From assembly GCA_011389965.1 (NCBI GenBank), contig JAABTF010000010.1, forward strand, positions 1-59,538: 59,538 bases of DNA. The letters run 5' to 3'. The notes beneath the pieces are model-generated. The model did not search any database, had not been told where the DNA came from, and saw only the letters and a list, made by a program, of their open reading frames with translations. Each line of letters begins with the position of its first letter. The first letter of the stretch is position 1. Position numbers and translations under genes: made by a program. Origin of the DNA: Halothiobacillus sp. GTDB taxonomy: Bacteria; Pseudomonadota; Gammaproteobacteria; Halothiobacillales; Halothiobacillaceae. Shown in pieces: positions 1 through 59,538 of the stretch.

Positions 1-661
1 CGCGGCCGACATAGAGCAGCAGTGGTGCCTCGGCTGGGATGGCGTGTTGCACCCGGAAGTCGCTGGCGGCCGCCTCCGTCGCCGGGTCTGCCATCGACAG
101 GCCGGTGGGAATCACAGTCATCGGAGTGGTCACGCCGTAGTCGAGCAGGGCCTCCTTCATCGGTGCCGAGGGCACCACGAGCCGATCGACCGCGTTGCAT
201 TGCCCCCGAGACCACGCCCGCGCCAGTCGCCGCAGCCACGCTGAGGGCAGCAGCGGGACGTACTTGTCGGCATATTCCTCGAAGAAGGTGTGGTAGGTCT
301 CGGTCAGCGGCACACCCAGTTGCCGGGCAATGCGTCGGCCAGCGTAATGGGCGACAAAGGGGGTGTGCACGTGGACGACGTCGACATCTTCGGTCATTAG
401 TCTCGGCACCTGGCGCATCAGCGCGCCCCAGCGCATGAGTCGATCCTCCGGGTCGAGCGGTGCGCGCCGGGAAGGGATGCGCACCACGTCCCACTCGTTG
501 AGCGCGGTTGTGCCGGCACCGGGCTGATCAAGCGGGTACTCGGGGCAGAGGAGTGTCACGCGGTGTCCCCCTTCGAGCAACTGCTGACGAAAGCTCTGGA
601 TCGAAGTGGATACCCCATTGATGCGGGGAAAGAAGACGTCGGCAATCATCAGGATGTGCAA
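1..661 (-). CDS. Group-4 glycosyltransferase, N-terminal part (cut by window start)
   Basis: Reading leftward from a TTG at 661 gives an open frame of 220 codons that runs off the window. It begins L/M-HILMIADVFFPRINGVST, the typical first strand and glycine-rich loop of GT4 glycosyltransferases, and later has HVHTPFVAHYAGRR and an ETYHTFFEEYADKY stretch typical of glycolipid-forming GT4 enzymes (SQD2, glycosyl-diacylglycerol synthases). The C-terminal nucleotide-sugar domain is missing because of the window edge. The TTG start is supported by an AAGGAG motif about 9 nt upstream and by the absence of a suitable ATG. The gene is divergent from fabD, with about 140 bp between them. A role in transferring sugar to a lipid acceptor at the inner membrane is family inference; the acceptor cannot be read here. 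Confidence 0.85.
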   Translation of the reverse strand, partial: MHILMIADVFFPRINGVSTSIQSFRQQLLEGGHRVTLLCPEYPLDQPGAGTTALNEWDVVRIPSRRAPLDPEDRLMRWGALMRQVPRLMTEDVDVVHVHTPFVAHYAGRRIARQLGVPLTETYHTFFEEYADKYVPLLPSAWLRRLARAWSRGQCNAVDRLVVPSAPMKEALLDYGVTTPMTVIPTGLSMADPATEAAASDFRVQHAIPAEAPLLLYVGR

Positions 662-802
662 AATGGAGGCTCCTTCGTCGGGGTTGCGACCGGCATCCAG
701 TCATTGTTCCATTCGCTTGTGACCGTCCGGTGTCGGTGTCGCGGCCGGGTTGTAGGGCGCTGTGATACCATCGCGCCGTTTTTCAATCGGCGAGACGTGA
801 TC

Positions 803-1729
803 ATGATTGCAGGGGTGTTTCCGGGGCAGGGTTCCCAGTCGATCGGCATGGCCAGCGGCTGGGGCGAACACGAGGATGTCGCGCAGGCGGTATTCGATCG
901 CGCCAGTGATGTGCTGGGCTACGATCTCTGGGCGTTGGTCGCCGCGGGTGAGCCCGCGGCACTGAACCAGACCGAGCGAACCCAGCCGGCGATGCTGGCT
1001 GCAGACGTCGCGGCTTGGCATATCTGGCGCCAACACGGCGGCGCGGCACCCGTCGCCTTCGCCGGTCACAGCCTGGGTGAATACGCCGCCTTGGTCGCCG
1101 CCGAGTCAATCGACTTCGAGGCAGCCGTTGCACTGGTCGCCCAGCGCGGTCGCCTGATGCAGTCCGCCGTGGCCGAAGGCCAGGGCGCCATGGCCGCCGT
1201 GCTGGGTCTGGATGACGAAGCCGTGCGCGGGGTATGCGAACAGGCGGCCGAGGGCCAGGTCTGCGAAGCGGTTAACTTCAATGCCCCGGGGCAGATCGTG
1301 ATTGCCGGTGATCGCGCCGCGGTCGAGCGCGCCGAGGTCATCGCCGGCGAGCAGGGTGCCAAGCGGTTCGTGCTGTTGCCGGTGAGCGTGCCCTCGCATT
1401 CCTCGTTGATGCGCGATGCGGCCGAGGAACTGCGGGGCGAGATCGCCAAGGTCGAACTGCGTCGTCCCACCGTTCCGGTGATTCACAATGCCGATGCGCT
1501 CAGTCATGAGAACCCCGAGGCCATCGCCACGGCATTGGTCGAGCAGCTTTACCGTCCGGTGCAGTGGGTGGCCTGCGTCAAGGCGATGCAGGCGATGGGC
1601 GCCAGTGAACAACTCGAGTTCGGTCCTGGGAAGGTGCTGACCGGGCTGGCGCGTCGGATCGATCGCAGCATGGGCGCCAAGGCCGTCTTCGACCAAGCCA
1701 CACTGGAAAAGGCGCTGGGCACGGCATAA
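803..1729 (+). CDS. fabD: Malonyl-CoA:ACP transacylase FabD
   Basis: A cytosolic enzyme that moves malonyl from CoA to acyl carrier protein for fatty-acid elongation. The 308-residue product opens with IAGVFPGQGSQ, has the nucleophile elbow GHSLGEY with Ser90, and His199 in VPSHSSLM, matching the Ser/His pair of FabD. The frame is open from 563, but homology begins only at the ATG at 803; a GTG two codons earlier is possible. It is followed at 41 bp by fabG, in the usual fabD-fabG-acpP-fabF order. The fabH, plsX and rpmF genes that often precede fabD are absent here and replaced by a divergent glycosyltransferase. Confidence 0.97.
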   Translation: MIAGVFPGQGSQSIGMASGWGEHEDVAQAVFDRASDVLGYDLWALVAAGEPAALNQTERTQPAMLAADVAAWHIWRQHGGAAPVAFAGHSLGEYAALVAAESIDFEAAVALVAQRGRLMQSAVAEGQGAMAAVLGLDDEAVRGVCEQAAEGQVCEAVNFNAPGQIVIAGDRAAVERAEVIAGEQGAKRFVLLPVSVPSHSSLMRDAAEELRGEIAKVELRRPTVPVIHNADALSHENPEAIATALVEQLYRPVQWVACVKAMQAMGASEQLEFGPGKVLTGLARRIDRSMGAKAVFDQATLEKALGTA

Positions 1730-1770
1730 GCCTGGCCGGAGCAAAAGAACAGCAAACACGAGGAAGACTC

Positions 1771-2529
1771 ATGTCTGAACAAGCTGCAGAATTCGCCAAT
1801 CTCGAAGGACGTGTGGCGCTGGTCACCGGTGCCTCGCGTGGTATCGGTGCGGCCATCGCCGATGCGCTGGTGTCTGCCGGGGCCACCGTGGTCGGCACGG
1901 CCACCTCGGAGAAGGGTGCCGCGGCCATTGACGAGCGCCTGGGCGAGCATGGCGCCGGCATGGCGCTGGATGTCACCCAGGCAGACCAGGTCGATGCGGT
2001 GATCAAGGAGATCGAGTCGCGCTTCGGTCCGGTCGGCGTGCTGGTCAACAATGCCGGTATCACCCGTGACACCCTGTTGATGCGCATGAAGGAAGACGAC
2101 TGGGATCAGATCATCGAGACCAACCTGACCTCGGTGTTCCGTCTCTCGCAGAAGGTGATGCGTTCCATGGCCAAGGCCCGTTGGGGACGGATCATCTCGA
2201 TCGCCTCCGTGGTGGGATCGATGGGCAATGCCGGTCAGACCAACTATGCCGCGGCCAAGGCCGGGATCATGGGCTTTTCCAAGTCGCTGGCTCGTGAGTT
2301 GGGCGGCCGTGGCGTCACCGTCAATGTCGTCGCTCCCGGCTTTATCGAGACCGACATGACTCGCGATCTGCCGGACGCACAGAAGGAAGCACTGCTGGGC
2401 AGCATCCCCAATGGCCGACTCGGCCAGCCGGAGGAAATCGCCAGCGCCGTGCGCTTTCTGGCCGCCCCGGAGGCCGCCTACATCAACGGCCAGACCCTCC
2501 ACGTGAACGGCGGCATGTACATGGCCTAA
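1771..2529 (+). CDS. fabG: 3-oxoacyl-ACP reductase FabG
   Basis: NADPH-dependent reduction of 3-oxoacyl-ACP to 3-hydroxyacyl-ACP in type II fatty-acid synthesis. The 252-residue short-chain dehydrogenase has the GASRGIG nucleotide loop near residue 20, the NNAG motif, and the catalytic Ser-Tyr-Lys set with Tyr159 and Lys163 in NYAAAKAG. The C-terminal [14 protein letters not shown] is diagnostic of FabG within the SDR superfamily. The ATG follows GAGGAAG at a good distance. It is about 8 residues longer at the N-terminus than the E. coli enzyme. Confidence 0.97.
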
Positions 2530-2583
2530 AGCCGGTCAGCAGGGAGGTCCGCCGGCTGCTTTTGGGCGGCAGGATATTTTTAT

Positions 2584-2612
2584 TTGGCCTCTCTGGCGGT
2601 TTTCAATAGAAT
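2584..2612 (+). promoter_or_regulatory. Predicted sigma-70 promoter of acpP
   Basis: TTGGCC (2584-2589) and TAGAAT (2607-2612) are separated by 17 bp, about 80 bp upstream of the acpP start. An internal promoter at acpP is expected because ACP is needed in much larger amount than the neighbouring enzymes. Confidence 0.6.
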
Positions 2613-2692
2613 GCCGGGCAGTGTTGGCCCGGGGCTCCCGGGCCGTATGTTTTTTGTTAAGCAGTGTATGTATCAGAAGAGGTCCGATACGA

Positions 2693-2932
2693 ATGAGCAA
2701 CGTTGAAGAACGCGTCAAGAAGATTGTTGTTGAGCAGTTGGGCGTCAAGGAAGAAGAAGTCACCAATGAAGCTTCATTCGTCGACGACCTCGGCGCAGAC
2801 TCCCTCGACACCGTTGAACTGGTAATGGCTCTGGAAGAAGAGTTCGAGTGCGAGATTCCGGACGAAGACGCCGAGAAGATCACCACCGTTCAGCAGGCCA
2901 TCGACTACGTGAACAACCACAAGGACGCCTGA
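2693..2932 (+). CDS. acpP: Acyl carrier protein AcpP
   Basis: A 79-residue acidic carrier protein that holds the growing acyl chain on a phosphopantetheine arm. The [10 protein letters not shown] motif places the modified serine at residue 37. Sequence and length match AcpP closely (begins [18 protein letters not shown]). The frame is open upstream from 2621, but the ATG at 2693 matches the family start exactly and has its own promoter at 2584-2612. Codons here are simpler and more A/T-rich than in neighbours, as expected for a very highly expressed gene. A hairpin terminator follows. Confidence 0.98.
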
Positions 2933-2974
2933 TCAGGCCCTTGTGCGTCTCACAGGCGTCGAGCTTGTGATCTG

Positions 2975-3020
2975 AAAACCGTGTGTCGGCCTTCCCTGGG
3001 AGGTCGATCGCGGTTTTTTA
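2975..3020 (+). terminator. Intrinsic terminator after acpP
   Basis: AAAACCG pairs with CGGTTTT across an inner stem (TCGGCCT with AGGTCGA, one G-T pair) and ends in a run of six T. It lies 42 bp after the acpP stop and before fabF, so acpP can be transcribed as a short separate message. Confidence 0.75.
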
Positions 3021-3116
3021 ATTGGCGGTCGGTGATACCGTCGACGGCCACGAGAACACAACCGCCAGACGCCCGGTCCCGATCGGCGCCACCCAACCGA
3101 ACTGGAAACGAGAGCC

Positions 3117-4364
<1,248 letters not shown>

Positions 4365-4419
4365 TGACGGCGGCCCACGTCACGCCATTCCCCATTCGCG
4401 TCAATCGGGTGGATGCCGC

Positions 4420-5847
4420 ATGGCCGCCGTCCCCGTAGTCACTCGCCTGGCCGGCGTCGCGCCTGTCCTCGCCGATGTGGTGGTCGAGGCCGGTGCCTCT
4501 GCCAGTCACCTGTTCGAGAGCGTCGCCGCCGGTGGGCCGCTTAGCCGCTGGTCGCTGCTGTTCTCTGCCTCGACTGAGCGGCTGGTATCCCCCGCCGGCG
4601 ACCGCCCTTTTCTCGAGGCCTTCCAGCACACGGTTTCCGATCGGCAGGCCGATGCCGAGATCGACTGGAGGCAATGGCTGGCGGATCAGGGTCTGGATGC
4701 CGCGTTCCCCTTCGTGGGTGGGTGGAGCTTTTTTCTCGCCTACGAGATGGCCGGCGAGATCGAGCCCACCCTGGATCTGCCGGCGTTTGCATTGGGGGAG
4801 GAGAGCGGCTTTCCCCGAGCGGTGGCCGAGTACCACCCGGCGGCCATCGTGCGCGATCATCTGGCCGGAGAGGACGTGCTCGTTCATGACGGCAGCGCGG
4901 CGGGCGCGCGCCTGGCGGGCGACTTGCTGACCGCGCGGGATGCCGTGGCCCGAGCCGGGAGGCCGGCCGATTCGCCCCCCTCGGCGCTGGCCGGTCTCAC
5001 GCCGCCGGACGGGGCCGCCTATCGTGCCGGCGTGCACCGGGTGCGCGAGTACCTGTTTGCCGGGGATGTCTTCCAGGCCAATCTCTCGCACGCCTGGCAT
5101 TTCGAGCTGGCGGCGGGCGTGGACGGCGAGGCCGTCTATCGCTCGCTGTGCCAGCGCAACCCGGCCCCCTTCGCCGCCTGGTACCGTCAGCCCGAGGGCG
5201 AGATCCTCAGTTCGTCACCCGAACGGCTGGTGCGCGTGGCCGAGGGCTGGGCCGAGACGCGCCCCATAGCGGGCACTCGTCGTCGTGATGCCGACCCGGA
5301 GCGCGATCGAGTGCTCGTGGACCAGTTGCAGGCCCATCCCAAGGAACGTGCCGAGCACGTGATGCTTATCGACCTGGAGCGCAATGACCTGGGCCGGGTG
5401 TGTCTGCCCGGTACCGTCGAGGTCGACGAACTGATGGTGGTCGAATCCTATACCCACGTTCATCACTTGGTTTCGAACATCGTCGGTCGTCTGCCGGATG
5501 GCCGCTCGCCGCTGGAGGCACTGGCCGCCTGTTTTCCGGGCGGGACGATCACGGGGTGCCCCAAGGTGCGCTGTCTGGAGATCCTGGCCGAGCTGGAACA
5601 GACGGGGCGCGGTCCTTATACCGGCAGCCTCGGTTATCTGAGCAATCACGGCCAACTGGACAGCAATATCCTTATCCGCAGCGTGTTCCTCGGTCCCGAC
5701 GGGCGCGGCGAATTTCGCACCGGCGCGGGCATCGTGGCCGACTCCAGGCCCGAGCACGAGCTCCAGGAAACCTATCAGAAGGCCCGGGGCGTGCTGGATG
5801 CGCTGGGGGGTGCGGAGGCACTCGAATTAGGTCGTCCACGGCCATGA
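4420..5847 (+). CDS. pabB: Aminodeoxychorismate synthase component I PabB
   Basis: Converts chorismate and ammonia to 4-amino-4-deoxychorismate for folate synthesis. The 475-residue chorismate-binding protein has FQANLSHAW, SSPERLV, the TRPIAGTRRR motif, HLMLIDLERNDLGRV-type helix residues, and FPGGTITGCPKVRCLE near the C-terminus. The adjacent pabC supports PabB rather than TrpE. The PIAGT motif has Ala where E. coli PabB has the covalent-catalysis lysine (PIKGT), as in a subgroup of PabB and in TrpE. The ATG at 4420 is the first reasonable start in frame. The stop overlaps pabC by ATGA, implying translational coupling. Confidence 0.93.
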   Translation: MAAVPVVTRLAGVAPVLADVVVEAGASASHLFESVAAGGPLSRWSLLFSASTERLVSPAGDRPFLEAFQHTVSDRQADAEIDWRQWLADQGLDAAFPFVGGWSFFLAYEMAGEIEPTLDLPAFALGEESGFPRAVAEYHPAAIVRDHLAGEDVLVHDGSAAGARLAGDLLTARDAVARAGRPADSPPSALAGLTPPDGAAYRAGVHRVREYLFAGDVFQANLSHAWHFELAAGVDGEAVYRSLCQRNPAPFAAWYRQPEGEILSSSPERLVRVAEGWAETRPIAGTRRRDADPERDRVLVDQLQAHPKERAEHVMLIDLERNDLGRVCLPGTVEVDELMVVESYTHVHHLVSNIVGRLPDGRSPLEALAACFPGGTITGCPKVRCLEILAELEQTGRGPYTGSLGYLSNHGQLDSNILIRSVFLGPDGRGEFRTGAGIVADSRPEHELQETYQKARGVLDALGGAEALELGRPRP

Positions 5848-6707
5848 TCCCACAGACAGTTTCACTCGCGGATCGGGGGCTGGCATTCGGTGATGGGCTG
5901 TTCGAGACCCTGTTCATCCATCACGGCCGCCCCGTCGCGTTGGGGGATCACCTGGCCCGACTGCGATGGGGCTTGCGGCAGTTGGGCCTGCCGGAGCCCA
6001 GTGGTGAGCGGGTATTGGCCGTGCTGGCGGAGGCCATTGAGCCGGGGCGCAGTGGCGTGTGCAAGCTCATGGTCACGGCGGGGGACGGTCCGCGCGGCTA
6101 CCGTCGGCCCGTTCGGCCGGAGTTGACCGTGGTGGCCCGCTTCGGCTCTCTGCCTGCACCGCCTGACGGCGCGCTGGCCGTGACGGTCAGCCCCATTCCC
6201 GTCGTGGGAATTCCCGACCAGCGCGGGCTCAAGCACCTCAATCGGCTGCCCCAGGTGCTCGCTCAACAAGCACTCGCTTCCGGGGCGACGGAAGCCTTGA
6301 TGCGGGACGGCGCGGGCCGAGTGGTTTCGGGTACCATGAGCAACCTGTTTTGGCGCGAGGGCCGCCGTTGGCTCACCCCGCCGCTGGTCGACGGTATGGT
6401 TGCCGGTACCCGGCGGGCCTGGTGGATCGAGCGGCTCGGCGCCGAGGCCGTTCCTTGCGGAGTGGGGCGGCTGGCGGCTGCCAGCGAGGCCTTTTGCTGT
6501 AATGCCGTATCCGCCTGGCGACCGATCGCCTCGCTACTGGGGCGATCATTGACCGTGCCCGACCAGCCTCCCGGAGGTAGAGGCCGTGCGCTCCTTGTTG
6601 ACGGCTTCTGGCAGCCGGACGAAGGCCAACGGCTGGAGCCATCGATCTGGCACGGGGCCCTGGACGAGAGCGATTGGGCGCGCGTGGCGCGCCGGGAACG
6701 GCAGTAA
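5844..6707 (+). CDS. pabC: Aminodeoxychorismate lyase PabC
   Basis: PLP enzyme that releases pyruvate from aminodeoxychorismate to give p-aminobenzoate. The 287-residue fold-type IV protein begins MIPQTVSLADRGLAFGDGLFET, the family signature, and has the PLP lysine at residue 130 in GLKHLNRLPQ. SGTMSNLFW matches the cofactor-phosphate region. It starts inside the pabB stop (ATGA). The C-terminus is slightly longer than in E. coli PabC (269 residues). Confidence 0.95.
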   Translation: MIPQTVSLADRGLAFGDGLFETLFIHHGRPVALGDHLARLRWGLRQLGLPEPSGERVLAVLAEAIEPGRSGVCKLMVTAGDGPRGYRRPVRPELTVVARFGSLPAPPDGALAVTVSPIPVVGIPDQRGLKHLNRLPQVLAQQALASGATEALMRDGAGRVVSGTMSNLFWREGRRWLTPPLVDGMVAGTRRAWWIERLGAEAVPCGVGRLAAASEAFCCNAVSAWRPIASLLGRSLTVPDQPPGGRGRALLVDGFWQPDEGQRLEPSIWHGALDESDWARVARRERQ

Positions 6708-6764
6708 AGGGCGATTGGGCCCTTGCGCTCAATCGCGGGTGAACACAATACTTCGGAGTCATCA

Positions 6765-7790
6765 ATGCGGCGAGCCCTTGGGGTTTTCTTGATCTGGATG
6801 GTCGGCATGGCGCTGCTCCTGGTGCTGGTGCTGGGCGTCGGCCAGGCGTACCGCTACTGGACCATGCCGGTGGTGAACGAGGCCACGCCGCTGCAAATCC
6901 AAAGCGGTGAATCGATGCGGGACGTGGCGCGGACCATTCACGCCGAACGGCCCGAGTTGCCCGCCGAGGTGATCTATTGGACGGCGCGTTTCCGCGGTCA
7001 GGCGCGGCAAATCCGGGCCGGCGAATACCAGATCGCACCGGGCGAGCGCCTGACCGTTCTGCTGGACCGGTTGGTTGCCGGTGATGTGGTCGAGTACCGC
7101 GTCACCGTGCCCGAGGGCGTGACCGCCGCCGATTTTCTCCAGCGACTCGCCGATGCCCCCCGTATTCGGCGCACGCTCGATGCCCTCTCTCCGCAGGCCG
7201 TGATCGAGGCCTTGGCCTTGCCAGTCGACCACCTCGAGGGCTGGCTCTATCCCGATACCTATCATTATCCCGCCGGGACCACGGATCGGGCGATCATTCG
7301 TCAGGCTCATGCCCTGATGCGCGAGCAACTGCAGGCCGCCTGGGAGCAGCGGGCCGACGATCTGCCGATCGACTCCCCCTACGAGGCTCTGATCCTCGCC
7401 TCCGTGATCGAGAAGGAGACTGCCGTGCCCGGCGAGCGTGATCGCATCGCGGGGGTGTTCGTCAACCGGCTCGAGCGCGGCATGCGTCTACAGACCGATC
7501 CGACGGTCATCTACGGACTGGGGGACGATTACCGCGGCGCCCTGACGGTCAGCCAGCTCAAGCGCGACACGCCGTACAACACCTATACCCGCGGCGGTCT
7601 GCCGCCCACCCCGATTGCCTTGCCGTCCCGGGCCGCATTGATCGCGGCCACTCAGCCGGCGCAGACCGACGCGCTGTTCTTCGTCGCCGACGGTACCGGC
7701 GGGCACCATTTCTCCCGCACCCTTCGCGAGCACAACCGTGCCGTGAGCCGCTGGCGCGCCCACGAACGCGGCGAGAGGGAATCGCCATGA
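6765..7790 (+). CDS. mltG: Endolytic murein transglycosylase MltG
   Basis: Inner-membrane enzyme that cleaves nascent glycan strands and sets their length. The 341-residue product has one N-terminal membrane helix (about residues 7-27), a LysM-like segment, and the YceG catalytic domain with Glu216 in SVIEKET, followed by FVNRLERGMRLQTDPTVIYG and YNTYTRGGLPPTPIA. An in-frame ATG lies at 6723, but the start at 6765 gives the normal family N-terminus directly before the membrane segment. The stop overlaps tmk by ATGA, in the conserved pabC-mltG-tmk-holB order. Confidence 0.95.
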   Translation: MRRALGVFLIWMVGMALLLVLVLGVGQAYRYWTMPVVNEATPLQIQSGESMRDVARTIHAERPELPAEVIYWTARFRGQARQIRAGEYQIAPGERLTVLLDRLVAGDVVEYRVTVPEGVTAADFLQRLADAPRIRRTLDALSPQAVIEALALPVDHLEGWLYPDTYHYPAGTTDRAIIRQAHALMREQLQAAWEQRADDLPIDSPYEALILASVIEKETAVPGERDRIAGVFVNRLERGMRLQTDPTVIYGLGDDYRGALTVSQLKRDTPYNTYTRGGLPPTPIALPSRAALIAATQPAQTDALFFVADGTGGHHFSRTLREHNRAVSRWRAHERGERESP

Positions 7791-8422
7791 CGCAGGCGAT
7801 CGACTCCACGGACTTCATTACCCTCGAGGGGCTTGAGGGCGCGGGCAAGTCCACGGCCATGGCCTTCGTGCGCGAGTGGTTCGAGGCCCGTGACCGGCAG
7901 GTGACTTGTACTCGCGAGCCCGGCGGCACCCCCCTGGCCGAACAGTTGCGCGACGTACTCAAGGCCGTGCGCGACGAGCCGGTGGCCGAACCCACCGAAT
8001 TGCTGCTGATGTTCGCCGCCCGGGCGCAGCATGTCGAGCGCGTCATCCGGCCCGCACTGTCGGCCGGGGGTGTGGTGATCTGCGACCGGTTCACGGACTC
8101 TTCACGTGCCTACCAGGGGGCCGGGCGGGGCCTGTCGGCCGAGGTGATCGAGCAGTTGGCGGCCATCGCCCATGCCGATTGCAATCCCGGCCTGACCTTC
8201 TGGCTCGACGTGCCCGTCGCCCTGGGACTCGAACGCGCAGCGGCCCGCGAGACCGCCGATCGGTTCGAGCGCGAGGCGCTGGCCTTCTTCGAGCGCGTAC
8301 GCGGTGGTTTCGCCGCACTGGCCGCCCGTTTTCCCGATCGCATCGTGCAGATCGACGGCACGCAGCCCCTGCCTGCCGTGCGCGCGCAAATCGAATCCAC
8401 GCTGGAGGCTCGGTATGGCTGA
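7787..8422 (+). CDS. tmk: Thymidylate kinase
   Basis: Phosphorylates dTMP to dTDP. The 211-residue protein has the P-loop EGLEGAGKST (residues 14-23), the nucleotide-binding CTREPGGT, and the DRFTDSSRAYQG motif. The lid region near residue 145 (AAARETADRFE) is of the E. coli class. It starts by ATGA overlap with mltG and overlaps holB by 8 bp, so the three genes are probably translated together. Confidence 0.96.
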   Translation: MTQAIDSTDFITLEGLEGAGKSTAMAFVREWFEARDRQVTCTREPGGTPLAEQLRDVLKAVRDEPVAEPTELLLMFAARAQHVERVIRPALSAGGVVICDRFTDSSRAYQGAGRGLSAEVIEQLAAIAHADCNPGLTFWLDVPVALGLERAAARETADRFEREALAFFERVRGGFAALAARFPDRIVQIDGTQPLPAVRAQIESTLEARYG

Positions 8423-9470
8423 ACGACGCACGGCTGAGGCGCCGGCGCTTGCCGGCAATGCCGAGCAGCGACTGATCAGTGACCCTGCGACGATCGAAGG
8501 GGCGCCCTGGGTGCGCGATGCCTGGAGCCAGCTCGAACGTCTGGTAGACACCGGCCGGCTGCCGCATGGGCTGCTTCTGCATGGTCGGATGGGCGCACCC
8601 ATGACGGCACTGGTGGAAACCCTGGCACGTCGCCTGATCTGTCACCAGCCGCGCGAGGGCTGGCCTTGCGATGAATGCTCGGCCTGCCGTCAGGCCGAGC
8701 AGGGCAGCTTCCCCGACATCAGCCGATTGGCCGACGACCCCGCCCACCGCGACATTCCCGTCGACGTGATCCGCGATCTGATCGCGGGCGCCTGGTTTAC
8801 CCGTTACGGGAAGGTGCGGCTGGTGTTGATCGAGCGTATCGAGCGACTCAACCGGTCATCGGGTAACGCCCTGCTCAAGTTGCTCGAGGAGCCGCCTGAT
8901 TCCATGCAGTTCCTCTGCACCGTCGAGCAGATAGATCGTCTGCTGCCGACGATCCGTTCGCGTCTCCAGCGCTTGCGGCTGCGTGAGCCCCGCCAGTCCG
9001 AGCTGGCGGAATGGTGGCGTAAGAGCCTGAACTGCACTGCCGAAGATGCCAACTTGCTGGCATTCGCCGACGATCCCAGTTGGGTCGAGGAGGGCGAACT
9101 GGTATTCGACTGGGAGGCCGTAACCGGGGTCTGGGTGGAATTGAGCAATCGCCGCGGCAATCCTTTGGGCATGATCGGGCCGTGGTTGGCGTTGCCGCGT
9201 CCGATGCTGGCACGCTGGCTGTTGCGCCTCTGGGCGGCGGTGGCCCGCCGGCAGGCGGGGCTGGAGGGCGACCTGCCGCAGGCACTCGAGCCGGCCGTCG
9301 ACCAACTGGCCAAGGCCCATGATGCGGCCCAGTGGCTGGCGGTGCAGACGCGGCTGGTGCGTTTTGCCGTGGAGGCGGGCCACCCGTTGCACCCGGAATT
9401 ATCGGTCGAGCAGCTGGCACTCGACCTGGTGGATCCCCGGTTGGCACGACGTCTCGAACCGATTGTCTGA
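8415..9470 (+). CDS. holB: DNA polymerase III delta-prime subunit HolB
   Basis: Clamp-loader subunit of the replicase. The 351-residue product has an AAA+-like fold with a zinc module formed by Cys76, Cys85, Cys88 and Cys91 (spacing 9-3-3, as in E. coli), and the sensor/arginine-finger region SSGNALLKLLEEPPD. As in other delta-prime subunits, the P-loop region (LLLHGRMGAPM) lacks a functional Walker lysine. The first ATG after the tmk stop region is at 8415; longer frames upstream overlap tmk too far to be likely. Confidence 0.93.
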   Translation: MAERRTAEAPALAGNAEQRLISDPATIEGAPWVRDAWSQLERLVDTGRLPHGLLLHGRMGAPMTALVETLARRLICHQPREGWPCDECSACRQAEQGSFPDISRLADDPAHRDIPVDVIRDLIAGAWFTRYGKVRLVLIERIERLNRSSGNALLKLLEEPPDSMQFLCTVEQIDRLLPTIRSRLQRLRLREPRQSELAEWWRKSLNCTAEDANLLAFADDPSWVEEGELVFDWEAVTGVWVELSNRRGNPLGMIGPWLALPRPMLARWLLRLWAAVARRQAGLEGDLPQALEPAVDQLAKAHDAAQWLAVQTRLVRFAVEAGHPLHPELSVEQLALDLVDPRLARRLEPIV

Positions 9471-9485
9471 TCCTGGCTGGGACTC

Positions 9486-9769
9486 AGGGAAACGCTGCAC
9501 GGTTCGATGGCATCTCTGGGCTCGCGGATTTGTTCGTAATCAAGGTGCCGGGCCGAAGACGGGCCCAGCGCGAGGACTCGGGCCCGTCGAGGGGGCGGCA
9601 ACGCCGAGTGCGGGCAAACCCGCGAGCCCCGTCCGGGCGGGCCGCCAAGGACCCACCTGCGGCGTTGCGCTCCTTGTGAAGTGCGACGGCCCTTCACGGC
9701 GGACTGCGCCTTGCATCTGGGCCCTTGGCGGTCCCGCAGAGACGCCATCGAACCGTGCAGCGTTTCCCT
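9486..9769. repeat. MITE-like inverted-repeat element, copy 1
   Basis: A 284-bp non-coding segment bounded by a perfect 26-bp inverted repeat (9486-9511 and 9744-9769), beginning AGGGAAAC; pairing continues inward for about 8 more bases with one mismatch. It fills the holB-pilZ gap, where gammaproteobacteria usually have little spacing. The inner right part (about 9655-9720) closely matches the same part of the element at 19439-19712, for example GCGGCGTTGC and GCGCCTTGCATCTG. No transposase and no clear target-site duplication are visible. Short open frames crossing it are not genes. It could be a mobile non-autonomous element or a structured RNA/attenuator. Confidence 0.75.
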
Positions 9770-9837
9770 AGCGGTATGCGCCGGGCCCGCAATGCCGTTA
9801 GACTGTGTCCAGTCAACCGATCACGAGGGAGCACGTC

Positions 9838-10203
9838 ATGTCAGCGGTGCGGCAAGCAGGAGGCGGCCTGGGTGGAGGCATGATCCACCACAACATTCCG
9901 GACAAGGACACGCTCTACAAGTCCTACATGCCGTTCGTGAAGAATGGCGGGATCTTCATCCCCGGCCACACGCAGATACCCATGGGCAAGGAGATCTTCC
10001 TCACCCTGACATTGATGGGTAGCCCCGAGCGCCTCGCGGTGGCAGCCAAGGTGGTGTGGATCACTCCGGCCGGTGCGCAGAGCGGCAAAACGGCCGGCAT
10101 CGGTGTGCAATTCGGCCAAATGGACCAGGGGCGCACCCGTCAGCAAATCGAGACATATCTCGCCGGGGCCCTGGAAAAGGAAACCCCGACATACACCATG
10201 TGA
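9838..10203 (+). CDS. PilZ-domain protein
   Basis: A 121-residue single PilZ-domain protein of the type found between holB and tatD in gammaproteobacteria, where Pseudomonas PilZ is needed for type IV pilus assembly. Visible features are the first strand and turn YMPFVKNGGIFIPG, a KVVWITPAG turn, and GIGVQFGQMD near the end. The c-di-GMP-binding RxxxR and DxSxxG motifs of other PilZ domains are not recognisable, consistent with the non-binding PilZ subgroup. The ATG at 9838 is preceded by GGGAG; a longer frame from 9805 has no such site. Confidence 0.88.
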   Translation: MSAVRQAGGGLGGGMIHHNIPDKDTLYKSYMPFVKNGGIFIPGHTQIPMGKEIFLTLTLMGSPERLAVAAKVVWITPAGAQSGKTAGIGVQFGQMDQGRTRQQIETYLAGALEKETPTYTM

Positions 10204-10224
10204 CCGCCACTCCACAGGTACGTC

Positions 10225-11058
10225 ATGCAACTGTTCGACTCTCATTGCCACCTGGATCGGGTGGAGCTGGATGCCTTCGACCACGATTTCGACCGATTCA
10301 TGCAGACGGCCTACCTGGAGTCGGTCACCCAGATGCTGTGCGTCGCGATCTCCCCGGCCTCCTGGGGGCCGATGACCGAGCTGGTCGCCCCCTATCTGGC
10401 CGACAATTCCGAGCGGCCGGGTGACCGCCCCGAGGTGTATCTCTCCTACGGCCTGCATCCCACCGACGAGGCAGGCACCGTGATCCCAGCCGAGGACCTG
10501 GTCGCGGCCGTGCGCGACGGCCGACACGCCGAGGCGATCGTCGCGCTGGGCGAGACCGGGTTGGATTACTTCCATTGCGAGCAGGGCGAGCGCTGGCAGC
10601 ACGATCGCTTCGTCGCCCATATCGAGGCCGCCAAGGCCGTGAAAAAGCCGGTGATCATCCACACCCGTGGGGCGCCGGGGGACACCCTGGATGTGCTGGA
10701 ACGCGAGCATGCCGAGGATTGCGGTGGCGTGATGCACTGCTTTGCCGAGGACTGGGAGACGGCTCGCCGGGCGCTGGATCTGGGTTTCTACATCTCGTTT
10801 TCCGGCATCGTCACCTTCAAGTCGGCCGCCGCCCTGCGAGAGGTGGCGCAGAAGGTGCCGGGTGACCGCCTGCTGGTGGAGACCGATTCACCCTACCTTT
10901 CCCCTGTGCCGTACCGCGGTAAGTCCAACAACCCTATCCGGGTTCGTCACGTCGCTGAGATGCTGGCCGACGTTCGCGGCGAGACCCTGCCCGAGATGGC
11001 AGCGCGCACGCGCGAGAATACGCAGCGTTGGTTGGGCATCGGAATGGCGGACGAATAG
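10225..11058 (+). CDS. tatD: TatD-family metal-dependent deoxyribonuclease
   Basis: A 277-residue amidohydrolase-fold nuclease. It has the metal ligands of the family in order: DSHCHLDR at the start, GETGLDYFH, the HTRGAP region, MHCFAED, and LLVETDSPYLSP followed by YRGKSNNP. It is the usual downstream neighbour of pilZ and ends the long rightward series. A strong bidirectional hairpin follows. Confidence 0.95.
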   Translation: MQLFDSHCHLDRVELDAFDHDFDRFMQTAYLESVTQMLCVAISPASWGPMTELVAPYLADNSERPGDRPEVYLSYGLHPTDEAGTVIPAEDLVAAVRDGRHAEAIVALGETGLDYFHCEQGERWQHDRFVAHIEAAKAVKKPVIIHTRGAPGDTLDVLEREHAEDCGGVMHCFAEDWETARRALDLGFYISFSGIVTFKSAAALREVAQKVPGDRLLVETDSPYLSPVPYRGKSNNPIRVRHVAEMLADVRGETLPEMAARTRENTQRWLGIGMADE

Positions 11059-11104
11059 CCGCAATGCAGCGGCCGGGTTCGACCGGCCAATCGAAGCGTA
11101 ATGC

Positions 11105-11150
11105 ACCCCCTGTGAACGTCGGACGCCCGTCCAGCGTTCACAGGGGGTTC
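11105..11150. terminator. Bidirectional terminator between tatD and mltD
   Basis: A perfect 14-bp stem (11105-11118 with 11135-11148) with a 16-nt loop. It sits directly between convergent genes; the mltD stop codon is only a few bases past the stem. The T-run is short (TTCTTT). Confidence 0.8.
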
Positions 11151-11151
11151 T

Positions 11152-12711
11152 TTAGTTGCTGGCGACGAGCAGTTCCTGGCCGGGCCGGAGGGCGACGTCG
11201 CGGCCGATGCGATTGAGCGTGGTCAGTTCATCGACCGTGGTCGAAAAACGGCGGGCGAGCTGCCACAGGGTGTCTCCGGACTGGACCACGTACTTCGAGG
11301 CCTCGCGCGTCGTTGCCGCCGTCGCGGTTTCCTTTATGCCCACGACCACCTTGTCCCCCGGGCGCAGCACCGGATTGTCGCCGAAGGCGTTCATCCGGCG
11401 CAGCTCGGCGAGCTTGATGCCATGTTGCCGGGAGATCGACCAGAGGGATTCGCCCGATTGGACCGTGTGTGTACGCGCATTGCCGTTGGCCACCGCACGG
11501 TCGACCCGACCGGTGGGTACCAGGATCATCTCTCCCGGCCGGGCCAAGGCCGACTGGCGCCGATTGATGGCAAGCAATTCGTCCACGGAACTGCCATAAC
11601 GTTGCGCGACTCGGTAGAAGCTGTCGCCCTTGACGAAGGTGTAGCGGCCCCATTCCTCGGCCTCGGCGGCTGCGGAGTCGAGCGTGTCGACGTCGAAACG
11701 CCCGCGGGCCTCATGGGGGACCAGCAGTTGGCGATCTTTCCCGCCCGTGATTGATCGGCCGAAACCCGGGTTGAGACGATAAAGCTCCTCGTGTGGCATG
11801 CCGGCGAGATCGGCAAGCTTGGCGAGGCTGATCGACTGGTCCAGTTCGACCTGTGCGAGCGCCGGACGGTTGATGATCGCATGCGGGGTGAAGCCGTATT
11901 TTTCCGGCTCGGAGAAGATCTTCACCAGGGCAAACAAGCGCGCGGGATAGTCCTGGGTCTCCTTGCGAATCTGGCGGAGGCTCCAGAAGTCGGTCGCTTG
12001 TCCGCGGCGCTCGTTGTGCCGAATGGCGTTGAGGAGCGTGCCCTGGCCACCGTTGTAAGCGGCGATGATGGTGGGCCAGTCCTCGTCGAACATGCCCCTT
12101 AACTCGCTGAAATAGGCCACGGCCGCGTCGGTGGACGCTTCGATGTCGCGGCGACCATCGTAAAAGGCATCGCGTTCCAGGCCGTAGTAGGTGCCGGTGG
12201 ACGGGATGAATTGCCAGATTCCGGCGGCCGAACTCGAGGACAGCGCTTCCGGTAGGTAGGCGCTCTCGACGATCGGCAGCAGGGTCAGCTCCAGTGGCAG
12301 ATTGGCGGCCTCGAGCTTCTCCACGATCATGTAGAGATACGGTTCGGCCCGCTCGCTCACCTTGCGCAGGTAGTCTGGGTGCTTGCTGTAACGGGCCACT
12401 TCGGCATCGATACGCTCGTTATCCGGCACGGGGAGGGTGAATCGCGTTGCCACGGCACCCCACAGATCCTTCTGGTGGTCGCGGGCCCGCTCGCCCTGCT
12501 TGTCCGCTCGGCTGATGGCTGGCAGCGGGCTGAAATCCCGGCCGGCGGCATCTCGGTCCCGGGCGCCATTGTCTGTCTGCGGAGGAATTACGCTGGCACA
12601 ACCATGCAGGAGCAGGACGGTGACCAGCAGCACGGCCTGCGTGAGGGTCCGGTGGCTGCCGATCCATCGGGCCAGCGGCGGGGCGTAAGGGGAAGAGGTC
12701 TGTGGGTTCAT
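11152..12711 (-). CDS. mltD: Membrane-bound lytic murein transglycosylase D
   Basis: Outer-membrane lipoprotein that cleaves peptidoglycan. The 519-residue product has a signal peptide with lipobox LLHGC (lipidated Cys38), an SLT domain with catalytic Glu149 in LLPIVESAYL and the GIWQFIPSTG motif, then three C-terminal LysM repeats (RYTFVKGDSFYRV, HTVQSGESLWSI, YVVQSGDTLWQL). The frame continues upstream, but the start at 12711 gives a normal lipoprotein signal. The gene lies 64 bp downstream of gloB, a pairing common in gammaproteobacteria. Confidence 0.94.
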   Translation of the reverse strand: MNPQTSSPYAPPLARWIGSHRTLTQAVLLVTVLLLHGCASVIPPQTDNGARDRDAAGRDFSPLPAISRADKQGERARDHQKDLWGAVATRFTLPVPDNERIDAEVARYSKHPDYLRKVSERAEPYLYMIVEKLEAANLPLELTLLPIVESAYLPEALSSSSAAGIWQFIPSTGTYYGLERDAFYDGRRDIEASTDAAVAYFSELRGMFDEDWPTIIAAYNGGQGTLLNAIRHNERRGQATDFWSLRQIRKETQDYPARLFALVKIFSEPEKYGFTPHAIINRPALAQVELDQSISLAKLADLAGMPHEELYRLNPGFGRSITGGKDRQLLVPHEARGRFDVDTLDSAAAEAEEWGRYTFVKGDSFYRVAQRYGSSVDELLAINRRQSALARPGEMILVPTGRVDRAVANGNARTHTVQSGESLWSISRQHGIKLAELRRMNAFGDNPVLRPGDKVVVGIKETATAATTREASKYVVQSGDTLWQLARRFSTTVDELTTLNRIGRDVALRPGQELLVASN

Positions 12712-12775
12712 GGGCTGCTTCGTCGATTCTTGAATGTGGTCGCCCAGGCGGTATCTCGCGGCAGGGAGACTCGGG

Positions 12776-13573
12776 CTACAGGCGTGCCAGTCCGTCGAAG
12801 TCATCTTTCCAGTGACGCAACATGGCGAAGGCCTCGGTATCGTCCGGCAGTGTCTGGCCGACATACTGTTCGATCGCGGCGCGCAAGGCCGGCTCTCGAA
12901 CCCGCAGGAAGGGGTTGGTCTGCTTTTCCAGGGCTAGCGGGGCACTGGCGGTGGGTTCGTCGTGGGCGCACTTCTCGGCGACCTGGTGAACACGGGCGGT
13001 GATGTCGGCATTGTCGGGTTCGGCATGGGCGGCAAAGCGCAGGCTGTCGGCGGTGTATTCGTGACCGCAGTGGATCTGCGTTGCATCGTCGAGCAGCGCC
13101 AACCGGTCGAGCGAATGCAGCATCTGCGCGGCGGTGCCCTCGAACAGCCGGCCGCAACCGCCCGTGAACAGCGTGTCGCCGCAGAACAGGTGCTTGTCGA
13201 GCACATAGGATAGGTGGTCCTGCGTGTGGCCGGGAGTCGCCATCACATCGAAGCGACCCATGCCACGGATCTCGAAGCTGTCGGCCTCGCCAACCACCTG
13301 ATCGACCCCGTAGCGCCGGCAGCTATCCGGGCCGTAGACCGGCATGGGAAAGCGCGCCAGCAGCGTGTCCAGCCCCTGCACGTGGTCGGCATGGTGATGA
13401 GTGATGACCGTGGCGACCGGTTTGAGGTCACGGGCCTCGACCGCCTCGATCACCGGGCCGGCTTCGCCCATGTCGACGATCACCGTAGCGCCATCCTGGC
13501 CCTCGATCAGCCAGATGTAGTTGTCCGAAAGGACCGGTATGCAATGGATCGTCGGTGCAGTTACAGTATTCAT
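12776..13573 (-). CDS. gloB: Hydroxyacylglutathione hydrolase (glyoxalase II)
   Basis: Hydrolyses S-lactoylglutathione to lactate and glutathione in methylglyoxal detoxification. The 265-residue metallo-beta-lactamase-fold protein has the metal motif THHHADH (His59, His61, Asp63, His64), GHTQDHLSYV, a CGDTLFTGGCGRLFEGT segment, and HCGHEYT. The C-terminal helical substrate-binding domain is complete. It is transcribed leftward with mltD behind it. Confidence 0.96.
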   Translation of the reverse strand: MNTVTAPTIHCIPVLSDNYIWLIEGQDGATVIVDMGEAGPVIEAVEARDLKPVATVITHHHADHVQGLDTLLARFPMPVYGPDSCRRYGVDQVVGEADSFEIRGMGRFDVMATPGHTQDHLSYVLDKHLFCGDTLFTGGCGRLFEGTAAQMLHSLDRLALLDDATQIHCGHEYTADSLRFAAHAEPDNADITARVHQVAEKCAHDEPTASAPLALEKQTNPFLRVREPALRAAIEQYVGQTLPDDTEAFAMLRHWKDDFDGLARL

Positions 13574-13710
13574 GACGACATGTTAACCCAGTCGGCCGAG
13601 GGCAAGGAATGCCCTGGAAGAGGCCGATCGGATTAGCCTCCCCGGATTGCCCGGATCAACCGGACGGCACCGGGGATTCATTCGTTTACCGCCTGCAAGG
13701 ACGCGGCGTG

Positions 13711-16173
13711 ATGACCTCTTTTACTAATCGGCGGGCGGTGCGTTCGCCGGCCTTTGCTCGCTGGGTCGCACTGGCCTGGGTGGCCGGTGCCTTGCTCGCA
13801 TGGCTGCTTCCCTGGTCGGGTGGTGCCGAGGGCGTACCGAGTCCCTGGATGGCGCCGCTCTTTTGGCCAACCGGGTTGATACAGGCCTTCCCTGCTCCTG
13901 CTTTTTTGCTGGCCTGGCTGCTACCGTTGGGCAGCTTGTTGTGCTGGCGAATCGGCATGGGGCGGTGGGCCTTGTTGCTTGCCTGCCTGGCCGGTGGCCT
14001 GCACACTTTGCTGCCGGCGTATGCCGTGCTGGCAGACACCCCGGTCTTTGACGAGCGGGTCGACTGCCACCTCAAGGGCGTGGTGCGCGGTCTGGTGGAT
14101 GACCGGCCGGATCGGCGCCGCTTTTCCCTGGAGCTGGTGCAAGCCTGGGCCGTGGATACCGACCACCCGGCCGCCCGCAGGGTCTGTGACGAGTTACCCA
14201 GGGGAGGGCGGGTCAAGCTCAGCGACTACACGGCCGCCGAAGCGCGTGCCCCGCTGCGCTCGGGTTTCCGCTATCAACTACAGGCACGGCTCAAGCCACT
14301 GCGCGGCCACGCCAACCCCGGTGGCTTCGACTACCGTCGCTGGCTGTTTCGCCATCGCATCCTGTCCACGGGCTACCTGCGCGAGATGCAGCCCGTTGCA
14401 CTCGGCTCGGCTCCTGGTCTGACGGCCAGTATCGAACGTCTGCGTGGTGGGGCACAGACCCGCCTGCGGGCGGGTCTGGAACATGCCACCCGGGTCGCGA
14501 TGGCCCCAGAGCGCCTGGCGGCGGCACCCGGGCTGTTGCAGGGATTGGCCATTGGCGACCGCAATCAGCTCGAGCAGGAGCAATGGGAGGTGCTGCTAGC
14601 CTCGGGCACCAACCACCTGCTGGCCATCTCCGGGCTGCACGTGGGCATGATGGCCGCCTTGGCCGGCCTGCTTTTTCGGGGCCTGTGGCGACGCCATCCG
14701 GCCAGCGGGCGGATACCGGCTCAACGCGTCGGCGCGGTCGCGGCCGTGCTGGCCGCCTGGGCATATGCGCTGATCGCGGGGTTGTCGATTCCCACCCTGC
14801 GCGCGGCCCTGATGTTGACCATCCTGCTGCTCGGGGTGTTGGGCCAAAGGCGCTGGCGTCTGCTTGATCTGTGGCTGCTGGCCTTCGTCCTGGTGCTGCT
14901 GATCGATCCGTTCGCGCCGCTGGATATGGGATTCTGGTTGTCGTTTGCCGCCGTGCTGCTGATTATCCTGGCAGTGCGCAGTCGGGCGCAGTGGCTCGGC
15001 GTGCGGGCATTGATCCGCCTGCAATGGTTGCTGATGCTGGGTCTGCTGCCGCTTACTTGGGGGTTGTTCGATCGCGTCGCCTTCGCCTCCTTGCCCGCCA
15101 ATCTCCTGGCTGTGCCACTGGTGTCCATGCTGATCACGCCATTGGCCCTGTTCGCCCTGGCGATGGCGGCAATCAATCCGCTATTGGCGGTCCCGCCGGT
15201 GCTTGCGATCGAATACCTGGGACGAGTGCTGTTTGTCGTGCTTGACTGGCTGGTGGCCATCTTTCCCGATTCGAACATCGCGGCGCCCGGGGGCATGTCC
15301 ATGGGGCTGTTTGCGCTGGGCGCCGTTTGGCTGTTGATGCCGCGAGGCTGGCCGGGCAAGCCGTTGGCACTAGTGTTGCTGCTGCCGGCTGTCTTGCTCG
15401 GGCCAGCGCGGCCTGGCTTCGGGCAGTTCGAGGCCGTGGTGCTGGACGTGGGGCAGGGCGCGGCCGTGTTGCTGCGAACGGCCCACCATGATCTGCTCTA
15501 TGATGCGGGGCCGCGATGGGGGCAATTCGACACGGGCAAGGCCATCGTGCTGCCGGCCATGCGCGCGCAGGGTGTCCATGAGCTCGACCGGATCGTGGTC
15601 AGTCATTCCGCCGGGGACCATGCCGGCGGGCTGCCTGCTGTGCGGGATCGGTTTCCCGCCACGCCGGTGATTGGCCCCGAGCGCGGCGGGTTCGGTGTCG
15701 CTCCCACAGAGGTCGTCGGATGCCCGCATGGCCAAGAATGGCAACGCGACGGCGTGACGTTTCGCTTGTTGCAGGCGCCGATGCGATCGGACAACGACCG
15801 TTCCTGCGTCATGCGCGTGAGCGGCAGGACGGGCTCGGTCCTGCTGACGGGAGATGTCGAGGCGGCGGCGGAACAATGGCTGACCCGGCATGCCGACCTG
15901 TCCGCCGAGGTGGTGCTGGTGCCTCATCATGGTTCGATGACCTCCTCGACCCCCACCTTCATTGCAGCGACCCAGGCGACCAGCGTGGTGGTCAGCGCCG
16001 GCTATCTCAATCGATGGGATCACCCCCGTGGCGAGGTGCTGGCGCGATGGCGGTCTGCCGGGGCGCAAGTCTTCCGGACCGATCGGGATGGCGCCATCCA
16101 TATCACCGCCGACCGTGTGGGGGGCGAGCGGGCGAATCGCTGGCCCACGATCTGGCGGGCTCGGCTCCGCTAA
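13711..16173 (+). CDS. comEC: DNA internalization protein ComEC/Rec2
   Basis: Polytopic inner-membrane channel for uptake of single-stranded DNA in natural transformation. The 820-residue product has N-terminal membrane helices, a DUF4131-type extracellular region, the Competence core (LLAISGLHVGMMAAL and GLSIPTLRAALM), and a C-terminal metallo-beta-lactamase domain (VLDVGQGAAVLL, LYDAGP). The zinc motif reads His632-Ser-Ala634-Gly-Asp636-His637; the first Asp of the usual HxDxDH is Ala. The ATG at 13711 follows AAGGA; the open frame from 13609 is longer but not family-like. The gene is divergent from gloB. Confidence 0.92.
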   Translation: MTSFTNRRAVRSPAFARWVALAWVAGALLAWLLPWSGGAEGVPSPWMAPLFWPTGLIQAFPAPAFLLAWLLPLGSLLCWRIGMGRWALLLACLAGGLHTLLPAYAVLADTPVFDERVDCHLKGVVRGLVDDRPDRRRFSLELVQAWAVDTDHPAARRVCDELPRGGRVKLSDYTAAEARAPLRSGFRYQLQARLKPLRGHANPGGFDYRRWLFRHRILSTGYLREMQPVALGSAPGLTASIERLRGGAQTRLRAGLEHATRVAMAPERLAAAPGLLQGLAIGDRNQLEQEQWEVLLASGTNHLLAISGLHVGMMAALAGLLFRGLWRRHPASGRIPAQRVGAVAAVLAAWAYALIAGLSIPTLRAALMLTILLLGVLGQRRWRLLDLWLLAFVLVLLIDPFAPLDMGFWLSFAAVLLIILAVRSRAQWLGVRALIRLQWLLMLGLLPLTWGLFDRVAFASLPANLLAVPLVSMLITPLALFALAMAAINPLLAVPPVLAIEYLGRVLFVVLDWLVAIFPDSNIAAPGGMSMGLFALGAVWLLMPRGWPGKPLALVLLLPAVLLGPARPGFGQFEAVVLDVGQGAAVLLRTAHHDLLYDAGPRWGQFDTGKAIVLPAMRAQGVHELDRIVVSHSAGDHAGGLPAVRDRFPATPVIGPERGGFGVAPTEVVGCPHGQEWQRDGVTFRLLQAPMRSDNDRSCVMRVSGRTGSVLLTGDVEAAAEQWLTRHADLSAEVVLVPHHGSMTSSTPTFIAATQATSVVVSAGYLNRWDHPRGEVLARWRSAGAQVFRTDRDGAIHITADRVGGERANRWPTIWRARLR

Positions 16174-16366
16174 GGGGCGCGCTGGGCCGGAGCATTGTCG
16201 CCAGCCTACATCCCGGTACAAGCGAACGACCCGCCGTACTGCGTGGCATTGTTGATTAAAGAACTCTGGAGAAAATCGGCGCCAATGGGGGTAGAGTGCC
16301 CTATTGGCCAAGGGGAATGGGCCGGGAATCGCAGGGACGCCCTTACAAGGTGAAACCACTAAGACG

Positions 16367-16806
16367 ATGAAATCGACAGGCCTGTATTCCGAGGAACAGA
16401 TCCGTGCCGCTGAACAATATCTTAAAGACGTGGGGCCGATGACTTAAGTCTCGACAGCCGGCATGGGCAAGGCTCTCAAGCCGAAACGATCCGGATTTTC
16501 TCTCCGGATGAGCGGGGTAGTCGTGTTCTCGAGGGCGTTTATCTGGATGGGTTTGCCAAGGATCGTCTGGCCCTCATCGTGCCGCGGTATACCCAGCAGT
16601 TGCCACTGACCTGGGCTGGCGAGGGCGCGCGGTTGATCCTCATCCGTCGCTATGCCGACGAGAGTCTCGGTATCCGCCAAATCATCGAGGGGCTGGTCAC
16701 CAAGACCACGGAGGCCAAGCGGGAGAGTGATCCCGAGGGCGCGCGGGTCCTGGTCATGCAGATCAATCGCCAGCGGCGTTTCGAGCCCGGAGAAAATCTC
16801 GTTTAA
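16367..16806 (+). pseudogene. Frameshifted small gene of unknown function
   Basis: From the ATG at 16367 (AAGGTGA about 11 nt upstream) a frame reads MKSTGLYSEEQIRAAEQYLK, then DVGPMT, and stops at 16447. The next frame, starting without any good start codon, continues as DDLSLDSRHGQGS, ETIRIFSPDERG, VYLDGFAKDRLALIVPRYTQ and ends RRFEPGENLV at 16806. One extra base in the GGGG run at 16431-16434 would join them into one protein of about 146 residues with uniform codon use. A strong terminator follows at 16878. I do not recognise the family. It may be a true pseudogene, a sequencing error, or a -1 frameshift site. Confidence 0.6.
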
Positions 16807-16877
16807 AACAGCACCAGCATAAGGGCGCATGCGTCGGCTTGTCACGACATCGTTTGATTTCGTTACTCGCCTAGCAC

Positions 16878-16911
16878 AAAAAAACCGACAGACACGGCTG
16901 TCGGTTTTTTT
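16878..16911. terminator. Strong bidirectional terminator
   Basis: Seven A, a CCGACAG/CTGTCGG stem with a 5-nt loop, and seven T: an intrinsic terminator in both directions. It serves the frameshifted gene on the plus strand and ectABC on the minus strand. Confidence 0.9.
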
Positions 16912-16946
16912 CGTCCGCGGGGCCATCCATGATGGCGGCAGGATTT

Positions 16947-17357
16947 TCAGTCTTCCGGGGTCAGCACCGGATAGACGCCGTTCTCGTCGTGGACCTCCCG
17001 GCCGGTCAGCGGCGGGTTGAACACGCAGATCAAACGCATGTCCTCACTGCCGCCGCGCAGGTAGTGCTTGTCGGCCGCAGGATCGTTGAGGAGATACATC
17101 ATGCCGTCGCGAATCGGATAGGTGACGTCATTGGCGATATCGTGGATCTCGCCATTGCCGGCCACGCAGTACACCGCCTCGATGTGGTTGGCGTAATGAA
17201 TGAAGGTCTCGGTGCCGGCACGGATGATCGTGTCGTTGTATGAGAAGCCCACCTTGTCGTCGGCAAGGATCAGCCGGCGGCTGACCCAATTGCCGTTTTC
17301 CGCTTCGACTTCGCGATCGGTGCCGAGGATGTCCCGGTCAAGATAACGTACGAGCAT
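16947..17357 (-). CDS. ectC: L-ectoine synthase EctC
   Basis: Cyclises N-gamma-acetyl-2,4-diaminobutyrate to the compatible solute ectoine. The 136-residue cupin has the AENGNW motif, [24 protein letters not shown] (cupin motif 1 with metal-binding Glu and His region), and [13 protein letters not shown] at the end of the barrel. It is the last gene of the leftward ectABC operon, 60 bp after ectB, with a terminator at 16878-16911. No ectD hydroxylase gene follows, so ectoine rather than 5-hydroxyectoine is the expected product of this locus. Confidence 0.96.
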
Positions 17358-17417
17358 TTTTCACTCCGTAACTGGTTGATGGCTCCGTCAGCAAGACGGA
17401 GCGTCGTCGATCAGGTA

Positions 17418-18692
17418 TCAGCCCTTGCGAGCGGCTGCCGCGGCATCGACGGACTCGTCGAGCAGTTCAAGGCCCCGGTCCAGTTCCTCTTCGCTGATGG
17501 TCAGCGGGGCGAGGAACTTGATCACCTGGTCATCGGCGCCGGCCGTCTCTGCCAGCAGGCCGCGCTTGAACGCTTCTGCAGAGACTTCGTTGCAGAAGTC
17601 CTCCTCGTCGGATTGCAGGCCCCAGATCATGCCCAGGCCGCGCACGTCGGAGATCAGGTCAGGGTGGCGATCGGCAATCGCCTTGAAGCGGGTCTCGACC
17701 TTCTTGCCCTTTTCGACCACTTCCTTGGAGAACTCGTCGGTGTCCCAGCGTTCCAGTGCGGCGGCGCCGGCGATAAAGGCCAGCGAATTGCCGCGGAACG
17801 TGCCGGTATGCTCGCCCGGCGACCACTGATCGATTTCCGGGCGCATCAGCACGATGGCCATCGGCAGGCCGGTGCCGATCGACTTGGAGATGGTGACGAT
17901 GTCGGGATAGATGCCTGCGCGCTCGAAGCTGAAGAAGTTACCGGTACGGCCGTTGCCCACCTGGATGTCGTCGACGATCAGCAGGATGTCTAGGTCCTTG
18001 CACATCTTGTCGAGCTTCTTGAGCCACTCGACGGAGGCCACGTTGATGCCGCCTTCGCCCTGGATGGTCTCGACGACGATGCCGGCCGGCAGGTCATAGC
18101 CCGAACTGGCATCCTCGTAGTACTGGCGCATCATGTCGATGCTGTCCATCTGGCCTTCGCCCGTGGGGTCGAAGTAGTTGTCGTACGGCATCTTGGTGAC
18201 GTTCAGCGGCACGCCGTAGAAGTCGTCGTGGTAGAACTCGTTACCGGTGACGGCCAGCGCGCCCAGGGTGTGACCGTGATAGGCGTTGGTAAAGGAGACG
18301 ATCTTGGAGCGTTCCTTGACCTTGCGGGCCAACTTCAGGGCCGTCTCGACGGCGTTGGTGCCAGTCGGGCCGACGAATTGGATCTTGTAGTCCAGGCCGC
18401 GCGGCTGAAGGATGGTTTCCTGCAGTTTCTTGATGAAGAGGTACTTGGCATCGGTCGCCTTGTCGAGGGCATTGGTGACGCCGTCACGCTCGATGAAGTC
18501 GATGATCGCCCGATTGACGGCCGGGTCATTGTGACCATAGTTCAGGGAGCCCGCGCCACCGAAGAAGTCGATGAAGGGCGTGCCATCCTGATCCCACATG
18601 GTGGCGTTCTTGGATTTGACGAAAATGGTCGGGAACGAGCGGATGTAACCGCGCACGTTGGACTCGTATTTCTCGAACAGGTCGATGTTCAT
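17418..18692 (-). CDS. ectB: Diaminobutyrate-2-oxoglutarate transaminase EctB
   Basis: First step of ectoine synthesis: transfers an amino group from glutamate to aspartate semialdehyde, giving 2,4-diaminobutyrate. The 424-residue class III aminotransferase starts MNIDLFEKYESNVRGYIRSF, the EctB N-terminus, with GPTGTNAVETALKLAR for PLP phosphate binding and the PLP lysine in TISKSIGTGLP. The frame is open upstream to 18758, but the family start is at 18692. It is the central gene of ectABC. Confidence 0.97.
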   Translation of the reverse strand: MNIDLFEKYESNVRGYIRSFPTIFVKSKNATMWDQDGTPFIDFFGGAGSLNYGHNDPAVNRAIIDFIERDGVTNALDKATDAKYLFIKKLQETILQPRGLDYKIQFVGPTGTNAVETALKLARKVKERSKIVSFTNAYHGHTLGALAVTGNEFYHDDFYGVPLNVTKMPYDNYFDPTGEGQMDSIDMMRQYYEDASSGYDLPAGIVVETIQGEGGINVASVEWLKKLDKMCKDLDILLIVDDIQVGNGRTGNFFSFERAGIYPDIVTISKSIGTGLPMAIVLMRPEIDQWSPGEHTGTFRGNSLAFIAGAAALERWDTDEFSKEVVEKGKKVETRFKAIADRHPDLISDVRGLGMIWGLQSDEEDFCNEVSAEAFKRGLLAETAGADDQVIKFLAPLTISEEELDRGLELLDESVDAAAAARKG

Positions 18693-18785
18693 CACAGGTC
18701 CTCGTCTTGAGCGTGAAAAGTGAAATAGATAATAGGCGCACGACGCGCCGCCGGCCACTTGGGATATGGCGGGCGGCGGCGTGGA

Positions 18786-19259
18786 TCAGAGATCGATGAC
18801 GTAGAGGTCTTCCGGCTGGTGACCCTCGCCGAGAAGCTCGCTGGAGAGATAGGGCTCGCTGCGGATCGAGCAGCCCAGCTTTTCCGCCCAGCGGGTGAAC
18901 AGGGCCTGGGAGGCCGGGTTGTCCGGGGCGATGGTCAGTTCGATGCGCTTGATCTCGCTGAACCAGTCGCGTTCTTCCAGCGTCTTGAGCAGACGGGAGG
19001 CGACGCCCTGGCCGCGAGCGGAGGCATCTACGCCGATCTGCCAGACAAAAAGTGAATCGGGGTTGTCCGGCAGCCGGTAGGCGGTGACGAAGCCAACGAG
19101 GTCGTCGCCATTTTCCGCGATGGCGCAGGTCGAGCGGAAATGGTCTGCCAGCAGGAAGTAGAGGTAGGCCGAGTTGAGGTCGAGCGTGCCCGCTCGCTGG
19201 ATCAGTTGGTGAATCCGCCCCCCATCCTCGAGGCGCGGTTCACGAAAATGAATCGTCAT
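18786..19259 (-). CDS. ectA: Diaminobutyrate acetyltransferase EctA
   Basis: Acetylates 2,4-diaminobutyrate at the gamma amino group. The 157-residue GNAT protein has HFREPRLEDGGRIHQLIQ at the start, LDLNSAYLYFLLADHF, and the acetyl-CoA loop VDASARGQGVASRLL. It is the first gene of the operon, preceded by a strong promoter. No dedicated aspartokinase (ask_ect) or EctR regulator gene lies next to the operon. Confidence 0.96.
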   Translation of the reverse strand: MTIHFREPRLEDGGRIHQLIQRAGTLDLNSAYLYFLLADHFRSTCAIAENGDDLVGFVTAYRLPDNPDSLFVWQIGVDASARGQGVASRLLKTLEERDWFSEIKRIELTIAPDNPASQALFTRWAEKLGCSIRSEPYLSSELLGEGHQPEDLYVIDL

Positions 19260-19320
19260 GCTTTTTCGCCTGTTCGCACTGAGTTACCAGCCGCTTTCAG
19301 GTCCGTATAAATGAGCAGTC

Positions 19321-19348
19321 ATTATAGTGCATGGGATTGAAAGCTCAA
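19321..19348 (-). promoter_or_regulatory. Predicted promoter of ectABC
   Basis: On the minus strand TTGAGC (19348-19343) and a perfect TATAAT (19326-19321) are separated by 16 bp, about 60 bp before the ectA start. Sequence around it is A/T-rich relative to the region. How salt controls it cannot be read; no EctR-type site was recognised. Confidence 0.65.
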
Positions 19349-19438
19349 CCCGGGGGCATTAGCCGAAAAGACGCGAAAGTGACGCCCAGACGCTGATTGC
19401 AGCGTCATTTCCCTGCCATGTCGGCTCATTTTTCACGA

Positions 19439-19712
19439 CTAGGGAAACCCTTCACGAATGCCATGCCACTCTGGCCTGGCGAGCCGTTCGTGCTCAAGGC
19501 GCGTCGTCGCTGGCGTGCCGGTGGCCACGTCAAGACGGCGTAACGCGGAACACGGGCGGCTCGACAGACCCCGCAGGGCGCGTCTTGAGCCGAACATCTG
19601 CGGCGTTGCCGTCCTTGGACAGGGAATGACCCTTCCGCGGCGGACGAGCGCCTTGCATCTGCCCGGCTCAAGGCGCGCAGAGCGGTATGGCATTCGTGAA
19701 GGGTTTCCCTAG
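19439..19712. repeat. MITE-like inverted-repeat element, copy 2
   Basis: A 274-bp non-coding segment with perfect 26-bp terminal inverted repeats (19439-19464 and 19687-19712) that start CTAGGGAAAC. The outermost AGGGAAAC is shared with the element at 9486-9769, while the next 16-18 bases differ between the two copies yet remain perfectly paired within each copy. The inner right half is conserved between copies. It lies about 90 bp upstream of the ectABC promoter. Overlapping short open frames are not genes. Confidence 0.75.
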
Positions 19713-19817
19713 AGTCAGCGACTCACGTTATGGAATGTCAGCGGGTTGCCCGCAGGTCGACCACCTGCTCGATGTGGATAGCAGGAGCGGTGTTGGGCTA
19801 TCTCGCGGATCTGATCA

Positions 19818-19874
19818 TGACCGGCCCGTGTCTGATGGCCGAACGCACCTAGGCGTGCCCGAAGGGGCCGGTCA
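19818..19874. terminator. Hairpin downstream of hemN
   Basis: A perfect 10-bp stem TGACCGGCCC/GGGCCGGTCA enclosing 37 nt, just past the hemN stop. It has no clear T-run, so it could be a terminator, an mRNA 3'-end stabiliser, or an unrelated structure. I see no gene between 19713 and 19897. Confidence 0.4.
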
Positions 19875-19897
19875 CGATGGCTACGGGGGGAGTTTGC

Positions 19898-21286
19898 TCA
19901 GATCACCTTGGAGAAACGCTGGCCGTCGAGCGAGCCGTGATATTCGTCGAAGGCCATGCAGATATTGCGGATCAGTTGCCGCCCGCGCGGCTCGACGATG
20001 ACCTCCTGCGGGGTCAGGGTCACCAGCTTGTCGTCCGCCATGCCTTGCAGCTCGGATAGCGCATCGGCGAAGTGCGTCGCGAAATCGATGCCGAAACGGG
20101 ATTCCACCGCCGGGATCGATATGCGGAAGTGCGAGATCAGTTCCATGATCACGTGGCGACGCAGGGCATCTTCCTCGGTGGTCACCACACCCTTTTCGAT
20201 CGGCAGGTGCCCCTGGACCAGGGCGTCGTGATAGCTGAGCAGGTCCTTGACGTTCTGGCTAAATGCGCCACCCACCTGGCTGATCGCCGAGGCGCCCATG
20301 GCCACCATGTCGCATTCGGCATGGGTGGAGTAGCCCTGGAAGTTTCGGTGCAGCGTGCCTTCGCGCTGGGCCCGGGCCAGCGGATCGTCGGGCTTGGCAA
20401 AATGGTCCATGCCGATCAGGACATAGCCGGCGCCAATCAGGTATTCGATCGTCGAGCCGAGGATGTCGAGCTTTTCCGCTGCGCTGGGCAGATCCTCCGA
20501 GGCAATGCGGCGTTGCGGCTTGAAGCGCTGCGGCAGGTGGGCGTAGTTGAAGATCGACAAGCGGTCGGGGTCGAGTTCGATCACCCGGTCGAGCGTCTTG
20601 GTGAATCGCTCACGGCTCTGGCCCGGCAGGCCATAGATCAGGTCGATGCTCACGCCATGGAACCGTTGGACCCGGGCGGTCTCAACCACCTCGCGGGTCT
20701 CCTCGAAGCTCTGGATGCGGTTGACGGCCCGCTGCACGTCGGGATCGAAATCCTGCACGCCGAGGCTGATGCGGTTAAAGCCGATCTCGCGCAGCAGCCG
20801 GATGGTGGCGGCATCGGCCTCCCGCGGATCGATCTCGATGGAGTACTCGCCGCTGTCGTCGGTCTTCAAGGCGAAGTGCTCGCCGGTGCGTGTCATCAAC
20901 TCGCGCATCTCGTCGTGCGAGAGAAAGGTCGGCGTGCCACCGCCCCAGTGGAGCTGGTCGACGGGACGGCCCGGCTCGAACAGCTCGGCCTGCAGCGCCA
21001 TCTCGCGGTAGACGTCGTCGAGATACGGGCGGGCCCGGGCGCGATCCTTTGTGACCACCTTGTTGCAGGCGCAGTAGTAGCAGACCGTGTCGCAGAACGG
21101 GATGTGCACGTACAGCGACAATGGTCCGCCGATGGCGTTCGAGCGCGCGGCCGCGGCGCGATAGTCCGCCTCGCCAAAGCCGTCGTGAAACTGCACCGCG
21201 GTGGGGTAGGAGGTGTACCGCGGCCCGCTGGTGTCGTAGCGGCGGATCAACTCGGGATCGAACGGGGTGTCAGGGGTCTGGGTCAT
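19898..21286 (-). CDS. hemN: Oxygen-independent coproporphyrinogen III dehydrogenase HemN
   Basis: Radical-SAM enzyme that decarboxylates coproporphyrinogen III to protoporphyrinogen IX without oxygen. The 462-residue length and the N-terminal RRYDTSGPRYTSYPTA mark true HemN rather than HemW. The iron-sulfur motif CDTVCYYC gives Cys65, Cys69 and Cys72, followed by CNKVVTKD. LHWGGGTPTFL and YGLPGQ match the SAM-binding core. No FNR box was recognised in the short upstream region shared with the divergent TRIC gene. Confidence 0.96.
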   Translation of the reverse strand: MTQTPDTPFDPELIRRYDTSGPRYTSYPTAVQFHDGFGEADYRAAAARSNAIGGPLSLYVHIPFCDTVCYYCACNKVVTKDRARARPYLDDVYREMALQAELFEPGRPVDQLHWGGGTPTFLSHDEMRELMTRTGEHFALKTDDSGEYSIEIDPREADAATIRLLREIGFNRISLGVQDFDPDVQRAVNRIQSFEETREVVETARVQRFHGVSIDLIYGLPGQSRERFTKTLDRVIELDPDRLSIFNYAHLPQRFKPQRRIASEDLPSAAEKLDILGSTIEYLIGAGYVLIGMDHFAKPDDPLARAQREGTLHRNFQGYSTHAECDMVAMGASAISQVGGAFSQNVKDLLSYHDALVQGHLPIEKGVVTTEEDALRRHVIMELISHFRISIPAVESRFGIDFATHFADALSELQGMADDKLVTLTPQEVIVEPRGRQLIRNICMAFDEYHGSLDGQRFSKVI

Positions 21287-21512
21287 GGGCCTGGGTGACA
21301 GTGCGCGGCTGTGCCGGTGAATGATGCAAAAAGTCTAGCGCCTCGCCGCGACCAATTCCTCCAAGTAGAATGGTCGGGATATTTCCGGGCCGGGCGAGGC
21401 GAGAGGTGGCTGGGACCGTCTGGGAGACAGGCTGGGACTTTCATGGTCGCGCCCGACTGATTATCCTCTGCGGCCTTGCCCAACGAGGGGTGGGCAGCAA
21501 AGGGGAAAGGGC

Positions 21513-22121
21513 ATGATCGGCGAGCTGCTGCAGGGTCTGGATTACTTCGGGACGGCGGTCTTCGCCGTCAGTGGCGCCCTGGTGGCCGATCGCAAGCGCA
21601 TGGACCTGATGGGGTTTTTGATCCTCGCCACGGTCACCGGTATCGGAGGCGGCACGCTGCGTGACCTGCTGCTCGATCGGCCGGTCTTCTGGTTGACCCA
21701 GTGGGAATACCTGGTGATCACCGCGCTGGTGGCGATCGCTGCCTTTTACGTCAGCAAGCCGTTCAAGCGCCGTTCGAATTGGCTGCCCTGGGCCGATGCG
21801 GTCGGTCTGGCCGCCTTCTGTGTCATCGGGACGCAGATCGCGCTGTCGATGGATGCCAGTCCCATGATCGCGGTGATGATGGGCATCATGACCGCCGCGT
21901 TCGGTGGGCTCATCCGCGACGTGCTTGCCGGCGAGCCACCCTTGCTGCTCCATCGCGAGATCTACGCTTCTGCCGCCTTGGCCGGCGGAGTCGTCTATGT
22001 TCTATTCGCCCACTGGTTGGCCTGGCCGATCGCCGCTGTGATTCTGGGCTTTGGCGTCACGCTGCTCGTGCGGGGGCTGGGCATTCACTATCACTGGCAC
22101 TTGCCCTCATCTGATGGCTGA
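21513..22121 (+). CDS. TRIC-type trimeric cation channel family protein (UPF0126)
   Basis: A 202-residue membrane protein with two repeats of three helices. Both repeats carry the glycine-rich kink motif: GIGGGTLRDLLLDR near residue 45 and AAFGGLIRDVLAGE near residue 130, followed by LLLHREIYASAAL. Prokaryotic TRIC proteins form potassium-permeable trimers; the in vivo role is not known for most. It is divergent from hemN and 44 bp upstream of an ABC exporter operon. Confidence 0.9.
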   Translation: MIGELLQGLDYFGTAVFAVSGALVADRKRMDLMGFLILATVTGIGGGTLRDLLLDRPVFWLTQWEYLVITALVAIAAFYVSKPFKRRSNWLPWADAVGLAAFCVIGTQIALSMDASPMIAVMMGIMTAAFGGLIRDVLAGEPPLLLHREIYASAALAGGVVYVLFAHWLAWPIAAVILGFGVTLLVRGLGIHYHWHLPSSDG

Positions 22122-22165
22122 CCGGCAAGGGCGATCATTCGAAAATTAAGGCTTCGAGCATTCCT

Positions 22166-23110
22166 ATGAGCAACGCCGTCGAAATCTACGAGCTCGAAAA
22201 GACTTACGAGGGAGGCACGCGTGCCCTCAAGGGCATCGAGCTTGCCATCGCCGAAGGCGACTTCTTCGCCCTCCTCGGGCCCAATGGCGCCGGTAAGTCG
22301 ACCACCATCGGCATCCTCTGTTCGCTGGTCAACAAGACCCGGGGCACGGTGCGGGTGTTCGGACACGATCTCGACCGTGATCGCGCCTGGGTGAAATCGC
22401 AGATCGGGGTGGTGCCCCAGGAGTTCAACTTCAACCAGTTCGAGCCGGTTGAGGAAGTCGTCATCAACCAGGGTGGCTTCTACGGCATGACACGCAAGGC
22501 GGCGAAGAAGCGCGCGCACGAGTTGCTCAAGCAGCTGGGGCTGTACGACAAGCGCGAAGGAATGGCCCGCGCCCTGTCCGGTGGCATGAAGAGGCGATTG
22601 ATGATCGCCCGCGCACTGGTACACGGCCCGCGCATGCTGATACTCGACGAGCCCACCGCAGGAGTCGACATCGAATTGCGCCGCGGGATGTGGGACTTCC
22701 TCACCCAGATCAATAAGCAGGGCACCACCATCATCCTGACGACGCACTACCTCGAGGAAGCCGAGGCGCTGTGCCGCAATATCGCGATCATCAATGAGGG
22801 CCGGATCGTCGAGCACACCTCGATGCGGCACTTGCTCGGCAAGCTCTCCCAGGAGACCTTCGTGCTCTACAGCCGCGATCCAGTCCAATCCCTGCCCGAG
22901 ATGCCGGTACAAGGATCGCGCTTGATCGATGACGAAACCATCGAGGTCGATCTGACCCGGGGGCAGGAACTGACCGGCGTGTTCGACGTGCTGCGCGGTC
23001 ACGGGATCGTGATCGAGCGCATGAAGAACAAGACCAACCGTCTCGAAGAGCTGTTCCTGCGCCTGGTGCAGGACGACGATGCCGCCATCAATGCCGAGGA
23101 ACCTTCATGA
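22166..23110 (+). CDS. ABC-2 type exporter, ATP-binding subunit (YadG-like)
   Basis: A 314-residue ATPase with Walker A GPNGAGKST (residues 38-46), Q-loop VPQEFNFNQFEPVEE, signature LSGGMKRRLMIARAL, Walker B MLILDEPTAGVD and the switch H in TTHYLEEAE. The long VQS-rich C-terminal part is typical of CcmA/NodI/YadG-type subunits. Its stop overlaps the permease start by ATGA. The substrate is unknown. Confidence 0.93.
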   Translation: MSNAVEIYELEKTYEGGTRALKGIELAIAEGDFFALLGPNGAGKSTTIGILCSLVNKTRGTVRVFGHDLDRDRAWVKSQIGVVPQEFNFNQFEPVEEVVINQGGFYGMTRKAAKKRAHELLKQLGLYDKREGMARALSGGMKRRLMIARALVHGPRMLILDEPTAGVDIELRRGMWDFLTQINKQGTTIILTTHYLEEAEALCRNIAIINEGRIVEHTSMRHLLGKLSQETFVLYSRDPVQSLPEMPVQGSRLIDDETIEVDLTRGQELTGVFDVLRGHGIVIERMKNKTNRLEELFLRLVQDDDAAINAEEPS

Positions 23111-23943
23111 GTATCCGTTCGCAAAGCGATGCATTCGACCACCAGGGGCCGGGCGAGAAGGCGGTCGGCCTGACTCCACGGGGAGCGTGGAATGCCTTCA
23201 TCATGCTGCTCAGCCGCGAGGTCCTGCGCTTCGGCCGCATCTGGGTGCAGACCGTGCTGCCGCCGATGATCATGACCGCGCTGTACTTCGTGGTGTTCGG
23301 CCACCTGATCGGCCCGCGCATCGGCACCATCGACGGGGTGCCCTACATCCAGTACCTGGTGCCGGGCCTGATCCTGATGTCGGTGATCACGCAGAGTTAT
23401 GCCAACTCGGTCTCCTCGTTCTTCGGCGCGAAGTTCGCGCGGCACGTCGAGGAACTGCTGGTCTCGCCCATGCCCAGCTGGCTGATCATCGTCGGCTACG
23501 TCGCCGGCGGGGTGGCCCGCGGTCTGACCGTGGGCGGGGCGGTCACCCTGGTGGCGCTGCTGTTCGCCGAACTCTCGGTCCACAGCGTACTCAACCTGTT
23601 CGGCGTGGCGCTGATGACCTCGATTCTGTTCGCCCTGGGTGGGCTGATCAACGCCGTTTACGCCACACACTTCGACCACATCTCAATCGTGCCGACCTTC
23701 GTGCTCACGCCGCTGACCTATCTCGGCGGGGTGTTCTATTCGATCAACATGTTGTCGGACTTCTGGCAGCAGGCTTCGCTCTATAATCCGATCCTCTACA
23801 TCATCAACGGCTTTCGCTACGCCATGTTGGGCATCTCGGACGTGCCGGTGTGGAGTACCTATGCCATCCTTGCCGTCGGGATCGTGCTCGCGTACCTCTA
23901 CGTGCTGCGCCTGTTCCGCAAGGGGATCGGCATGCGCGGCTGA
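23107..23943 (+). CDS. ABC-2 type exporter, permease (YadH-like)
   Basis: A 278-residue ABC-2 permease with six predicted membrane helices and the motif YIQYLVPGLILMSVITQSY, then PMPSWLII, TPLTYLGGVFYSI and LYNPILYIINGFRYAMLG. It is coupled to the preceding ATPase by ATGA overlap and forms the membrane half of a YadGH-like exporter. Confidence 0.92.
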   Translation: MSIRSQSDAFDHQGPGEKAVGLTPRGAWNAFIMLLSREVLRFGRIWVQTVLPPMIMTALYFVVFGHLIGPRIGTIDGVPYIQYLVPGLILMSVITQSYANSVSSFFGAKFARHVEELLVSPMPSWLIIVGYVAGGVARGLTVGGAVTLVALLFAELSVHSVLNLFGVALMTSILFALGGLINAVYATHFDHISIVPTFVLTPLTYLGGVFYSINMLSDFWQQASLYNPILYIINGFRYAMLGISDVPVWSTYAILAVGIVLAYLYVLRLFRKGIGMRG

Positions 23944-23952
23944 TCATGCTGA

Positions 23953-24315
23953 TCAAGTGGCCTGGTTCAAACGCTCCCGAATGCAGTCAGCCAGCACGCG
24001 GGCATGGTTATGTTCCCGGTCGCGGGCGTCATAGAGCAGGGTGACGGGCCGCTCGGCGGCGATCTCGACCAGCCGTTCAAGTTCCTCGTTGCCTTCCAGC
24101 TCCTGGCGGTAGCGTTTGCCGAAGGCCTCGAACCGCTCCGGATCATGCCCGAACCAGCGGCGTAGCGCCCCGGAGGGCGCCACCCGCTTGAGCCATTCGT
24201 CGTGCACGAGATCCTGTTTGCGCACCCCGCGGGGCCAGAGTCGATCGGCGAGCACGCGATAGCCATCGTTCTTGTCGACCGGGTCCCGCGTCCGCTTGGT
24301 GGTGACCGCCGTCAT
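23953..24315 (-). CDS. DUF488 family protein (YeaO-like)
   Basis: A 120-residue cytosolic protein with the family signature YRVLADRLWPRGVRKQDL, then APSGALRRWFGHDPERFEAF and VTLLYDARDREHNHARVL. The biochemical role of DUF488 is not established. It lies convergent with the ABC permease gene (9 bp apart) and about 14 bp downstream of a small membrane-peptide gene on the same strand. Confidence 0.88.
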   Translation of the reverse strand: MTAVTTKRTRDPVDKNDGYRVLADRLWPRGVRKQDLVHDEWLKRVAPSGALRRWFGHDPERFEAFGKRYRQELEGNEELERLVEIAAERPVTLLYDARDREHNHARVLADCIRERLNQAT

Positions 24316-24328
24316 GTCTCGGCCGCGG

Positions 24329-24511
24329 TCAGCCCTTCGGGCCGAACAGCCACCAGACGATCAGGCCGAGTATTGGCAGGAACAGGATGATCACGATCCA
24401 CAAGGCCTTGATCCCGGCCGATGCGCGGCTCTGCGCCACCTTGATGATCGCGTAGATGTCCAAAAACAGGATGATCAGGCCCAGCAGGCCACCATACGGG
24501 GTATCCATCAT
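24329..24511 (-). CDS. PLDc_N-type small membrane protein
   Basis: A 60-residue protein with two hydrophobic helices, the second ending in FLPILGLIVWWLFGPKG, the recognisable motif of the phospholipase D nuclease N-terminal (cardiolipin synthase N-terminal) domain. It occurs here alone, without a catalytic phospholipase domain, as in many small actinobacterial and proteobacterial proteins. An upstream start at 24542 in another frame is not convincing. Function unknown. Confidence 0.8.
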   Translation of the reverse strand: MMDTPYGGLLGLIILFLDIYAIIKVAQSRASAGIKALWIVIILFLPILGLIVWWLFGPKG

Positions 24512-24547
24512 CGTTTTCTCCTTGTGACGGAATGAGGGGCACGATGC

Positions 24548-25015
24548 TTACAAAGCACCGGCGCGCCGTTTTTCCAGATATCGCTGGTGATAATCCTCGG
24601 CCGGCCAGAAGGTGGCCGCTGGGGTGATCTCGGTCACGATGGGGCTGGTCAGGGATTGCTGGTGCTCGGCGAGCACACGTTCCGCAACTTCGCGTTGTGC
24701 CTGGTCGTGGTAGAAGATGGCGGAGCGATATTGCGTGCCCACATCCGGGCCTTGCCGGTTCGGAGTGGTCGGGTCATGCATGGCGAAGAAGGCCCGCAGC
24801 AGGTCGGCGTAGTCGATCCGCTCGGGATCGAACCGAACCAGAACGGCCTCTGCATGGCCGGTCTCCCCGCTGCAGACCTGACGGTAGTCGGGATGATCGA
24901 CCTGGCCACCGGTATAGCCGGAGGTCACCTCGATCACGCCGGGAAGCTGGCTAAAGCGGTCTTCCACGCCCCAGAAACAGCCGGCGGCAAAGATGGCTTC
25001 ATCGACTTGGCTCAT
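24548..25015 (-). CDS. msrA: Peptide-methionine (S)-S-oxide reductase MsrA
   Basis: Repairs methionine sulfoxide in proteins. The 155-residue product has the catalytic GCFWGVEDRF near residue 12, TSGYTGGQVDHPDYRQVCSGETGHAEAV residues, and ends with AEDYHQRYLEK. It is of the short class, with no extra N-terminal region and no fused MsrB. A further cysteine in QVCSGETGH is the usual family one; C-terminal recycling cysteines are not seen. Confidence 0.95.
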   Translation of the reverse strand: MSQVDEAIFAAGCFWGVEDRFSQLPGVIEVTSGYTGGQVDHPDYRQVCSGETGHAEAVLVRFDPERIDYADLLRAFFAMHDPTTPNRQGPDVGTQYRSAIFYHDQAQREVAERVLAEHQQSLTSPIVTEITPAATFWPAEDYHQRYLEKRRAGAL

Positions 25016-25092
25016 GGTGAGACGATCCTCCGCGGTCGGTTTGTCTTGAATCGAGTCGGCCGTCGTGACGGTCCGCTTCAGAGAGGAACATA

Positions 25093-25884
25093 GTGCATCG
25101 AAGATCGAAAGGAAGGGTTCCGCCCGAACCCATCATCTCTGAATCCCTGGCCACATCCCAGGCTATTTCCCTGGCCTCCTGCCTCGACTGGGTGGAACCA
25201 CGGCTGGTCGATGCCTACGCCGGGCACATCGACGCCCACCATCCTGCCGACATGCCGTGGTGGCCGGCCGGCTATGCGCAGGACCCTGCCGGTCGCGTCT
25301 TCGAGATCGCCATCGGCGCCGTACTCACCCAGAACACCAATTGGCGCAACGTGGAAAAAGCACTTGCCAACCTGGAGCGTGCGCAGGCCCTGGATGTCGA
25401 GGTAATCGATGCGCTGGCGGACGATACGCTCGCCGAGTTGATTCGTCCCTCGGGGTTCTATCGGATCAAGACCCGGCGGCTCAAGAGTCTGGCGGCCGCC
25501 TGGATCGAGGCCGGCGGCTACCGGGCGCTGGCGGACATGGAAACGTGGTCACTGCGTGCCTGGCTGCTGGCCATCCACGGGGTGGGGCGCGAGACGGCCG
25601 ACGACATTCTTTTGTATGGCTTCGAGCGACCGGTCTGGGTGATCGATGCCTACACGCGCCGGCTGATGGAGCGGCTGGGGTTTGCCCGCCTCGCCGCCAT
25701 GCCCTACGACGCCCTGGCGGCAGCCTTGTTGGCCCACACGCCGACACCGACGGCGTTGACACTGGCTCGTTGGCACGGTTTGGTGGTCGAACACGCCAAG
25801 GCCCACTGCCGGGTGCGCCCGATGTGTGAAGGCTGCCCTTTGCTGGAGCGCTGTGAGTTCGGCCAGAGACAGGTCACTGGCTGA
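25093..25884 (+). CDS. HhH-GPD DNA glycosylase, endonuclease III/MagIII-like
   Basis: A 263-residue base-excision repair protein. It has GAVLTQNTNWRNVEKAL, the helix-hairpin-helix IHGVGRETADDILLYG, the catalytic Asp in VWVIDAYTRRL, and a C-terminal iron-sulfur cluster set Cys239-x5-Cys245-x2-Cys248-x5-Cys254. The lysine that endonuclease III uses for lyase chemistry (GVGRKTA) is Glu here, as in Helicobacter MagIII 3-methyladenine glycosylase, so a monofunctional alkyl-base glycosylase is more likely than a glycosylase/lyase. The true start may be one of several codons near 25093-25150. Confidence 0.85.
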   Translation: MHRRSKGRVPPEPIISESLATSQAISLASCLDWVEPRLVDAYAGHIDAHHPADMPWWPAGYAQDPAGRVFEIAIGAVLTQNTNWRNVEKALANLERAQALDVEVIDALADDTLAELIRPSGFYRIKTRRLKSLAAAWIEAGGYRALADMETWSLRAWLLAIHGVGRETADDILLYGFERPVWVIDAYTRRLMERLGFARLAAMPYDALAAALLAHTPTPTALTLARWHGLVVEHAKAHCRVRPMCEGCPLLERCEFGQRQVTG

Positions 25885-25945
25885 GCCCCTTCCGATCAGC
25901 GGCACAAGGGTCCGAGGCATGCCCCCGCGCATGCCGCCATGGCTG

Positions 25946-26680
25946 CTACAGCCGCCGGATGGCGCCGCTTTCCCCTTGCGCCAGCCAATCGAGTAGCGCC
26001 GGCATGACCGAACAAGGCGATTGGCGGTCCTCGGCGGTTTCGCCCGGAAAGCGCGTATGGCGCGAGTGGCTGTTGACGGCCCCGGGGTCGAACCCCGCGA
26101 TCCAGGTCTGGGGGGATTCCTCGGCCCACTGGCGGATCATCTGCGCCAATCCGGCGTGAGCGATGGTATAGGCATTGCCGAAGGCCGCCGTGCCGCGATC
26201 GGTGAAGAACAGCACGCGGGGATTGCTGGATTGTTCCAACAGCGGCCAGGCGCGGCGGGTCAGGGCGAACGGCGCGGTCAGATTGACGTGCAGGCTTTCC
26301 TGAAACTTCATCAGGTCCGACTGGGCCAGCGGCGCGAGCTCACCGGCGCTCCCCATGGCATGCACCAGCAGGTCGAGTCGACCGAATTCAGCCTCGATGC
26401 CCGCGACCAGTTGCTCGTAATCCTCCGGGGCCGCGCCGGAGAAATCGACCGGTTGAATCAGTGGCGGTTCGCCGCGATCGGCCGCGGGCAGTTCGGGCAG
26501 CACGCGCGCATTGATGTCGTCGGCAAGCCGTTCGAGGGCGTCGAGCTTTCGGCCCAGCAGGATCAGGCTGGCCCCGCGGGCGGCCAGGGTCTGTGCGGTG
26601 GCGGTGCCGAGCGCGCCAGTGGCACCGTTGATCAGCACCACTTGGCCGGTGAAGGACGTGTCGGGAGAGGCGTGGCTCAT
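25946..26680 (-). CDS. Short-chain dehydrogenase (YciK-like)
   Basis: A 244-residue NAD(P)-binding oxidoreductase. It has the cofactor loop NGATGALGTATAQ, a VDFSG position typical of the family, and FALTRRAWPLLEQS. The usual Tyr-x-x-x-Lys reads AYTIAHAGLAQM, so the catalytic lysine position is changed (Tyr-Thr-Ile-Ala-His), which makes oxidoreductase activity uncertain. YciK-type SDRs show related patterns. The start at 26680 has AGGA upstream; a longer frame from 26737 is less likely. Confidence 0.78.
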   Translation of the reverse strand: MSHASPDTSFTGQVVLINGATGALGTATAQTLAARGASLILLGRKLDALERLADDINARVLPELPAADRGEPPLIQPVDFSGAAPEDYEQLVAGIEAEFGRLDLLVHAMGSAGELAPLAQSDLMKFQESLHVNLTAPFALTRRAWPLLEQSSNPRVLFFTDRGTAAFGNAYTIAHAGLAQMIRQWAEESPQTWIAGFDPGAVNSHSRHTRFPGETAEDRQSPCSVMPALLDWLAQGESGAIRRL

Positions 26681-26723
26681 GAAGGAGTCCTGTCGGGCAT
26701 GGGTCGGAGTGGTGTCGGCGGAA

Positions 26724-27599
26724 TTACCAAGCGGCACGCCAGGCGAGCCACCAGCGCCGCAACGGGCTGACTTCCACCCGGGCGTCGGTCAGTTTTTCGG
26801 GAGTGGCCCGCATTAGCCGCAGGTGGTCGCGATCGATCGCCCGCAGGATGCGGAACAGGCGGTGCGGGCGCGTCGGCGCTTGCCATTCGGCCAGACCGGA
26901 CGAGATGCGCTCGAGTTCCTCGCGAAACAACGCCTCGCGCGCTGTCGGGGCGGCGGGGCGATAGAGGTCGGCCTCGTCCAGTCCATGGGCACGCAGGCGT
27001 TCGGCCGGCAGATAGACCCGGCCGGCTCGCGCATGTCGACCCAGCAAGCGGGCCCGCTCCAGCCTCCCATGCCAGCATCCCAGGTTGCGGGCCGCCTGGC
27101 GAGTGGTATCGTCGGCCCCGAGAATGCGGGCGTACAGGGCGAAGACGCTCCCGTAGCGGGCATCGAGAAAGGCCTCGAGATCCTGCTCGGCGTCAAATCC
27201 CTCGTACTCGAGCTCGATGCGGGTGGCGCCGAGACGGTCCTCTAGGTGCGCGATCAACATCGACTCGGCATCCCGGGCCTCCTGCTCCAGGCCCAGTTCC
27301 TGCAGTGCGGCCAGCAGCGACTGGACGACGGGGTGCTCCGCATGCCCCTCGGTCATCCGCAGCAGGGCCTCGCGCCACCAGTCGAGCTTGGCCATGGCCA
27401 CTTGCGGCTCGCTGATGCTTTCGCTGAACTCGGCCAAGGAAATATCCAGCGCCCGCAACGCGGTGATGGCACGTTGTTCGACGGGAGGCAGTTTGAGACT
27501 GGCGAGGCGAAACGCACTGCCGACCGGGCGGGCGAGGCGCTCGCATTCGGCGTCCGGCAGACGCGGGTCGACCGGGTCGGTTTTCTGCTGGGCATTCAT
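26724..27599 (-). CDS. Squalene/phytoene synthase-like protein, probably non-catalytic
   Basis: A 291-residue helical protein resembling the SQS/PSY fold: SAFRLASLKLPPVEQRAITAL near residue 28, KLDWWREAL, and a late HARAGRVYLPAERLRAHGL segment equivalent to the second motif of the family. The acidic DxxxD clusters needed to bind magnesium and diphosphate are not present at either site, so prenyl condensation is unlikely. Similar catalytically silent members (NDUFAF6 type) act as assembly factors. It sits 44 bp upstream of the SDR gene on the same strand and is divergent from the chemoreceptor gene. Confidence 0.7.
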   Translation of the reverse strand: MNAQQKTDPVDPRLPDAECERLARPVGSAFRLASLKLPPVEQRAITALRALDISLAEFSESISEPQVAMAKLDWWREALLRMTEGHAEHPVVQSLLAALQELGLEQEARDAESMLIAHLEDRLGATRIELEYEGFDAEQDLEAFLDARYGSVFALYARILGADDTTRQAARNLGCWHGRLERARLLGRHARAGRVYLPAERLRAHGLDEADLYRPAAPTAREALFREELERISSGLAEWQAPTRPHRLFRILRAIDRDHLRLMRATPEKLTDARVEVSPLRRWWLAWRAAW

Positions 27600-27737
27600 G
27601 GGCGCGATCATATCAGCAATGCCGTTGGCGAGCCGGCCCAGTAAAGCTAAAGAAATCCGGACGGCGGCCGACAAACCGGGCGTCGATTCATTCGCATGCG
27701 GGCCGCGGTCGGTCCCTTCAGCAAAGGTCACTCGTTC

Positions 27738-28919
27738 ATGAAGACAATCAGCATCCTGCGCCGCTTGAAATGGTCCTTTGTCGGGATGGGCGTCGTCATG
27801 GGCGCCATCTTCCCGGTATTTGCGGCCTTTTTCGTCGAATTCCGCGAGGGAATGCTCGGCTGGTTCGTGTTCGGCTGCCTGGGGGCCGGCCTGACGGTCG
27901 GTTTCGTCAATTACGGGTTGGCCCATGTGGTCCTCTTGCGTCGAATGAGCGCGCTGGCGCGGGTCGCCTCCGAGGTGCGCCAAGGCAACCTTACCGAGAA
28001 GTGCAACATCGTCAGCCACGATGCACTTGGCGAGATCGTCGACAGCGTGAACGCCATGATTGATCAGCTCCATGAGCAGCTTGCCGACGTCAATCGCAGC
28101 AGCCGTGCACTCAACACGGCCGCAAGTTCCTTGAGTGACAGCGTCTCGACGGTGCTCAGCGCCCAGGGGCGGGTTCAGGCGCAGCGCGAGCGCACGTTGG
28201 ATGAGGCCCGTGAGGTGGCCGAGGGGGGCGAACGCCTGGCCGATGCGGTGAACGGGGCCGGGGCCCAGGCCGAGGAAATGCAGGGGCGCGCGGAACAGAC
28301 CCGCCAGCAAGTAGGCGAGAGCGTGGATTCGATCGGTCAGGCCCAAGCCCGCGTGGGCGAGATCGCCCAGCGTATCCATTCGCTGGTGGCTGCGCGTGAC
28401 AGGATTACCGGCATGACCGAGACCATCAACGCGGTGGCCGAGCAGACCAACCTGCTGGCGCTCAACGCGGCGATCGAATCGGCCCGGGCCGGGGAGCATG
28501 GCCGGGGGTTCGCCGTGGTCGCCGACGAGGTGCGAAAGCTCGCCGGGCGCAGTGGCGAGGCGGCAAGCGAGATCAGCGCGGTGATGGAAACGCTGGGGCA
28601 GGACGTGACCGCGGCGGACGAGAAGATGCGCGAGGTCAGCCGGTTTTCCGGTGATGCCGAGCATTCGCTGCAGGTGGCCTCCACCGGGCTGGCGGGCATG
28701 CTGGAATCCGTGGCGGATACCGTGGCACTGACCGAGGAGGCCGCCGGCCATGGTCAGCGTCATCAATCGACCATTGCCCGGTTGACCGAGGATCTCAACA
28801 GCCTGCTGGAGGTGGTCGAGCGCAATGCCGAGGAGATGGAGTCGGCCAGTTCCACGGTGGAGTCCGTCAACGAGGAGGCCGACCGCCTCGCCCGACAGGT
28901 GTCCCGCTTCCGGCTATGA
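27738..28919 (+). CDS. Methyl-accepting chemotaxis-type protein without a sensor domain
   Basis: A 393-residue protein with two membrane helices close together (about residues 13-34 and 40-62), a HAMP-like region ([21 protein letters not shown]), then a long coiled coil and the receptor hairpin tip [38 protein letters not shown]. There is no periplasmic or PAS sensing domain, so it may sense membrane state or act through partners. The ATG at 27738 gives a normal N-terminus; the open frame begins at 27696. No che or pilus-chemotaxis genes are adjacent. Confidence 0.88.
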
Positions 28920-28950
28920 GCTATTCCCGCGCCCGGCCACGCCTGGCTTG

Positions 28951-29532
28951 TCAGCCGCGCCGGGTAAGTACCCGCCAGGCAATGCGCGACCAGGCCATTG
29001 GTCGATTCAACCAGCCACGCCGTGGTTGGGTGCCAAACCAGAGTGCCGGTTCGACTTGCCGTTCGCGCAGGATCTGTTCGACCCGCGCGACCATCAGGCG
29101 GTAGCGCCAGCCTCCCAGCCAAGGGCGCCCCAGGGGCGCGGCCCCCTGGAGCACGCCCCGTATCTGGCGTGCGAAGTGCTCGTTGAAACGCCGGAAGGCG
29201 AAGTCCACCCGTTTTTCGCGCCAATGCGCCTCGGTCACCCGCATCTCGGCGAGTGCGTCGGCCGGCAAGCGCATCGCGCGTCCGGCTTGCCAGTCGGCGT
29301 GGGCATCCAGCCAACCGTCGACCATCAGCACGGCGGTGATCAGCCCGTCGACACGGGCCTGATCGGTCGGGTTGAGTCGATCGAACCACTTCGGGCGGAA
29401 GGTGGGTAGCCGGGCCCGGTAGTGGGCGATCAGGTCGCCCAGGTTGGCCGGTTCGGTCACCGGTGCCAGCGCAGCATTGCGCAGTCGCGCCTCGACGGGC
29501 CAGGCGAGCAGGGAAGCAATACGGGTGATCAT
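28951..29532 (-). CDS. Hypothetical protein, fourth gene of the mtaD-ubiG-gph operon
   Basis: A 193-residue basic, Trp/Arg-rich protein that I do not recognise. It is predicted soluble, with WFDRLNPTDQARVDG, MVDGWLDAHADWQAGRAM and WREKRVDFAFRRFNEHFARQ. Its ATG lies one base past the gph stop, so it is translationally coupled to gph and is the last gene of a leftward operon. The C-terminal end is strongly basic. No catalytic motif is obvious. Confidence 0.72.
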   Translation of the reverse strand: MITRIASLLAWPVEARLRNAALAPVTEPANLGDLIAHYRARLPTFRPKWFDRLNPTDQARVDGLITAVLMVDGWLDAHADWQAGRAMRLPADALAEMRVTEAHWREKRVDFAFRRFNEHFARQIRGVLQGAAPLGRPWLGGWRYRLMVARVEQILRERQVEPALWFGTQPRRGWLNRPMAWSRIAWRVLTRRG

Positions 29533-29533
29533 C

Positions 29534-30220
29534 TCAGCTGCTTGCCTCGTGTTGATCGGCCGGCTGCAACAGGCCGGCGATGTCCTCGGGATGGTCGATC
29601 ACCACCGTCGCTCCCCAGTCCTCGATGGGGCGCTCGCCATCCAGATAGCCCCAACGCCCCGCGATGGTAGGCATGTGAGCTGCATTGCCGGCGATGATGT
29701 CCCGTTCGTGATCGCCCACATACCAGATGTTCTCCGTTGCCAGCCGCAGCTTGCCGGCAGCGAACCAGAGCGGATCGGGGTGAGGCTTGGCCCGGCTCAA
29801 GTCGTCGCCGCAGACCACCACGTCCGGCTTTATGGCCAGGGCGTCGAGCAGCCGATGCGTCAGCTCGCTGGGCTTGTTGGTGACCACGCCCCAGGGAATG
29901 CCGCGCTCCCCGAGCATGTCGAGCAGATCCTCGAGCCCGTGGAAAAGCCGGGTGTGTACGGCCAGGTTCTCCCCGTAGACGGCGAGGAAGCGCTCGCGCA
30001 AGCGATCGTACTCGGTGTGCGCCGGCGTGACCTGCAGACCGATCCCCAGCAGGCCGCGTGCGCCGTTGGAGACGTTGGGCCGGATGGCCGCCAGTTCCAT
30101 CGGCTCGAGGCCCCCTTCGATACGCAGGCAGTTGAGGGCGGCCGCCATGTCGGGGGCGGTGTCCAGCAGGGTGCCGTCGAGATCGAACAGGATGGCGTGG
30201 GGGGAGCAGAGGGCGGGCAT
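29534..30220 (-). CDS. gph: Phosphoglycolate phosphatase (HAD family)
   Basis: Dephosphorylates 2-phosphoglycolate, the by-product of Rubisco oxygenation and DNA repair. The 228-residue HAD enzyme has the nucleophile motif ILFDLDGTLLDTAPDMAAAL, motif II VVTNKPSEL, and WYVGDHERDIIAGNAA for motif IV. An ATG at 30229 overlaps the ubiG stop, but GAAGGA lies directly against it; the ATG at 30220 has the same site 9 nt away and is preferred. The order mtaD-ubiG-gph is common in gammaproteobacteria. Confidence 0.93.
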   Translation of the reverse strand: MPALCSPHAILFDLDGTLLDTAPDMAAALNCLRIEGGLEPMELAAIRPNVSNGARGLLGIGLQVTPAHTEYDRLRERFLAVYGENLAVHTRLFHGLEDLLDMLGERGIPWGVVTNKPSELTHRLLDALAIKPDVVVCGDDLSRAKPHPDPLWFAAGKLRLATENIWYVGDHERDIIAGNAAHMPTIAGRWGYLDGERPIEDWGATVVIDHPEDIAGLLQPADQHEASS

Positions 30221-30225
30221 GGGTG

Positions 30226-30954
30226 TCATTCCTTCACGAAGGCCATCAGGTAGTTGACGTCCAGGTCGCGATCGTTGAGCAAGAATGCGCGGGTCAGCGG
30301 GTTGTAGACTATGCCCGTCGAGGCGATCGGTTTCAGACCGGCTCGCCGGCCCATGCCGGCCAGTTCGCCGGGTCGAATGAAACGGCGATGGTCGTGGGTG
30401 CCGCGGGGCACCATCTTGAGAAGATATTCCGCCGCAACGATGCCGAGCAGCCAGGACTTGGGGTTGCGGTTGAGCGTTGACAGGAACACGTGGCCCCCGG
30501 GGCGCACGGCCTCGGCCAGGGCCGCCACGATTGCCTCGGGGGACTCGACATGTTCGAGCATCTCCATGCAGGTGACCACGTCGAAGGTGCCGGTATGTTC
30601 CGGGGCGAAGCGCGTGATGTCGGCGACCCGGTAGTCGATATCCAGGTAGTCGGGGGCATGATCCCGTGCCACCGCGATGACTTCCTCTGCCAGGTCCAGC
30701 GCGGTGACCCGCGCCCCGCTGCGGGCGAGGGATTCGGCCAGGATGCCTCCGCCACAGCCCACGTCGAGCACGTTCTGATCGCCGGGATTGCTGTGCTGCT
30801 CGATGAAGGCCATGCGCAGCGGGTTGATCGCGTGCAGGGCGGCAAATGGCCCCTCGGCATCCCACCATTGGCGGGCGAGCTGGTTGAAATGCGCCAGTTC
30901 GTCCGGCGAGGCGCTGGATTCGGTCTCGGTCGTCCGGGCAGAGGTGGTGTTCAT
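30226..30954 (-). CDS. ubiG: Ubiquinone biosynthesis O-methyltransferase UbiG
   Basis: SAM-dependent methylation of both hydroxyls in ubiquinone synthesis. The 242-residue product has FNQLARQWWDAEGPFAALHAINPLR, the SAM site VLDVGCGGGILAESLAR and a membrane-contacting helix, with the C-terminal DLDVNYLMAFVKE typical of UbiG. The start at 30954 is preferred over the longer frame from 31020. It lies 22 bp after mtaD. Confidence 0.96.
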   Translation of the reverse strand: MNTTSARTTETESSASPDELAHFNQLARQWWDAEGPFAALHAINPLRMAFIEQHSNPGDQNVLDVGCGGGILAESLARSGARVTALDLAEEVIAVARDHAPDYLDIDYRVADITRFAPEHTGTFDVVTCMEMLEHVESPEAIVAALAEAVRPGGHVFLSTLNRNPKSWLLGIVAAEYLLKMVPRGTHDHRRFIRPGELAGMGRRAGLKPIASTGIVYNPLTRAFLLNDRDLDVNYLMAFVKE

Positions 30955-30976
30955 GGCTGGGCTTCTGGCGACGGGG

Positions 30977-32326
30977 TTATAGGCGGGCCTTGGCGTGAAG
31001 TATCGGCTCACGCCAGGCATTGGCTTGGTCGATGATCGCCCGGCTGTCGAGGTGACGCAACCGCCCGTGACGCAGGAGGGGTTGGCCGTCGACCCAGACG
31101 TCGCTGACCTGCCGACGCGAGGCGCTGTAGACGAGGGTGGAGACGGGATCGTAGACCGGCTGGGTTTCCGCCTCGTCGAGATTCACCGCCACGAGATCCG
31201 CGCGCTTGCCCGTCTCGATCGAACCGATGCGGTCATCCAGGCCGAAGGCGCGTGCGCCTCCCATCGTGGCCATGTGTAGGGCCTGGTGGGCGCTCACGGC
31301 GGCCGCGTCGCCGGCGACCGGCTTGGCGATGAGTGCCGCGGTACGCATTTCGTCGAACATGTCCAGGTCGTTGTTGCTCGCCGCGCCGTCCGTTCCCAGG
31401 CCGACGTTGACACCGGACTCCAGCAGCCTGGCCACCGGGCAGAAGCCCGAGGCCAGTTTGAGGTTTGATTGCGGCGAGTGCAGCACGTGGGTGCCGGTCT
31501 GCGCCAATCGGCCGATTTCGGCCTCGGTGAGTTGTGTCATGTGGACGGCGACCAGCCGCTCGTTGATCAGCCCCAGTCGATCGAGTCGGGTCAGGGGGCG
31601 CTCGCCCCTTTCGGTCAACGCGCTTTCCACCTCCTGTGCCGTCTCGTGGACGTGCATGTGCACGGGCAAATCGAGCTGATCACTGATGGTGCGCACCCGG
31701 GTCAGGGAGGTGTCGCCGACCGTGTAGGGCGCGTGCGGGGCCAGCGCGAAGTCAATGCGGGAGTGATGTCGGTAGTCGTTGATCAGGGCGATGCCTTGAC
31801 TTAAGGCCTCCTCGGCATTCGCCGACCAGGCATTGGCCGCGTCGATCACCACGATGCCGAAGACGCCGCGCAGCCCGGCAGTCTGGACCGCCTCGATGGC
31901 CGCCTCGGGGAAGAAATACATGTCGGCTAGACAGGTGGTGCCGCCGCGTAGCATTTCCAGTGCCGCCAGCAGGGTGCCGTCGCGGACGAAGTGATGGCCG
32001 AGCATCTGCTCTTCCACCGGCCAGATGTGTTCCTGCAACCAGGTCATCAGGGGCAGGTCGTCTGCCAGACCGCGCATCAGGCTCATCGCTGCATGGGTGT
32101 GGCCGTTGACCAGGCCGGGAATCAGGGCGTGATCCGGCAAGTCGATCCAGTCGACCGGTCGGCCCGATGTTTCCCGGCGCGTACGCGCCTCGTCGAGCGG
32201 CAGAATGGCCTCGATCACGCCATCGGTAATCACCACGGCGTGGTGCTCGAGTACCTCGTCGCGCGGGGCGACCGGGATGAGCCAGCGGGGGGCGAGAATC
32301 TGTGTGTGCGGCTGGTCGGTGGTCAT
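30977..32326 (-). CDS. mtaD: TRZ/ATZ-family amidohydrolase, methylthioadenosine/S-adenosylhomocysteine deaminase type
   Basis: A 449-residue amidohydrolase of the MtaD/SsnA group, first gene of the mtaD-ubiG-gph operon. It has the metal motif GLVNGHTHAAMSLMRGLADD, HMHVHETAQE, VAVHMTQL and LGTDGAASNNDLDMFDEMR. Deamination of 5-methylthioadenosine or S-adenosylhomocysteine would link it to the SAM use of UbiG next to it; this substrate is inferred from family and context. Confidence 0.9.
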   Translation of the reverse strand: MTTDQPHTQILAPRWLIPVAPRDEVLEHHAVVITDGVIEAILPLDEARTRRETSGRPVDWIDLPDHALIPGLVNGHTHAAMSLMRGLADDLPLMTWLQEHIWPVEEQMLGHHFVRDGTLLAALEMLRGGTTCLADMYFFPEAAIEAVQTAGLRGVFGIVVIDAANAWSANAEEALSQGIALINDYRHHSRIDFALAPHAPYTVGDTSLTRVRTISDQLDLPVHMHVHETAQEVESALTERGERPLTRLDRLGLINERLVAVHMTQLTEAEIGRLAQTGTHVLHSPQSNLKLASGFCPVARLLESGVNVGLGTDGAASNNDLDMFDEMRTAALIAKPVAGDAAAVSAHQALHMATMGGARAFGLDDRIGSIETGKRADLVAVNLDEAETQPVYDPVSTLVYSASRRQVSDVWVDGQPLLRHGRLRHLDSRAIIDQANAWREPILHAKARL

Positions 32327-32539
32327 GGGCGATCTGTCATCAAAATCATGGAGCTGAGGTGGCGGGCAAGCCTAGCATGCCGTCGCCCAAGCGGTGTGCT
32401 GGGTGCAGCCCCGGCGCGGTTGCCGTGTCGCGCGGAGCGGGGCTTGTCGGGATCTTGCCAATCCGTGCTATCCTCGGGAACTTGCCCTTCCGATCGGTAG
32501 TGGTCGTCGAGCGGGCTTGAAATACCGTGAATTGTTCAG

Positions 32540-32597
32540 TGCGCTCGTCGTCTCGGGGAGCGCATTTTTGGTTTTGTATCGCCCCGGAATCGGGGCG
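32540..32597 (+). promoter_or_regulatory. Two hairpins in the argD leader, possible attenuator
   Basis: TGCGCTC (32540-32546) pairs with GAGCGCA (32558-32564), followed by five T and then GGTTTTG: the form of an intrinsic terminator placed about 50 bp before argD. A second perfect 7-bp hairpin with a GAAT loop (32580-32597) follows just before the ribosome site GAGGAG. I did not recognise a known riboswitch; arginine-dependent attenuation is only a possibility. Confidence 0.4.
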
Positions 32598-32616
32598 TTA
32601 TGCGTCGAGGAGTACC

Positions 32617-33822
32617 GTGAGCGAGTTTCTGCTGCCCACCTACAATCGCCAGTCGGTCCGGTTCTCCCGCGGCGAGGGTCCTTATCTCTGGGACGAGTCC
32701 GGCGTGCAGTATCTCGACGCCGTCAGCGGCATCGCGGTGACCGGACTGGGTCATGCCCATCCCGATGTCGCCGAGGCGGTATGCGATCAGGTCCGCACCC
32801 TCGTGCACACATCCAACCTCTACGGAATTCCGTGGCAGGAACGGCTGGGGGAGCGCCTCGTCTCGATTTCCGGCATGCAGAAGGTCTTCTTCGGCAACTC
32901 CGGTTCGGAAGCCAACGAGGCGGCGATCAAGCTCGCGCGCCTGCATGGCCGTCGCCGCGAGGTGGCCAATCCGAAGATCGCGGTGATGGAGCACAGCTTT
33001 CATGGCCGCACCCTGGCCGCACTGGCGGCCACGGGAAACGCCGCCATTCAGCAGGGCTTCGAGCCGCTCCTGGACGGATTCGTGCGTCTGCCCTATGGCG
33101 ATGCCGAGGCCCTGCGCCACGCGGCCAGCGACGAGGAGATCGTCGCCGTGTTGCTCGAGCCCGTGCAGGGCGAGGGCGGTGTGCGTCCGGCGCCTTCGGG
33201 TTACCTGCGCGCCGTGCGCGAGCTCTGCGATCAGCACGACTGGCTGATGATGGTCGACGAAGTGCAGACCGGCATCGGGCGCACCGGCCGCTGGTTCGGC
33301 TTCCAGCATGAGGCCGACGTGCTGCCCGACGTGATGAGCCTGGCGAAAGGGCTGGGCAATGGCGTGCCCATCGGGGCCTGCCTGACGGCTGGGCGTGCCA
33401 CCGACCTGTTCGCTCCCGGCAGCCACGGCTCGACCTTCGGCGGCAACCCGCTGGTCTGCCGGGCCGCCTGCGCGGTGCTGGACGTGATGGAGCGGGACGG
33501 ACTGGTGGCCCGCGCCGAGTCACTGGGCGAACACATGGCAGACAGGATCCGTGCGGGGCTGGTTGACGTGCCGGCATGCCGCGAAGTGCGTGGCCGCGGG
33601 CTGATGATCGGTATCGAATTGGATCGCCCCTGCGGCGCACTGGTCTCTCTGGCGCTGGCCGAAGGGCTGCTGATCAACGTGACCGCCGGCTCGGTCGTGC
33701 GGTTGTTGCCCCCGCTGATCCTGACCGAATCCCAGACCGACCTGGTCGCCGATCGCCTGACAGCAGTGATCCGCACCTGGCTCGATTCCAACGAGGCTGC
33801 CGTGACACCGGCTGCCGGATAA
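32617..33822 (+). CDS. argD: Acetylornithine aminotransferase ArgD
   Basis: PLP enzyme of arginine synthesis, converting N-acetylglutamate semialdehyde to N-acetylornithine. The 401-residue class III aminotransferase begins SEFLLPTYNRQSVRFSRGEG, has FFGNSGSEANEAAIKLAR for cofactor phosphate, VDEVQTGIGRTG, and the PLP lysine in MSLAKGLGNGVPIG. The start is a GTG at 32617 with GAGGAG four bases upstream; the upstream frame from an ATG at 32527 runs through leader hairpins and is not family-like. argF follows 47 bp downstream. Confidence 0.95.
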   Translation: MSEFLLPTYNRQSVRFSRGEGPYLWDESGVQYLDAVSGIAVTGLGHAHPDVAEAVCDQVRTLVHTSNLYGIPWQERLGERLVSISGMQKVFFGNSGSEANEAAIKLARLHGRRREVANPKIAVMEHSFHGRTLAALAATGNAAIQQGFEPLLDGFVRLPYGDAEALRHAASDEEIVAVLLEPVQGEGGVRPAPSGYLRAVRELCDQHDWLMMVDEVQTGIGRTGRWFGFQHEADVLPDVMSLAKGLGNGVPIGACLTAGRATDLFAPGSHGSTFGGNPLVCRAACAVLDVMERDGLVARAESLGEHMADRIRAGLVDVPACREVRGRGLMIGIELDRPCGALVSLALAEGLLINVTAGSVVRLLPPLILTESQTDLVADRLTAVIRTWLDSNEAAVTPAAG

Positions 33823-33869
33823 CCGGCTCGCGGCCCGCCGCCGCGGGCCTCCGCCGCAATTGAAAGTGC

Positions 33870-34805
33870 ATGACTATGTCCACACGCCACTTCCTGAGTC
33901 TTTTCGACCTCACCGCTGACGAGTACCGCGCCCTGTTCGAGCGCGCGGGTCAGCTTCAGACTGCGCGTGAGCGCGGCGAGCGGCCCGACACGCTATCGCG
34001 GCGCGTACTCGGCATGATCTTCGAGAAGGCTTCGACCCGCACGCGGCTGTCGTTCGAATCGGGCATGGCCCAACTCGGCGGCTCGGCGATCTTCCTCTCG
34101 CCGCGCGACACGCAACTCGGGCGGGGTGAGCCGATCGAGGATTCGGCGCGTGTCATGTCGCGCATGGTCGATGCCATCATGATCCGCGCCAACGACCACG
34201 GCATGCTCGAGACATTCGCCGAGAACAGCCGCGTGCCGGTGATCAACGCACTGACCGACCGCAGCCACCCCTGCCAGTTGCTCGCCGATATCTACACCTA
34301 CCAGCGCCACCGCGGATCGATCGCCGGCAAGCGGGTGGCCTGGGTCGGTGACGGCTTCAACATGTGCCATTCATACATTAACGCGGCTCGCATGTTCGAC
34401 TTCGAGCTGACGGTCGCCGCTCCGTGCGGCTACGAGCCGGACACGGAGATCGTCGAGGCTGCCGGAGATCGAGTTCGCCTGGTGGAAACGGCTGCCGAGG
34501 CCGTGCAGGGCGCGGATCTGGTGGTCACCGATGTCTGGGCCTCCATGGGGCAGGAAGAAGAGCGCCAGCGCCGTCTGCGCGATTTCCACGGCTACCAGAT
34601 CAATGCCGATCTGATGGGGCGGGCCCAGCAGGACGCGCTGTTCATGCACTGCCTTCCGGCCCACCGCGGCGAGGAAGTCACTGCCGACGTGATCGACGGG
34701 TCGCAGAGCGTGGTCTGGGACGAGGCCGAGGCTCGGATGTACACCCAGCAGGCGTTGGTGGAATTCCTCATGCTGGGTGAGTTTCCCGGGGCGACAACCG
34801 CCTGA
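33870..34805 (+). CDS. argF: Ornithine carbamoyltransferase ArgF
   Basis: Joins carbamoyl phosphate and ornithine to citrulline. The 311-residue product has the carbamoyl-phosphate motif [33 protein letters not shown] and the catalytic [11 protein letters not shown]. The first ATG (33870) and a second two codons later (33876) are both possible starts. It follows argD, so both may be transcribed from the argD promoter region. Confidence 0.96.
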
Positions 34806-34821
34806 GGGGCGATGCGGGAAA

Positions 34822-34850
34822 ATGACATCATCACGCCCCATCCTTACAAT
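34822..34850 (+). promoter_or_regulatory. Predicted promoter of the iota-carbonic anhydrase gene
   Basis: ATGACA (34822-34827) and TACAAT (34845-34850) are exactly 17 bp apart, each one base from consensus. The start codon of the next gene is about 45 bp downstream. This makes the gene transcribable independently of argDF. Confidence 0.65.
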
Positions 34851-34895
34851 GAGGCCCAATCTGGCCTGATGCAGGCGAACCCGGAGATCTGATAC

Positions 34896-35462
34896 GTGAC
34901 CACATCCAGCCATCCGCACATCAGCGGTACTCAATTCATCGACGCGGATGCCGCGCCCCGGCACAAGCTAAGCCTCGGAGCGTCTCAACGAGAGACAAGC
35001 TACCCGGTCACTGGAACGGGCATGCCTCTGGCCGGCATGGCGTTTGACGTCCCGGCGAACGAGAGTTGTGAGGCCTGTGCTCCGGCCACTCGTCTTCTGG
35101 CGGAGCAGCTTTTCGAAGGATGGAATCGAGCGCTGCAGACCGGTGACGCCGAGAAGGTTGCCCTGCGTTATGCGGACGACGCCGTGCTGCTGCCGACGGT
35201 TTCCAACGTGCCGCGTACCGGCCACGACGAAATCCGCGATTATTTCGAGCATTTCCTCGAGAAGAATCCGGTTGGCTTCGTCGACACGCGCAACGTGAAG
35301 CTGGGCTGCAACAAGCTCACCGACGCCGGCACGTATACCTTTCGTGTCACCGACGGTGAGGAGACCGTGGACGTTCCGGCCCGCTATACCTTTGTCTACG
35401 AGCACCGCAATGGTCGGTGGGTGATCGTGCATCATCATTCCTCTCTGATGCCGCCAACCTGA
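34896..35462 (+). CDS. Probable iota-class carbonic anhydrase (COG4337/CaMKII-AD fold)
   Basis: A 188-residue protein whose last 130 residues are a SnoaL/CaMKII association-type cone fold. It has LFEGWNRALQTGDAEKVALRY, VLLPTVSNVPRTGHDEIRDYF, YTFRVTDGEETVDVPARYTF and ends with WVIVHHHSSLMPPT; the HHHSS (residues 179-183) plus MP signature is that of iota-carbonic anhydrases known from diatoms, cyanobacteria and proteobacteria. Unlike many bacterial homologues there is no signal peptide; instead about 58 residues precede the domain, with Cys58 and Cys61 in ESCEACA. The start is GTG with GGAG upstream. Cytosolic or carboxysomal location is inferred from the missing signal and from the nearby dab and csoS1D genes. 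Confidence 0.82.
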   Translation: MTTSSHPHISGTQFIDADAAPRHKLSLGASQRETSYPVTGTGMPLAGMAFDVPANESCEACAPATRLLAEQLFEGWNRALQTGDAEKVALRYADDAVLLPTVSNVPRTGHDEIRDYFEHFLEKNPVGFVDTRNVKLGCNKLTDAGTYTFRVTDGEETVDVPARYTFVYEHRNGRWVIVHHHSSLMPPT

Positions 35463-35481
35463 GTCGGCGCCTGACTGACCG

Positions 35482-35530
35482 GCACAACGCAAGACGGCGC
35501 GGGAAATTCCCGCGCCGTCTTGCGTTGTGC
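35482..35530. terminator. 49-nt near-perfect palindrome between convergent genes
   Basis: The sequence from 35482 to 35530 is a 24-bp perfect inverted repeat around a single central base. It lies between the carbonic anhydrase gene and the convergent NUDIX gene, so it is probably a bidirectional terminator, although neither side has a T-run. Confidence 0.65.
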
Positions 35531-35560
35531 GTGATGGCGACACCGATCTGCCGCAGGTGA

Positions 35561-36112
35561 TCAGCGCATTTTTCGCGTCTTGTCGACCATGCGAAGGGTG
35601 GACCGGCTGTTGTTGTAGCGGGCCACGAGAGGGAGGGGGATCCAGCGGAGCTCGAAGGATTCCTCGTTGCCGGGTACCGGCGTCTGGTCGTCGATCTCGA
35701 CCAGGTAGCGGATGTCGATATGTTCGTGGGGCTGGGCGTCCGGGTGCGGCTCCTGGGTGGCGTGGATATCGACGTCGAAGATCCCTTCACTGACCAGGCG
35801 GATGTGTTCGGGGGCGACGCCGGTCTCTTCGGCGCACTCCTTGAGCGCGACCATGCGCATATCGGTGTCGCCGTCGGCATGGCCGCCGGGCTGCAGCCAG
35901 CAATCGAGCTTGCGGTGATGCATCAGCAGCACCGCGGTGCGCGCCGGATTGACCACCCAGGTGGAGGCGGAGACGTGTGCCGGCAAGTGTTCGCGGTAAA
36001 AGGTGTCCGGGTGGGCGGCGACGAATTGGCGCGCGCGCTGGACGAAGGCCGCCTCGTCGAGGTGGCGTGTCTCGTAATGGTCGAGCTGGTCGAGGAGGTC
36101 GTTGCGATGCAT
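35561..36112 (-). CDS. NUDIX hydrolase
   Basis: A 183-residue NUDIX-fold protein beginning MHRNDLLDQLDHYETRHLDE. The NUDIX box is GGHADGDTDMRMVALKECAEETGV: the KE-C-A-EE-TG core is present, with Lys for the usual Arg and Thr for the first Glu, a pattern seen in the GGHADGD subgroup. The substrate is unknown. It starts 4 bp after the csoS1D stop and so forms a leftward csoS1D-NUDIX operon. A relic of the same gene lies behind the second csoS1D copy at 42590-42670. Confidence 0.88.
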   Translation of the reverse strand: MHRNDLLDQLDHYETRHLDEAAFVQRARQFVAAHPDTFYREHLPAHVSASTWVVNPARTAVLLMHHRKLDCWLQPGGHADGDTDMRMVALKECAEETGVAPEHIRLVSEGIFDVDIHATQEPHPDAQPHEHIDIRYLVEIDDQTPVPGNEESFELRWIPLPLVARYNNSRSTLRMVDKTRKMR

Positions 36113-36116
36113 GGGC

Positions 36117-36731
36117 TTAAGTATAAGCGGGATTCTTGATCGCGGCGATGGCGGCACGGGCCGCCTCTTCGACGTTCCCCTCGCTGCCGGCAATGGTCAG
36201 TCGGCCGTACTTGCCCACGGCGCGGACGTCGATGAGCGAAATGTTGGCGGCCTTCTCGGCCTGATTGGCAGCGTAGACGATGTAGCCGGCGGGTTCGACC
36301 TCGAGAATGAACATGCTCTGGTCGGGGAGGATCATGTTGCCGCGCCGGTTCTGACGGTTGATCAGGACGGTGTGGTCCGGCGTCATGCCCGTGATGATTT
36401 CCTGCCAGGCGATCTCGCAGGGCTGTCGCGCGGTTTGCTCTTGCCGGAGGTAGTCGAGGATGGTGTCGCCGGCCTGGACGACGTCGCTCTGGACGCGGTG
36501 GTGAATGACCATCGAGCCGAAGGCGCGCTCGACCACCTGCTGGGCGAGTCGGACGCTGGAGGACTTGAGCGCGATATCGGTCAACCGGTGGACGGCCATC
36601 CCCGGCGAGACTTCGACCCACAGACAGGCGTCTCCCGGAATCGGCAGGAAACCCTGGGACACCGTCGCCATGTATTCAGCCACTTGTGGCTGAAGCGAGT
36701 CGATGAAGACGTATGTCCGGAGTTCGATCAT
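36117..36731 (-). CDS. csoS1D: CsoS1D-like tandem-BMC carboxysome shell protein, copy 1
   Basis: A 204-residue tandem bacterial-microcompartment-domain protein. It begins [20 protein letters not shown] and has [23 protein letters not shown], then [14 protein letters not shown] in the second half and [38 protein letters not shown], the second BMC domain. CsoS1D forms stacked trimers with a large gated pore in alpha-carboxysome shells. No other shell gene is in the window. It is co-transcribed with the NUDIX gene and is convergent with nothing on its right; the LysR gene lies 145 bp upstream on the same strand. Confidence 0.93.
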
Positions 36732-36876
36732 CGGGCAGAGGGCCTTGGCGCCGGCGGCGATTGATGTATCAGCAAAGGTCGATTGACAACGATTCTACCA
36801 TCAGCCAGGAGCAGGGAGGAATCGGGATACCTTATGGCAGCCATACGACCCGGCCACCGGATCGGGGCGGCGCCGC

Positions 36877-37830
36877 TCAGCCGATCTTGAGGTAGTCTCC
36901 GCCGTGTTCCTTGAGAAAGGCGAGGAATTCGCGGGCGATGACCGAGAGGGCCTTACCGCGCGGGTAGACGATGTTCCAGTAACGCTCCAGAGGGAAGCCC
37001 TCGACGTCGAGCTTGACCAGTGGGCCAGCTTCGCTTTCCAGGTTGAGCGCATGCTCGGAGACCACGGAGATGCCCAGTTGTCCCACCACGGCATGTTTGA
37101 TCGACTCGTTGCCTTCCAGCACCAGACGTTGCTTGAGGCGGAGTCCGTGCTGGGCAAAGTGTTCTTCGACCTTGTGCCGGATGCCGGAGCCCGGCTCGCG
37201 CATGATGAATGGTTCCTCGGCGATGCGCTGGAGTGAAATGTTCCGTTCGCGGGCGAGCGGATGGTCACGGTGTGCGATGACCACCAGCGGATTAGGTGCG
37301 AACGGGATCATCTCCAGACCGAGCCCACTGTCGGGCACGTGACCGGTGATGTAGAGGTCCGAGAGATTTTCCTCGATCCGCTTGAGGAGCGTGTCCCGGT
37401 TGGAGACCTTCAATTCCATCTCGATGTCGGGGAACTGTTTGGCGAAATCCCCGAGGGCGAGCGGGGCAAAATACTTGGCTGTGGTGATAACCGAGAGGCG
37501 CAGCCGGCCCTTCTTGAGTCCTTTGAGGTCATTGAGCGACATCTCGAGGTTCGACAGGGCATCGATCACGTCGCGACAACCGCGGGCGACGAGATTGCCC
37601 ACCTCCGTCAGGTAGATCTTGCGGCCGATCTGTTCAAACAGCGGCATGCCAACTGTTTCCGAAAGGCTTTTTACCTGGGCGGACACGGTTGGCTGGGTGA
37701 GGAACAATTCCTCGGCCGCCCGCGTGAAGCTCCCCAGTCGGGCGACTGCCTCGACAATCTCGATCTGTCGCAGCGTGGCATGCCGAAGTAGATAACGCGC
37801 GTCGATCTGCCGGCCTTCATCACCTGTCAT
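36877..37830 (-). CDS. CbbR-type LysR transcriptional regulator
   Basis: A 317-residue LysR regulator with the N-terminal helix-turn-helix (SFTRAAEELFLTQPTVSAQV, residues about 34-53) and a CbbR-like effector domain (RLRLSVITTAKYFAPLALGDF, EMELKVSNRDTLLKRI, GSGIRHKVEEHF). It is divergent from dabB across 444 bp. The homologous arrangement in Halothiobacillus neapolitanus is called lcbR beside dabB2/dabA2. The likely effector is a Calvin-cycle or photorespiratory metabolite; that is inference. Confidence 0.92.
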   Translation of the reverse strand: MTGDEGRQIDARYLLRHATLRQIEIVEAVARLGSFTRAAEELFLTQPTVSAQVKSLSETVGMPLFEQIGRKIYLTEVGNLVARGCRDVIDALSNLEMSLNDLKGLKKGRLRLSVITTAKYFAPLALGDFAKQFPDIEMELKVSNRDTLLKRIEENLSDLYITGHVPDSGLGLEMIPFAPNPLVVIAHRDHPLARERNISLQRIAEEPFIMREPGSGIRHKVEEHFAQHGLRLKQRLVLEGNESIKHAVVGQLGISVVSEHALNLESEAGPLVKLDVEGFPLERYWNIVYPRGKALSVIAREFLAFLKEHGGDYLKIG

Positions 37831-38274
37831 TTTCTATTCCCCGAATTCTCGCTTTTCGCATAGATCCTATTCTATTCACTATCGTGACGTTCATCGATGG
37901 GATGCGGCCTTTTTTCCGGCACGCATCGCCTTGTGGCTCGGTCAGGAGGCGCCCAAATGCAGGCCATCCCATCGGAATTTCAATGGCAGTGCATTGATTT
38001 TCGTCTATACATGAACGAAGAGCGATGCAGGCGGCGACTGCCTTTATGGATGACCGAGATCCCGCCGTGGCCACGTTCCACGGGCATCGGGGACAAAAAT
38101 CGGCTGCTCTTTATTGGGCTCTGGCCTCGCAGTTTTCCTTGCATAGATGTAACTCAATGCAACTGGCCGGTAATTCGAATTGGTGCTGGGCCCGCGCCGT
38201 CACTACCTTGCACATCATGCAGCTAGGCCGTTCACCCGCGCTTGCTGTCAGTCATCCTTATCCGGAGAGACATC
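37831..38274. promoter_or_regulatory. Divergent control region of the LysR gene and dabBA
   Basis: A 444-bp intergenic region with lower GC than its surroundings. Near the LysR gene are the palindrome ATAGatcCTAT (37860-37870) and two more CTAT repeats (37872, 37879). Near dabB is an inverted repeat TTGCAT/ATGCAA with a 12-bp spacer (38139-38162). The octamer GCATAGAT occurs in both places (37858 and 38141). These are candidate LysR sites. No open frame within the region is convincing, and no unambiguous -35/-10 pair was found. Confidence 0.5.
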
Positions 38275-39933
38275 ATGGACACATTGATCACCTGGCCGAT
38301 TGCCGGAGCCCTGCTCTTGCTCATGCCGCTAGTCTTGTTACTGGCGGCCGTGCCGTCCACGTTGGGCGGGGTAGAAACCGCCCGTCGCTACCGCCAACGG
38401 GTCCGTTGGGCGGCCATCGGCGCAATGGGCCTCTCCATCGTGGCCACTTTGGCCTATCTGGCGGGTAGCCAGGGGCATCTCACGGCAGCCGCTCTCCCGC
38501 TCCCGGGCGGTATCGGGGCCCTCGCACTCTCCGTGCAGGTCGACCAACTCACTCTCGCTCTGGCGGTACTCGTGGCGTTCGTCGTCACTCTGATCGCCCG
38601 CTACAGCGAGAAGTACCTGGACGGCGACCCTCAGCAGGCTCGCTTCTTCCGCCTGCTGGCCCTGACCGCCGGCTTCTTCATGCTGGTGGTGATCTCGGCG
38701 AACCTCGCTCTGTTCACGCTCGCGATCATCCTGACCGGCTTCTCCCTGCACAAGCTGCTGCTGTTCTACTCGGATCGACCGCGCGCGGTCATGGCCACGC
38801 ACAAGAAGTCGCTGTTCAGCCGCAGTGCCGACGCCTGCCTGATCGGCGCCACCATCCTGATCGGCCATCAGGTCGGCAGCCTCCAGTTCGACGCGATCGT
38901 CGAGTGGACCCGCGCCCAGGACGGCATGCCGCTGGGGATGCACGTCGCGGCCTTCCTGATCGTGCTCGCCGCCATCCTCAAGAGTGCCCAGTTCCCGTTC
39001 CACGGCTGGCTCCTGCAGGTAATGGAGGCCCCGACGCCGGTATCGGCACTGATGCACGCGGGCATCGTCTATAGCGGCGCCATCATCGTGCTGCGGACCA
39101 GCGAGTTTCTGCTCGCCCAGGGCAGCGCGCTGTTCCTGCTGGCCATCGTCGGCCTGGCGACGCTGGTGATCGCCTCCCTGGTCATGCTCACGCAGACCGC
39201 GGTCAAGTCCTCGCTGGCCTGGTCGACCACCGGTCAGCTCGGCTTCATGCTCCTCGAGTTGGGGCTGGGTCTGTTCGCCCTCGCGCTGCTGCACCTGATC
39301 GGCCATTCGCTCTACAAGGCGCATGCCTTCCTCTCCGCCGGCAGCATCCCTGACCAGCTGCGTCAGCCGAAACCGGCGGCCCGCCGTCGCATCGGCTTTG
39401 GCGGCTGGCTGGTCACCGTGGCCGCCAGTCTCGCGCTGACGGCCGCGATGGCCGCCGCCCTCGGCTTGCAGGTCAGCGAGGAGCCGGCACTGCTTGCCCT
39501 GGTCGCGATCGTCGCCCTGGCCGTGGCGCAACTGGTGCTCAAGGCGATCAACGTGGCGCCGACGGCCGGCGGGATCGGCCGCGCCGCCGGGCTGGCCGCG
39601 ATCATGGCCGCGGTCTACTTCGCGCTGCACGAGGCGTTCGTAAGCCTGTTCGGCAACACGGTCGGCGCGATCCCGGACACCCTGACGCTGGCCTACGGCG
39701 CGATGCTGGCGCTGACCACCATCAGCTTCCTGTTCCTCGCCTGGCTGCAGGGCCCCGGCCGAGACCATTTCAACGGCTCGGGCCGAAAGGGTCTGTTCGT
39801 GCACCTCTACAACGGGCTCTATGTCGACCTGCTGGTCGAGCGCGCTGCGCACCGCCTCTGGCCGAACAAGGTCGGCCAACACCGGACGCGCCATGACGCC
39901 ATCAAGGCACAGGCGCCCGTGAGTGCCCAATAA
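38275..39933 (+). CDS. dabB: DabB, cation-translocating subunit of the DAB inorganic-carbon pump
   Basis: A 552-residue proton-conducting membrane protein related to NuoL/MrpA antiporter subunits; in the DAB complex it couples ion flow to CO2 hydration by DabA. It has about 14 hydrophobic helices, with the family segments SVQVDQLTLALAVLVAFVVT and QFPFHGWLLQVMEAPTPVSALMHAGIV and a conserved LIGHSLYKAHAFLSAG. The ATG at 38275 follows GGAGAG. dabA follows 36 bp downstream. The partner regulator gene and gene order match the DAB2 type of Halothiobacillus, without the small gene that lies between dabB2 and dabA2 there. Confidence 0.92.
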   Translation: MDTLITWPIAGALLLLMPLVLLLAAVPSTLGGVETARRYRQRVRWAAIGAMGLSIVATLAYLAGSQGHLTAAALPLPGGIGALALSVQVDQLTLALAVLVAFVVTLIARYSEKYLDGDPQQARFFRLLALTAGFFMLVVISANLALFTLAIILTGFSLHKLLLFYSDRPRAVMATHKKSLFSRSADACLIGATILIGHQVGSLQFDAIVEWTRAQDGMPLGMHVAAFLIVLAAILKSAQFPFHGWLLQVMEAPTPVSALMHAGIVYSGAIIVLRTSEFLLAQGSALFLLAIVGLATLVIASLVMLTQTAVKSSLAWSTTGQLGFMLLELGLGLFALALLHLIGHSLYKAHAFLSAGSIPDQLRQPKPAARRRIGFGGWLVTVAASLALTAAMAAALGLQVSEEPALLALVAIVALAVAQLVLKAINVAPTAGGIGRAAGLAAIMAAVYFALHEAFVSLFGNTVGAIPDTLTLAYGAMLALTTISFLFLAWLQGPGRDHFNGSGRKGLFVHLYNGLYVDLLVERAAHRLWPNKVGQHRTRHDAIKAQAPVSAQ

Positions 39934-39969
39934 TCCTGATACGGCGTCTACCTACTAGGAGGACTCGCC

Positions 39970-42438
39970 ATGACTCTGGCAACTCAAGCACAGCACAGCA
40001 CCGCCCAGACGCCCGAACGCCTCGATCTCGAGCAGGTTCGCCAGCTGGCCGACGCCGCGGGCCGCAAGATCGCTCCCGTCTGGCCGCTGGACTCGTTCGT
40101 TGCGGTCAACCCCTACCTCGGCCTGATCGATCAGTCGTTCAGCCAAGCGAGCGGTTACCTGGGCGCGATCGCCGGCGAACGGACCTTCATGGACCACGAC
40201 TGGTACGCCGCCCAATGGCGCGACGGGCGCCTGACGCGCGAGCACATCGAGCAAGCCGTCGAGCAACTCGGCCACCCGGTAGCCGTCGAGACGGTCATCA
40301 GCGCCCTCGAGTCGCCCCGGAAGACCGGCAGCCCCGTGCCTATGCTGGTCGAGAAGCTCGACCGGCCCGGCGCCGCGCCGATCTCGATCTTCGTGGTCGA
40401 CCAGATCAGCCATTTCCTTGCCGCCCATTTCGACCGCGGCCAGGCCATCTGGACCACCCCCGACGAGTCGGAATCGCTGTACACCGCGTGGCGTGAATAC
40501 ACCCTGATCGACCGCAGTGCGCGCGCCGCCGGCCTGGGCGAGGCACGGGGCTACCTGCGCGAGGTACCCGCCGACCCGATCGAGGCCATCACTTGGGCGA
40601 TCGAGACCCTGCAGCTGCCGGCATCCGTACACGCCGACTACCTGTTCGCCGCGCTCAAGTCGATTAACGGCTGGGCGGCCTACTGCCGCTACCGCCAATG
40701 GGGAGCCGAACTGACTGGCGGCACCTGTGACGACCTCACCGACCTGCTCGCGGTGCGCCTGGTCTGGGAGGCCTTGGCGCTCAAGGCCACCGGCAGCACG
40801 GCCATTCGCCGCGAATGGCAGCGCGAGATCGAACGGCATCACGAGGCCATTGCCGCAGCGGAAAACGAGGCGGTGATCGACGAGGTCATGCTCACCGCCA
40901 CCGAGATCGCCTTCCGCGCCCCCGTGATCCGGCATTTCCGCGAGACGGAAACCAAGCGCGCCGAGGCCGTCCGTCCGCCGATCCAGGCCGCCTTCTGCAT
41001 CGACGTGCGTTCGGAAGTCTTCCGCCGCCACCTGGAGACCAGCTACCCCGGTGCGCAGACCATCGGTTTCGCCGGCTTCTTCGGCGTGCCGCTGGAGTAT
41101 CGGCGCCTGGGCGAGTCGCAGTGCCGCACGCACACGCCGGTGCTGCTCAACCCGGGGGTCGAGGTCGCCGACCGCGTCGAGGGCGACGAGGATCTCGCCA
41201 CCCGACGCGAGCAGCGGGTCGGCAATACCCTGTCGTGGAAGCAGTTCAAGCTCTCGGCCGCCTCCTGCTTCACCTTCGTCGAGTCCGCCGGCCTGACCTA
41301 CATCCCGAAGCTGATCGGCGACACGCTTGGCTGGCACACAGATCCGCCGCCGCCTGACCAGGCCGGCCTGACCGACGAGGAGCGCGCCCGAGTCCATCCG
41401 GCACTCGCCTCCGAGGCCGACCTCGACGCCCGCGTGGGCATGGCCGAAGGCATCCTGCGCGGCCTGGGCCTGACCGGGGAGCTCGCCCCGATCGTGCTCC
41501 TGGCAGGGCACGGCAGCACCACGACCAATAACCCGCACCGCGCGGGCCTGGACTGCGGTGCCTGCGCCGGCCAGACCGGCGAGGTCAGTGCCCGCGTGGC
41601 CGCCGACCTGCTCAATGATCCGGCAATCCGCCCTGGGCTCGCCGAGGGGGGCATCGAAATCCCTGAGGACACGCGTTTTGTCGCCGCGCTGCACGACACC
41701 ACCACCGACGAGGTCGCCCTGCTCGACCTCGAGGAAGAGGCGGTCGACCGGGCGAAGCTCGACGAACTGCGTCAGGCACTGGGACAGGCTGGGGATCTCA
41801 CCCGCCTAGAGCGGCTGGTCACATTGCGCGAGAACCTGAGCGACAACCCGGCGGACCGCGAAGCGGCACGCAAGTCCGTCACGCATCGAGGCCGGGATTG
41901 GTCCGAGGTGCGTCCGGAGTGGGGTTTGGCCGGCAACGCCGCCTTCATCGCCGCGCCGCGCGAGCGGACCCGCGACCTGGATCTGGGCGGCCGGTCGTTC
42001 CTGCACGATTATGACTGGCGTCAAGACGAGGGATTCGGGGTGCTTAACCTGATCCTGACCGCGCCGCTGATCGTGGCGAGCTGGATCAACCTGCAGTACT
42101 ACGGTTCCACCGTGGATAACGAGCGGCAGGGTTCCGGCAACAAGGTATTGCACAACGTGGTCGGTGGCCTTGTCGGGGTGCTCGAGGGCAACGGGGGCGA
42201 CCTGCGGGTCGGCCTGTCGATGCAGTCATTGCACGATGGCGAGACCTGGCGGCACGAGCCGCTGCGCCTGGCGGCTTTCGTCGAGGCCCCGGCCGAGGCC
42301 ATCGACGAGATCGTTGCCGGCAACGAGGGCCTGAGGCACCTGGTCGACAATCGCTGGCTGACGCTGCTTCGGATCGCCGACGACGGCACGGTGTCGCGTC
42401 GGCGGGCCCACGGCGAATGGGTGGCCGAGGCGGCCTGA
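39970..42438 (+). CDS. dabA: DabA, carbonic-anhydrase-like subunit of the DAB inorganic-carbon pump (DUF2309)
   Basis: An 822-residue cytoplasmic, membrane-associated DUF2309 protein. The beta-carbonic-anhydrase-like zinc site is complete: Cys343 and Asp345 in FCIDVRSE, His514 in LAGHGSTTTNNP, and Cys529 in LDCGACAGQTG, at spacings matching H. neapolitanus DabA. The N-terminal PLDSFVAVNPYLGL is the usual family start. The ATG is preceded by AGGAGG. With DabB it converts CO2 to bicarbonate in one direction. A terminator follows at 42466. Confidence 0.94.
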   Translation: MTLATQAQHSTAQTPERLDLEQVRQLADAAGRKIAPVWPLDSFVAVNPYLGLIDQSFSQASGYLGAIAGERTFMDHDWYAAQWRDGRLTREHIEQAVEQLGHPVAVETVISALESPRKTGSPVPMLVEKLDRPGAAPISIFVVDQISHFLAAHFDRGQAIWTTPDESESLYTAWREYTLIDRSARAAGLGEARGYLREVPADPIEAITWAIETLQLPASVHADYLFAALKSINGWAAYCRYRQWGAELTGGTCDDLTDLLAVRLVWEALALKATGSTAIRREWQREIERHHEAIAAAENEAVIDEVMLTATEIAFRAPVIRHFRETETKRAEAVRPPIQAAFCIDVRSEVFRRHLETSYPGAQTIGFAGFFGVPLEYRRLGESQCRTHTPVLLNPGVEVADRVEGDEDLATRREQRVGNTLSWKQFKLSAASCFTFVESAGLTYIPKLIGDTLGWHTDPPPPDQAGLTDEERARVHPALASEADLDARVGMAEGILRGLGLTGELAPIVLLAGHGSTTTNNPHRAGLDCGACAGQTGEVSARVAADLLNDPAIRPGLAEGGIEIPEDTRFVAALHDTTTDEVALLDLEEEAVDRAKLDELRQALGQAGDLTRLERLVTLRENLSDNPADREAARKSVTHRGRDWSEVRPEWGLAGNAAFIAAPRERTRDLDLGGRSFLHDYDWRQDEGFGVLNLILTAPLIVASWINLQYYGSTVDNERQGSGNKVLHNVVGGLVGVLEGNGGDLRVGLSMQSLHDGETWRHEPLRLAAFVEAPAEAIDEIVAGNEGLRHLVDNRWLTLLRIADDGTVSRRRAHGEWVAEAA

Positions 42439-42465
42439 CGGATCGTCGACCGGCACCTGGAAAAC

Positions 42466-42497
42466 AAAACGGCGCGGTCCGATACCGCGCCGTTTTT
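42466..42497. terminator. Terminator after dabA
   Basis: A 13-bp perfect stem (42466-42478 with 42484-42496), a 5-nt loop and a TTTTT end. The A-rich left side makes it work in both directions, so it may also end the leftward csoS1D copy 2 transcript. Confidence 0.88.
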
Positions 42498-42589
42498 GCG
42501 TGCGGACGCCTTGTTTCAGGCGAGGGGAGTGACGATGGAGAGGGGGCGATGGGGAAGGGCAGAGGCCTGCGCCATCCGGATACCTGCCT

Positions 42590-42670
42590 TCAGCGCGTCT
42601 TGCCGCCCTGTGCAGGGTGGATCGGCTGGTGTGGCGGGCGGGCTGGTCGAAGAGGTCGCGGCGATGCCGG
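42590..42670 (-). pseudogene. Deletion relic of a NUDIX gene behind csoS1D copy 2
   Basis: About 80 bp directly downstream of csoS1D copy 2 aligns with the two ends of the NUDIX gene at 35561-36112. The part near 42630-42670 matches its start (HRRDLFDQ against HRNDLLDQ), and 42591-42625 matches its end (SRSTLHRAARR against SRSTLRMVDKTRK). The roughly 470 bp between are missing and the start codon is lost. It shows that the whole csoS1D-NUDIX pair was once duplicated. Confidence 0.75.
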
Positions 42671-42671
42671 G

Positions 42672-43286
42672 TCAGGAAAACGCGGGATTCTCCACCGCGG
42701 CGATGGCGGCCCGGGCGGCCTCGTCGACATCGCCTTCCGTGCCGGCGATGGTCAGGCGGCCGTACTTGCCCACGGCGCGCACGTCGACCAGCGAGATGTT
42801 CGCGGCTTTCTCGGCCTGGTTGGCGGCGTAGGCAATGTACCCGGCGGGCTCGACTTCGAGGATAAACATGCTCGTCATCGGCAGCATCATGTTGCCCGAC
42901 CGGTTCTGGCGGTTGATCAGGACGGTGTGGTCCGGCGTCATGCCGCGGATGATCTCCTGCCAGGCAATCTTGCAGGGCTGGCGCTCGGTCTGATCGCGGC
43001 CGAGGTGTTCCAGGATGGTGTTGCCGGACTGAATGACATCGCTTTGGACGCGGTGGTGGATGACCATTGAGCCGAAGGCGCGCTCGATCACTTGTTGGGC
43101 GAGCCGGACGCTGGAGGCCTCGAGGGCGGCATCGGTCAGCCGGTGGACGGCCATGCCCGGCGAGACCTCCACCCACAGGCAGGCGTCACCCGGGATCGGC
43201 AGGAAGCCCTGAGACACCGTCGCCACGTACTCCGCCAGCTGGGGCTGGAGCGAGTCGATGAAGACGTATGTCCGGAGTTCGATCAT
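42672..43286 (-). CDS. csoS1D: CsoS1D-like tandem-BMC carboxysome shell protein, copy 2
   Basis: A 204-residue paralogue of the protein at 36117-36731, equal in length and differing at perhaps 25-30 positions, mostly conservative. It starts [20 protein letters not shown] and keeps both BMC domains. A visible difference is [12 protein letters not shown] for [12 protein letters not shown] before the second domain, near the part of CsoS1D that lines the trimer. The start at 43286 is the family start; a longer frame to 43313 exists. It lies convergent with dabA. About 245 bp upstream, to 43532, hold no gene that I can support. Confidence 0.93.
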
Positions 43287-43532
43287 GGGGGGAGGGCCTT
43301 GTCGTGGGGGCAATTGGTGTATCAGAAAAATCTGAAGGTCGCGCAGTTTAGCATCAGGGGTAACTGGCAGGAACCGCGGTACCTGATGTGGGCTTTAAGA
43401 TAGGCTTGTCACTGGGCTTCGCCAGCCGTCTCGTGGTCTCGGTCCCGATTCCCGGCCGTCGCGGAATCGGAACCTCAGCCAGCTGCCCGCAAAGCCGACG
43501 CTTAGCCGATATTCGAGGAACGATCTTTTGCC

Positions 43533-44435
43533 ATGCCCCTGACAATCGAGCACTTGCCGGCCATTCTGGACGCCCTTCCCGATCCGCTTTTCGTCCTCTC
43601 GGAAAGCGGGTGGTACCTGGGTGTCTACGGTGGGACGGACACCGGCTATTATCACGACGGATCGCACCTGGTGGGTTGCCATCTGGATGACGTGCTCCCC
43701 GCCGAGAAGGCCGCCGAGGTGGCGGGCCAGATTGCCACCTCCTTGCGCGAGCAGCGGATGCTGAAAGTGGAATACCAGTTGGCGGCGGCAGAGGTGGATG
43801 GCTTGGAGGACGCGGATGGCCCCGCCGAGGCGATCTGGTTCGAAGGCCACATCCAGCCGCTGCCGGTGTCTATCGACGGAGAGCGGGCGGTGATCTGGAT
43901 CGCGCGAAACATCTCTGCGCGCAAGCAACTGGAGGATCGTTTGCGCGAGGCCAGTCTGGTCGATCCGCTGACCGGGACGTTCAACCGCCGCAAGTTGATG
44001 CATGATCTGGATCAACACTTTCAAGAATTGCAGCGCTACGGACACCCTTGTGCCCTGCTCATGCTGGACATCGATCATTTCAAGCAGGTCAACGACCAGT
44101 TCGGGCACGCCGTCGGCGATGAGGCGCTCCGCTCCCTGGTCCGTGTCTGCAAGAATCATCTGCGCGTCAATGATCTCCTCGCTCGCTTCGGTGGAGAGGA
44201 GTTTGTCGTGCTGTTGCCCAACACCCGCATGGAAGAAGCGCGGGAAACCGCGGAACGGCTGCGCTCCCAGGTGGCCGGGGGAGTGGGCGTGGGGGCTGAC
44301 AAGCCCCTTACGATCAGCGTCGGCGTGGCACAGATGAATGCCGCGGATGCGAGTTTCGAGTCGGCGATCAAGCGGGCCGATGATGCGCTCTACCAGGCGA
44401 AAAGGTCCGGGCGCAACCGCGTCGTTTCCGGTTGA
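43533..44435 (+). CDS. PAS-GGDEF diguanylate cyclase
   Basis: A 300-residue cytosolic signalling protein. Residues 1-130 form a PAS-like domain (LPAILDALPDPLFVLSESG, ending with WIARNISARKQLEDRL), followed by a GGDEF domain starting at DPLTGTFNRRKLMHDL. The active site is intact: GGEEF in LLARFGGEEFVVLLPN, with the metal Asp in MLDIDHFKQVND. The inhibitory I-site RxxD five residues before GGEEF reads RVNDLLARF, so RVND is a plausible I-site. It should make c-di-GMP; the signal it senses is unknown. Confidence 0.92.
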   Translation: MPLTIEHLPAILDALPDPLFVLSESGWYLGVYGGTDTGYYHDGSHLVGCHLDDVLPAEKAAEVAGQIATSLREQRMLKVEYQLAAAEVDGLEDADGPAEAIWFEGHIQPLPVSIDGERAVIWIARNISARKQLEDRLREASLVDPLTGTFNRRKLMHDLDQHFQELQRYGHPCALLMLDIDHFKQVNDQFGHAVGDEALRSLVRVCKNHLRVNDLLARFGGEEFVVLLPNTRMEEARETAERLRSQVAGGVGVGADKPLTISVGVAQMNAADASFESAIKRADDALYQAKRSGRNRVVSG

Positions 44436-44586
44436 ATCCAGCAAACCTCGTCAGCCGAATCCGCATTGCGGCCCGGCGGCGTGGACCCGGCTGGCTGCCC
44501 CATGGACGGTCTTCCGCCAGGGGGCTCGGCCGGTTACCCTCTCGAGGTGGGCGCTTTGCCCACCGTTTTCCCGACGGAGAATTTGA

Positions 44587-45933
44587 TTGAGCGATAGTAC
44601 AGAACAGGCATCTTCCGTCACCTGCCAGCCCACGGGCGAGGCGCGAGTGCTGGTGCAGGGATTGCGCGATGCCGTGCCCTACATCCGCGAGCACGAGGGC
44701 CACGTGTTCGTGCTCGCCTTCGGCGGCGAGGCGCTCGACGAACCGGCGAGTTTCGAGCGGTTGATCCGCGACATCGTGCTGATCGCCGATCTGGGCGTGC
44801 GCCTGGTCCTGGTGCCGGGCACCCGTCCGCAGATCAACCGTCGGCTGCAGAACGCCGGCTTCCCGGAGCAATTCCACCAGGGATTGCGGGTCACCGAGCC
44901 CGAAATGATCGAGCCGCTGACCGAGGCGGTAGGTGCCGTGCAGTTCGACGTCATCTCCTGGCTGTCCGCCCGCCTGAGCCTTGCCTCGGGCTCGGGGCTC
45001 GCCCAGCGCGTACTGACTGGCAACTTCATCACCGCGCGCCCCATGGGCGTGATCGACGGCGTGGATCTCGGGCACACGGGGGCGGTGCGGCGCGTGGATG
45101 TCGACGGCGTGCGTGATGCCCTGGGCGACGGTTCGATCGTCGTGCAGACCAACATCGGCTACTCGCCCACCGGCGAGCTGTTCAACCTGCGTTCCGAGGA
45201 CGTCGCCGAGAGCATGGCGGTGGCCCTGGGCGCGGATAAGCTGATCTTTCTCACCGACCCGCTCGAAGACCTGCCCACGGCAATGAGCCTGCGCGAGGTC
45301 GAGGGACTGCTCGACCGGGAAGGCGAGCGGCTGTCGACCGAATTCCAACTCCACCTGCACAGCGCGGTGCGCGCCTGCTCCAAGGGAGTCGATCGCATTC
45401 ACCTGGTCGACCGCGAAGTCGACGGGGCCCTGCTGGTCGAGCTCTATACCCGCGACGGCTGCGGCACGCTGATCACCAGCGAACCCTACGAGCGCATCCG
45501 GCCGGCGACGCTGGACGACATCGGCGGGATTCTCGCCCTTATCGAACCCATGGAGCAGGCCGGCGTGCTGGTGCGCCGCTCGCGCGAGCAACTCGAACTG
45601 GAGACCGATCGCTTCGTCGTGATCGATCGTGATGGCGACATCATCGCCTGCGCCGCCCTCTACCCGTTCCCCGAGGAACAGACCGCCGAACTGGCCGCCC
45701 TGGTGGTGCATCCGGCTTATCAGGGTGGCGGGCGTGCCGCCCGGTTGCTCGGTTTCATGGAAAATCGCGCCCGCTCTCTGGGCCTGAAATCGATCTTTCT
45801 GTTATCCACGCAGACCATGGCCTTCTTCCGCGAACGGGGTTTCGCCGACGAGAACCTCGACCGGCTGCCGGCCGAGCGGCGCGTCTTCTATAACCTCAAG
45901 CGCAATTCGCGCATTTTTCGCAAGTGGCTCTAG
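44587..45933 (+). CDS. argA: N-acetylglutamate synthase ArgA
   Basis: First step of arginine synthesis, acetylation of glutamate. The 448-residue protein has an amino-acid-kinase-like domain (FVLAFGGEALDE, RLVLVPGTRPQINRRL) that binds arginine for feedback control, and a C-terminal GNAT domain (LVVHPAYQGGGRAARLLGF). It starts at a TTG with GGAG about 9 nt upstream; no in-frame ATG or GTG fits the family start. Its end overlaps rsmJ. Confidence 0.95.
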   Translation: MSDSTEQASSVTCQPTGEARVLVQGLRDAVPYIREHEGHVFVLAFGGEALDEPASFERLIRDIVLIADLGVRLVLVPGTRPQINRRLQNAGFPEQFHQGLRVTEPEMIEPLTEAVGAVQFDVISWLSARLSLASGSGLAQRVLTGNFITARPMGVIDGVDLGHTGAVRRVDVDGVRDALGDGSIVVQTNIGYSPTGELFNLRSEDVAESMAVALGADKLIFLTDPLEDLPTAMSLREVEGLLDREGERLSTEFQLHLHSAVRACSKGVDRIHLVDREVDGALLVELYTRDGCGTLITSEPYERIRPATLDDIGGILALIEPMEQAGVLVRRSREQLELETDRFVVIDRDGDIIACAALYPFPEEQTAELAALVVHPAYQGGGRAARLLGFMENRARSLGLKSIFLLSTQTMAFFRERGFADENLDRLPAERRVFYNLKRNSRIFRKWL

Positions 45934-46721
45934 CCCGCTTGCCGGTCACGGTGATGCGGGCCTTCGAAGAGGGTCCGGCCACCGAACGGCTGGAGCGCTT
46001 CGCCGCCACCTGGGCCGTGCCGGTGGTCGATTCGCTGGAGCAGGTGCCGCAGGATTCCTTCGCCCTAGGGTTGGACGCCGGTCGCATCGGCCTGTTTCCG
46101 CCGCGCGATCAGGCCAGTCTGGGGCATCTGCCACTGGTGATCGATTTCGCTGCCGACCGACGCTTCGCCCAACCGCTGGCCCGCAAGGATGCCCTGGCGA
46201 GGGCGACGGGCTGGAAGTCAGGCTTTCGTCCGCCGGTGATAGATCTGACCGCCGGCCTGGGGCGGGATGCCTGGGCGTTGGCCAGCGGCGGCTGCGAGGT
46301 AACCGCGGTGGAGCGCCACCCCGTGGTGCATCTCCTCCTGGCGGATGCGCTGGCACGCGCGGCGGCCGCCCCCGGCCTTGCCGAAGTGGCTGGGCGCATT
46401 CGCCTGGTCGATGGCGATGTCCTTTCCTCGACGCCGCCGGACCTGCCCACCTCGCCGGAGATGGTCTGGTATCTCGACCCGATGTTCCCCGAACGAAAGA
46501 AGTCCGCCCTGGTGAAAAAGCCCATGCGCGTCTTTCACCACCTGGTCGGTGAGGATGGGGATGCCGCGGCCCTGTTCGCCTGGGCCCGCCGCCAACCCGG
46601 GGCCCGCTGGGTGGTCAAGCGTCCGCCCGGTGCGCCGAGCATCGATGCCACCGTTCCCTCTGTCGAATATCGATCCGGTCGATTGCGTTTCGACGTCTAC
46701 CTGGCGCCGACAACCTCCTAG
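45924..46721 (+). CDS. rsmJ: 16S rRNA guanine-1516 N2-methyltransferase RsmJ
   Basis: Methylates G1516 of 16S rRNA using SAM. The product has the SAM region VIDLTAGLGRDAWALASGGCEVTAVERHPVV and the diagnostic YLDPMFPERKKSALVKKPMRVF. The GTG at 45924 gives 265 residues and overlaps argA by 10 bp; the ATG at 45954 gives 255 residues, nearer the E. coli length (250), and may be the true start. Confidence 0.93.
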   Translation: MALARLPVTVMRAFEEGPATERLERFAATWAVPVVDSLEQVPQDSFALGLDAGRIGLFPPRDQASLGHLPLVIDFAADRRFAQPLARKDALARATGWKSGFRPPVIDLTAGLGRDAWALASGGCEVTAVERHPVVHLLLADALARAAAAPGLAEVAGRIRLVDGDVLSSTPPDLPTSPEMVWYLDPMFPERKKSALVKKPMRVFHHLVGEDGDAAALFAWARRQPGARWVVKRPPGAPSIDATVPSVEYRSGRLRFDVYLAPTTS

Positions 46722-46778
46722 ACTTCGCTGATGAGCTATCTTCTTGGCGAATGTCCGCCACGAGGTCGTGAGGTTTGA

Positions 46779-47270
46779 ATGTGCGCTTTTCCCCGCCTTC
46801 TTCTGTGGGCGCCGCTTATCGCGGTGGCCATGACTGTGGCTAAGCCCTCGTTGGCCAGTGACTACTGGCAAGCCCTGCAATGGGAGCACCGTCCCCTGGT
46901 GTCGGTGATCGGGGCAGGTGATGACGGCGCCAACTGGGCTGCGGACCTGCAGGCCAATCGCTGCGCATTGGTCGAGCGACGCATTCACTGGCTCGAGATC
47001 CACCCGGACGGGAGCGTCTGGCGTCGGTTTGCCGGCGAGCCGGGCAGCCGGTTTGAATCCACCCGCCTGCCGTCGTCGGCGGCGGACACGGTGAGAGGCA
47101 AGGCCGAATGGGAACAGGATGTGACAAGCAGGTTGCTGCTGTTCGGTCTGGATGGCAGACGCAAGTATGCCGGGCAGCCGGCATCGCTGGACCAGATATG
47201 GGCGTTGATCGATCGCATGCCCATGCGCCGGGAAGAGCTGCGGCGCGACCCGGATGACTGCATCGACTGA
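46779..47270 (+). CDS. DUF4174-like secreted protein
   Basis: A 163-residue protein with a signal peptide (hydrophobic residues about 6-26, cleavage near LASDYWQ). The mature part has DVTSRLLLFGLDGRRKYAG and ends ALIDRMPMRREELRRD, the pattern of DUF4174 proteins, which have a thioredoxin-like outline without a CxxC motif. The role is unknown; a periplasmic location is expected. It is 131 bp upstream of a DsrE-like gene that is also secreted. Confidence 0.75.
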   Translation: MCAFPRLLLWAPLIAVAMTVAKPSLASDYWQALQWEHRPLVSVIGAGDDGANWAADLQANRCALVERRIHWLEIHPDGSVWRRFAGEPGSRFESTRLPSSAADTVRGKAEWEQDVTSRLLLFGLDGRRKYAGQPASLDQIWALIDRMPMRREELRRDPDDCID

Positions 47271-47401
47271 CCCGGTCCGCCGGCTTTGATCGACGGCCGG
47301 TTTATTTGAACGGCCGCATGTTGACCGGCCGGCAGGGTTGCCGGAGGATTGAGTAGTCGGCTAACGATCGGCACCAACTCACCGGATAAAGAGCATCACC
47401 C

Positions 47402-47928
47402 ATGTCATCTTTCCTGCGTCATTGGATCACTCTGTTTGCCACGGTACTCACCCTCGTGACGGTCACCGGTTTTGCACCGCTTTCCGCCGCGGCCGCCGGG
47501 CAGCTCGACAATCGTGCCGCGCTCGGCGAGTTGGAGAACATCAAGGCCGTCTACGATGTGCGCAAGTCCCATCCGGCAGCGCTGGACACGTACATCAAGG
47601 CCATCGTCACCAATGTCGAGAACCTGAAGAAGGAGGGCGTGCAGGCCGATCTGGTGATGGTGTTCATCTCCCACTCGGTGAAGTTCATCCATACCGAGCC
47701 CAGCCTCGAGGATGAGGCCGATCACGGTGATGCCCTGGCGAGCATCGCGCGTAATGTCGTCAAGCTCCAAGAGATGGGGGGCGCATGGAGGCCTGCAATG
47801 GCGCCACGCGGGCATTCGGTGTCGACAACGACGCGTTGCTACCAGGCATCGAGCCGGTGCGCAGCGGATTTATCTCGCTGATGGGCTACCAGAACAACGG
47901 CTACGCCCTGATCCCGGTCTACGACTGA
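47402..47928 (+). pseudogene. Secreted DsrE-like protein gene with a frameshift
   Basis: The first frame has a signal peptide (cleavage near SAAAAGQL) and a DsrE-like domain: IKAIVTNVENLKKEGVQADLVMVF and VKLQEMG, then leaves the family and stops at 47881. From 47782 the next frame continues the domain: RMEACNGATRAFGVDNDALL, then PGIEPVRSGFISLMGYQNNG and a stop at 47928. One more G in the six-G run (47776-47781) restores a protein of about 175 residues. Periplasmic DsrE-like proteins with a single Cys (EACN) are common in sulfur oxidisers. Pseudogene, phase-variable tract or base-calling error remain possible. Confidence 0.72.
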
Positions 47929-49979
47929 TAGGGCTGAGCGTCTACCGGGGGCGCGGCCTGCAGCGTCTCGTCCGAGACGGCCTGCTCGCCCAGCCGGGTC
48001 GCGCCCCAGGTGCGATGCACCATGGCCACCACCCGGTCGAGCGCGTCCTGCGGCACGTCGGCCGGCTCACCGTACTCCAGCGGGTCGTAATGGAAGATGT
48101 ATAGCCGCGAGGCCATCTGCTCGAAGGGCAGGGACGACTCGCCGAAGCGCTCACCGCAGCCCGCGGTACTGACCTCTACGCCGTCCCCCCAGTTCTGGCC
48201 ACTGTCGTTGTTGGGGTTGTAGAAATACACCCGCATCTCGTCCTGCGGATCGAGATTGACCCGCAGAAGCGTGATGGCATGCCAGCCGATGAACCGCGCC
48301 GCGGTGTCGGTAACAGCGATGCCGGCCGGCTGCGGGTGGATAACCGGCTGGTTGCCGTTGTAGTAGGGGTGGTGGCTGGCGTAGAAATCCCGCAGGAAGC
48401 CCTCCAGCCCCGCGAGTTGGCCGGTGGCAACGTCGACGTTGATGCGAAAGCCTCGGCCGGCCCACCAGCCGTGGAATTCCGGGTTTACCCAGCGGTGCGG
48501 ATCGCCTTCTCGATCGATGCAGCGCCGGCCCATCTCGGCGTAGATGCGATCGAGGTGCGGCACGACCAGCAACGAGACGGCATCCAGGTCCAGCGGCAGC
48601 GTCGAGGCCACTCCGCCAAGCGATTCCTGCGAGGAAATCGGCTGCCCCTCGAAATGCATGATGATCTCGTCGTCCCGGGCCGCCCAGGCGACCATCTGCA
48701 GCAGATAGTCGGGGTCGTTGTAGGCCCACATCGACAGGGCTCGCGCCGACTGACAGGTCGGATTGTTGCCCTGCCCGACGCCCAGTGGCAGTCCCAGCAT
48801 GGACATCACGCCTTCGAGCAGCCAGGTGCGCGGTGGGATGTGTTCGCCGAAAGAGAGTGCTAGGCGTCGGCGGGACTCGGCCGACAGCGGCAGGTTGATC
48901 TGCCGCCACAGGGCCGGGGCCACGGGCGATTGATAGAGGATGGCGCGCTCCAGCATCAGGGCCAGTCCGTAGATACCCTGCGCGGTCTCCGGCGTGACCG
49001 CCTGCTCGATCAGGGCATGGACCAGGTCGCGGTAACAGAGCATGCAGTCCCGTCCGGTCGAGGATAGCCCCATGGACTCGGCGACCAGGTGATCGCCCTG
49101 GTCGAGCAGGAAACGCAGCAGCACGGCGTGATAGGGCGAGACCAGCCCGGTGTCATGCATCGCGCGGGCGAAGCCGGTGGCCTCGCTCTGCAGGGCGCCG
49201 GCATCCATGCTTTGCAGGCGTTCGCGGTAGATGTCCACCCCTGGGTCTTCACGGCAGGACTGGGTTGGGCCAAACAGGCTGGAGACCAAGCGGTCGGCGC
49301 CCTGACCGCTGGCGCCGAGGTCGATGTCGGGGTTGGCTTGGCAGAGGGCGATCTGCGTGATCATCTGTCGCACTGGACCGATCTGGATCGGGCGCTGCTT
49401 CAGGATGCGCCAGATCTCGTCGATCAGCTGGTCGATGATGTGTTCGTAGCCGATGCGCGCGGCCAGGTGCTGGAGCAGGGCGCGTGCGAACGGGGCCATC
49501 CGGCCCTGGGATTCGCGCTCGGCCTCCGTCGGCGCCATGAACAGCCGTTCCAGGTTGATGGCCAGCACCTGGGTGAGATAGTGCTGGGCATTCTCCGCCG
49601 ATATCCGGTCATGGAGATAGTCCCCCTGTGCCACTGCCAGCAGGCGCAGTTCGCTCAGGGCCTCGATCACCACCGTGTCGGGATCGGCGCTGCTCAAGGC
49701 ATGCGCTGACAGGGAGGCGATCAGGGTTTCCGGCGCATCCCAGTCGGATCCCAGAAAGACGCCCGCCGTATCGATCGCCTCGGCCCGGGCCTCGATCGCG
49801 GCGCAGCCGCCTTCCTCGAGCAACACGCCGCGGGCCGCGTCCAGTACGCGGCGCAGATGAGCCGGCTTGGAGGAATCCGGGGCGGCGTCCAGCGCGGCCA
49901 CCGCTTCGTCCAGGCGCGGCAGCAGACTGGCGAGCGGGTTTTGCTCCGCCGGATCGCCGTCGTGGACATCATTGATCAC
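47919..49979 (-). CDS. Large unknown protein with a possible Cys-His-Asn (papain-like) triad
   Basis: A 686-residue soluble protein that I do not recognise. The N-terminal two thirds are helical repeats without known motifs. The C-terminal part has GNNPTCQSARALSMW (Cys409), FIGWHAITLLRVN (His567) and VYFYNPNNDSGQNWG (Asn588), an order and local chemistry resembling transglutaminase/papain-fold peptidases. A stretch of prolines and histidines (NGNQPVIHPQPAG) precedes the His. The tail overlaps the convergent DsrE-like gene by 10 bp. The protease or transferase role is inference from motif order only. Confidence 0.7.
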   Translation of the reverse strand: MINDVHDGDPAEQNPLASLLPRLDEAVAALDAAPDSSKPAHLRRVLDAARGVLLEEGGCAAIEARAEAIDTAGVFLGSDWDAPETLIASLSAHALSSADPDTVVIEALSELRLLAVAQGDYLHDRISAENAQHYLTQVLAINLERLFMAPTEAERESQGRMAPFARALLQHLAARIGYEHIIDQLIDEIWRILKQRPIQIGPVRQMITQIALCQANPDIDLGASGQGADRLVSSLFGPTQSCREDPGVDIYRERLQSMDAGALQSEATGFARAMHDTGLVSPYHAVLLRFLLDQGDHLVAESMGLSSTGRDCMLCYRDLVHALIEQAVTPETAQGIYGLALMLERAILYQSPVAPALWRQINLPLSAESRRRLALSFGEHIPPRTWLLEGVMSMLGLPLGVGQGNNPTCQSARALSMWAYNDPDYLLQMVAWAARDDEIIMHFEGQPISSQESLGGVASTLPLDLDAVSLLVVPHLDRIYAEMGRRCIDREGDPHRWVNPEFHGWWAGRGFRINVDVATGQLAGLEGFLRDFYASHHPYYNGNQPVIHPQPAGIAVTDTAARFIGWHAITLLRVNLDPQDEMRVYFYNPNNDSGQNWGDGVEVSTAGCGERFGESSLPFEQMASRLYIFHYDPLEYGEPADVPQDALDRVVAMVHRTWGATRLGEQAVSDETLQAAPPVDAQPYQS

Positions 49980-50033
49980 AGGCGAACCTCATGCCGGGGG
50001 GATGGCGCAGGATTATACATAAAAGTCGAGTTC

Positions 50034-50265
50034 TTACTGTCGCTTGGGGAGGTTGCACAGGGTGTAGGGGGCGTTGCCGAAGAAGCGGATGAGGCCCGGC
50101 CGCGTGCCGAAGCCTCTGCGCTGGGTCACGGTTTCCTCCGTGGTCTTGGGGTCGAGGGCGAGGTTCATGTCCTGAGAGGCATTGAAGCCGAGGGCGCGGT
50201 ATTTTTTGTAACTCCGGGTTGGCCGGCACGTAGGGGATGTCATGATTTTTCGCAATACTCCTCGT
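50034..50265 (-). pseudogene. Remnant of an unknown gene
   Basis: Reading leftward, one frame gives SIAKNHDIPYVPANPELQK and the next continues KYRALGFNASQDMNLALDPK, TTEETVTQRRGFGTRPGLIR and FFGNAPYTLCNLPKRQ before a TAA at 50034. One more base in the A6 run (T6 on plus, within 50200-50210) would join them. The upstream part has no start codon with a ribosome site, so this is probably the C-terminal end of a broken gene. The rest of the 49980-50595 gap shows nothing else I can support. Confidence 0.5.
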
Positions 50266-50595
50266 CCCAGCCTCGGAGCGAGCGCCACGCAGCGCCAATC
50301 GAAGGTTTCGGCGGCCTCCCCGGCATGGAGACTTCACCCGGGCAGAGCGACATCACCCTCCGCGGGATTTTTCTGCATTACGGGTTATCTTATTCTCGAT
50401 GTAGGAATTGACGCGAAAAGCTCGGTGTGCCGCGGACGACCCCATTTGGGATTTGGAGAAGAGCATAATCTTTAATTATTGAGCGCAGACGAGCCGGCGC
50501 ATGGTGTGTTTGGGCCGGGCGGAGCGATGTGAAGACGATCGCATTGGATAGCAGCGTGCACCGGGAACGGGGTTGGGCACAGGAGAGACAAGGAA

Positions 50596-51546
50596 ATGCA
50601 GGCGAAACGACCGGTAATCGGGTTGGCACTGGGAAGCGGCGCGGCACGCGGCTGGGCGCATATCGGCGTCATACGGGCGCTGGAAGACGCCGGTATCCGC
50701 CCGCAAATGGTGACGGGGTGCTCCATCGGCACGATGGTGGCCGCCGCTTACGCCAGCGAATCACTCGACGAATTCGAGGAATGGGTGCGTGGCATCACTT
50801 CCTGGCACGTGATGCAGTTGCTGGACGTCCGTTTCAGTGGCGGTCTGATCGAGGGTGACAGCCTGATGCACTCCCTGGCCAAGCTGATGCGCGAAAAGGA
50901 CATCGAGGACCTGTCGATGCCGTTCGCCGCCGTGGCCACCGACCTGGAGGCCGGTCGCGAGGTCTGGGTACGCAAGGGCAAACTTCTGGACGCGGTACGG
51001 GCATCGATTGCCGTGCCCGGGTTGATGGCGCCGGTGCGGCAGGACGGTCGCTGGCTGGTCGACGGTGGTTTGACGGACCCGGTGCCCATCTCGTTGTGCC
51101 GGGCGCTGGGGGCCGACGTGGTGATCGCGGTCAATCTCAATAGCGACCTAATCGGCCGTCATCTGCGCAGCATCAAAGGCGCTGCGCGTCACGACACCGA
51201 CGGCGAGAACGCCTTGCGCCAATGGTTCGGCAGCATCGACGAGCGTCTTCTCAATGGCCGTATCGGCAAGTGGCTGGGCGGGCAAGAGGAAGAGGAGGCG
51301 CCCGGAATGATGGACGTCATGGCGGGTTCCCTGGACATCATGCAGGACCGGATTACCCGCAGCCGCATGGCGGGTGACCCGCCGGAGGTGCTGATTTCGC
51401 CGCGATTGTCCCGGATTGGCCTGCTCGAGTTCGAGCGGGCCGAAGAAAGCATCAAGGCAGGCTACGAGGCTGCGCGCAAGGCGATCGAGGATTCGGAGAT
51501 TCTGCCCAAGTCGGACTTGAACGATGACGAGGCCGACCGCCGCTGA
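50596..51546 (+). CDS. Patatin-like phospholipase (RssA type)
   Basis: A 316-residue cytosolic acyl hydrolase. It has the oxyanion-hole region LALGSGAARGWAHIGV, the nucleophile elbow GCSIGT (GxSxG), and the catalytic Asp in VDGGLTDPVPISL, giving the Ser-Asp dyad of patatins. The C-terminal third is a helical extension with several acidic repeats. ATG at 50596 has AAGGA directly upstream. Substrate unknown. Confidence 0.92.
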   Translation: MQAKRPVIGLALGSGAARGWAHIGVIRALEDAGIRPQMVTGCSIGTMVAAAYASESLDEFEEWVRGITSWHVMQLLDVRFSGGLIEGDSLMHSLAKLMREKDIEDLSMPFAAVATDLEAGREVWVRKGKLLDAVRASIAVPGLMAPVRQDGRWLVDGGLTDPVPISLCRALGADVVIAVNLNSDLIGRHLRSIKGAARHDTDGENALRQWFGSIDERLLNGRIGKWLGGQEEEEAPGMMDVMAGSLDIMQDRITRSRMAGDPPEVLISPRLSRIGLLEFERAEESIKAGYEAARKAIEDSEILPKSDLNDDEADRR

Positions 51547-51581
51547 AAACGCGCGCGCAAGCGCCAGCGGCCAGCGCGGTG

Positions 51582-52133
51582 TTACCAGACCAGGTCGTCC
51601 GGCACCCCGAAGGCCTGGTAGGCGGGATCTCGAATTTCTCCGCCATCGGGCAGAGCGAGCAGGTAGGCGGAATCGCGCTGGGCAATCTTTTCCGCCGTTT
51701 GCGCGGAAATGACGTAATAACGCTTTTCCCAGATGGCCAGGCGCAGCTTGCGGGAGGCGAGCCCCCGACGTAGCCGGGCATTGACCGGCACGCTGAGCAC
51801 CACCCCGCGGTCGATGAAGTGATAGGGCTCGCCGTCGCGCGGCAGTTTCTCGGCGTGATCGAGGATCAATTGCCGGATCTGGCCCTGCCGGGCCCGCCGG
51901 TCTTCGGCCTCGCGCTGACGGGCACCGGCCTCGCGGTTGCGCTCCTGCTCACGTGCCAGTTTCTCGGCGGCCGCCTTCTTGGCCGCCTCGATCTCCGCCG
52001 GTGGCTTGGTGTTGGCGTCCTTGTCGTGGCGGTTGACGCGTCCCCAAGCGGACTTCTTTTTCTTGGGGGCCTTGCCCCCCTTCTTCGCCAGACCCGCCTG
52101 GAGGAGTTGATCCTGTAGGGATGCCTTGCTCAT
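51582..52133 (-). CDS. DUF2058 family protein (YaiL-like)
   Basis: A 183-residue protein: an N-terminal SKASLQDQLLQAGLAKKGGK, a lysine-rich and then Glu/Arg-rich coiled-coil part, and a C-terminal globular part with PYHFIDRGVVLSVPVN and KRYYVISAQTAEKIAQRD. This layout and these motifs are those of YaiL/DUF2058, described as nucleoprotein/polynucleotide-associated. The start at 52133 is the family start. It is convergent with the patatin gene. Confidence 0.9.
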   Translation of the reverse strand: MSKASLQDQLLQAGLAKKGGKAPKKKKSAWGRVNRHDKDANTKPPAEIEAAKKAAAEKLAREQERNREAGARQREAEDRRARQGQIRQLILDHAEKLPRDGEPYHFIDRGVVLSVPVNARLRRGLASRKLRLAIWEKRYYVISAQTAEKIAQRDSAYLLALPDGGEIRDPAYQAFGVPDDLVW

Positions 52134-52516
52134 GAAAGTGCCATCTGTCGTGTTTCGCAAAAGCGTAGTTTAACAGTCATCAGGTCAAGGCAGCGCAGAA
52201 CGAACCGGCGGCATGTCCGCGCAACCAACGCGGCCCGGATGGCAGGTTGGGCAAGATGCCGGGGCAATCACTCGGGCGATTACCGGGAAACGGCCCGGAC
52301 GCGCCATAGGCGCGAATTCTGCCCGCCGATGGAGCAAAGGTGTTATGCTGCGCGCCTTCGGTCTGACCAGTCCTGTCCGAATCTCCATCTCGACAGTTCG
52401 CCTTTTTTATCGTGGCGGGCTGCTCTCATCTGCGTTTTCCTTGCTGACTGGCGTTCGATTTTGCCCTTGTGCGAAATGTGTGACGGAAAACGCCACTCCA
52501 AGGAAAATCATCGATT
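52134..52516. other. Intergenic region upstream of the DEAD-box helicase gene
   Basis: A 383-bp divergent gap between DUF2058 and the helicase. A small hairpin CGCGCC-ATA-GGCGCG lies at 52300-52314, followed by a weak -10-like TTATGCT. The last 150 bp are relatively T-rich and could be a long 5' leader, as is common for helicases induced by cold, but I see no conserved element. No gene is supported. Confidence 0.4.
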
Positions 52517-53863
52517 ATGTTGTTTTCAGAACTGGGCCTTCGCCCGGAACTCCAGCGCGCCATTGAAGAGCGCGGCTACACCGAACCTACCCCCATCCAG
52601 GCGCAGGCCATCCCGGCGGTTCTTTCCGGCGGCGACCTGCTGGCCGCTGCCCAGACCGGCACCGGCAAGACCGCCGGCTTTACCCTCCCGCTGCTCGAGC
52701 GCCTGATGGCGACGCATCCGGAAGGTGGCCAGAAGGGCGGCAAGCGTCCCATCCGGGCGCTGATCCTTACCCCGACGCGTGAACTGGCGGCCCAGGTGGA
52801 GCAGAGCGTGCTCGACTACGGTCACCACCTGCCGCTGAAATCCATGGTGATGTTCGGCGGGGTGGGCATCAACCCGCAGATCGACAAGCTCAAGAAAGGC
52901 GTCGACATCCTGGTGGCCACCCCGGGCCGCCTGCTGGATCACCAGAATCAGGGCAACCTCGACCTCTCCCAGGTCGAGATCCTGGTACTGGACGAAGCCG
53001 ACCGTATGCTGGACATGGGCTTCATCCACGACATCAAGAAGATCCTCAAGATCGTGCCGGCCAAGCGCCAGAACCTGCTGTTCTCGGCCACCTTCTCCGA
53101 CGAGATTCGTACCCTGGCCGGCAAGCTGCTCGACAAGCCGGCGGAGATCTCCGTCACGCCGCGCAACACCACGGTCGAGGCGGTGAGCCAGTCGGTCTAC
53201 CAGGTCGACCGCGACAAGAAGCGCGAGCTGCTTGCCGAACTGATGATCGACCAGGACTGGCAGCAGGTGCTCGTGTTCACCCGTACCAAGCACGGCGCCA
53301 ACCGCCTGGCCGAGTACCTGTCCAAGCGCGACATCCCGGCGATGGCAATCCACGGCAACAAGAGCCAGACGGCACGGACCCGCGCCCTGGAGTCGTTCAA
53401 GAACGGCACCATCCGCGTCCTGGTCGCCACGGACATTGCCGCACGGGGCATCGACATCGCCCACCTGCCATACGTGGTCAACTTCGAGTTGCCCAACGTC
53501 GCCGAGGACTACGTCCACCGTATCGGCCGTACCGGTCGTGCGGGTGAGTCCGGCGAGGCCATCTCGCTGGTCTGCGTCGACGAGCACAAACTGCTGGCCG
53601 ACATCGAGCGCCTGACCAAGCAGAAGCTCACGCGCCACGTTGTGCCCGGCTTTGAGCCTGACCCGAATGCCAAGCCCGAGCCGATCCCCAACGGCCGTAA
53701 CAACGCCGGCGGTGGTCGCCGTGGTGGCGGTGGTCGTCCCGGTGGCGGCGCTCCGCGTGGCGGTCGTGGTGGACCCGGCGGCGGCCAGGGGCGTGGTGGC
53801 CCAGGTGGCAGTCGCGGTAACGCGGGTCGCCGCGGCGGGGGTGGTCGTAGCGGTAACCGCTAA
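52517..53863 (+). CDS. rhlE: DEAD-box RNA helicase, RhlE type
   Basis: A 448-residue ATP-dependent RNA helicase. It shows the Q motif ([13 protein letters not shown]), Walker [22 protein letters not shown], Walker [17 protein letters not shown] in LFSATF, and the C-terminal [13 protein letters not shown]. The tail after residue 400 is a Gly/Arg-rich RGG repeat region for RNA binding. Highest resemblance is to RhlE. Two hairpins at 53879-53934 end the transcript. Confidence 0.92.
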
Positions 53864-53878
53864 GCTAACCCGCTTGAT

Positions 53879-53934
53879 CCTCGGCCGCGGCCGAGGATCT
53901 GCAATTGAAACGCCCGGCTAATCAGCCGGGCGTT
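53879..53934 (+). terminator. Tandem hairpins after rhlE
   Basis: A perfect 18-nt palindrome (53879-53896) and an 11-bp stem AACGCCCGGCT/AGCCGGGCGTT (53909-53934) with a four-base loop. The second hairpin resembles in sequence those at 55494 and 57030. From 53935 to 54207 I find no supported gene, only short frames without ribosome sites. Confidence 0.75.
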
Positions 53935-54207
53935 CTTCGTTGGAGTCCGCAATGTCTCGACGGGATGTGTAGTCTCTTATCAGATAACAATAAAAGTCGT
54001 TGGTGTTGCTGGCCGCAACCGTTATTTTCGGCAAGTACATGGATGCACGTATCGCAAGCTGCGCGGCTGGCTTTGATGTCGTCCGCATTGGGGTGTTTGA
54101 GTCGGGCAAGGCAGAGCCTTGTTGCTTATACGGTCGACTCAGATCAGCCCTTAGGCGTCTGATGGCGAATATAAACGGGACACTCGAGGCGTAGTCGGGA
54201 GCATTTT

Positions 54208-54729
54208 ATGAGCGAGCCAATTCATGGTAAGGCCTCGTTGTTCCCCACGGAAAGCCATCTGGTGGCCCGGGTCCTTAAGGGAACTCGGTGTCTCGCCATG
54301 GGTGCAGCCCTCGGGAGTGCACATCTTCCCACCATCGTCTCTGCCGAAAACTCATGCCCCGGCATTCACGTGAATATCCTGAAAATCGCACACAGCACCG
54401 GCAAGGTGGCGTGCGCGCTCTTCGAATCGCCAGAAGGCTTTCCGAGAGAGTTTCTGCAATCGGCAACCAATATCGCAATGTTGGAAATCCGAGAGACAGA
54501 GGCGCGTTGCCACTTTCTGGATATTCCGCCGGGAACATATGCATTGGCCGTCATTCACGATGAAAATCTGGATGGCGAGCTCGCCACCAACTGGCTGGGG
54601 GTCCCCGAGGAAGGTTATGGCTTTTCCAACAAAGCAAAGGTTTCCTTGGCGGGAGCGCCTTCTTTCAAGGAGGCCAGCTTTGCCTATGAGGGGCAAGACC
54701 TGGAGATGACGATCAGGTTGCATTACTGA
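54208..54729 (+). CDS. DUF2141 family secreted protein
   Basis: A 173-residue protein whose C-terminal 120 residues have the DUF2141 pattern: GKVACALFESPEGFPREF, CHFLDIPPGTYALAVIHDEN, then DGELATNWLGVPEEGYGFS and SFKEASFAYEG. DUF2141 proteins are small secreted beta-sandwich proteins of unknown role. The first 50 residues contain a weak, unusually placed signal-like stretch; an internal ATG near 54298 would shorten this, so the start is uncertain. GC is visibly lower than in neighbours. Confidence 0.82.
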   Translation: MSEPIHGKASLFPTESHLVARVLKGTRCLAMGAALGSAHLPTIVSAENSCPGIHVNILKIAHSTGKVACALFESPEGFPREFLQSATNIAMLEIRETEARCHFLDIPPGTYALAVIHDENLDGELATNWLGVPEEGYGFSNKAKVSLAGAPSFKEASFAYEGQDLEMTIRLHY

Positions 54730-54818
54730 ACGAGATTTAAGCGATCAGCCATCCCGAACCTTGGCGCCCGGACTCGGATCTGGTCCACGGCTTTGCGGTC
54801 GGTTGACCTTTGGGACCT

Positions 54819-55238
54819 TCAGTGTCGCAAAGGCAGGGGCTGAACCTTGGCCTTGCCGCCTCGGCGGCTTTCCCTTTCGCGTTGGTCGAGGTGGTGGATC
54901 GCCTCGAAGAAGTCAGCCTGCAAGTGCTTGATGGTATCGAAACCGCGTGGCCGATAGATCTCGACGGTGTAGGGCACAGTCTCGGTGAGTGCGTTGCGCG
55001 CCTGAGGTCGGAAATGTCGCCAGGCCAACTCGATGCGCCGGTCGCCATAACCGTCGATGAATATGACTTCTTCCCGGTCCATCACCGCCAGGTACTGGAT
55101 GCGCCGCAGGGGGAGGAACAGGTAGTCGCGCTCGGCATGGACGAGCAGCAGGTGACTCTTGTTGTAGAGCGCGGCGTCAAGCAGTCGTGGTTCTCGACCA
55201 ACGACCGGCCCCCTGTCGAAGGACTCTTTGGTCTCCAT
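54819..55238 (-). CDS. Hypothetical protein
   Basis: A 139-residue protein that I do not recognise, beginning METKESFDRGPVVGREPRLL. It includes DYLFLPLRRIQYLAVMDREE, VIFIDGYGDRRIELAWRHFR and HLQADFFEAIHHLDQRERES, and ends in a basic tail. The start at 55238 has GGAGG 7 nt upstream, which makes it a real gene in my judgement; a longer frame to 55547 lacks this. It could be a small beta-rich regulatory domain. The 255 bp upstream to 55493 hold no supported gene. Confidence 0.65.
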   Translation of the reverse strand: METKESFDRGPVVGREPRLLDAALYNKSHLLLVHAERDYLFLPLRRIQYLAVMDREEVIFIDGYGDRRIELAWRHFRPQARNALTETVPYTVEIYRPRGFDTIKHLQADFFEAIHHLDQRERESRRGGKAKVQPLPLRH

Positions 55239-55493
55239 AAAAGCCTCCGGGCCAGCGGCCGGGCGAGCCCCGGCGCGGGTGAGCGAAAGGGGCAGGGTGG
55301 CGGCCGAGCCGATCTGCCGGTTCGGCGCGCTCTGGGCTTGCGGAACGAGTTCATCACCCCGCCCGACCATCCGGTCAAGAAAGTGTAGATCGTCCGCTGT
55401 ACGATGTTTCCCAGTAGTGGGACGAGTGCGGGCGAGGGCGGGGTATAAAAGGGGGACAAATGACGATGACGGAAACCTTGGCTGTCTAAGCAA

Positions 55494-55610
55494 AACGCCC
55501 AGGCAATTGGCTGGGCGCTCGTCGTTGGTTGAGGCCTTCGTCTGCAATCAGAAGCATGCGGCGAACGCCGAGTCGAGGTTATCTCGCATGTCCGGGTCGT
55601 CGCCAGCGAT
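55494..55610 (-). pseudogene. Duplicated 3' end of cbbQ with its terminator
   Basis: This stretch aligns with 57030-57145, the last codons of cbbQ plus its terminator. The translated ends match: DDPDMRDNLDSAFAACF here against [17 protein letters not shown] in cbbQ, each followed by a stop and then a CGCCCAG/CTGGGCG hairpin. Similarity stops near 55607. It is a non-functional fragment in the same orientation as cbbQ, 1.5 kb away, with the HDOD gene between. Confidence 0.8.
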
Positions 55611-55903
55611 CAAAGTGAAGGACGGAGGTAAGGTTACCCTGTGTTCGCTATCCGTATGGACGTAGGGCCGCTTGATGGCCGATCTACTCCACTCGTGGGG
55701 AAAACCGTGATGGCAATCACCGATCCCGATATTCACGCCGGATATATCCACGAGGGGTAGCGGATGCGCTGGGTACGCTGACGTGTTGTGCCAATGCTAT
55801 TGGCTTGCGACGGCCGTAACGGCGTTACACTGAATGTGTTGCCCATCGAGCTTCGTGACGAAGCCAGTGGGACCAAAAGGTTAACGAGGGGTGTGTGCCA
55901 GTA

Positions 55904-56929
55904 ATGTTTTCGATGCTTCGACGGTGGATTGGCCGCCGCGATGACGACGATGAGCGAGGCGCGACGTCCGCCGGCAGTTCCGACAATGGGGTGGAGCACT
56001 GCGACGGGCCTGTGGTGATACCAGATGAGCGGAGAGACCTGCTGTTCGACGACCGGGCTCTCGCCCAACGGTATGGCGCCACGTTATTTACGGCAGGGAG
56101 CTGTACCGAAGGAACACTCACGGATGAAGAACGGACGTGGTTGCGGGATTGGCAAGAGCGGGTTTCGCTGCGAGACGATTCGTTTGCCACGCTTGTCCCG
56201 CGTCTGCCGGTCGTAATGCCCAAGCTCATGGCCGCACTGCGTGATCCGGAAGACATCGACCTGAAGCGTATCGCAAACCTGATCGAGTCGGACCCGGTGC
56301 TCTCTGCGAATGTGCTGAAAGTGGTCAACAGTGCTGCGATGCGAGGGACTGCAGGAGATATCGACAGCATTCCACACGCGGTAACGCGCATGGGGCGCAA
56401 TAGCCTTCGGGAGGTGATGTCCGCCGCCATCGTCACACCGCTCTATGATTTCCGTCGGGATGCACGTCTCAACGATGAGGCGCTCCGATCTATCTGGTCA
56501 CAGAGCCTCCAGATTGCAGCGAACGTGAAGGCGGGCGCCCGTCTCTCTGGGATGCCCGACCGTGGATTCGTGCTCTATCTGGCAGCGTTGTTCCACAGTG
56601 CCGGCCTGATGGTGCTCCTGCGTGAGCTCAAAAAGCTTCAATGTGCCCAAGTGTCGTCTGACTTTGTTAGTGAGTTTGAGCGACTAGCAAGATATGCCTC
56701 AACGAAGGTCGCGAGCGGATGGGCATTCGACGAAGAGGCGGTCGGAATCCTCGAAGCTTGGGCCGAGGGGAAGGCAGGAGTTCCGGACGTCGCACTGCTG
56801 TCTCATGCCATCGAATTCGGCCGTGTCCATTACCTATGTTGGTTTGGCCACTTCGAGCCCGACTTTTGCGAAACGTATCGCAGTACATTGCCCGATTACG
56901 CCCGTGGTTGGACCTGCCGGCTTGAGTGA
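55904..56929 (+). CDS. HDOD-domain signalling protein
   Basis: A 341-residue protein with an acidic N-terminal region of about 90 residues and an HDOD domain starting at LVPRLPVVMPKLMAALRDPE. The domain has ANLIESDPVLSANVLKVVNS, SIPHAVTRMGRNSLREVM and LYLAALFHSAGLMVLLREL, where the catalytic HD pair of related phosphodiesterases is absent (HSAG), as usual for HDOD. The ATG at 55904 lies 12 nt after GAGGGG; a GTG at 55895 is an alternative. Base composition is lower in GC and codon use more mixed than in flanking genes, and it lies between two copies of the cbbQ end. Confidence 0.82.
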   Translation: MFSMLRRWIGRRDDDDERGATSAGSSDNGVEHCDGPVVIPDERRDLLFDDRALAQRYGATLFTAGSCTEGTLTDEERTWLRDWQERVSLRDDSFATLVPRLPVVMPKLMAALRDPEDIDLKRIANLIESDPVLSANVLKVVNSAAMRGTAGDIDSIPHAVTRMGRNSLREVMSAAIVTPLYDFRRDARLNDEALRSIWSQSLQIAANVKAGARLSGMPDRGFVLYLAALFHSAGLMVLLRELKKLQCAQVSSDFVSEFERLARYASTKVASGWAFDEEAVGILEAWAEGKAGVPDVALLSHAIEFGRVHYLCWFGHFEPDFCETYRSTLPDYARGWTCRLE

Positions 56930-57029
56930 CAAGTCCGGCGGGATTCTTCTCACCCGAGCGTGAGCTGTCACTGAGATCCGGAGGTGGATGGGCCCTGCTG
57001 TTCCCGAGCAGGCCGTAGGCAACAAAAAG

Positions 57030-57056
57030 AACGCCCAGCCTTTCTGGCTGGGCGTT
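57030..57056 (-). terminator. Terminator of the dabA-P-II-cbbQ transcript
   Basis: Read leftward, AACGCCCAGCC pairs with GGCTGGGCGTT over a 5-nt loop and is followed by CTTTTTG. It lies about 30 bp past the cbbQ stop. Confidence 0.85.
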
Positions 57057-57084
57057 TGTCGTTGACGGAAGCCTACGTCTGCGA

Positions 57085-57921
57085 TCAGAAGAATGCGGCG
57101 ACCGCCGAATCGAGGGTGTCGCGCATATCCGGATCGTCGGTGATCGGGCGGACCAGGGTCATGGAGCAGGCCGCACGCGGGTCGACGCCCTTGGCGATCA
57201 GTTGGCCTGCGTAGACCAGCAGACGGGTGGAGATGCCTTCGTCGAGGCCGTGGCCCTTGAGGTTTCGCGCCCGCTGGGCGATCTCGACCAGCTTGCCGGC
57301 GGTGTCGCGGTCGACTCCGGTCTCGTGGGCGAGGATCTCGGTTTCCGTTTCCGAGTCGGGGTAGTCGAAGTCGAGCGCACCGAAGCGCTGCTTGGTCGAC
57401 TGCTTGAGATCCTTCATCAGGTTCTGGTAGCCGGGGTTGTAGGAAATGACGATCTGGAAGTCGGGGTGGGCCTCGACCAACTCGCCTTTCTTCTCCAGCG
57501 GCAGGACGCGACGGTGGTCCGTCAGCGGGTGGATGACGACCGTGGTGTCCTGGCGGGCCTCGACGATCTCGTCAAGGTAGCAGATGGCGCCCATGCGGGC
57601 GGCGACGGTCAGCGGGCCGTCCTGCCAGCGGGTGCCGTCCTTGTCGAGCAGGTAACGGCCGACGAGGTCCGAGGCGGTCATGTCCTCGTTGCAGGCCACG
57701 CTGATCAACGGGCGCTGCAGCTTCCAGGCCATGTATTCGACGAAGCGTGTCTTGCCCGAGCCGGTCGGGCCCTTGAGCATCATCGGCATGCGGGCCTTGT
57801 AAGCGGCCTCATACAGGTCGACTTCGCCGTGCACGTCGCGGTAGTACGGCTCGGTCTGGATGCGGTATTCGTCGACGTTCGTGTCGCTCGTCGCGTTCTG
57901 AGATGGTTGATCAAATAGCAT
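57085..57921 (-). CDS. cbbQ: CbbQ, MoxR-type AAA+ ATPase of Rubisco activase
   Basis: A 278-residue AAA+ ATPase that, with CbbO, remodels inhibited Rubisco. It has Walker A GPTGSGKT (residues 51-58), [20 protein letters not shown], Walker [12 protein letters not shown], the [16 protein letters not shown] hairpin, and the CbbQ C-terminal domain with [14 protein letters not shown]. It ends a leftward operon after dabA and the P-II-like gene. No cbbO gene is present in the window. Its 3' end is duplicated at 55494-55610. Confidence 0.95.
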
Positions 57922-57987
57922 GTTGCACTCTCGGATTCTGGATGGATGTCTGGATCGGGGCGTCGCCGGCCGTTGGGGCTGGCGTCA

Positions 57988-58314
57988 TCAACCCTTGAAC
58001 TTCACCAGGCGACTGACCTGGATGTCGGAGATGAAGACCACGCCGCTGTGCTTGTTGAAGAAGGGGGTAAAACCTTCGAGGATCGGTTCGACGAGTTCCT
58101 CGGGTACCGCGGCGATGATCATGATCAGTACCTCGTCCTCGTTGAACATCAGGTGGCCTTCGTGGAAGCCCTGGCTGCCCTTGCCGGAAAGGTTGCCGAT
58201 GATGGTGTAACCCTTGACCCCGGCCCGGTCGAGCAGGTCGGTGGCGAAGGCCTGGTGTTCGCCCTCGAGGATGATCTCGAGCTTCTTCAGCGGTTTGAGG
58301 TTGAGGTTGTTCAT
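57988..58314 (-). CDS. P-II-like regulatory protein of the dab operon
   Basis: A 108-residue P-II-fold protein: LKKLEIILEGEHQAFATDLLDRAGVKGYTIIGN is the typical first strand-helix-strand. The T-loop reads SGKGSQGFHEGHLMF and lacks the uridylylated tyrosine motif of GlnB/GlnK. VLIMIIAAVPEELVEPILEG matches the second half. It starts in the dabA stop (ATGA overlap), so it is coupled to dabA. In Halothiobacillus a P-II-like gene is part of the DAB1 operon. A bicarbonate-, adenylate- or energy-sensing role is inference. Confidence 0.85.
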   Translation of the reverse strand: MNNLNLKPLKKLEIILEGEHQAFATDLLDRAGVKGYTIIGNLSGKGSQGFHEGHLMFNEDEVLIMIIAAVPEELVEPILEGFTPFFNKHSGVVFISDIQVSRLVKFKG

Positions 58315-59538
58315 GCAGGGATCTCCTCCGCAGCAGGTTGATCGGTCGAGTCGGTCCCGGCGGCCGGCAGGGATTCTTCCCGCCATTCGCCGTCGACGAA
58401 TCGGTGCAGTCGGCCGGTCTCGGGATCGAGAATCACCACCAGCACCCAGCCGTTCTTCACGAGGCTCTTGACGCCGGAAACGCCGTCGATCGCCGCGCGG
58501 GCGTGTTCGAAGGGCGCCTCGATGACCGTGAGCAAGCGGATGGGGTCATGATACGGCAAGCCGTCGTAGAGCACGGTCTGCGAGGGCAGGCCGGTGCGTA
58601 AATCGGAAAGGTTGCCGGTGATCACGCCGAGACGGCAGGCGACGTTGTGGTAGGCCTTGCTACCGCTGCCGTAGTGCTCGTTGTCGACCGCCGAGAAGTA
58701 ATGCTCCATATTGATCCACTGGCCGACGACCAGCGGGCCGGTGAGGATGCTCTCGAGCAGCCGACCCTTGGGGTCGACGCGGTAGTCGTAGGACTGCAGG
58801 AAGGTGCGGCCTTCCAGGTCTGTCGCCTCGGTCAGGTGACGGCGGCCGATGATGAAGCCGGCGTTGCGCGCCAGGCCCCATTCGGGGCGCACCTGGGTCC
58901 AGTCCACCGTGTTGCGCTGAGTTAACCGGGCGGCCTTGGTCGAATCGATCTTGGGATCGGTCGTTGGATCAAGGGTCTGCAGTCGTTCGGCAGCGGTTCG
59001 GCGCATCCCCGCGCGCAAGCCGTTGCGCAGCCGTTCCAGGTAGACCAGATGGCTGGCCGGCAGCAGGTCGAGGTCGTGCAGCTTGACCTCGTCGGAGGTG
59101 GTGTTGTGGAACGCCGGCAGGAACCAGGCATCGTCGGGAATCTCGATGCCTTCGTTGTGCAGGCGCCGACGCACCTCCGGCTTGTTGCCCATGTGCGCCA
59201 GCACCCGCGCGCTGACGAGGCCGTGGCTGCCGCCGCAGGCGCCGCAGTCCAGCGCGGATTCGTAGGGGTTGTTGTCCGACTGGCTGCCGTGACCGGTGAG
59301 AATGATGAAGCGCGAGAACTGCTCGGTCAGGCCGATCGAGCGCAGTGCCTGGGCGACGAAGAAAGTCTGCTCGTCGAGCGAGAAGCCGATCCGGCCGAGG
59401 CGCTCGAGCTGCATCTGCGCGTAACTGCGGTTGATGCGGTAGTCGTCCTGCAGCGTCTTGATGAACTTGGATTCCGCGCTTTCGCTCAGGGCGAAGTCGA
59501 GGGCGAAGCTCGTCCGGCCAAGGTGGTTGCCCATGGCG
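58311..59538 (-). CDS. dabA: DabA (DUF2309), C-terminal part, second DAB system (cut by window end)
   Basis: An open frame of at least 408 codons reading leftward from beyond the window end. It carries the second half of the DUF2309 zinc site, ILTGHGSQSDNNP and ALDCGACGGSHG, then the family segments PEWGLARNAGFIIGRR, LTGPLVVGQWINMEHYFS and VFEH-type C-terminal motifs. The first half with the Cys-Asp pair is outside. It differs widely from the dabA at 39970, so it is a second, older DAB system, of the operon type linked to P-II and cbbQ (DAB1 type). Its dabB should lie just past the right edge. Confidence 0.92.
   Translation of the reverse strand, partial: AMGNHLGRTSFALDFALSESAESKFIKTLQDDYRINRSYAQMQLERLGRIGFSLDEQTFFVAQALRSIGLTEQFSRFIILTGHGSQSDNNPYESALDCGACGGSHGLVSARVLAHMGNKPEVRRRLHNEGIEIPDDAWFLPAFHNTTSDEVKLHDLDLLPASHLVYLERLRNGLRAGMRRTAAERLQTLDPTTDPKIDSTKAARLTQRNTVDWTQVRPEWGLARNAGFIIGRRHLTEATDLEGRTFLQSYDYRVDPKGRLLESILTGPLVVGQWINMEHYFSAVDNEHYGSGSKAYHNVACRLGVITGNLSDLRTGLPSQTVLYDGLPYHDPIRLLTVIEAPFEHARAAIDGVSGVKSLVKNGWVLVVILDPETGRLHRFVDGEWREESLPAAGTDSTDQPAAEEIPA

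Follow-up and report, generated by a model that had tools for sequence, protein, structure and literature searches.

The window, that is, the whole stretch of 59,538 nucleotides of Halothiobacillus sp. DNA that was analysed, carries a gene for a carbonic anhydrase (CA) of the iota class with an N-terminal extension that resembles a shell-binding repeat of CsoS2. We propose that this enzyme is a shell-docked cargo of the alpha-carboxysome and a second CA beside CsoSCA. This reading, in which activity, encapsulation and docking on CsoS1 are inferred, is given a probability of about 0.6. What sequence comparison indicates is the class of the domain, the lack of a signal peptide, the conservation of the extension and its co-occurrence with CsoS2. 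In the proposed mechanism, the domain (residues 70-187) would interconvert bicarbonate and CO2 and make CO2 from bicarbonate inside the carboxysome. The ISGT (residues 9-12) and VTG (residues 38-40) motifs of the extension would dock on the inner face of the CsoS1 hexamers, at the site used by CsoS2 itself, via CsoS1 His79. The enzyme would be held in the shell and kept from the cytosol; a CA active there would short-circuit the pumping of bicarbonate by DAB. It would act beside CsoSCA in the organism studied here and replace CsoSCA in some Thiomicrospiraceae. A broader proposal is more tentative and stands somewhat below even odds: the CsoS2-mimicking peptide would be a stand-alone cargo tag and the whole clade would dock by [IV][ST]G, giving many chemolithoautotrophs, H. 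neapolitanus included, a second carboxysomal CA of unrelated fold.

Features of the iota-CA gene and of its surroundings in the window. L numbers are iota-CA loci.
Feature	Position	Strand	Basis or remark
Promoter-like site ATGACA-17-TACAAT	34822..34850	+	10/12 consensus matches; 0.3 expected in shuffles of region 34700-35600
GGAG, probable ribosome-binding site	34883..34886	+	9 nt before GTG; read directly in the sequence
Iota-CA gene with N-terminal extension	34896..35462	+	GTG start, 188 aa
First motif ISGT (residues 9-12) of ISGTQFIDAD	34920..34931	+	[IV][ST]G[TS] in 52/52 unique extension proteins
Second motif VTG (residues 38-40)	35007..35015	+	[IV][ST]G at matching place in 39/52
Cys58-Glu-Ala-Cys61	35067..35078	+	Cys61 kept in 52/52 extension proteins
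Iota-CA / SgcJ-EcaC / CaMKII_AD domain (residues 70-187)	35103..35456	+	family and structure matches
Cys138	35307..35309	+	covaries with Cys61
HHHSS class motif (residues 179-183)	35430..35444	+	HHSS invariant in 35/35 alignment rows
NUDIX hydrolase	35561..36193	-	PF00293 3.9e-11; near iota-CA also in L025, L026
csoS1D, pseudohexameric carboxysome shell protein	36117..36731	-	PF00936 5.3e-9; near iota-CA in L025-L027, L144-L147
CbbR-like LysR regulator	36877..37830	-	LysR domains; homologues near iota-CA in Thioalkalivibrio loci, L144-L147
dabB	38242..39933	+	PF00361 8.7e-35; adjoins dabA
dabA, inorganic carbon pump subunit	39970..42438	+	PF10070 4.8e-262
Second csoS1D copy	42675..43286	-	85% identical to the first (tblastn)

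The lack of a signal peptide, already claimed in the first-pass annotation, follows from the position of the start codon. An in-frame TGA (34890-34892) lies two codons 5' of the GTG at 34896, leaving no other upstream start, so a signal peptide is ruled out. The extension is not hydrophobic as judged by eye, and the iota-CA genes of Guyparkeria and Thioalkalivibrio also start with GTG at the same place. A near-consensus promoter had been proposed as well; the site is present and speaks weakly for a promoter.

The neighbourhood described in the same annotation, with DAB and csoS1D genes, is as claimed (Table), and a second DabA is found at the window end. argF is also close to the iota-CA gene (arg names were assigned by eye). 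The two csoS1D copies flank the dabBA pair. The host genome is Guyparkeria-like, as same-genus genomes share contig positions with Guyparkeria records. It has an alpha-carboxysome by gene content, with a cso operon on contig C9 made up of cbbLS, csoS2, csoSCA, csoS4A/B and three csoS1 genes, followed by ParA- and CbbO-like genes. The iota-CA gene is on another contig and is not a member of this cso locus; in G001 and G003, two genomes of the genus that each consist of one contig, it is likewise distant from csoS2. Because the genome already has csoSCA, the iota-CA is an additional CA, and its role as a CsoSCA replacement in this genome is ruled out.

The extension has been compared in 52 unique proteins (58 before merging of duplicates), with 43 other iota-CAs as controls (45 minus L015 and L078, which have no recognisable domain start; L133 and L134 are included). 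In the window protein it is about 69 residues long, rather than the 58 residues first described. A first [IV][ST]G[TS] is close to the N-terminus in every extension protein. A second [IV][ST]G is found 27-29 residues past the first in 39 of the 52 and is missing from that place in 13; anywhere later in the extension, it occurs in 45/52. Further conserved positions are Ser26 (52/52), Arg32 (47/52), Asp51 (52/52), and Cys61 and Pro63 (52/52). The Cys pair noticed at first is present as Cys58 and Cys61, the first of which is not conserved: the pair takes the CxxC form of the window protein in 19 sequences and a CxC form in 13, and Cys61 stands alone in 20. In the 35 rows of alignment A1, Cys61 and Cys138 occur together in 28, are jointly missing from 7 and never occur singly, a covariation as expected for a disulfide or another contact. 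The pattern suggests a disulfide in both exported and extension-type iota-CAs; an oxidising lumen of the carboxysome would be in keeping with it.

The extension also marks a clade. In a tree built on the CA domain alone, without the extension, by a quick method on 117 columns and with many forks unresolved, the 52 proteins fall on one side of a branch with an SH-aLRT of 97. Synonymous differences exceed non-synonymous ones in the extension in 7/7 Thioalkalivibrio pairs, and in 6/7 the domain shows the larger excess. As a separate observation, the window domain is placed with Thioalkalivibrio (SH-aLRT 98), at the end of a long branch (0.41), and not with other copies of the same genus, which may reflect transfer or fast evolution.

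The middle repeats (M-repeats) of CsoS2 carry (V/I)(T/S)G triplets spaced eight residues apart, a Tyr, Cys pairs and Lys, and the VTG and Tyr are required for shell binding (PMC11365436). In the C-terminal region, CsoS2-C, an [IV]TG touches His79 of CsoS1A (PMC10484944), a residue present in CsoS1 of the window's genome. The extension was scored with a matrix of the third M-repeat element, built on 94 unique sites; these come from 24 entries for CsoS2, 23 of them distinct, one genome being represented twice. The background consisted of 1030 proteins, left from 1078 after removal of those with HHSS, with at least 12 [VI][TS]G or with a match to three terminal fragments of CsoS2; they are the longest non-overlapping ORFs, a set that includes some shadow ORFs and misses some genes. 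The window HISGTQFIDADAA is equalled or beaten by 1/1030 of these proteins. The outscoring protein (P0002, window 17418-18758, minus strand), which resembles a class III aminotransferase such as EctB, was rejected as a chance match in a folded domain. The top 1% of the background distribution is reached by 24/24 rows of the Halothiobacillaceae/Thioalkalivibrio/Chromatiales type vs 3/28 of the other, Thiomicrospiraceae-type rows. Matrices made from all CsoS2 [IV][ST]G sites or from the C-terminal [IV][ST]GTxG element discriminated poorly.

Profile comparison draws the same line within the clade. For the Halothiobacillaceae/Thioalkalivibrio type, ISGTQFIDAD is aligned with VTGTEYLSSE of the M-repeat at a score of 21.6; the highest of 40 column shuffles reaches 12.3. 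The whole extension clade reaches 16.6 (shuffle maximum 14.8), and the Thiomicrospiraceae type gives no signal with this profile (12.1, with shuffles up to 16.3). With the CsoS2-C profile, the scores are 21.2 for the Halothiobacillaceae type (maximum 14.7) and 14.8 for the Thiomicrospiraceae type (maximum 22.5). A likeness to CsoS2 over about 10 residues thus beats the controls for the window's type, and the clade as a whole has the four-residue core only. This core is unspecific, as [VI]SGS occurs by chance inside the signal peptide of 7/43 other iota-CAs.

With so short a motif, the [IV][ST]G likeness could also be a convergence, and the extension could tether the enzyme to Rubisco. There is a precedent in CsoSCA, whose N-terminal peptide binds Rubisco (PMC12918739; PMC12646314, the latter adding direct shell contacts), and the residues conserved beyond [IV][ST]G, namely Ser26, Arg32 and Asp51, would suit a function of that kind. 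Nevertheless, for the Halothiobacillaceae type at least, it is the shell-binding repeat of CsoS2 that the extension matches best by profile. Comparison with the N-terminus of CsoSCA gives no profile similarity, since between 7 and 23 of 40 shuffles do equally well, in what is a weak test with 2 CsoSCA sequences. We regard a Rubisco tether as unlikely.

Docking on the shell is further suggested by the genomes in which the extension occurs. A contig scan gave 64 iota-CA loci, 22 with the extension (L016-L037) and 42 without, extension-type loci being enriched by the retrieval, since two of its six peptide patterns came from the extension. The former belong to Thioalkalivibrio, Guyparkeria, Halothiobacillaceae, other gammaproteobacterial MAGs and Thiomicrospira sp. 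WB1; the latter are from enterobacteria, Burkholderiales, actinobacteria and others, and many of their N-termini look like signal peptides (by eye, without a count). CsoS2 is present in 21/22 genomes of the named extension-type loci vs 0/28 genomes representing 28 of the 42 non-extension loci (Fisher 3e-13; this test and those below are not corrected for relatedness, and the samples overlap in some genomes). The exception is one MAG that is 84% complete (L036/G195). csoSCA is also found in 21/22 genomes of the extension-type loci.

Two larger samples, searched with the whole window protein, extension included, as query, agree with this. In the family of the L037 genome (62 genomes), 25 have an iota-CA match, 23 of them extension-type, and CsoS2 is present in 25/25 of these genomes vs 22/37 of those without iota-CA (p 1.4e-4). 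Among genomes of this family that have CsoS2 and lack csoSCA, iota-CA is found in 10/10, vs 15/37 of those with both (p 7.6e-4). Eight of these ten have an extension-type iota-CA and two an FKBP-like domain in place of the extension. Among 369 Gammaproteobacteria, with a threshold of E <= 1e-25, CsoS2 is found in 9/10 genomes with an extension-type iota-CA vs 0/8 with another strong iota-CA (p 4e-4), four of these eight being classed by their N-terminus and four by a match start at residue 51 or later. In this sample, 72/369 genomes bear CsoS2 and 9/72 of these have the extension-type iota-CA, a patchy distribution.

Gene order varies. In Thioalkalivibrio, the iota-CA gene ends the cso locus in 11/11 cases, after csoSCA-csoS4AB-csoS1-ParA-cbbQ-cbbO-CbbR; csoS2 is outside the L017 locus and only partly inside the others examined. 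In L144-L147, iota-CA lies with csoS1D/CbbR near cso genes, and in three genomes (L144, L145 and L146) two iota-CAs flank csoS1D beside CbbR. Of these, the copies L136-L138 have no second motif and a long branch (0.87), and may have a second function. The two FKBP-like fusions lie among cso genes (L149:9205-9921, minus strand, and L150:8877-9566, plus strand, in the csoSCA-lacking genomes G096 and G087); they have no [IV][ST]G extension and branch outside the extension clade (SH-aLRT 99), which may point to an independent recruitment.

In Thioalkalivibrio thiocyanoxidans ARh2 (L023:10001-11115), tandem iota-CA genes follow the cso locus. The first has the extension; the second begins MTSYPVAALAAALLVLVSGTASA, by eye a signal peptide, which holds VSGT by chance. 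The two N-termini are what would be expected if the N-terminus decides location. The first-pass annotation had suggested that the extension could be a targeting peptide, and this suggestion fits the comparisons: the clade tracks CsoS2 genomes, the [IV][ST]G motifs are present, and a signal peptide takes the place of the extension in the tandem paralogue.

These associations could also arise if the enzyme were a free cytosolic CA, supplying bicarbonate or balancing pH, with an extension used for instance in oligomerisation or regulation and a co-occurrence with CsoS2 due to shared lineages. The compared genomes are indeed those of related chemolithoautotrophs, the gene does not lie near the cso operon in the window's genus and in H. 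neapolitanus, and predicted cytoplasmic CAs of carboxysome genomes have been tallied in a 2024 survey (PMC10880623). The same survey, however, finds them “a bit alarming”, calls such CAs a risk and doubts their assignment. Because a cytosolic CA short-circuits a carbon-concentrating mechanism (CCM) (PMC10614612) and the window's genome has DAB genes, physiology would demand encapsulation. In addition, the extension separates CsoS2-bearing from other genomes in the class-wide sample too, and the gene stands beside cso genes in Thioalkalivibrio and Thiomicrospira-like genomes. A cytosolic role thus appears improbable, to about the same degree as a Rubisco tether. What speaks against shell docking itself is the shortness of the motif, the chance occurrence of its core in signal peptides, the lack of the second motif at its place in 13 extension proteins, a spacing and a Tyr position that differ from CsoS2, the Thiomicrospiraceae type with its core only, the MAG without CsoS2, the patchy distribution, and the distance from the cso operon in the window's genus and in H. 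neapolitanus.

H. neapolitanus is the model bacterium for alpha-carboxysomes. The single-contig genome G012 is assigned to this species by its CsoSCA, which aligns with chain 9g4t over 509 residues without a mismatch and also matches the H. neapolitanus enzyme 2fgy. It encodes an extension-type iota-CA (L140:8800-9339, minus strand) away from the cso genes, which shares 60% identity with the window protein across 181 aligned positions. Among 10 genomes of the genus to which H. neapolitanus belongs, the extension type is confined to G012; a distant hit is found in G017. The 2008 report of Dou (cited in PMC2760150) is said, by its title, to describe H. neapolitanus mutant carboxysomes lacking carbonic anhydrase, so that the iota-CA did not visibly make up for the loss. 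This description suggests low expression, a conditional role or no role of the iota-CA in H. neapolitanus. For a proteomic study of carboxysomes from this species, a term search of the main text gave no such protein (PMC9040747).

The family and structure matches of the domain are far above chance level. Residues 70-187 match CaMKII_AD (2.5e-20), NCBIfam TIGR02246 SgcJ/EcaC (1.4e-19, above the family cut-off) and PDB 3h51 (1.5e-34), the X. campestris protein named an iota-CA (PMC8425729) on whose homology the fold assignment is based. The solved iota-CA 7c5x is matched at 3.5e-15 by profile A1 of 35 relatives and is absent, at E <= 1, from a single-sequence search with the window protein; 7c5v was not among the hits. 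PMC8425729 gives T106, Y124 and S199 as catalytic residues of AspCA. The (H)HHSS motif near the C-terminus defines the class (PMC8425729); HHSS, like LL-x-T-x-S...R...DYFEHFL, is invariant in 35/35 relatives. The motifs on which the first-pass annotation had based its assignment to the iota class, VLLPTVSNVPRTGHDEIRDYF, PARYTF and WVIVHHHSSLMP, are all present, WVIVHHHSSLMP being followed by two residues, PT, and the assignment holds. The protein is the sole TIGR02246 match in the window's genome (85% complete). By its domain, HHSS and homology to a solved iota-CA, it belongs to the iota class (SgcJ/EcaC, CaMKII_AD), for which CO2 hydration is the predicted activity. That it is an NTF2-like protein without CA activity is very improbable: TIGR02246 is named an oxidoreductase family, NTF2-like folds have many functions and the metal use of iota-CAs is disputed (PMC8425729), but HHSS is invariant, the protein is close to 3h51 and 7c5x, the clade includes genomes with CsoS2 but without csoSCA, and a Thiomicrospira iota-CA is reported to be carboxysomal (PMC12628692).

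The idea of a carboxysomal CA put forward in the first-pass annotation had its CCM neighbourhood right and is not the first of its kind, since a carboxysomal iota-CA of Thiomicrospira was reported in 2024 (10.1128/aem.01075-24, as cited in PMC12628692 and PMC12646314). Genes for iota-CA and CsoSCA are also described together in a Hydrogenovibrio (PMC10880623). No paper describing CsoS2-like motifs in an iota-CA came up in the literature search, in which the Greek letter could not serve as a term and the 2024 Thiomicrospira paper was out of scope. Likewise, a CsoS2-like extension defining a clade, an exported tandem paralogue and an H. neapolitanus orthologue were not met in the literature searched, which did not extend to the tables of PMC10880623, where H. 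neapolitanus may be listed as well. How cargo enters alpha-carboxysomes has been worked out in few cases, Rubisco via CsoS2 and CsoSCA via Rubisco and the shell (PMC11365436, PMC12918739, PMC12646314). If the proposal is true, the short tag by which this small enzyme docks on the shell would be an encapsulation signal taken from nature, of use in engineering. The puzzle of the 2024 survey would be solved too, as some predicted cytoplasmic CAs would sit in the carboxysome.

The proposed cargo enzyme can finally be set beside the systems that it resembles. The carboxysomal iota-CA of Thiomicrospira is of the same enzyme class and probably shares the clade and the extension, to judge from the family search. 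Thiomicrospira-type loci lie near csoS1D/CbbR and cso genes, their identity with the reported enzyme being inferred. There, however, the iota-CA replaces CsoSCA, whereas csoSCA is present in the window's genome. CsoSCA, the carboxysomal beta-CA, is likewise a CA of carboxysome bacteria whose N-terminal segment is flexible, but it has another fold and its N-terminus binds Rubisco; both genes occur in the window's genome. Other bacterial iota-CA-like SgcJ/EcaC proteins, such as X. campestris 3h51, have the same domain (43-61% identical over the aligned part in the 42 loci) but no extension, and CsoS2 is found in none of 28 host genomes. With the M- and C-repeats of CsoS2, the extension has the [IV][ST]G core in common. 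With the third M-repeat element, the Halothiobacillaceae type also shares the pattern [IV][ST]G[TS]x[FY][IL], after which an acidic residue is frequent. In contrast to the CsoS2 triads, spaced by eight, the extension has one or two motifs 27-29 residues apart (two, 29 residues apart, in the window protein); in place of the invariant Tyr it has Phe, as in the window protein, or Gly; and it is attached to an enzyme. By sequence, the extension is therefore CsoS2-like and not a CsoS2 repeat.
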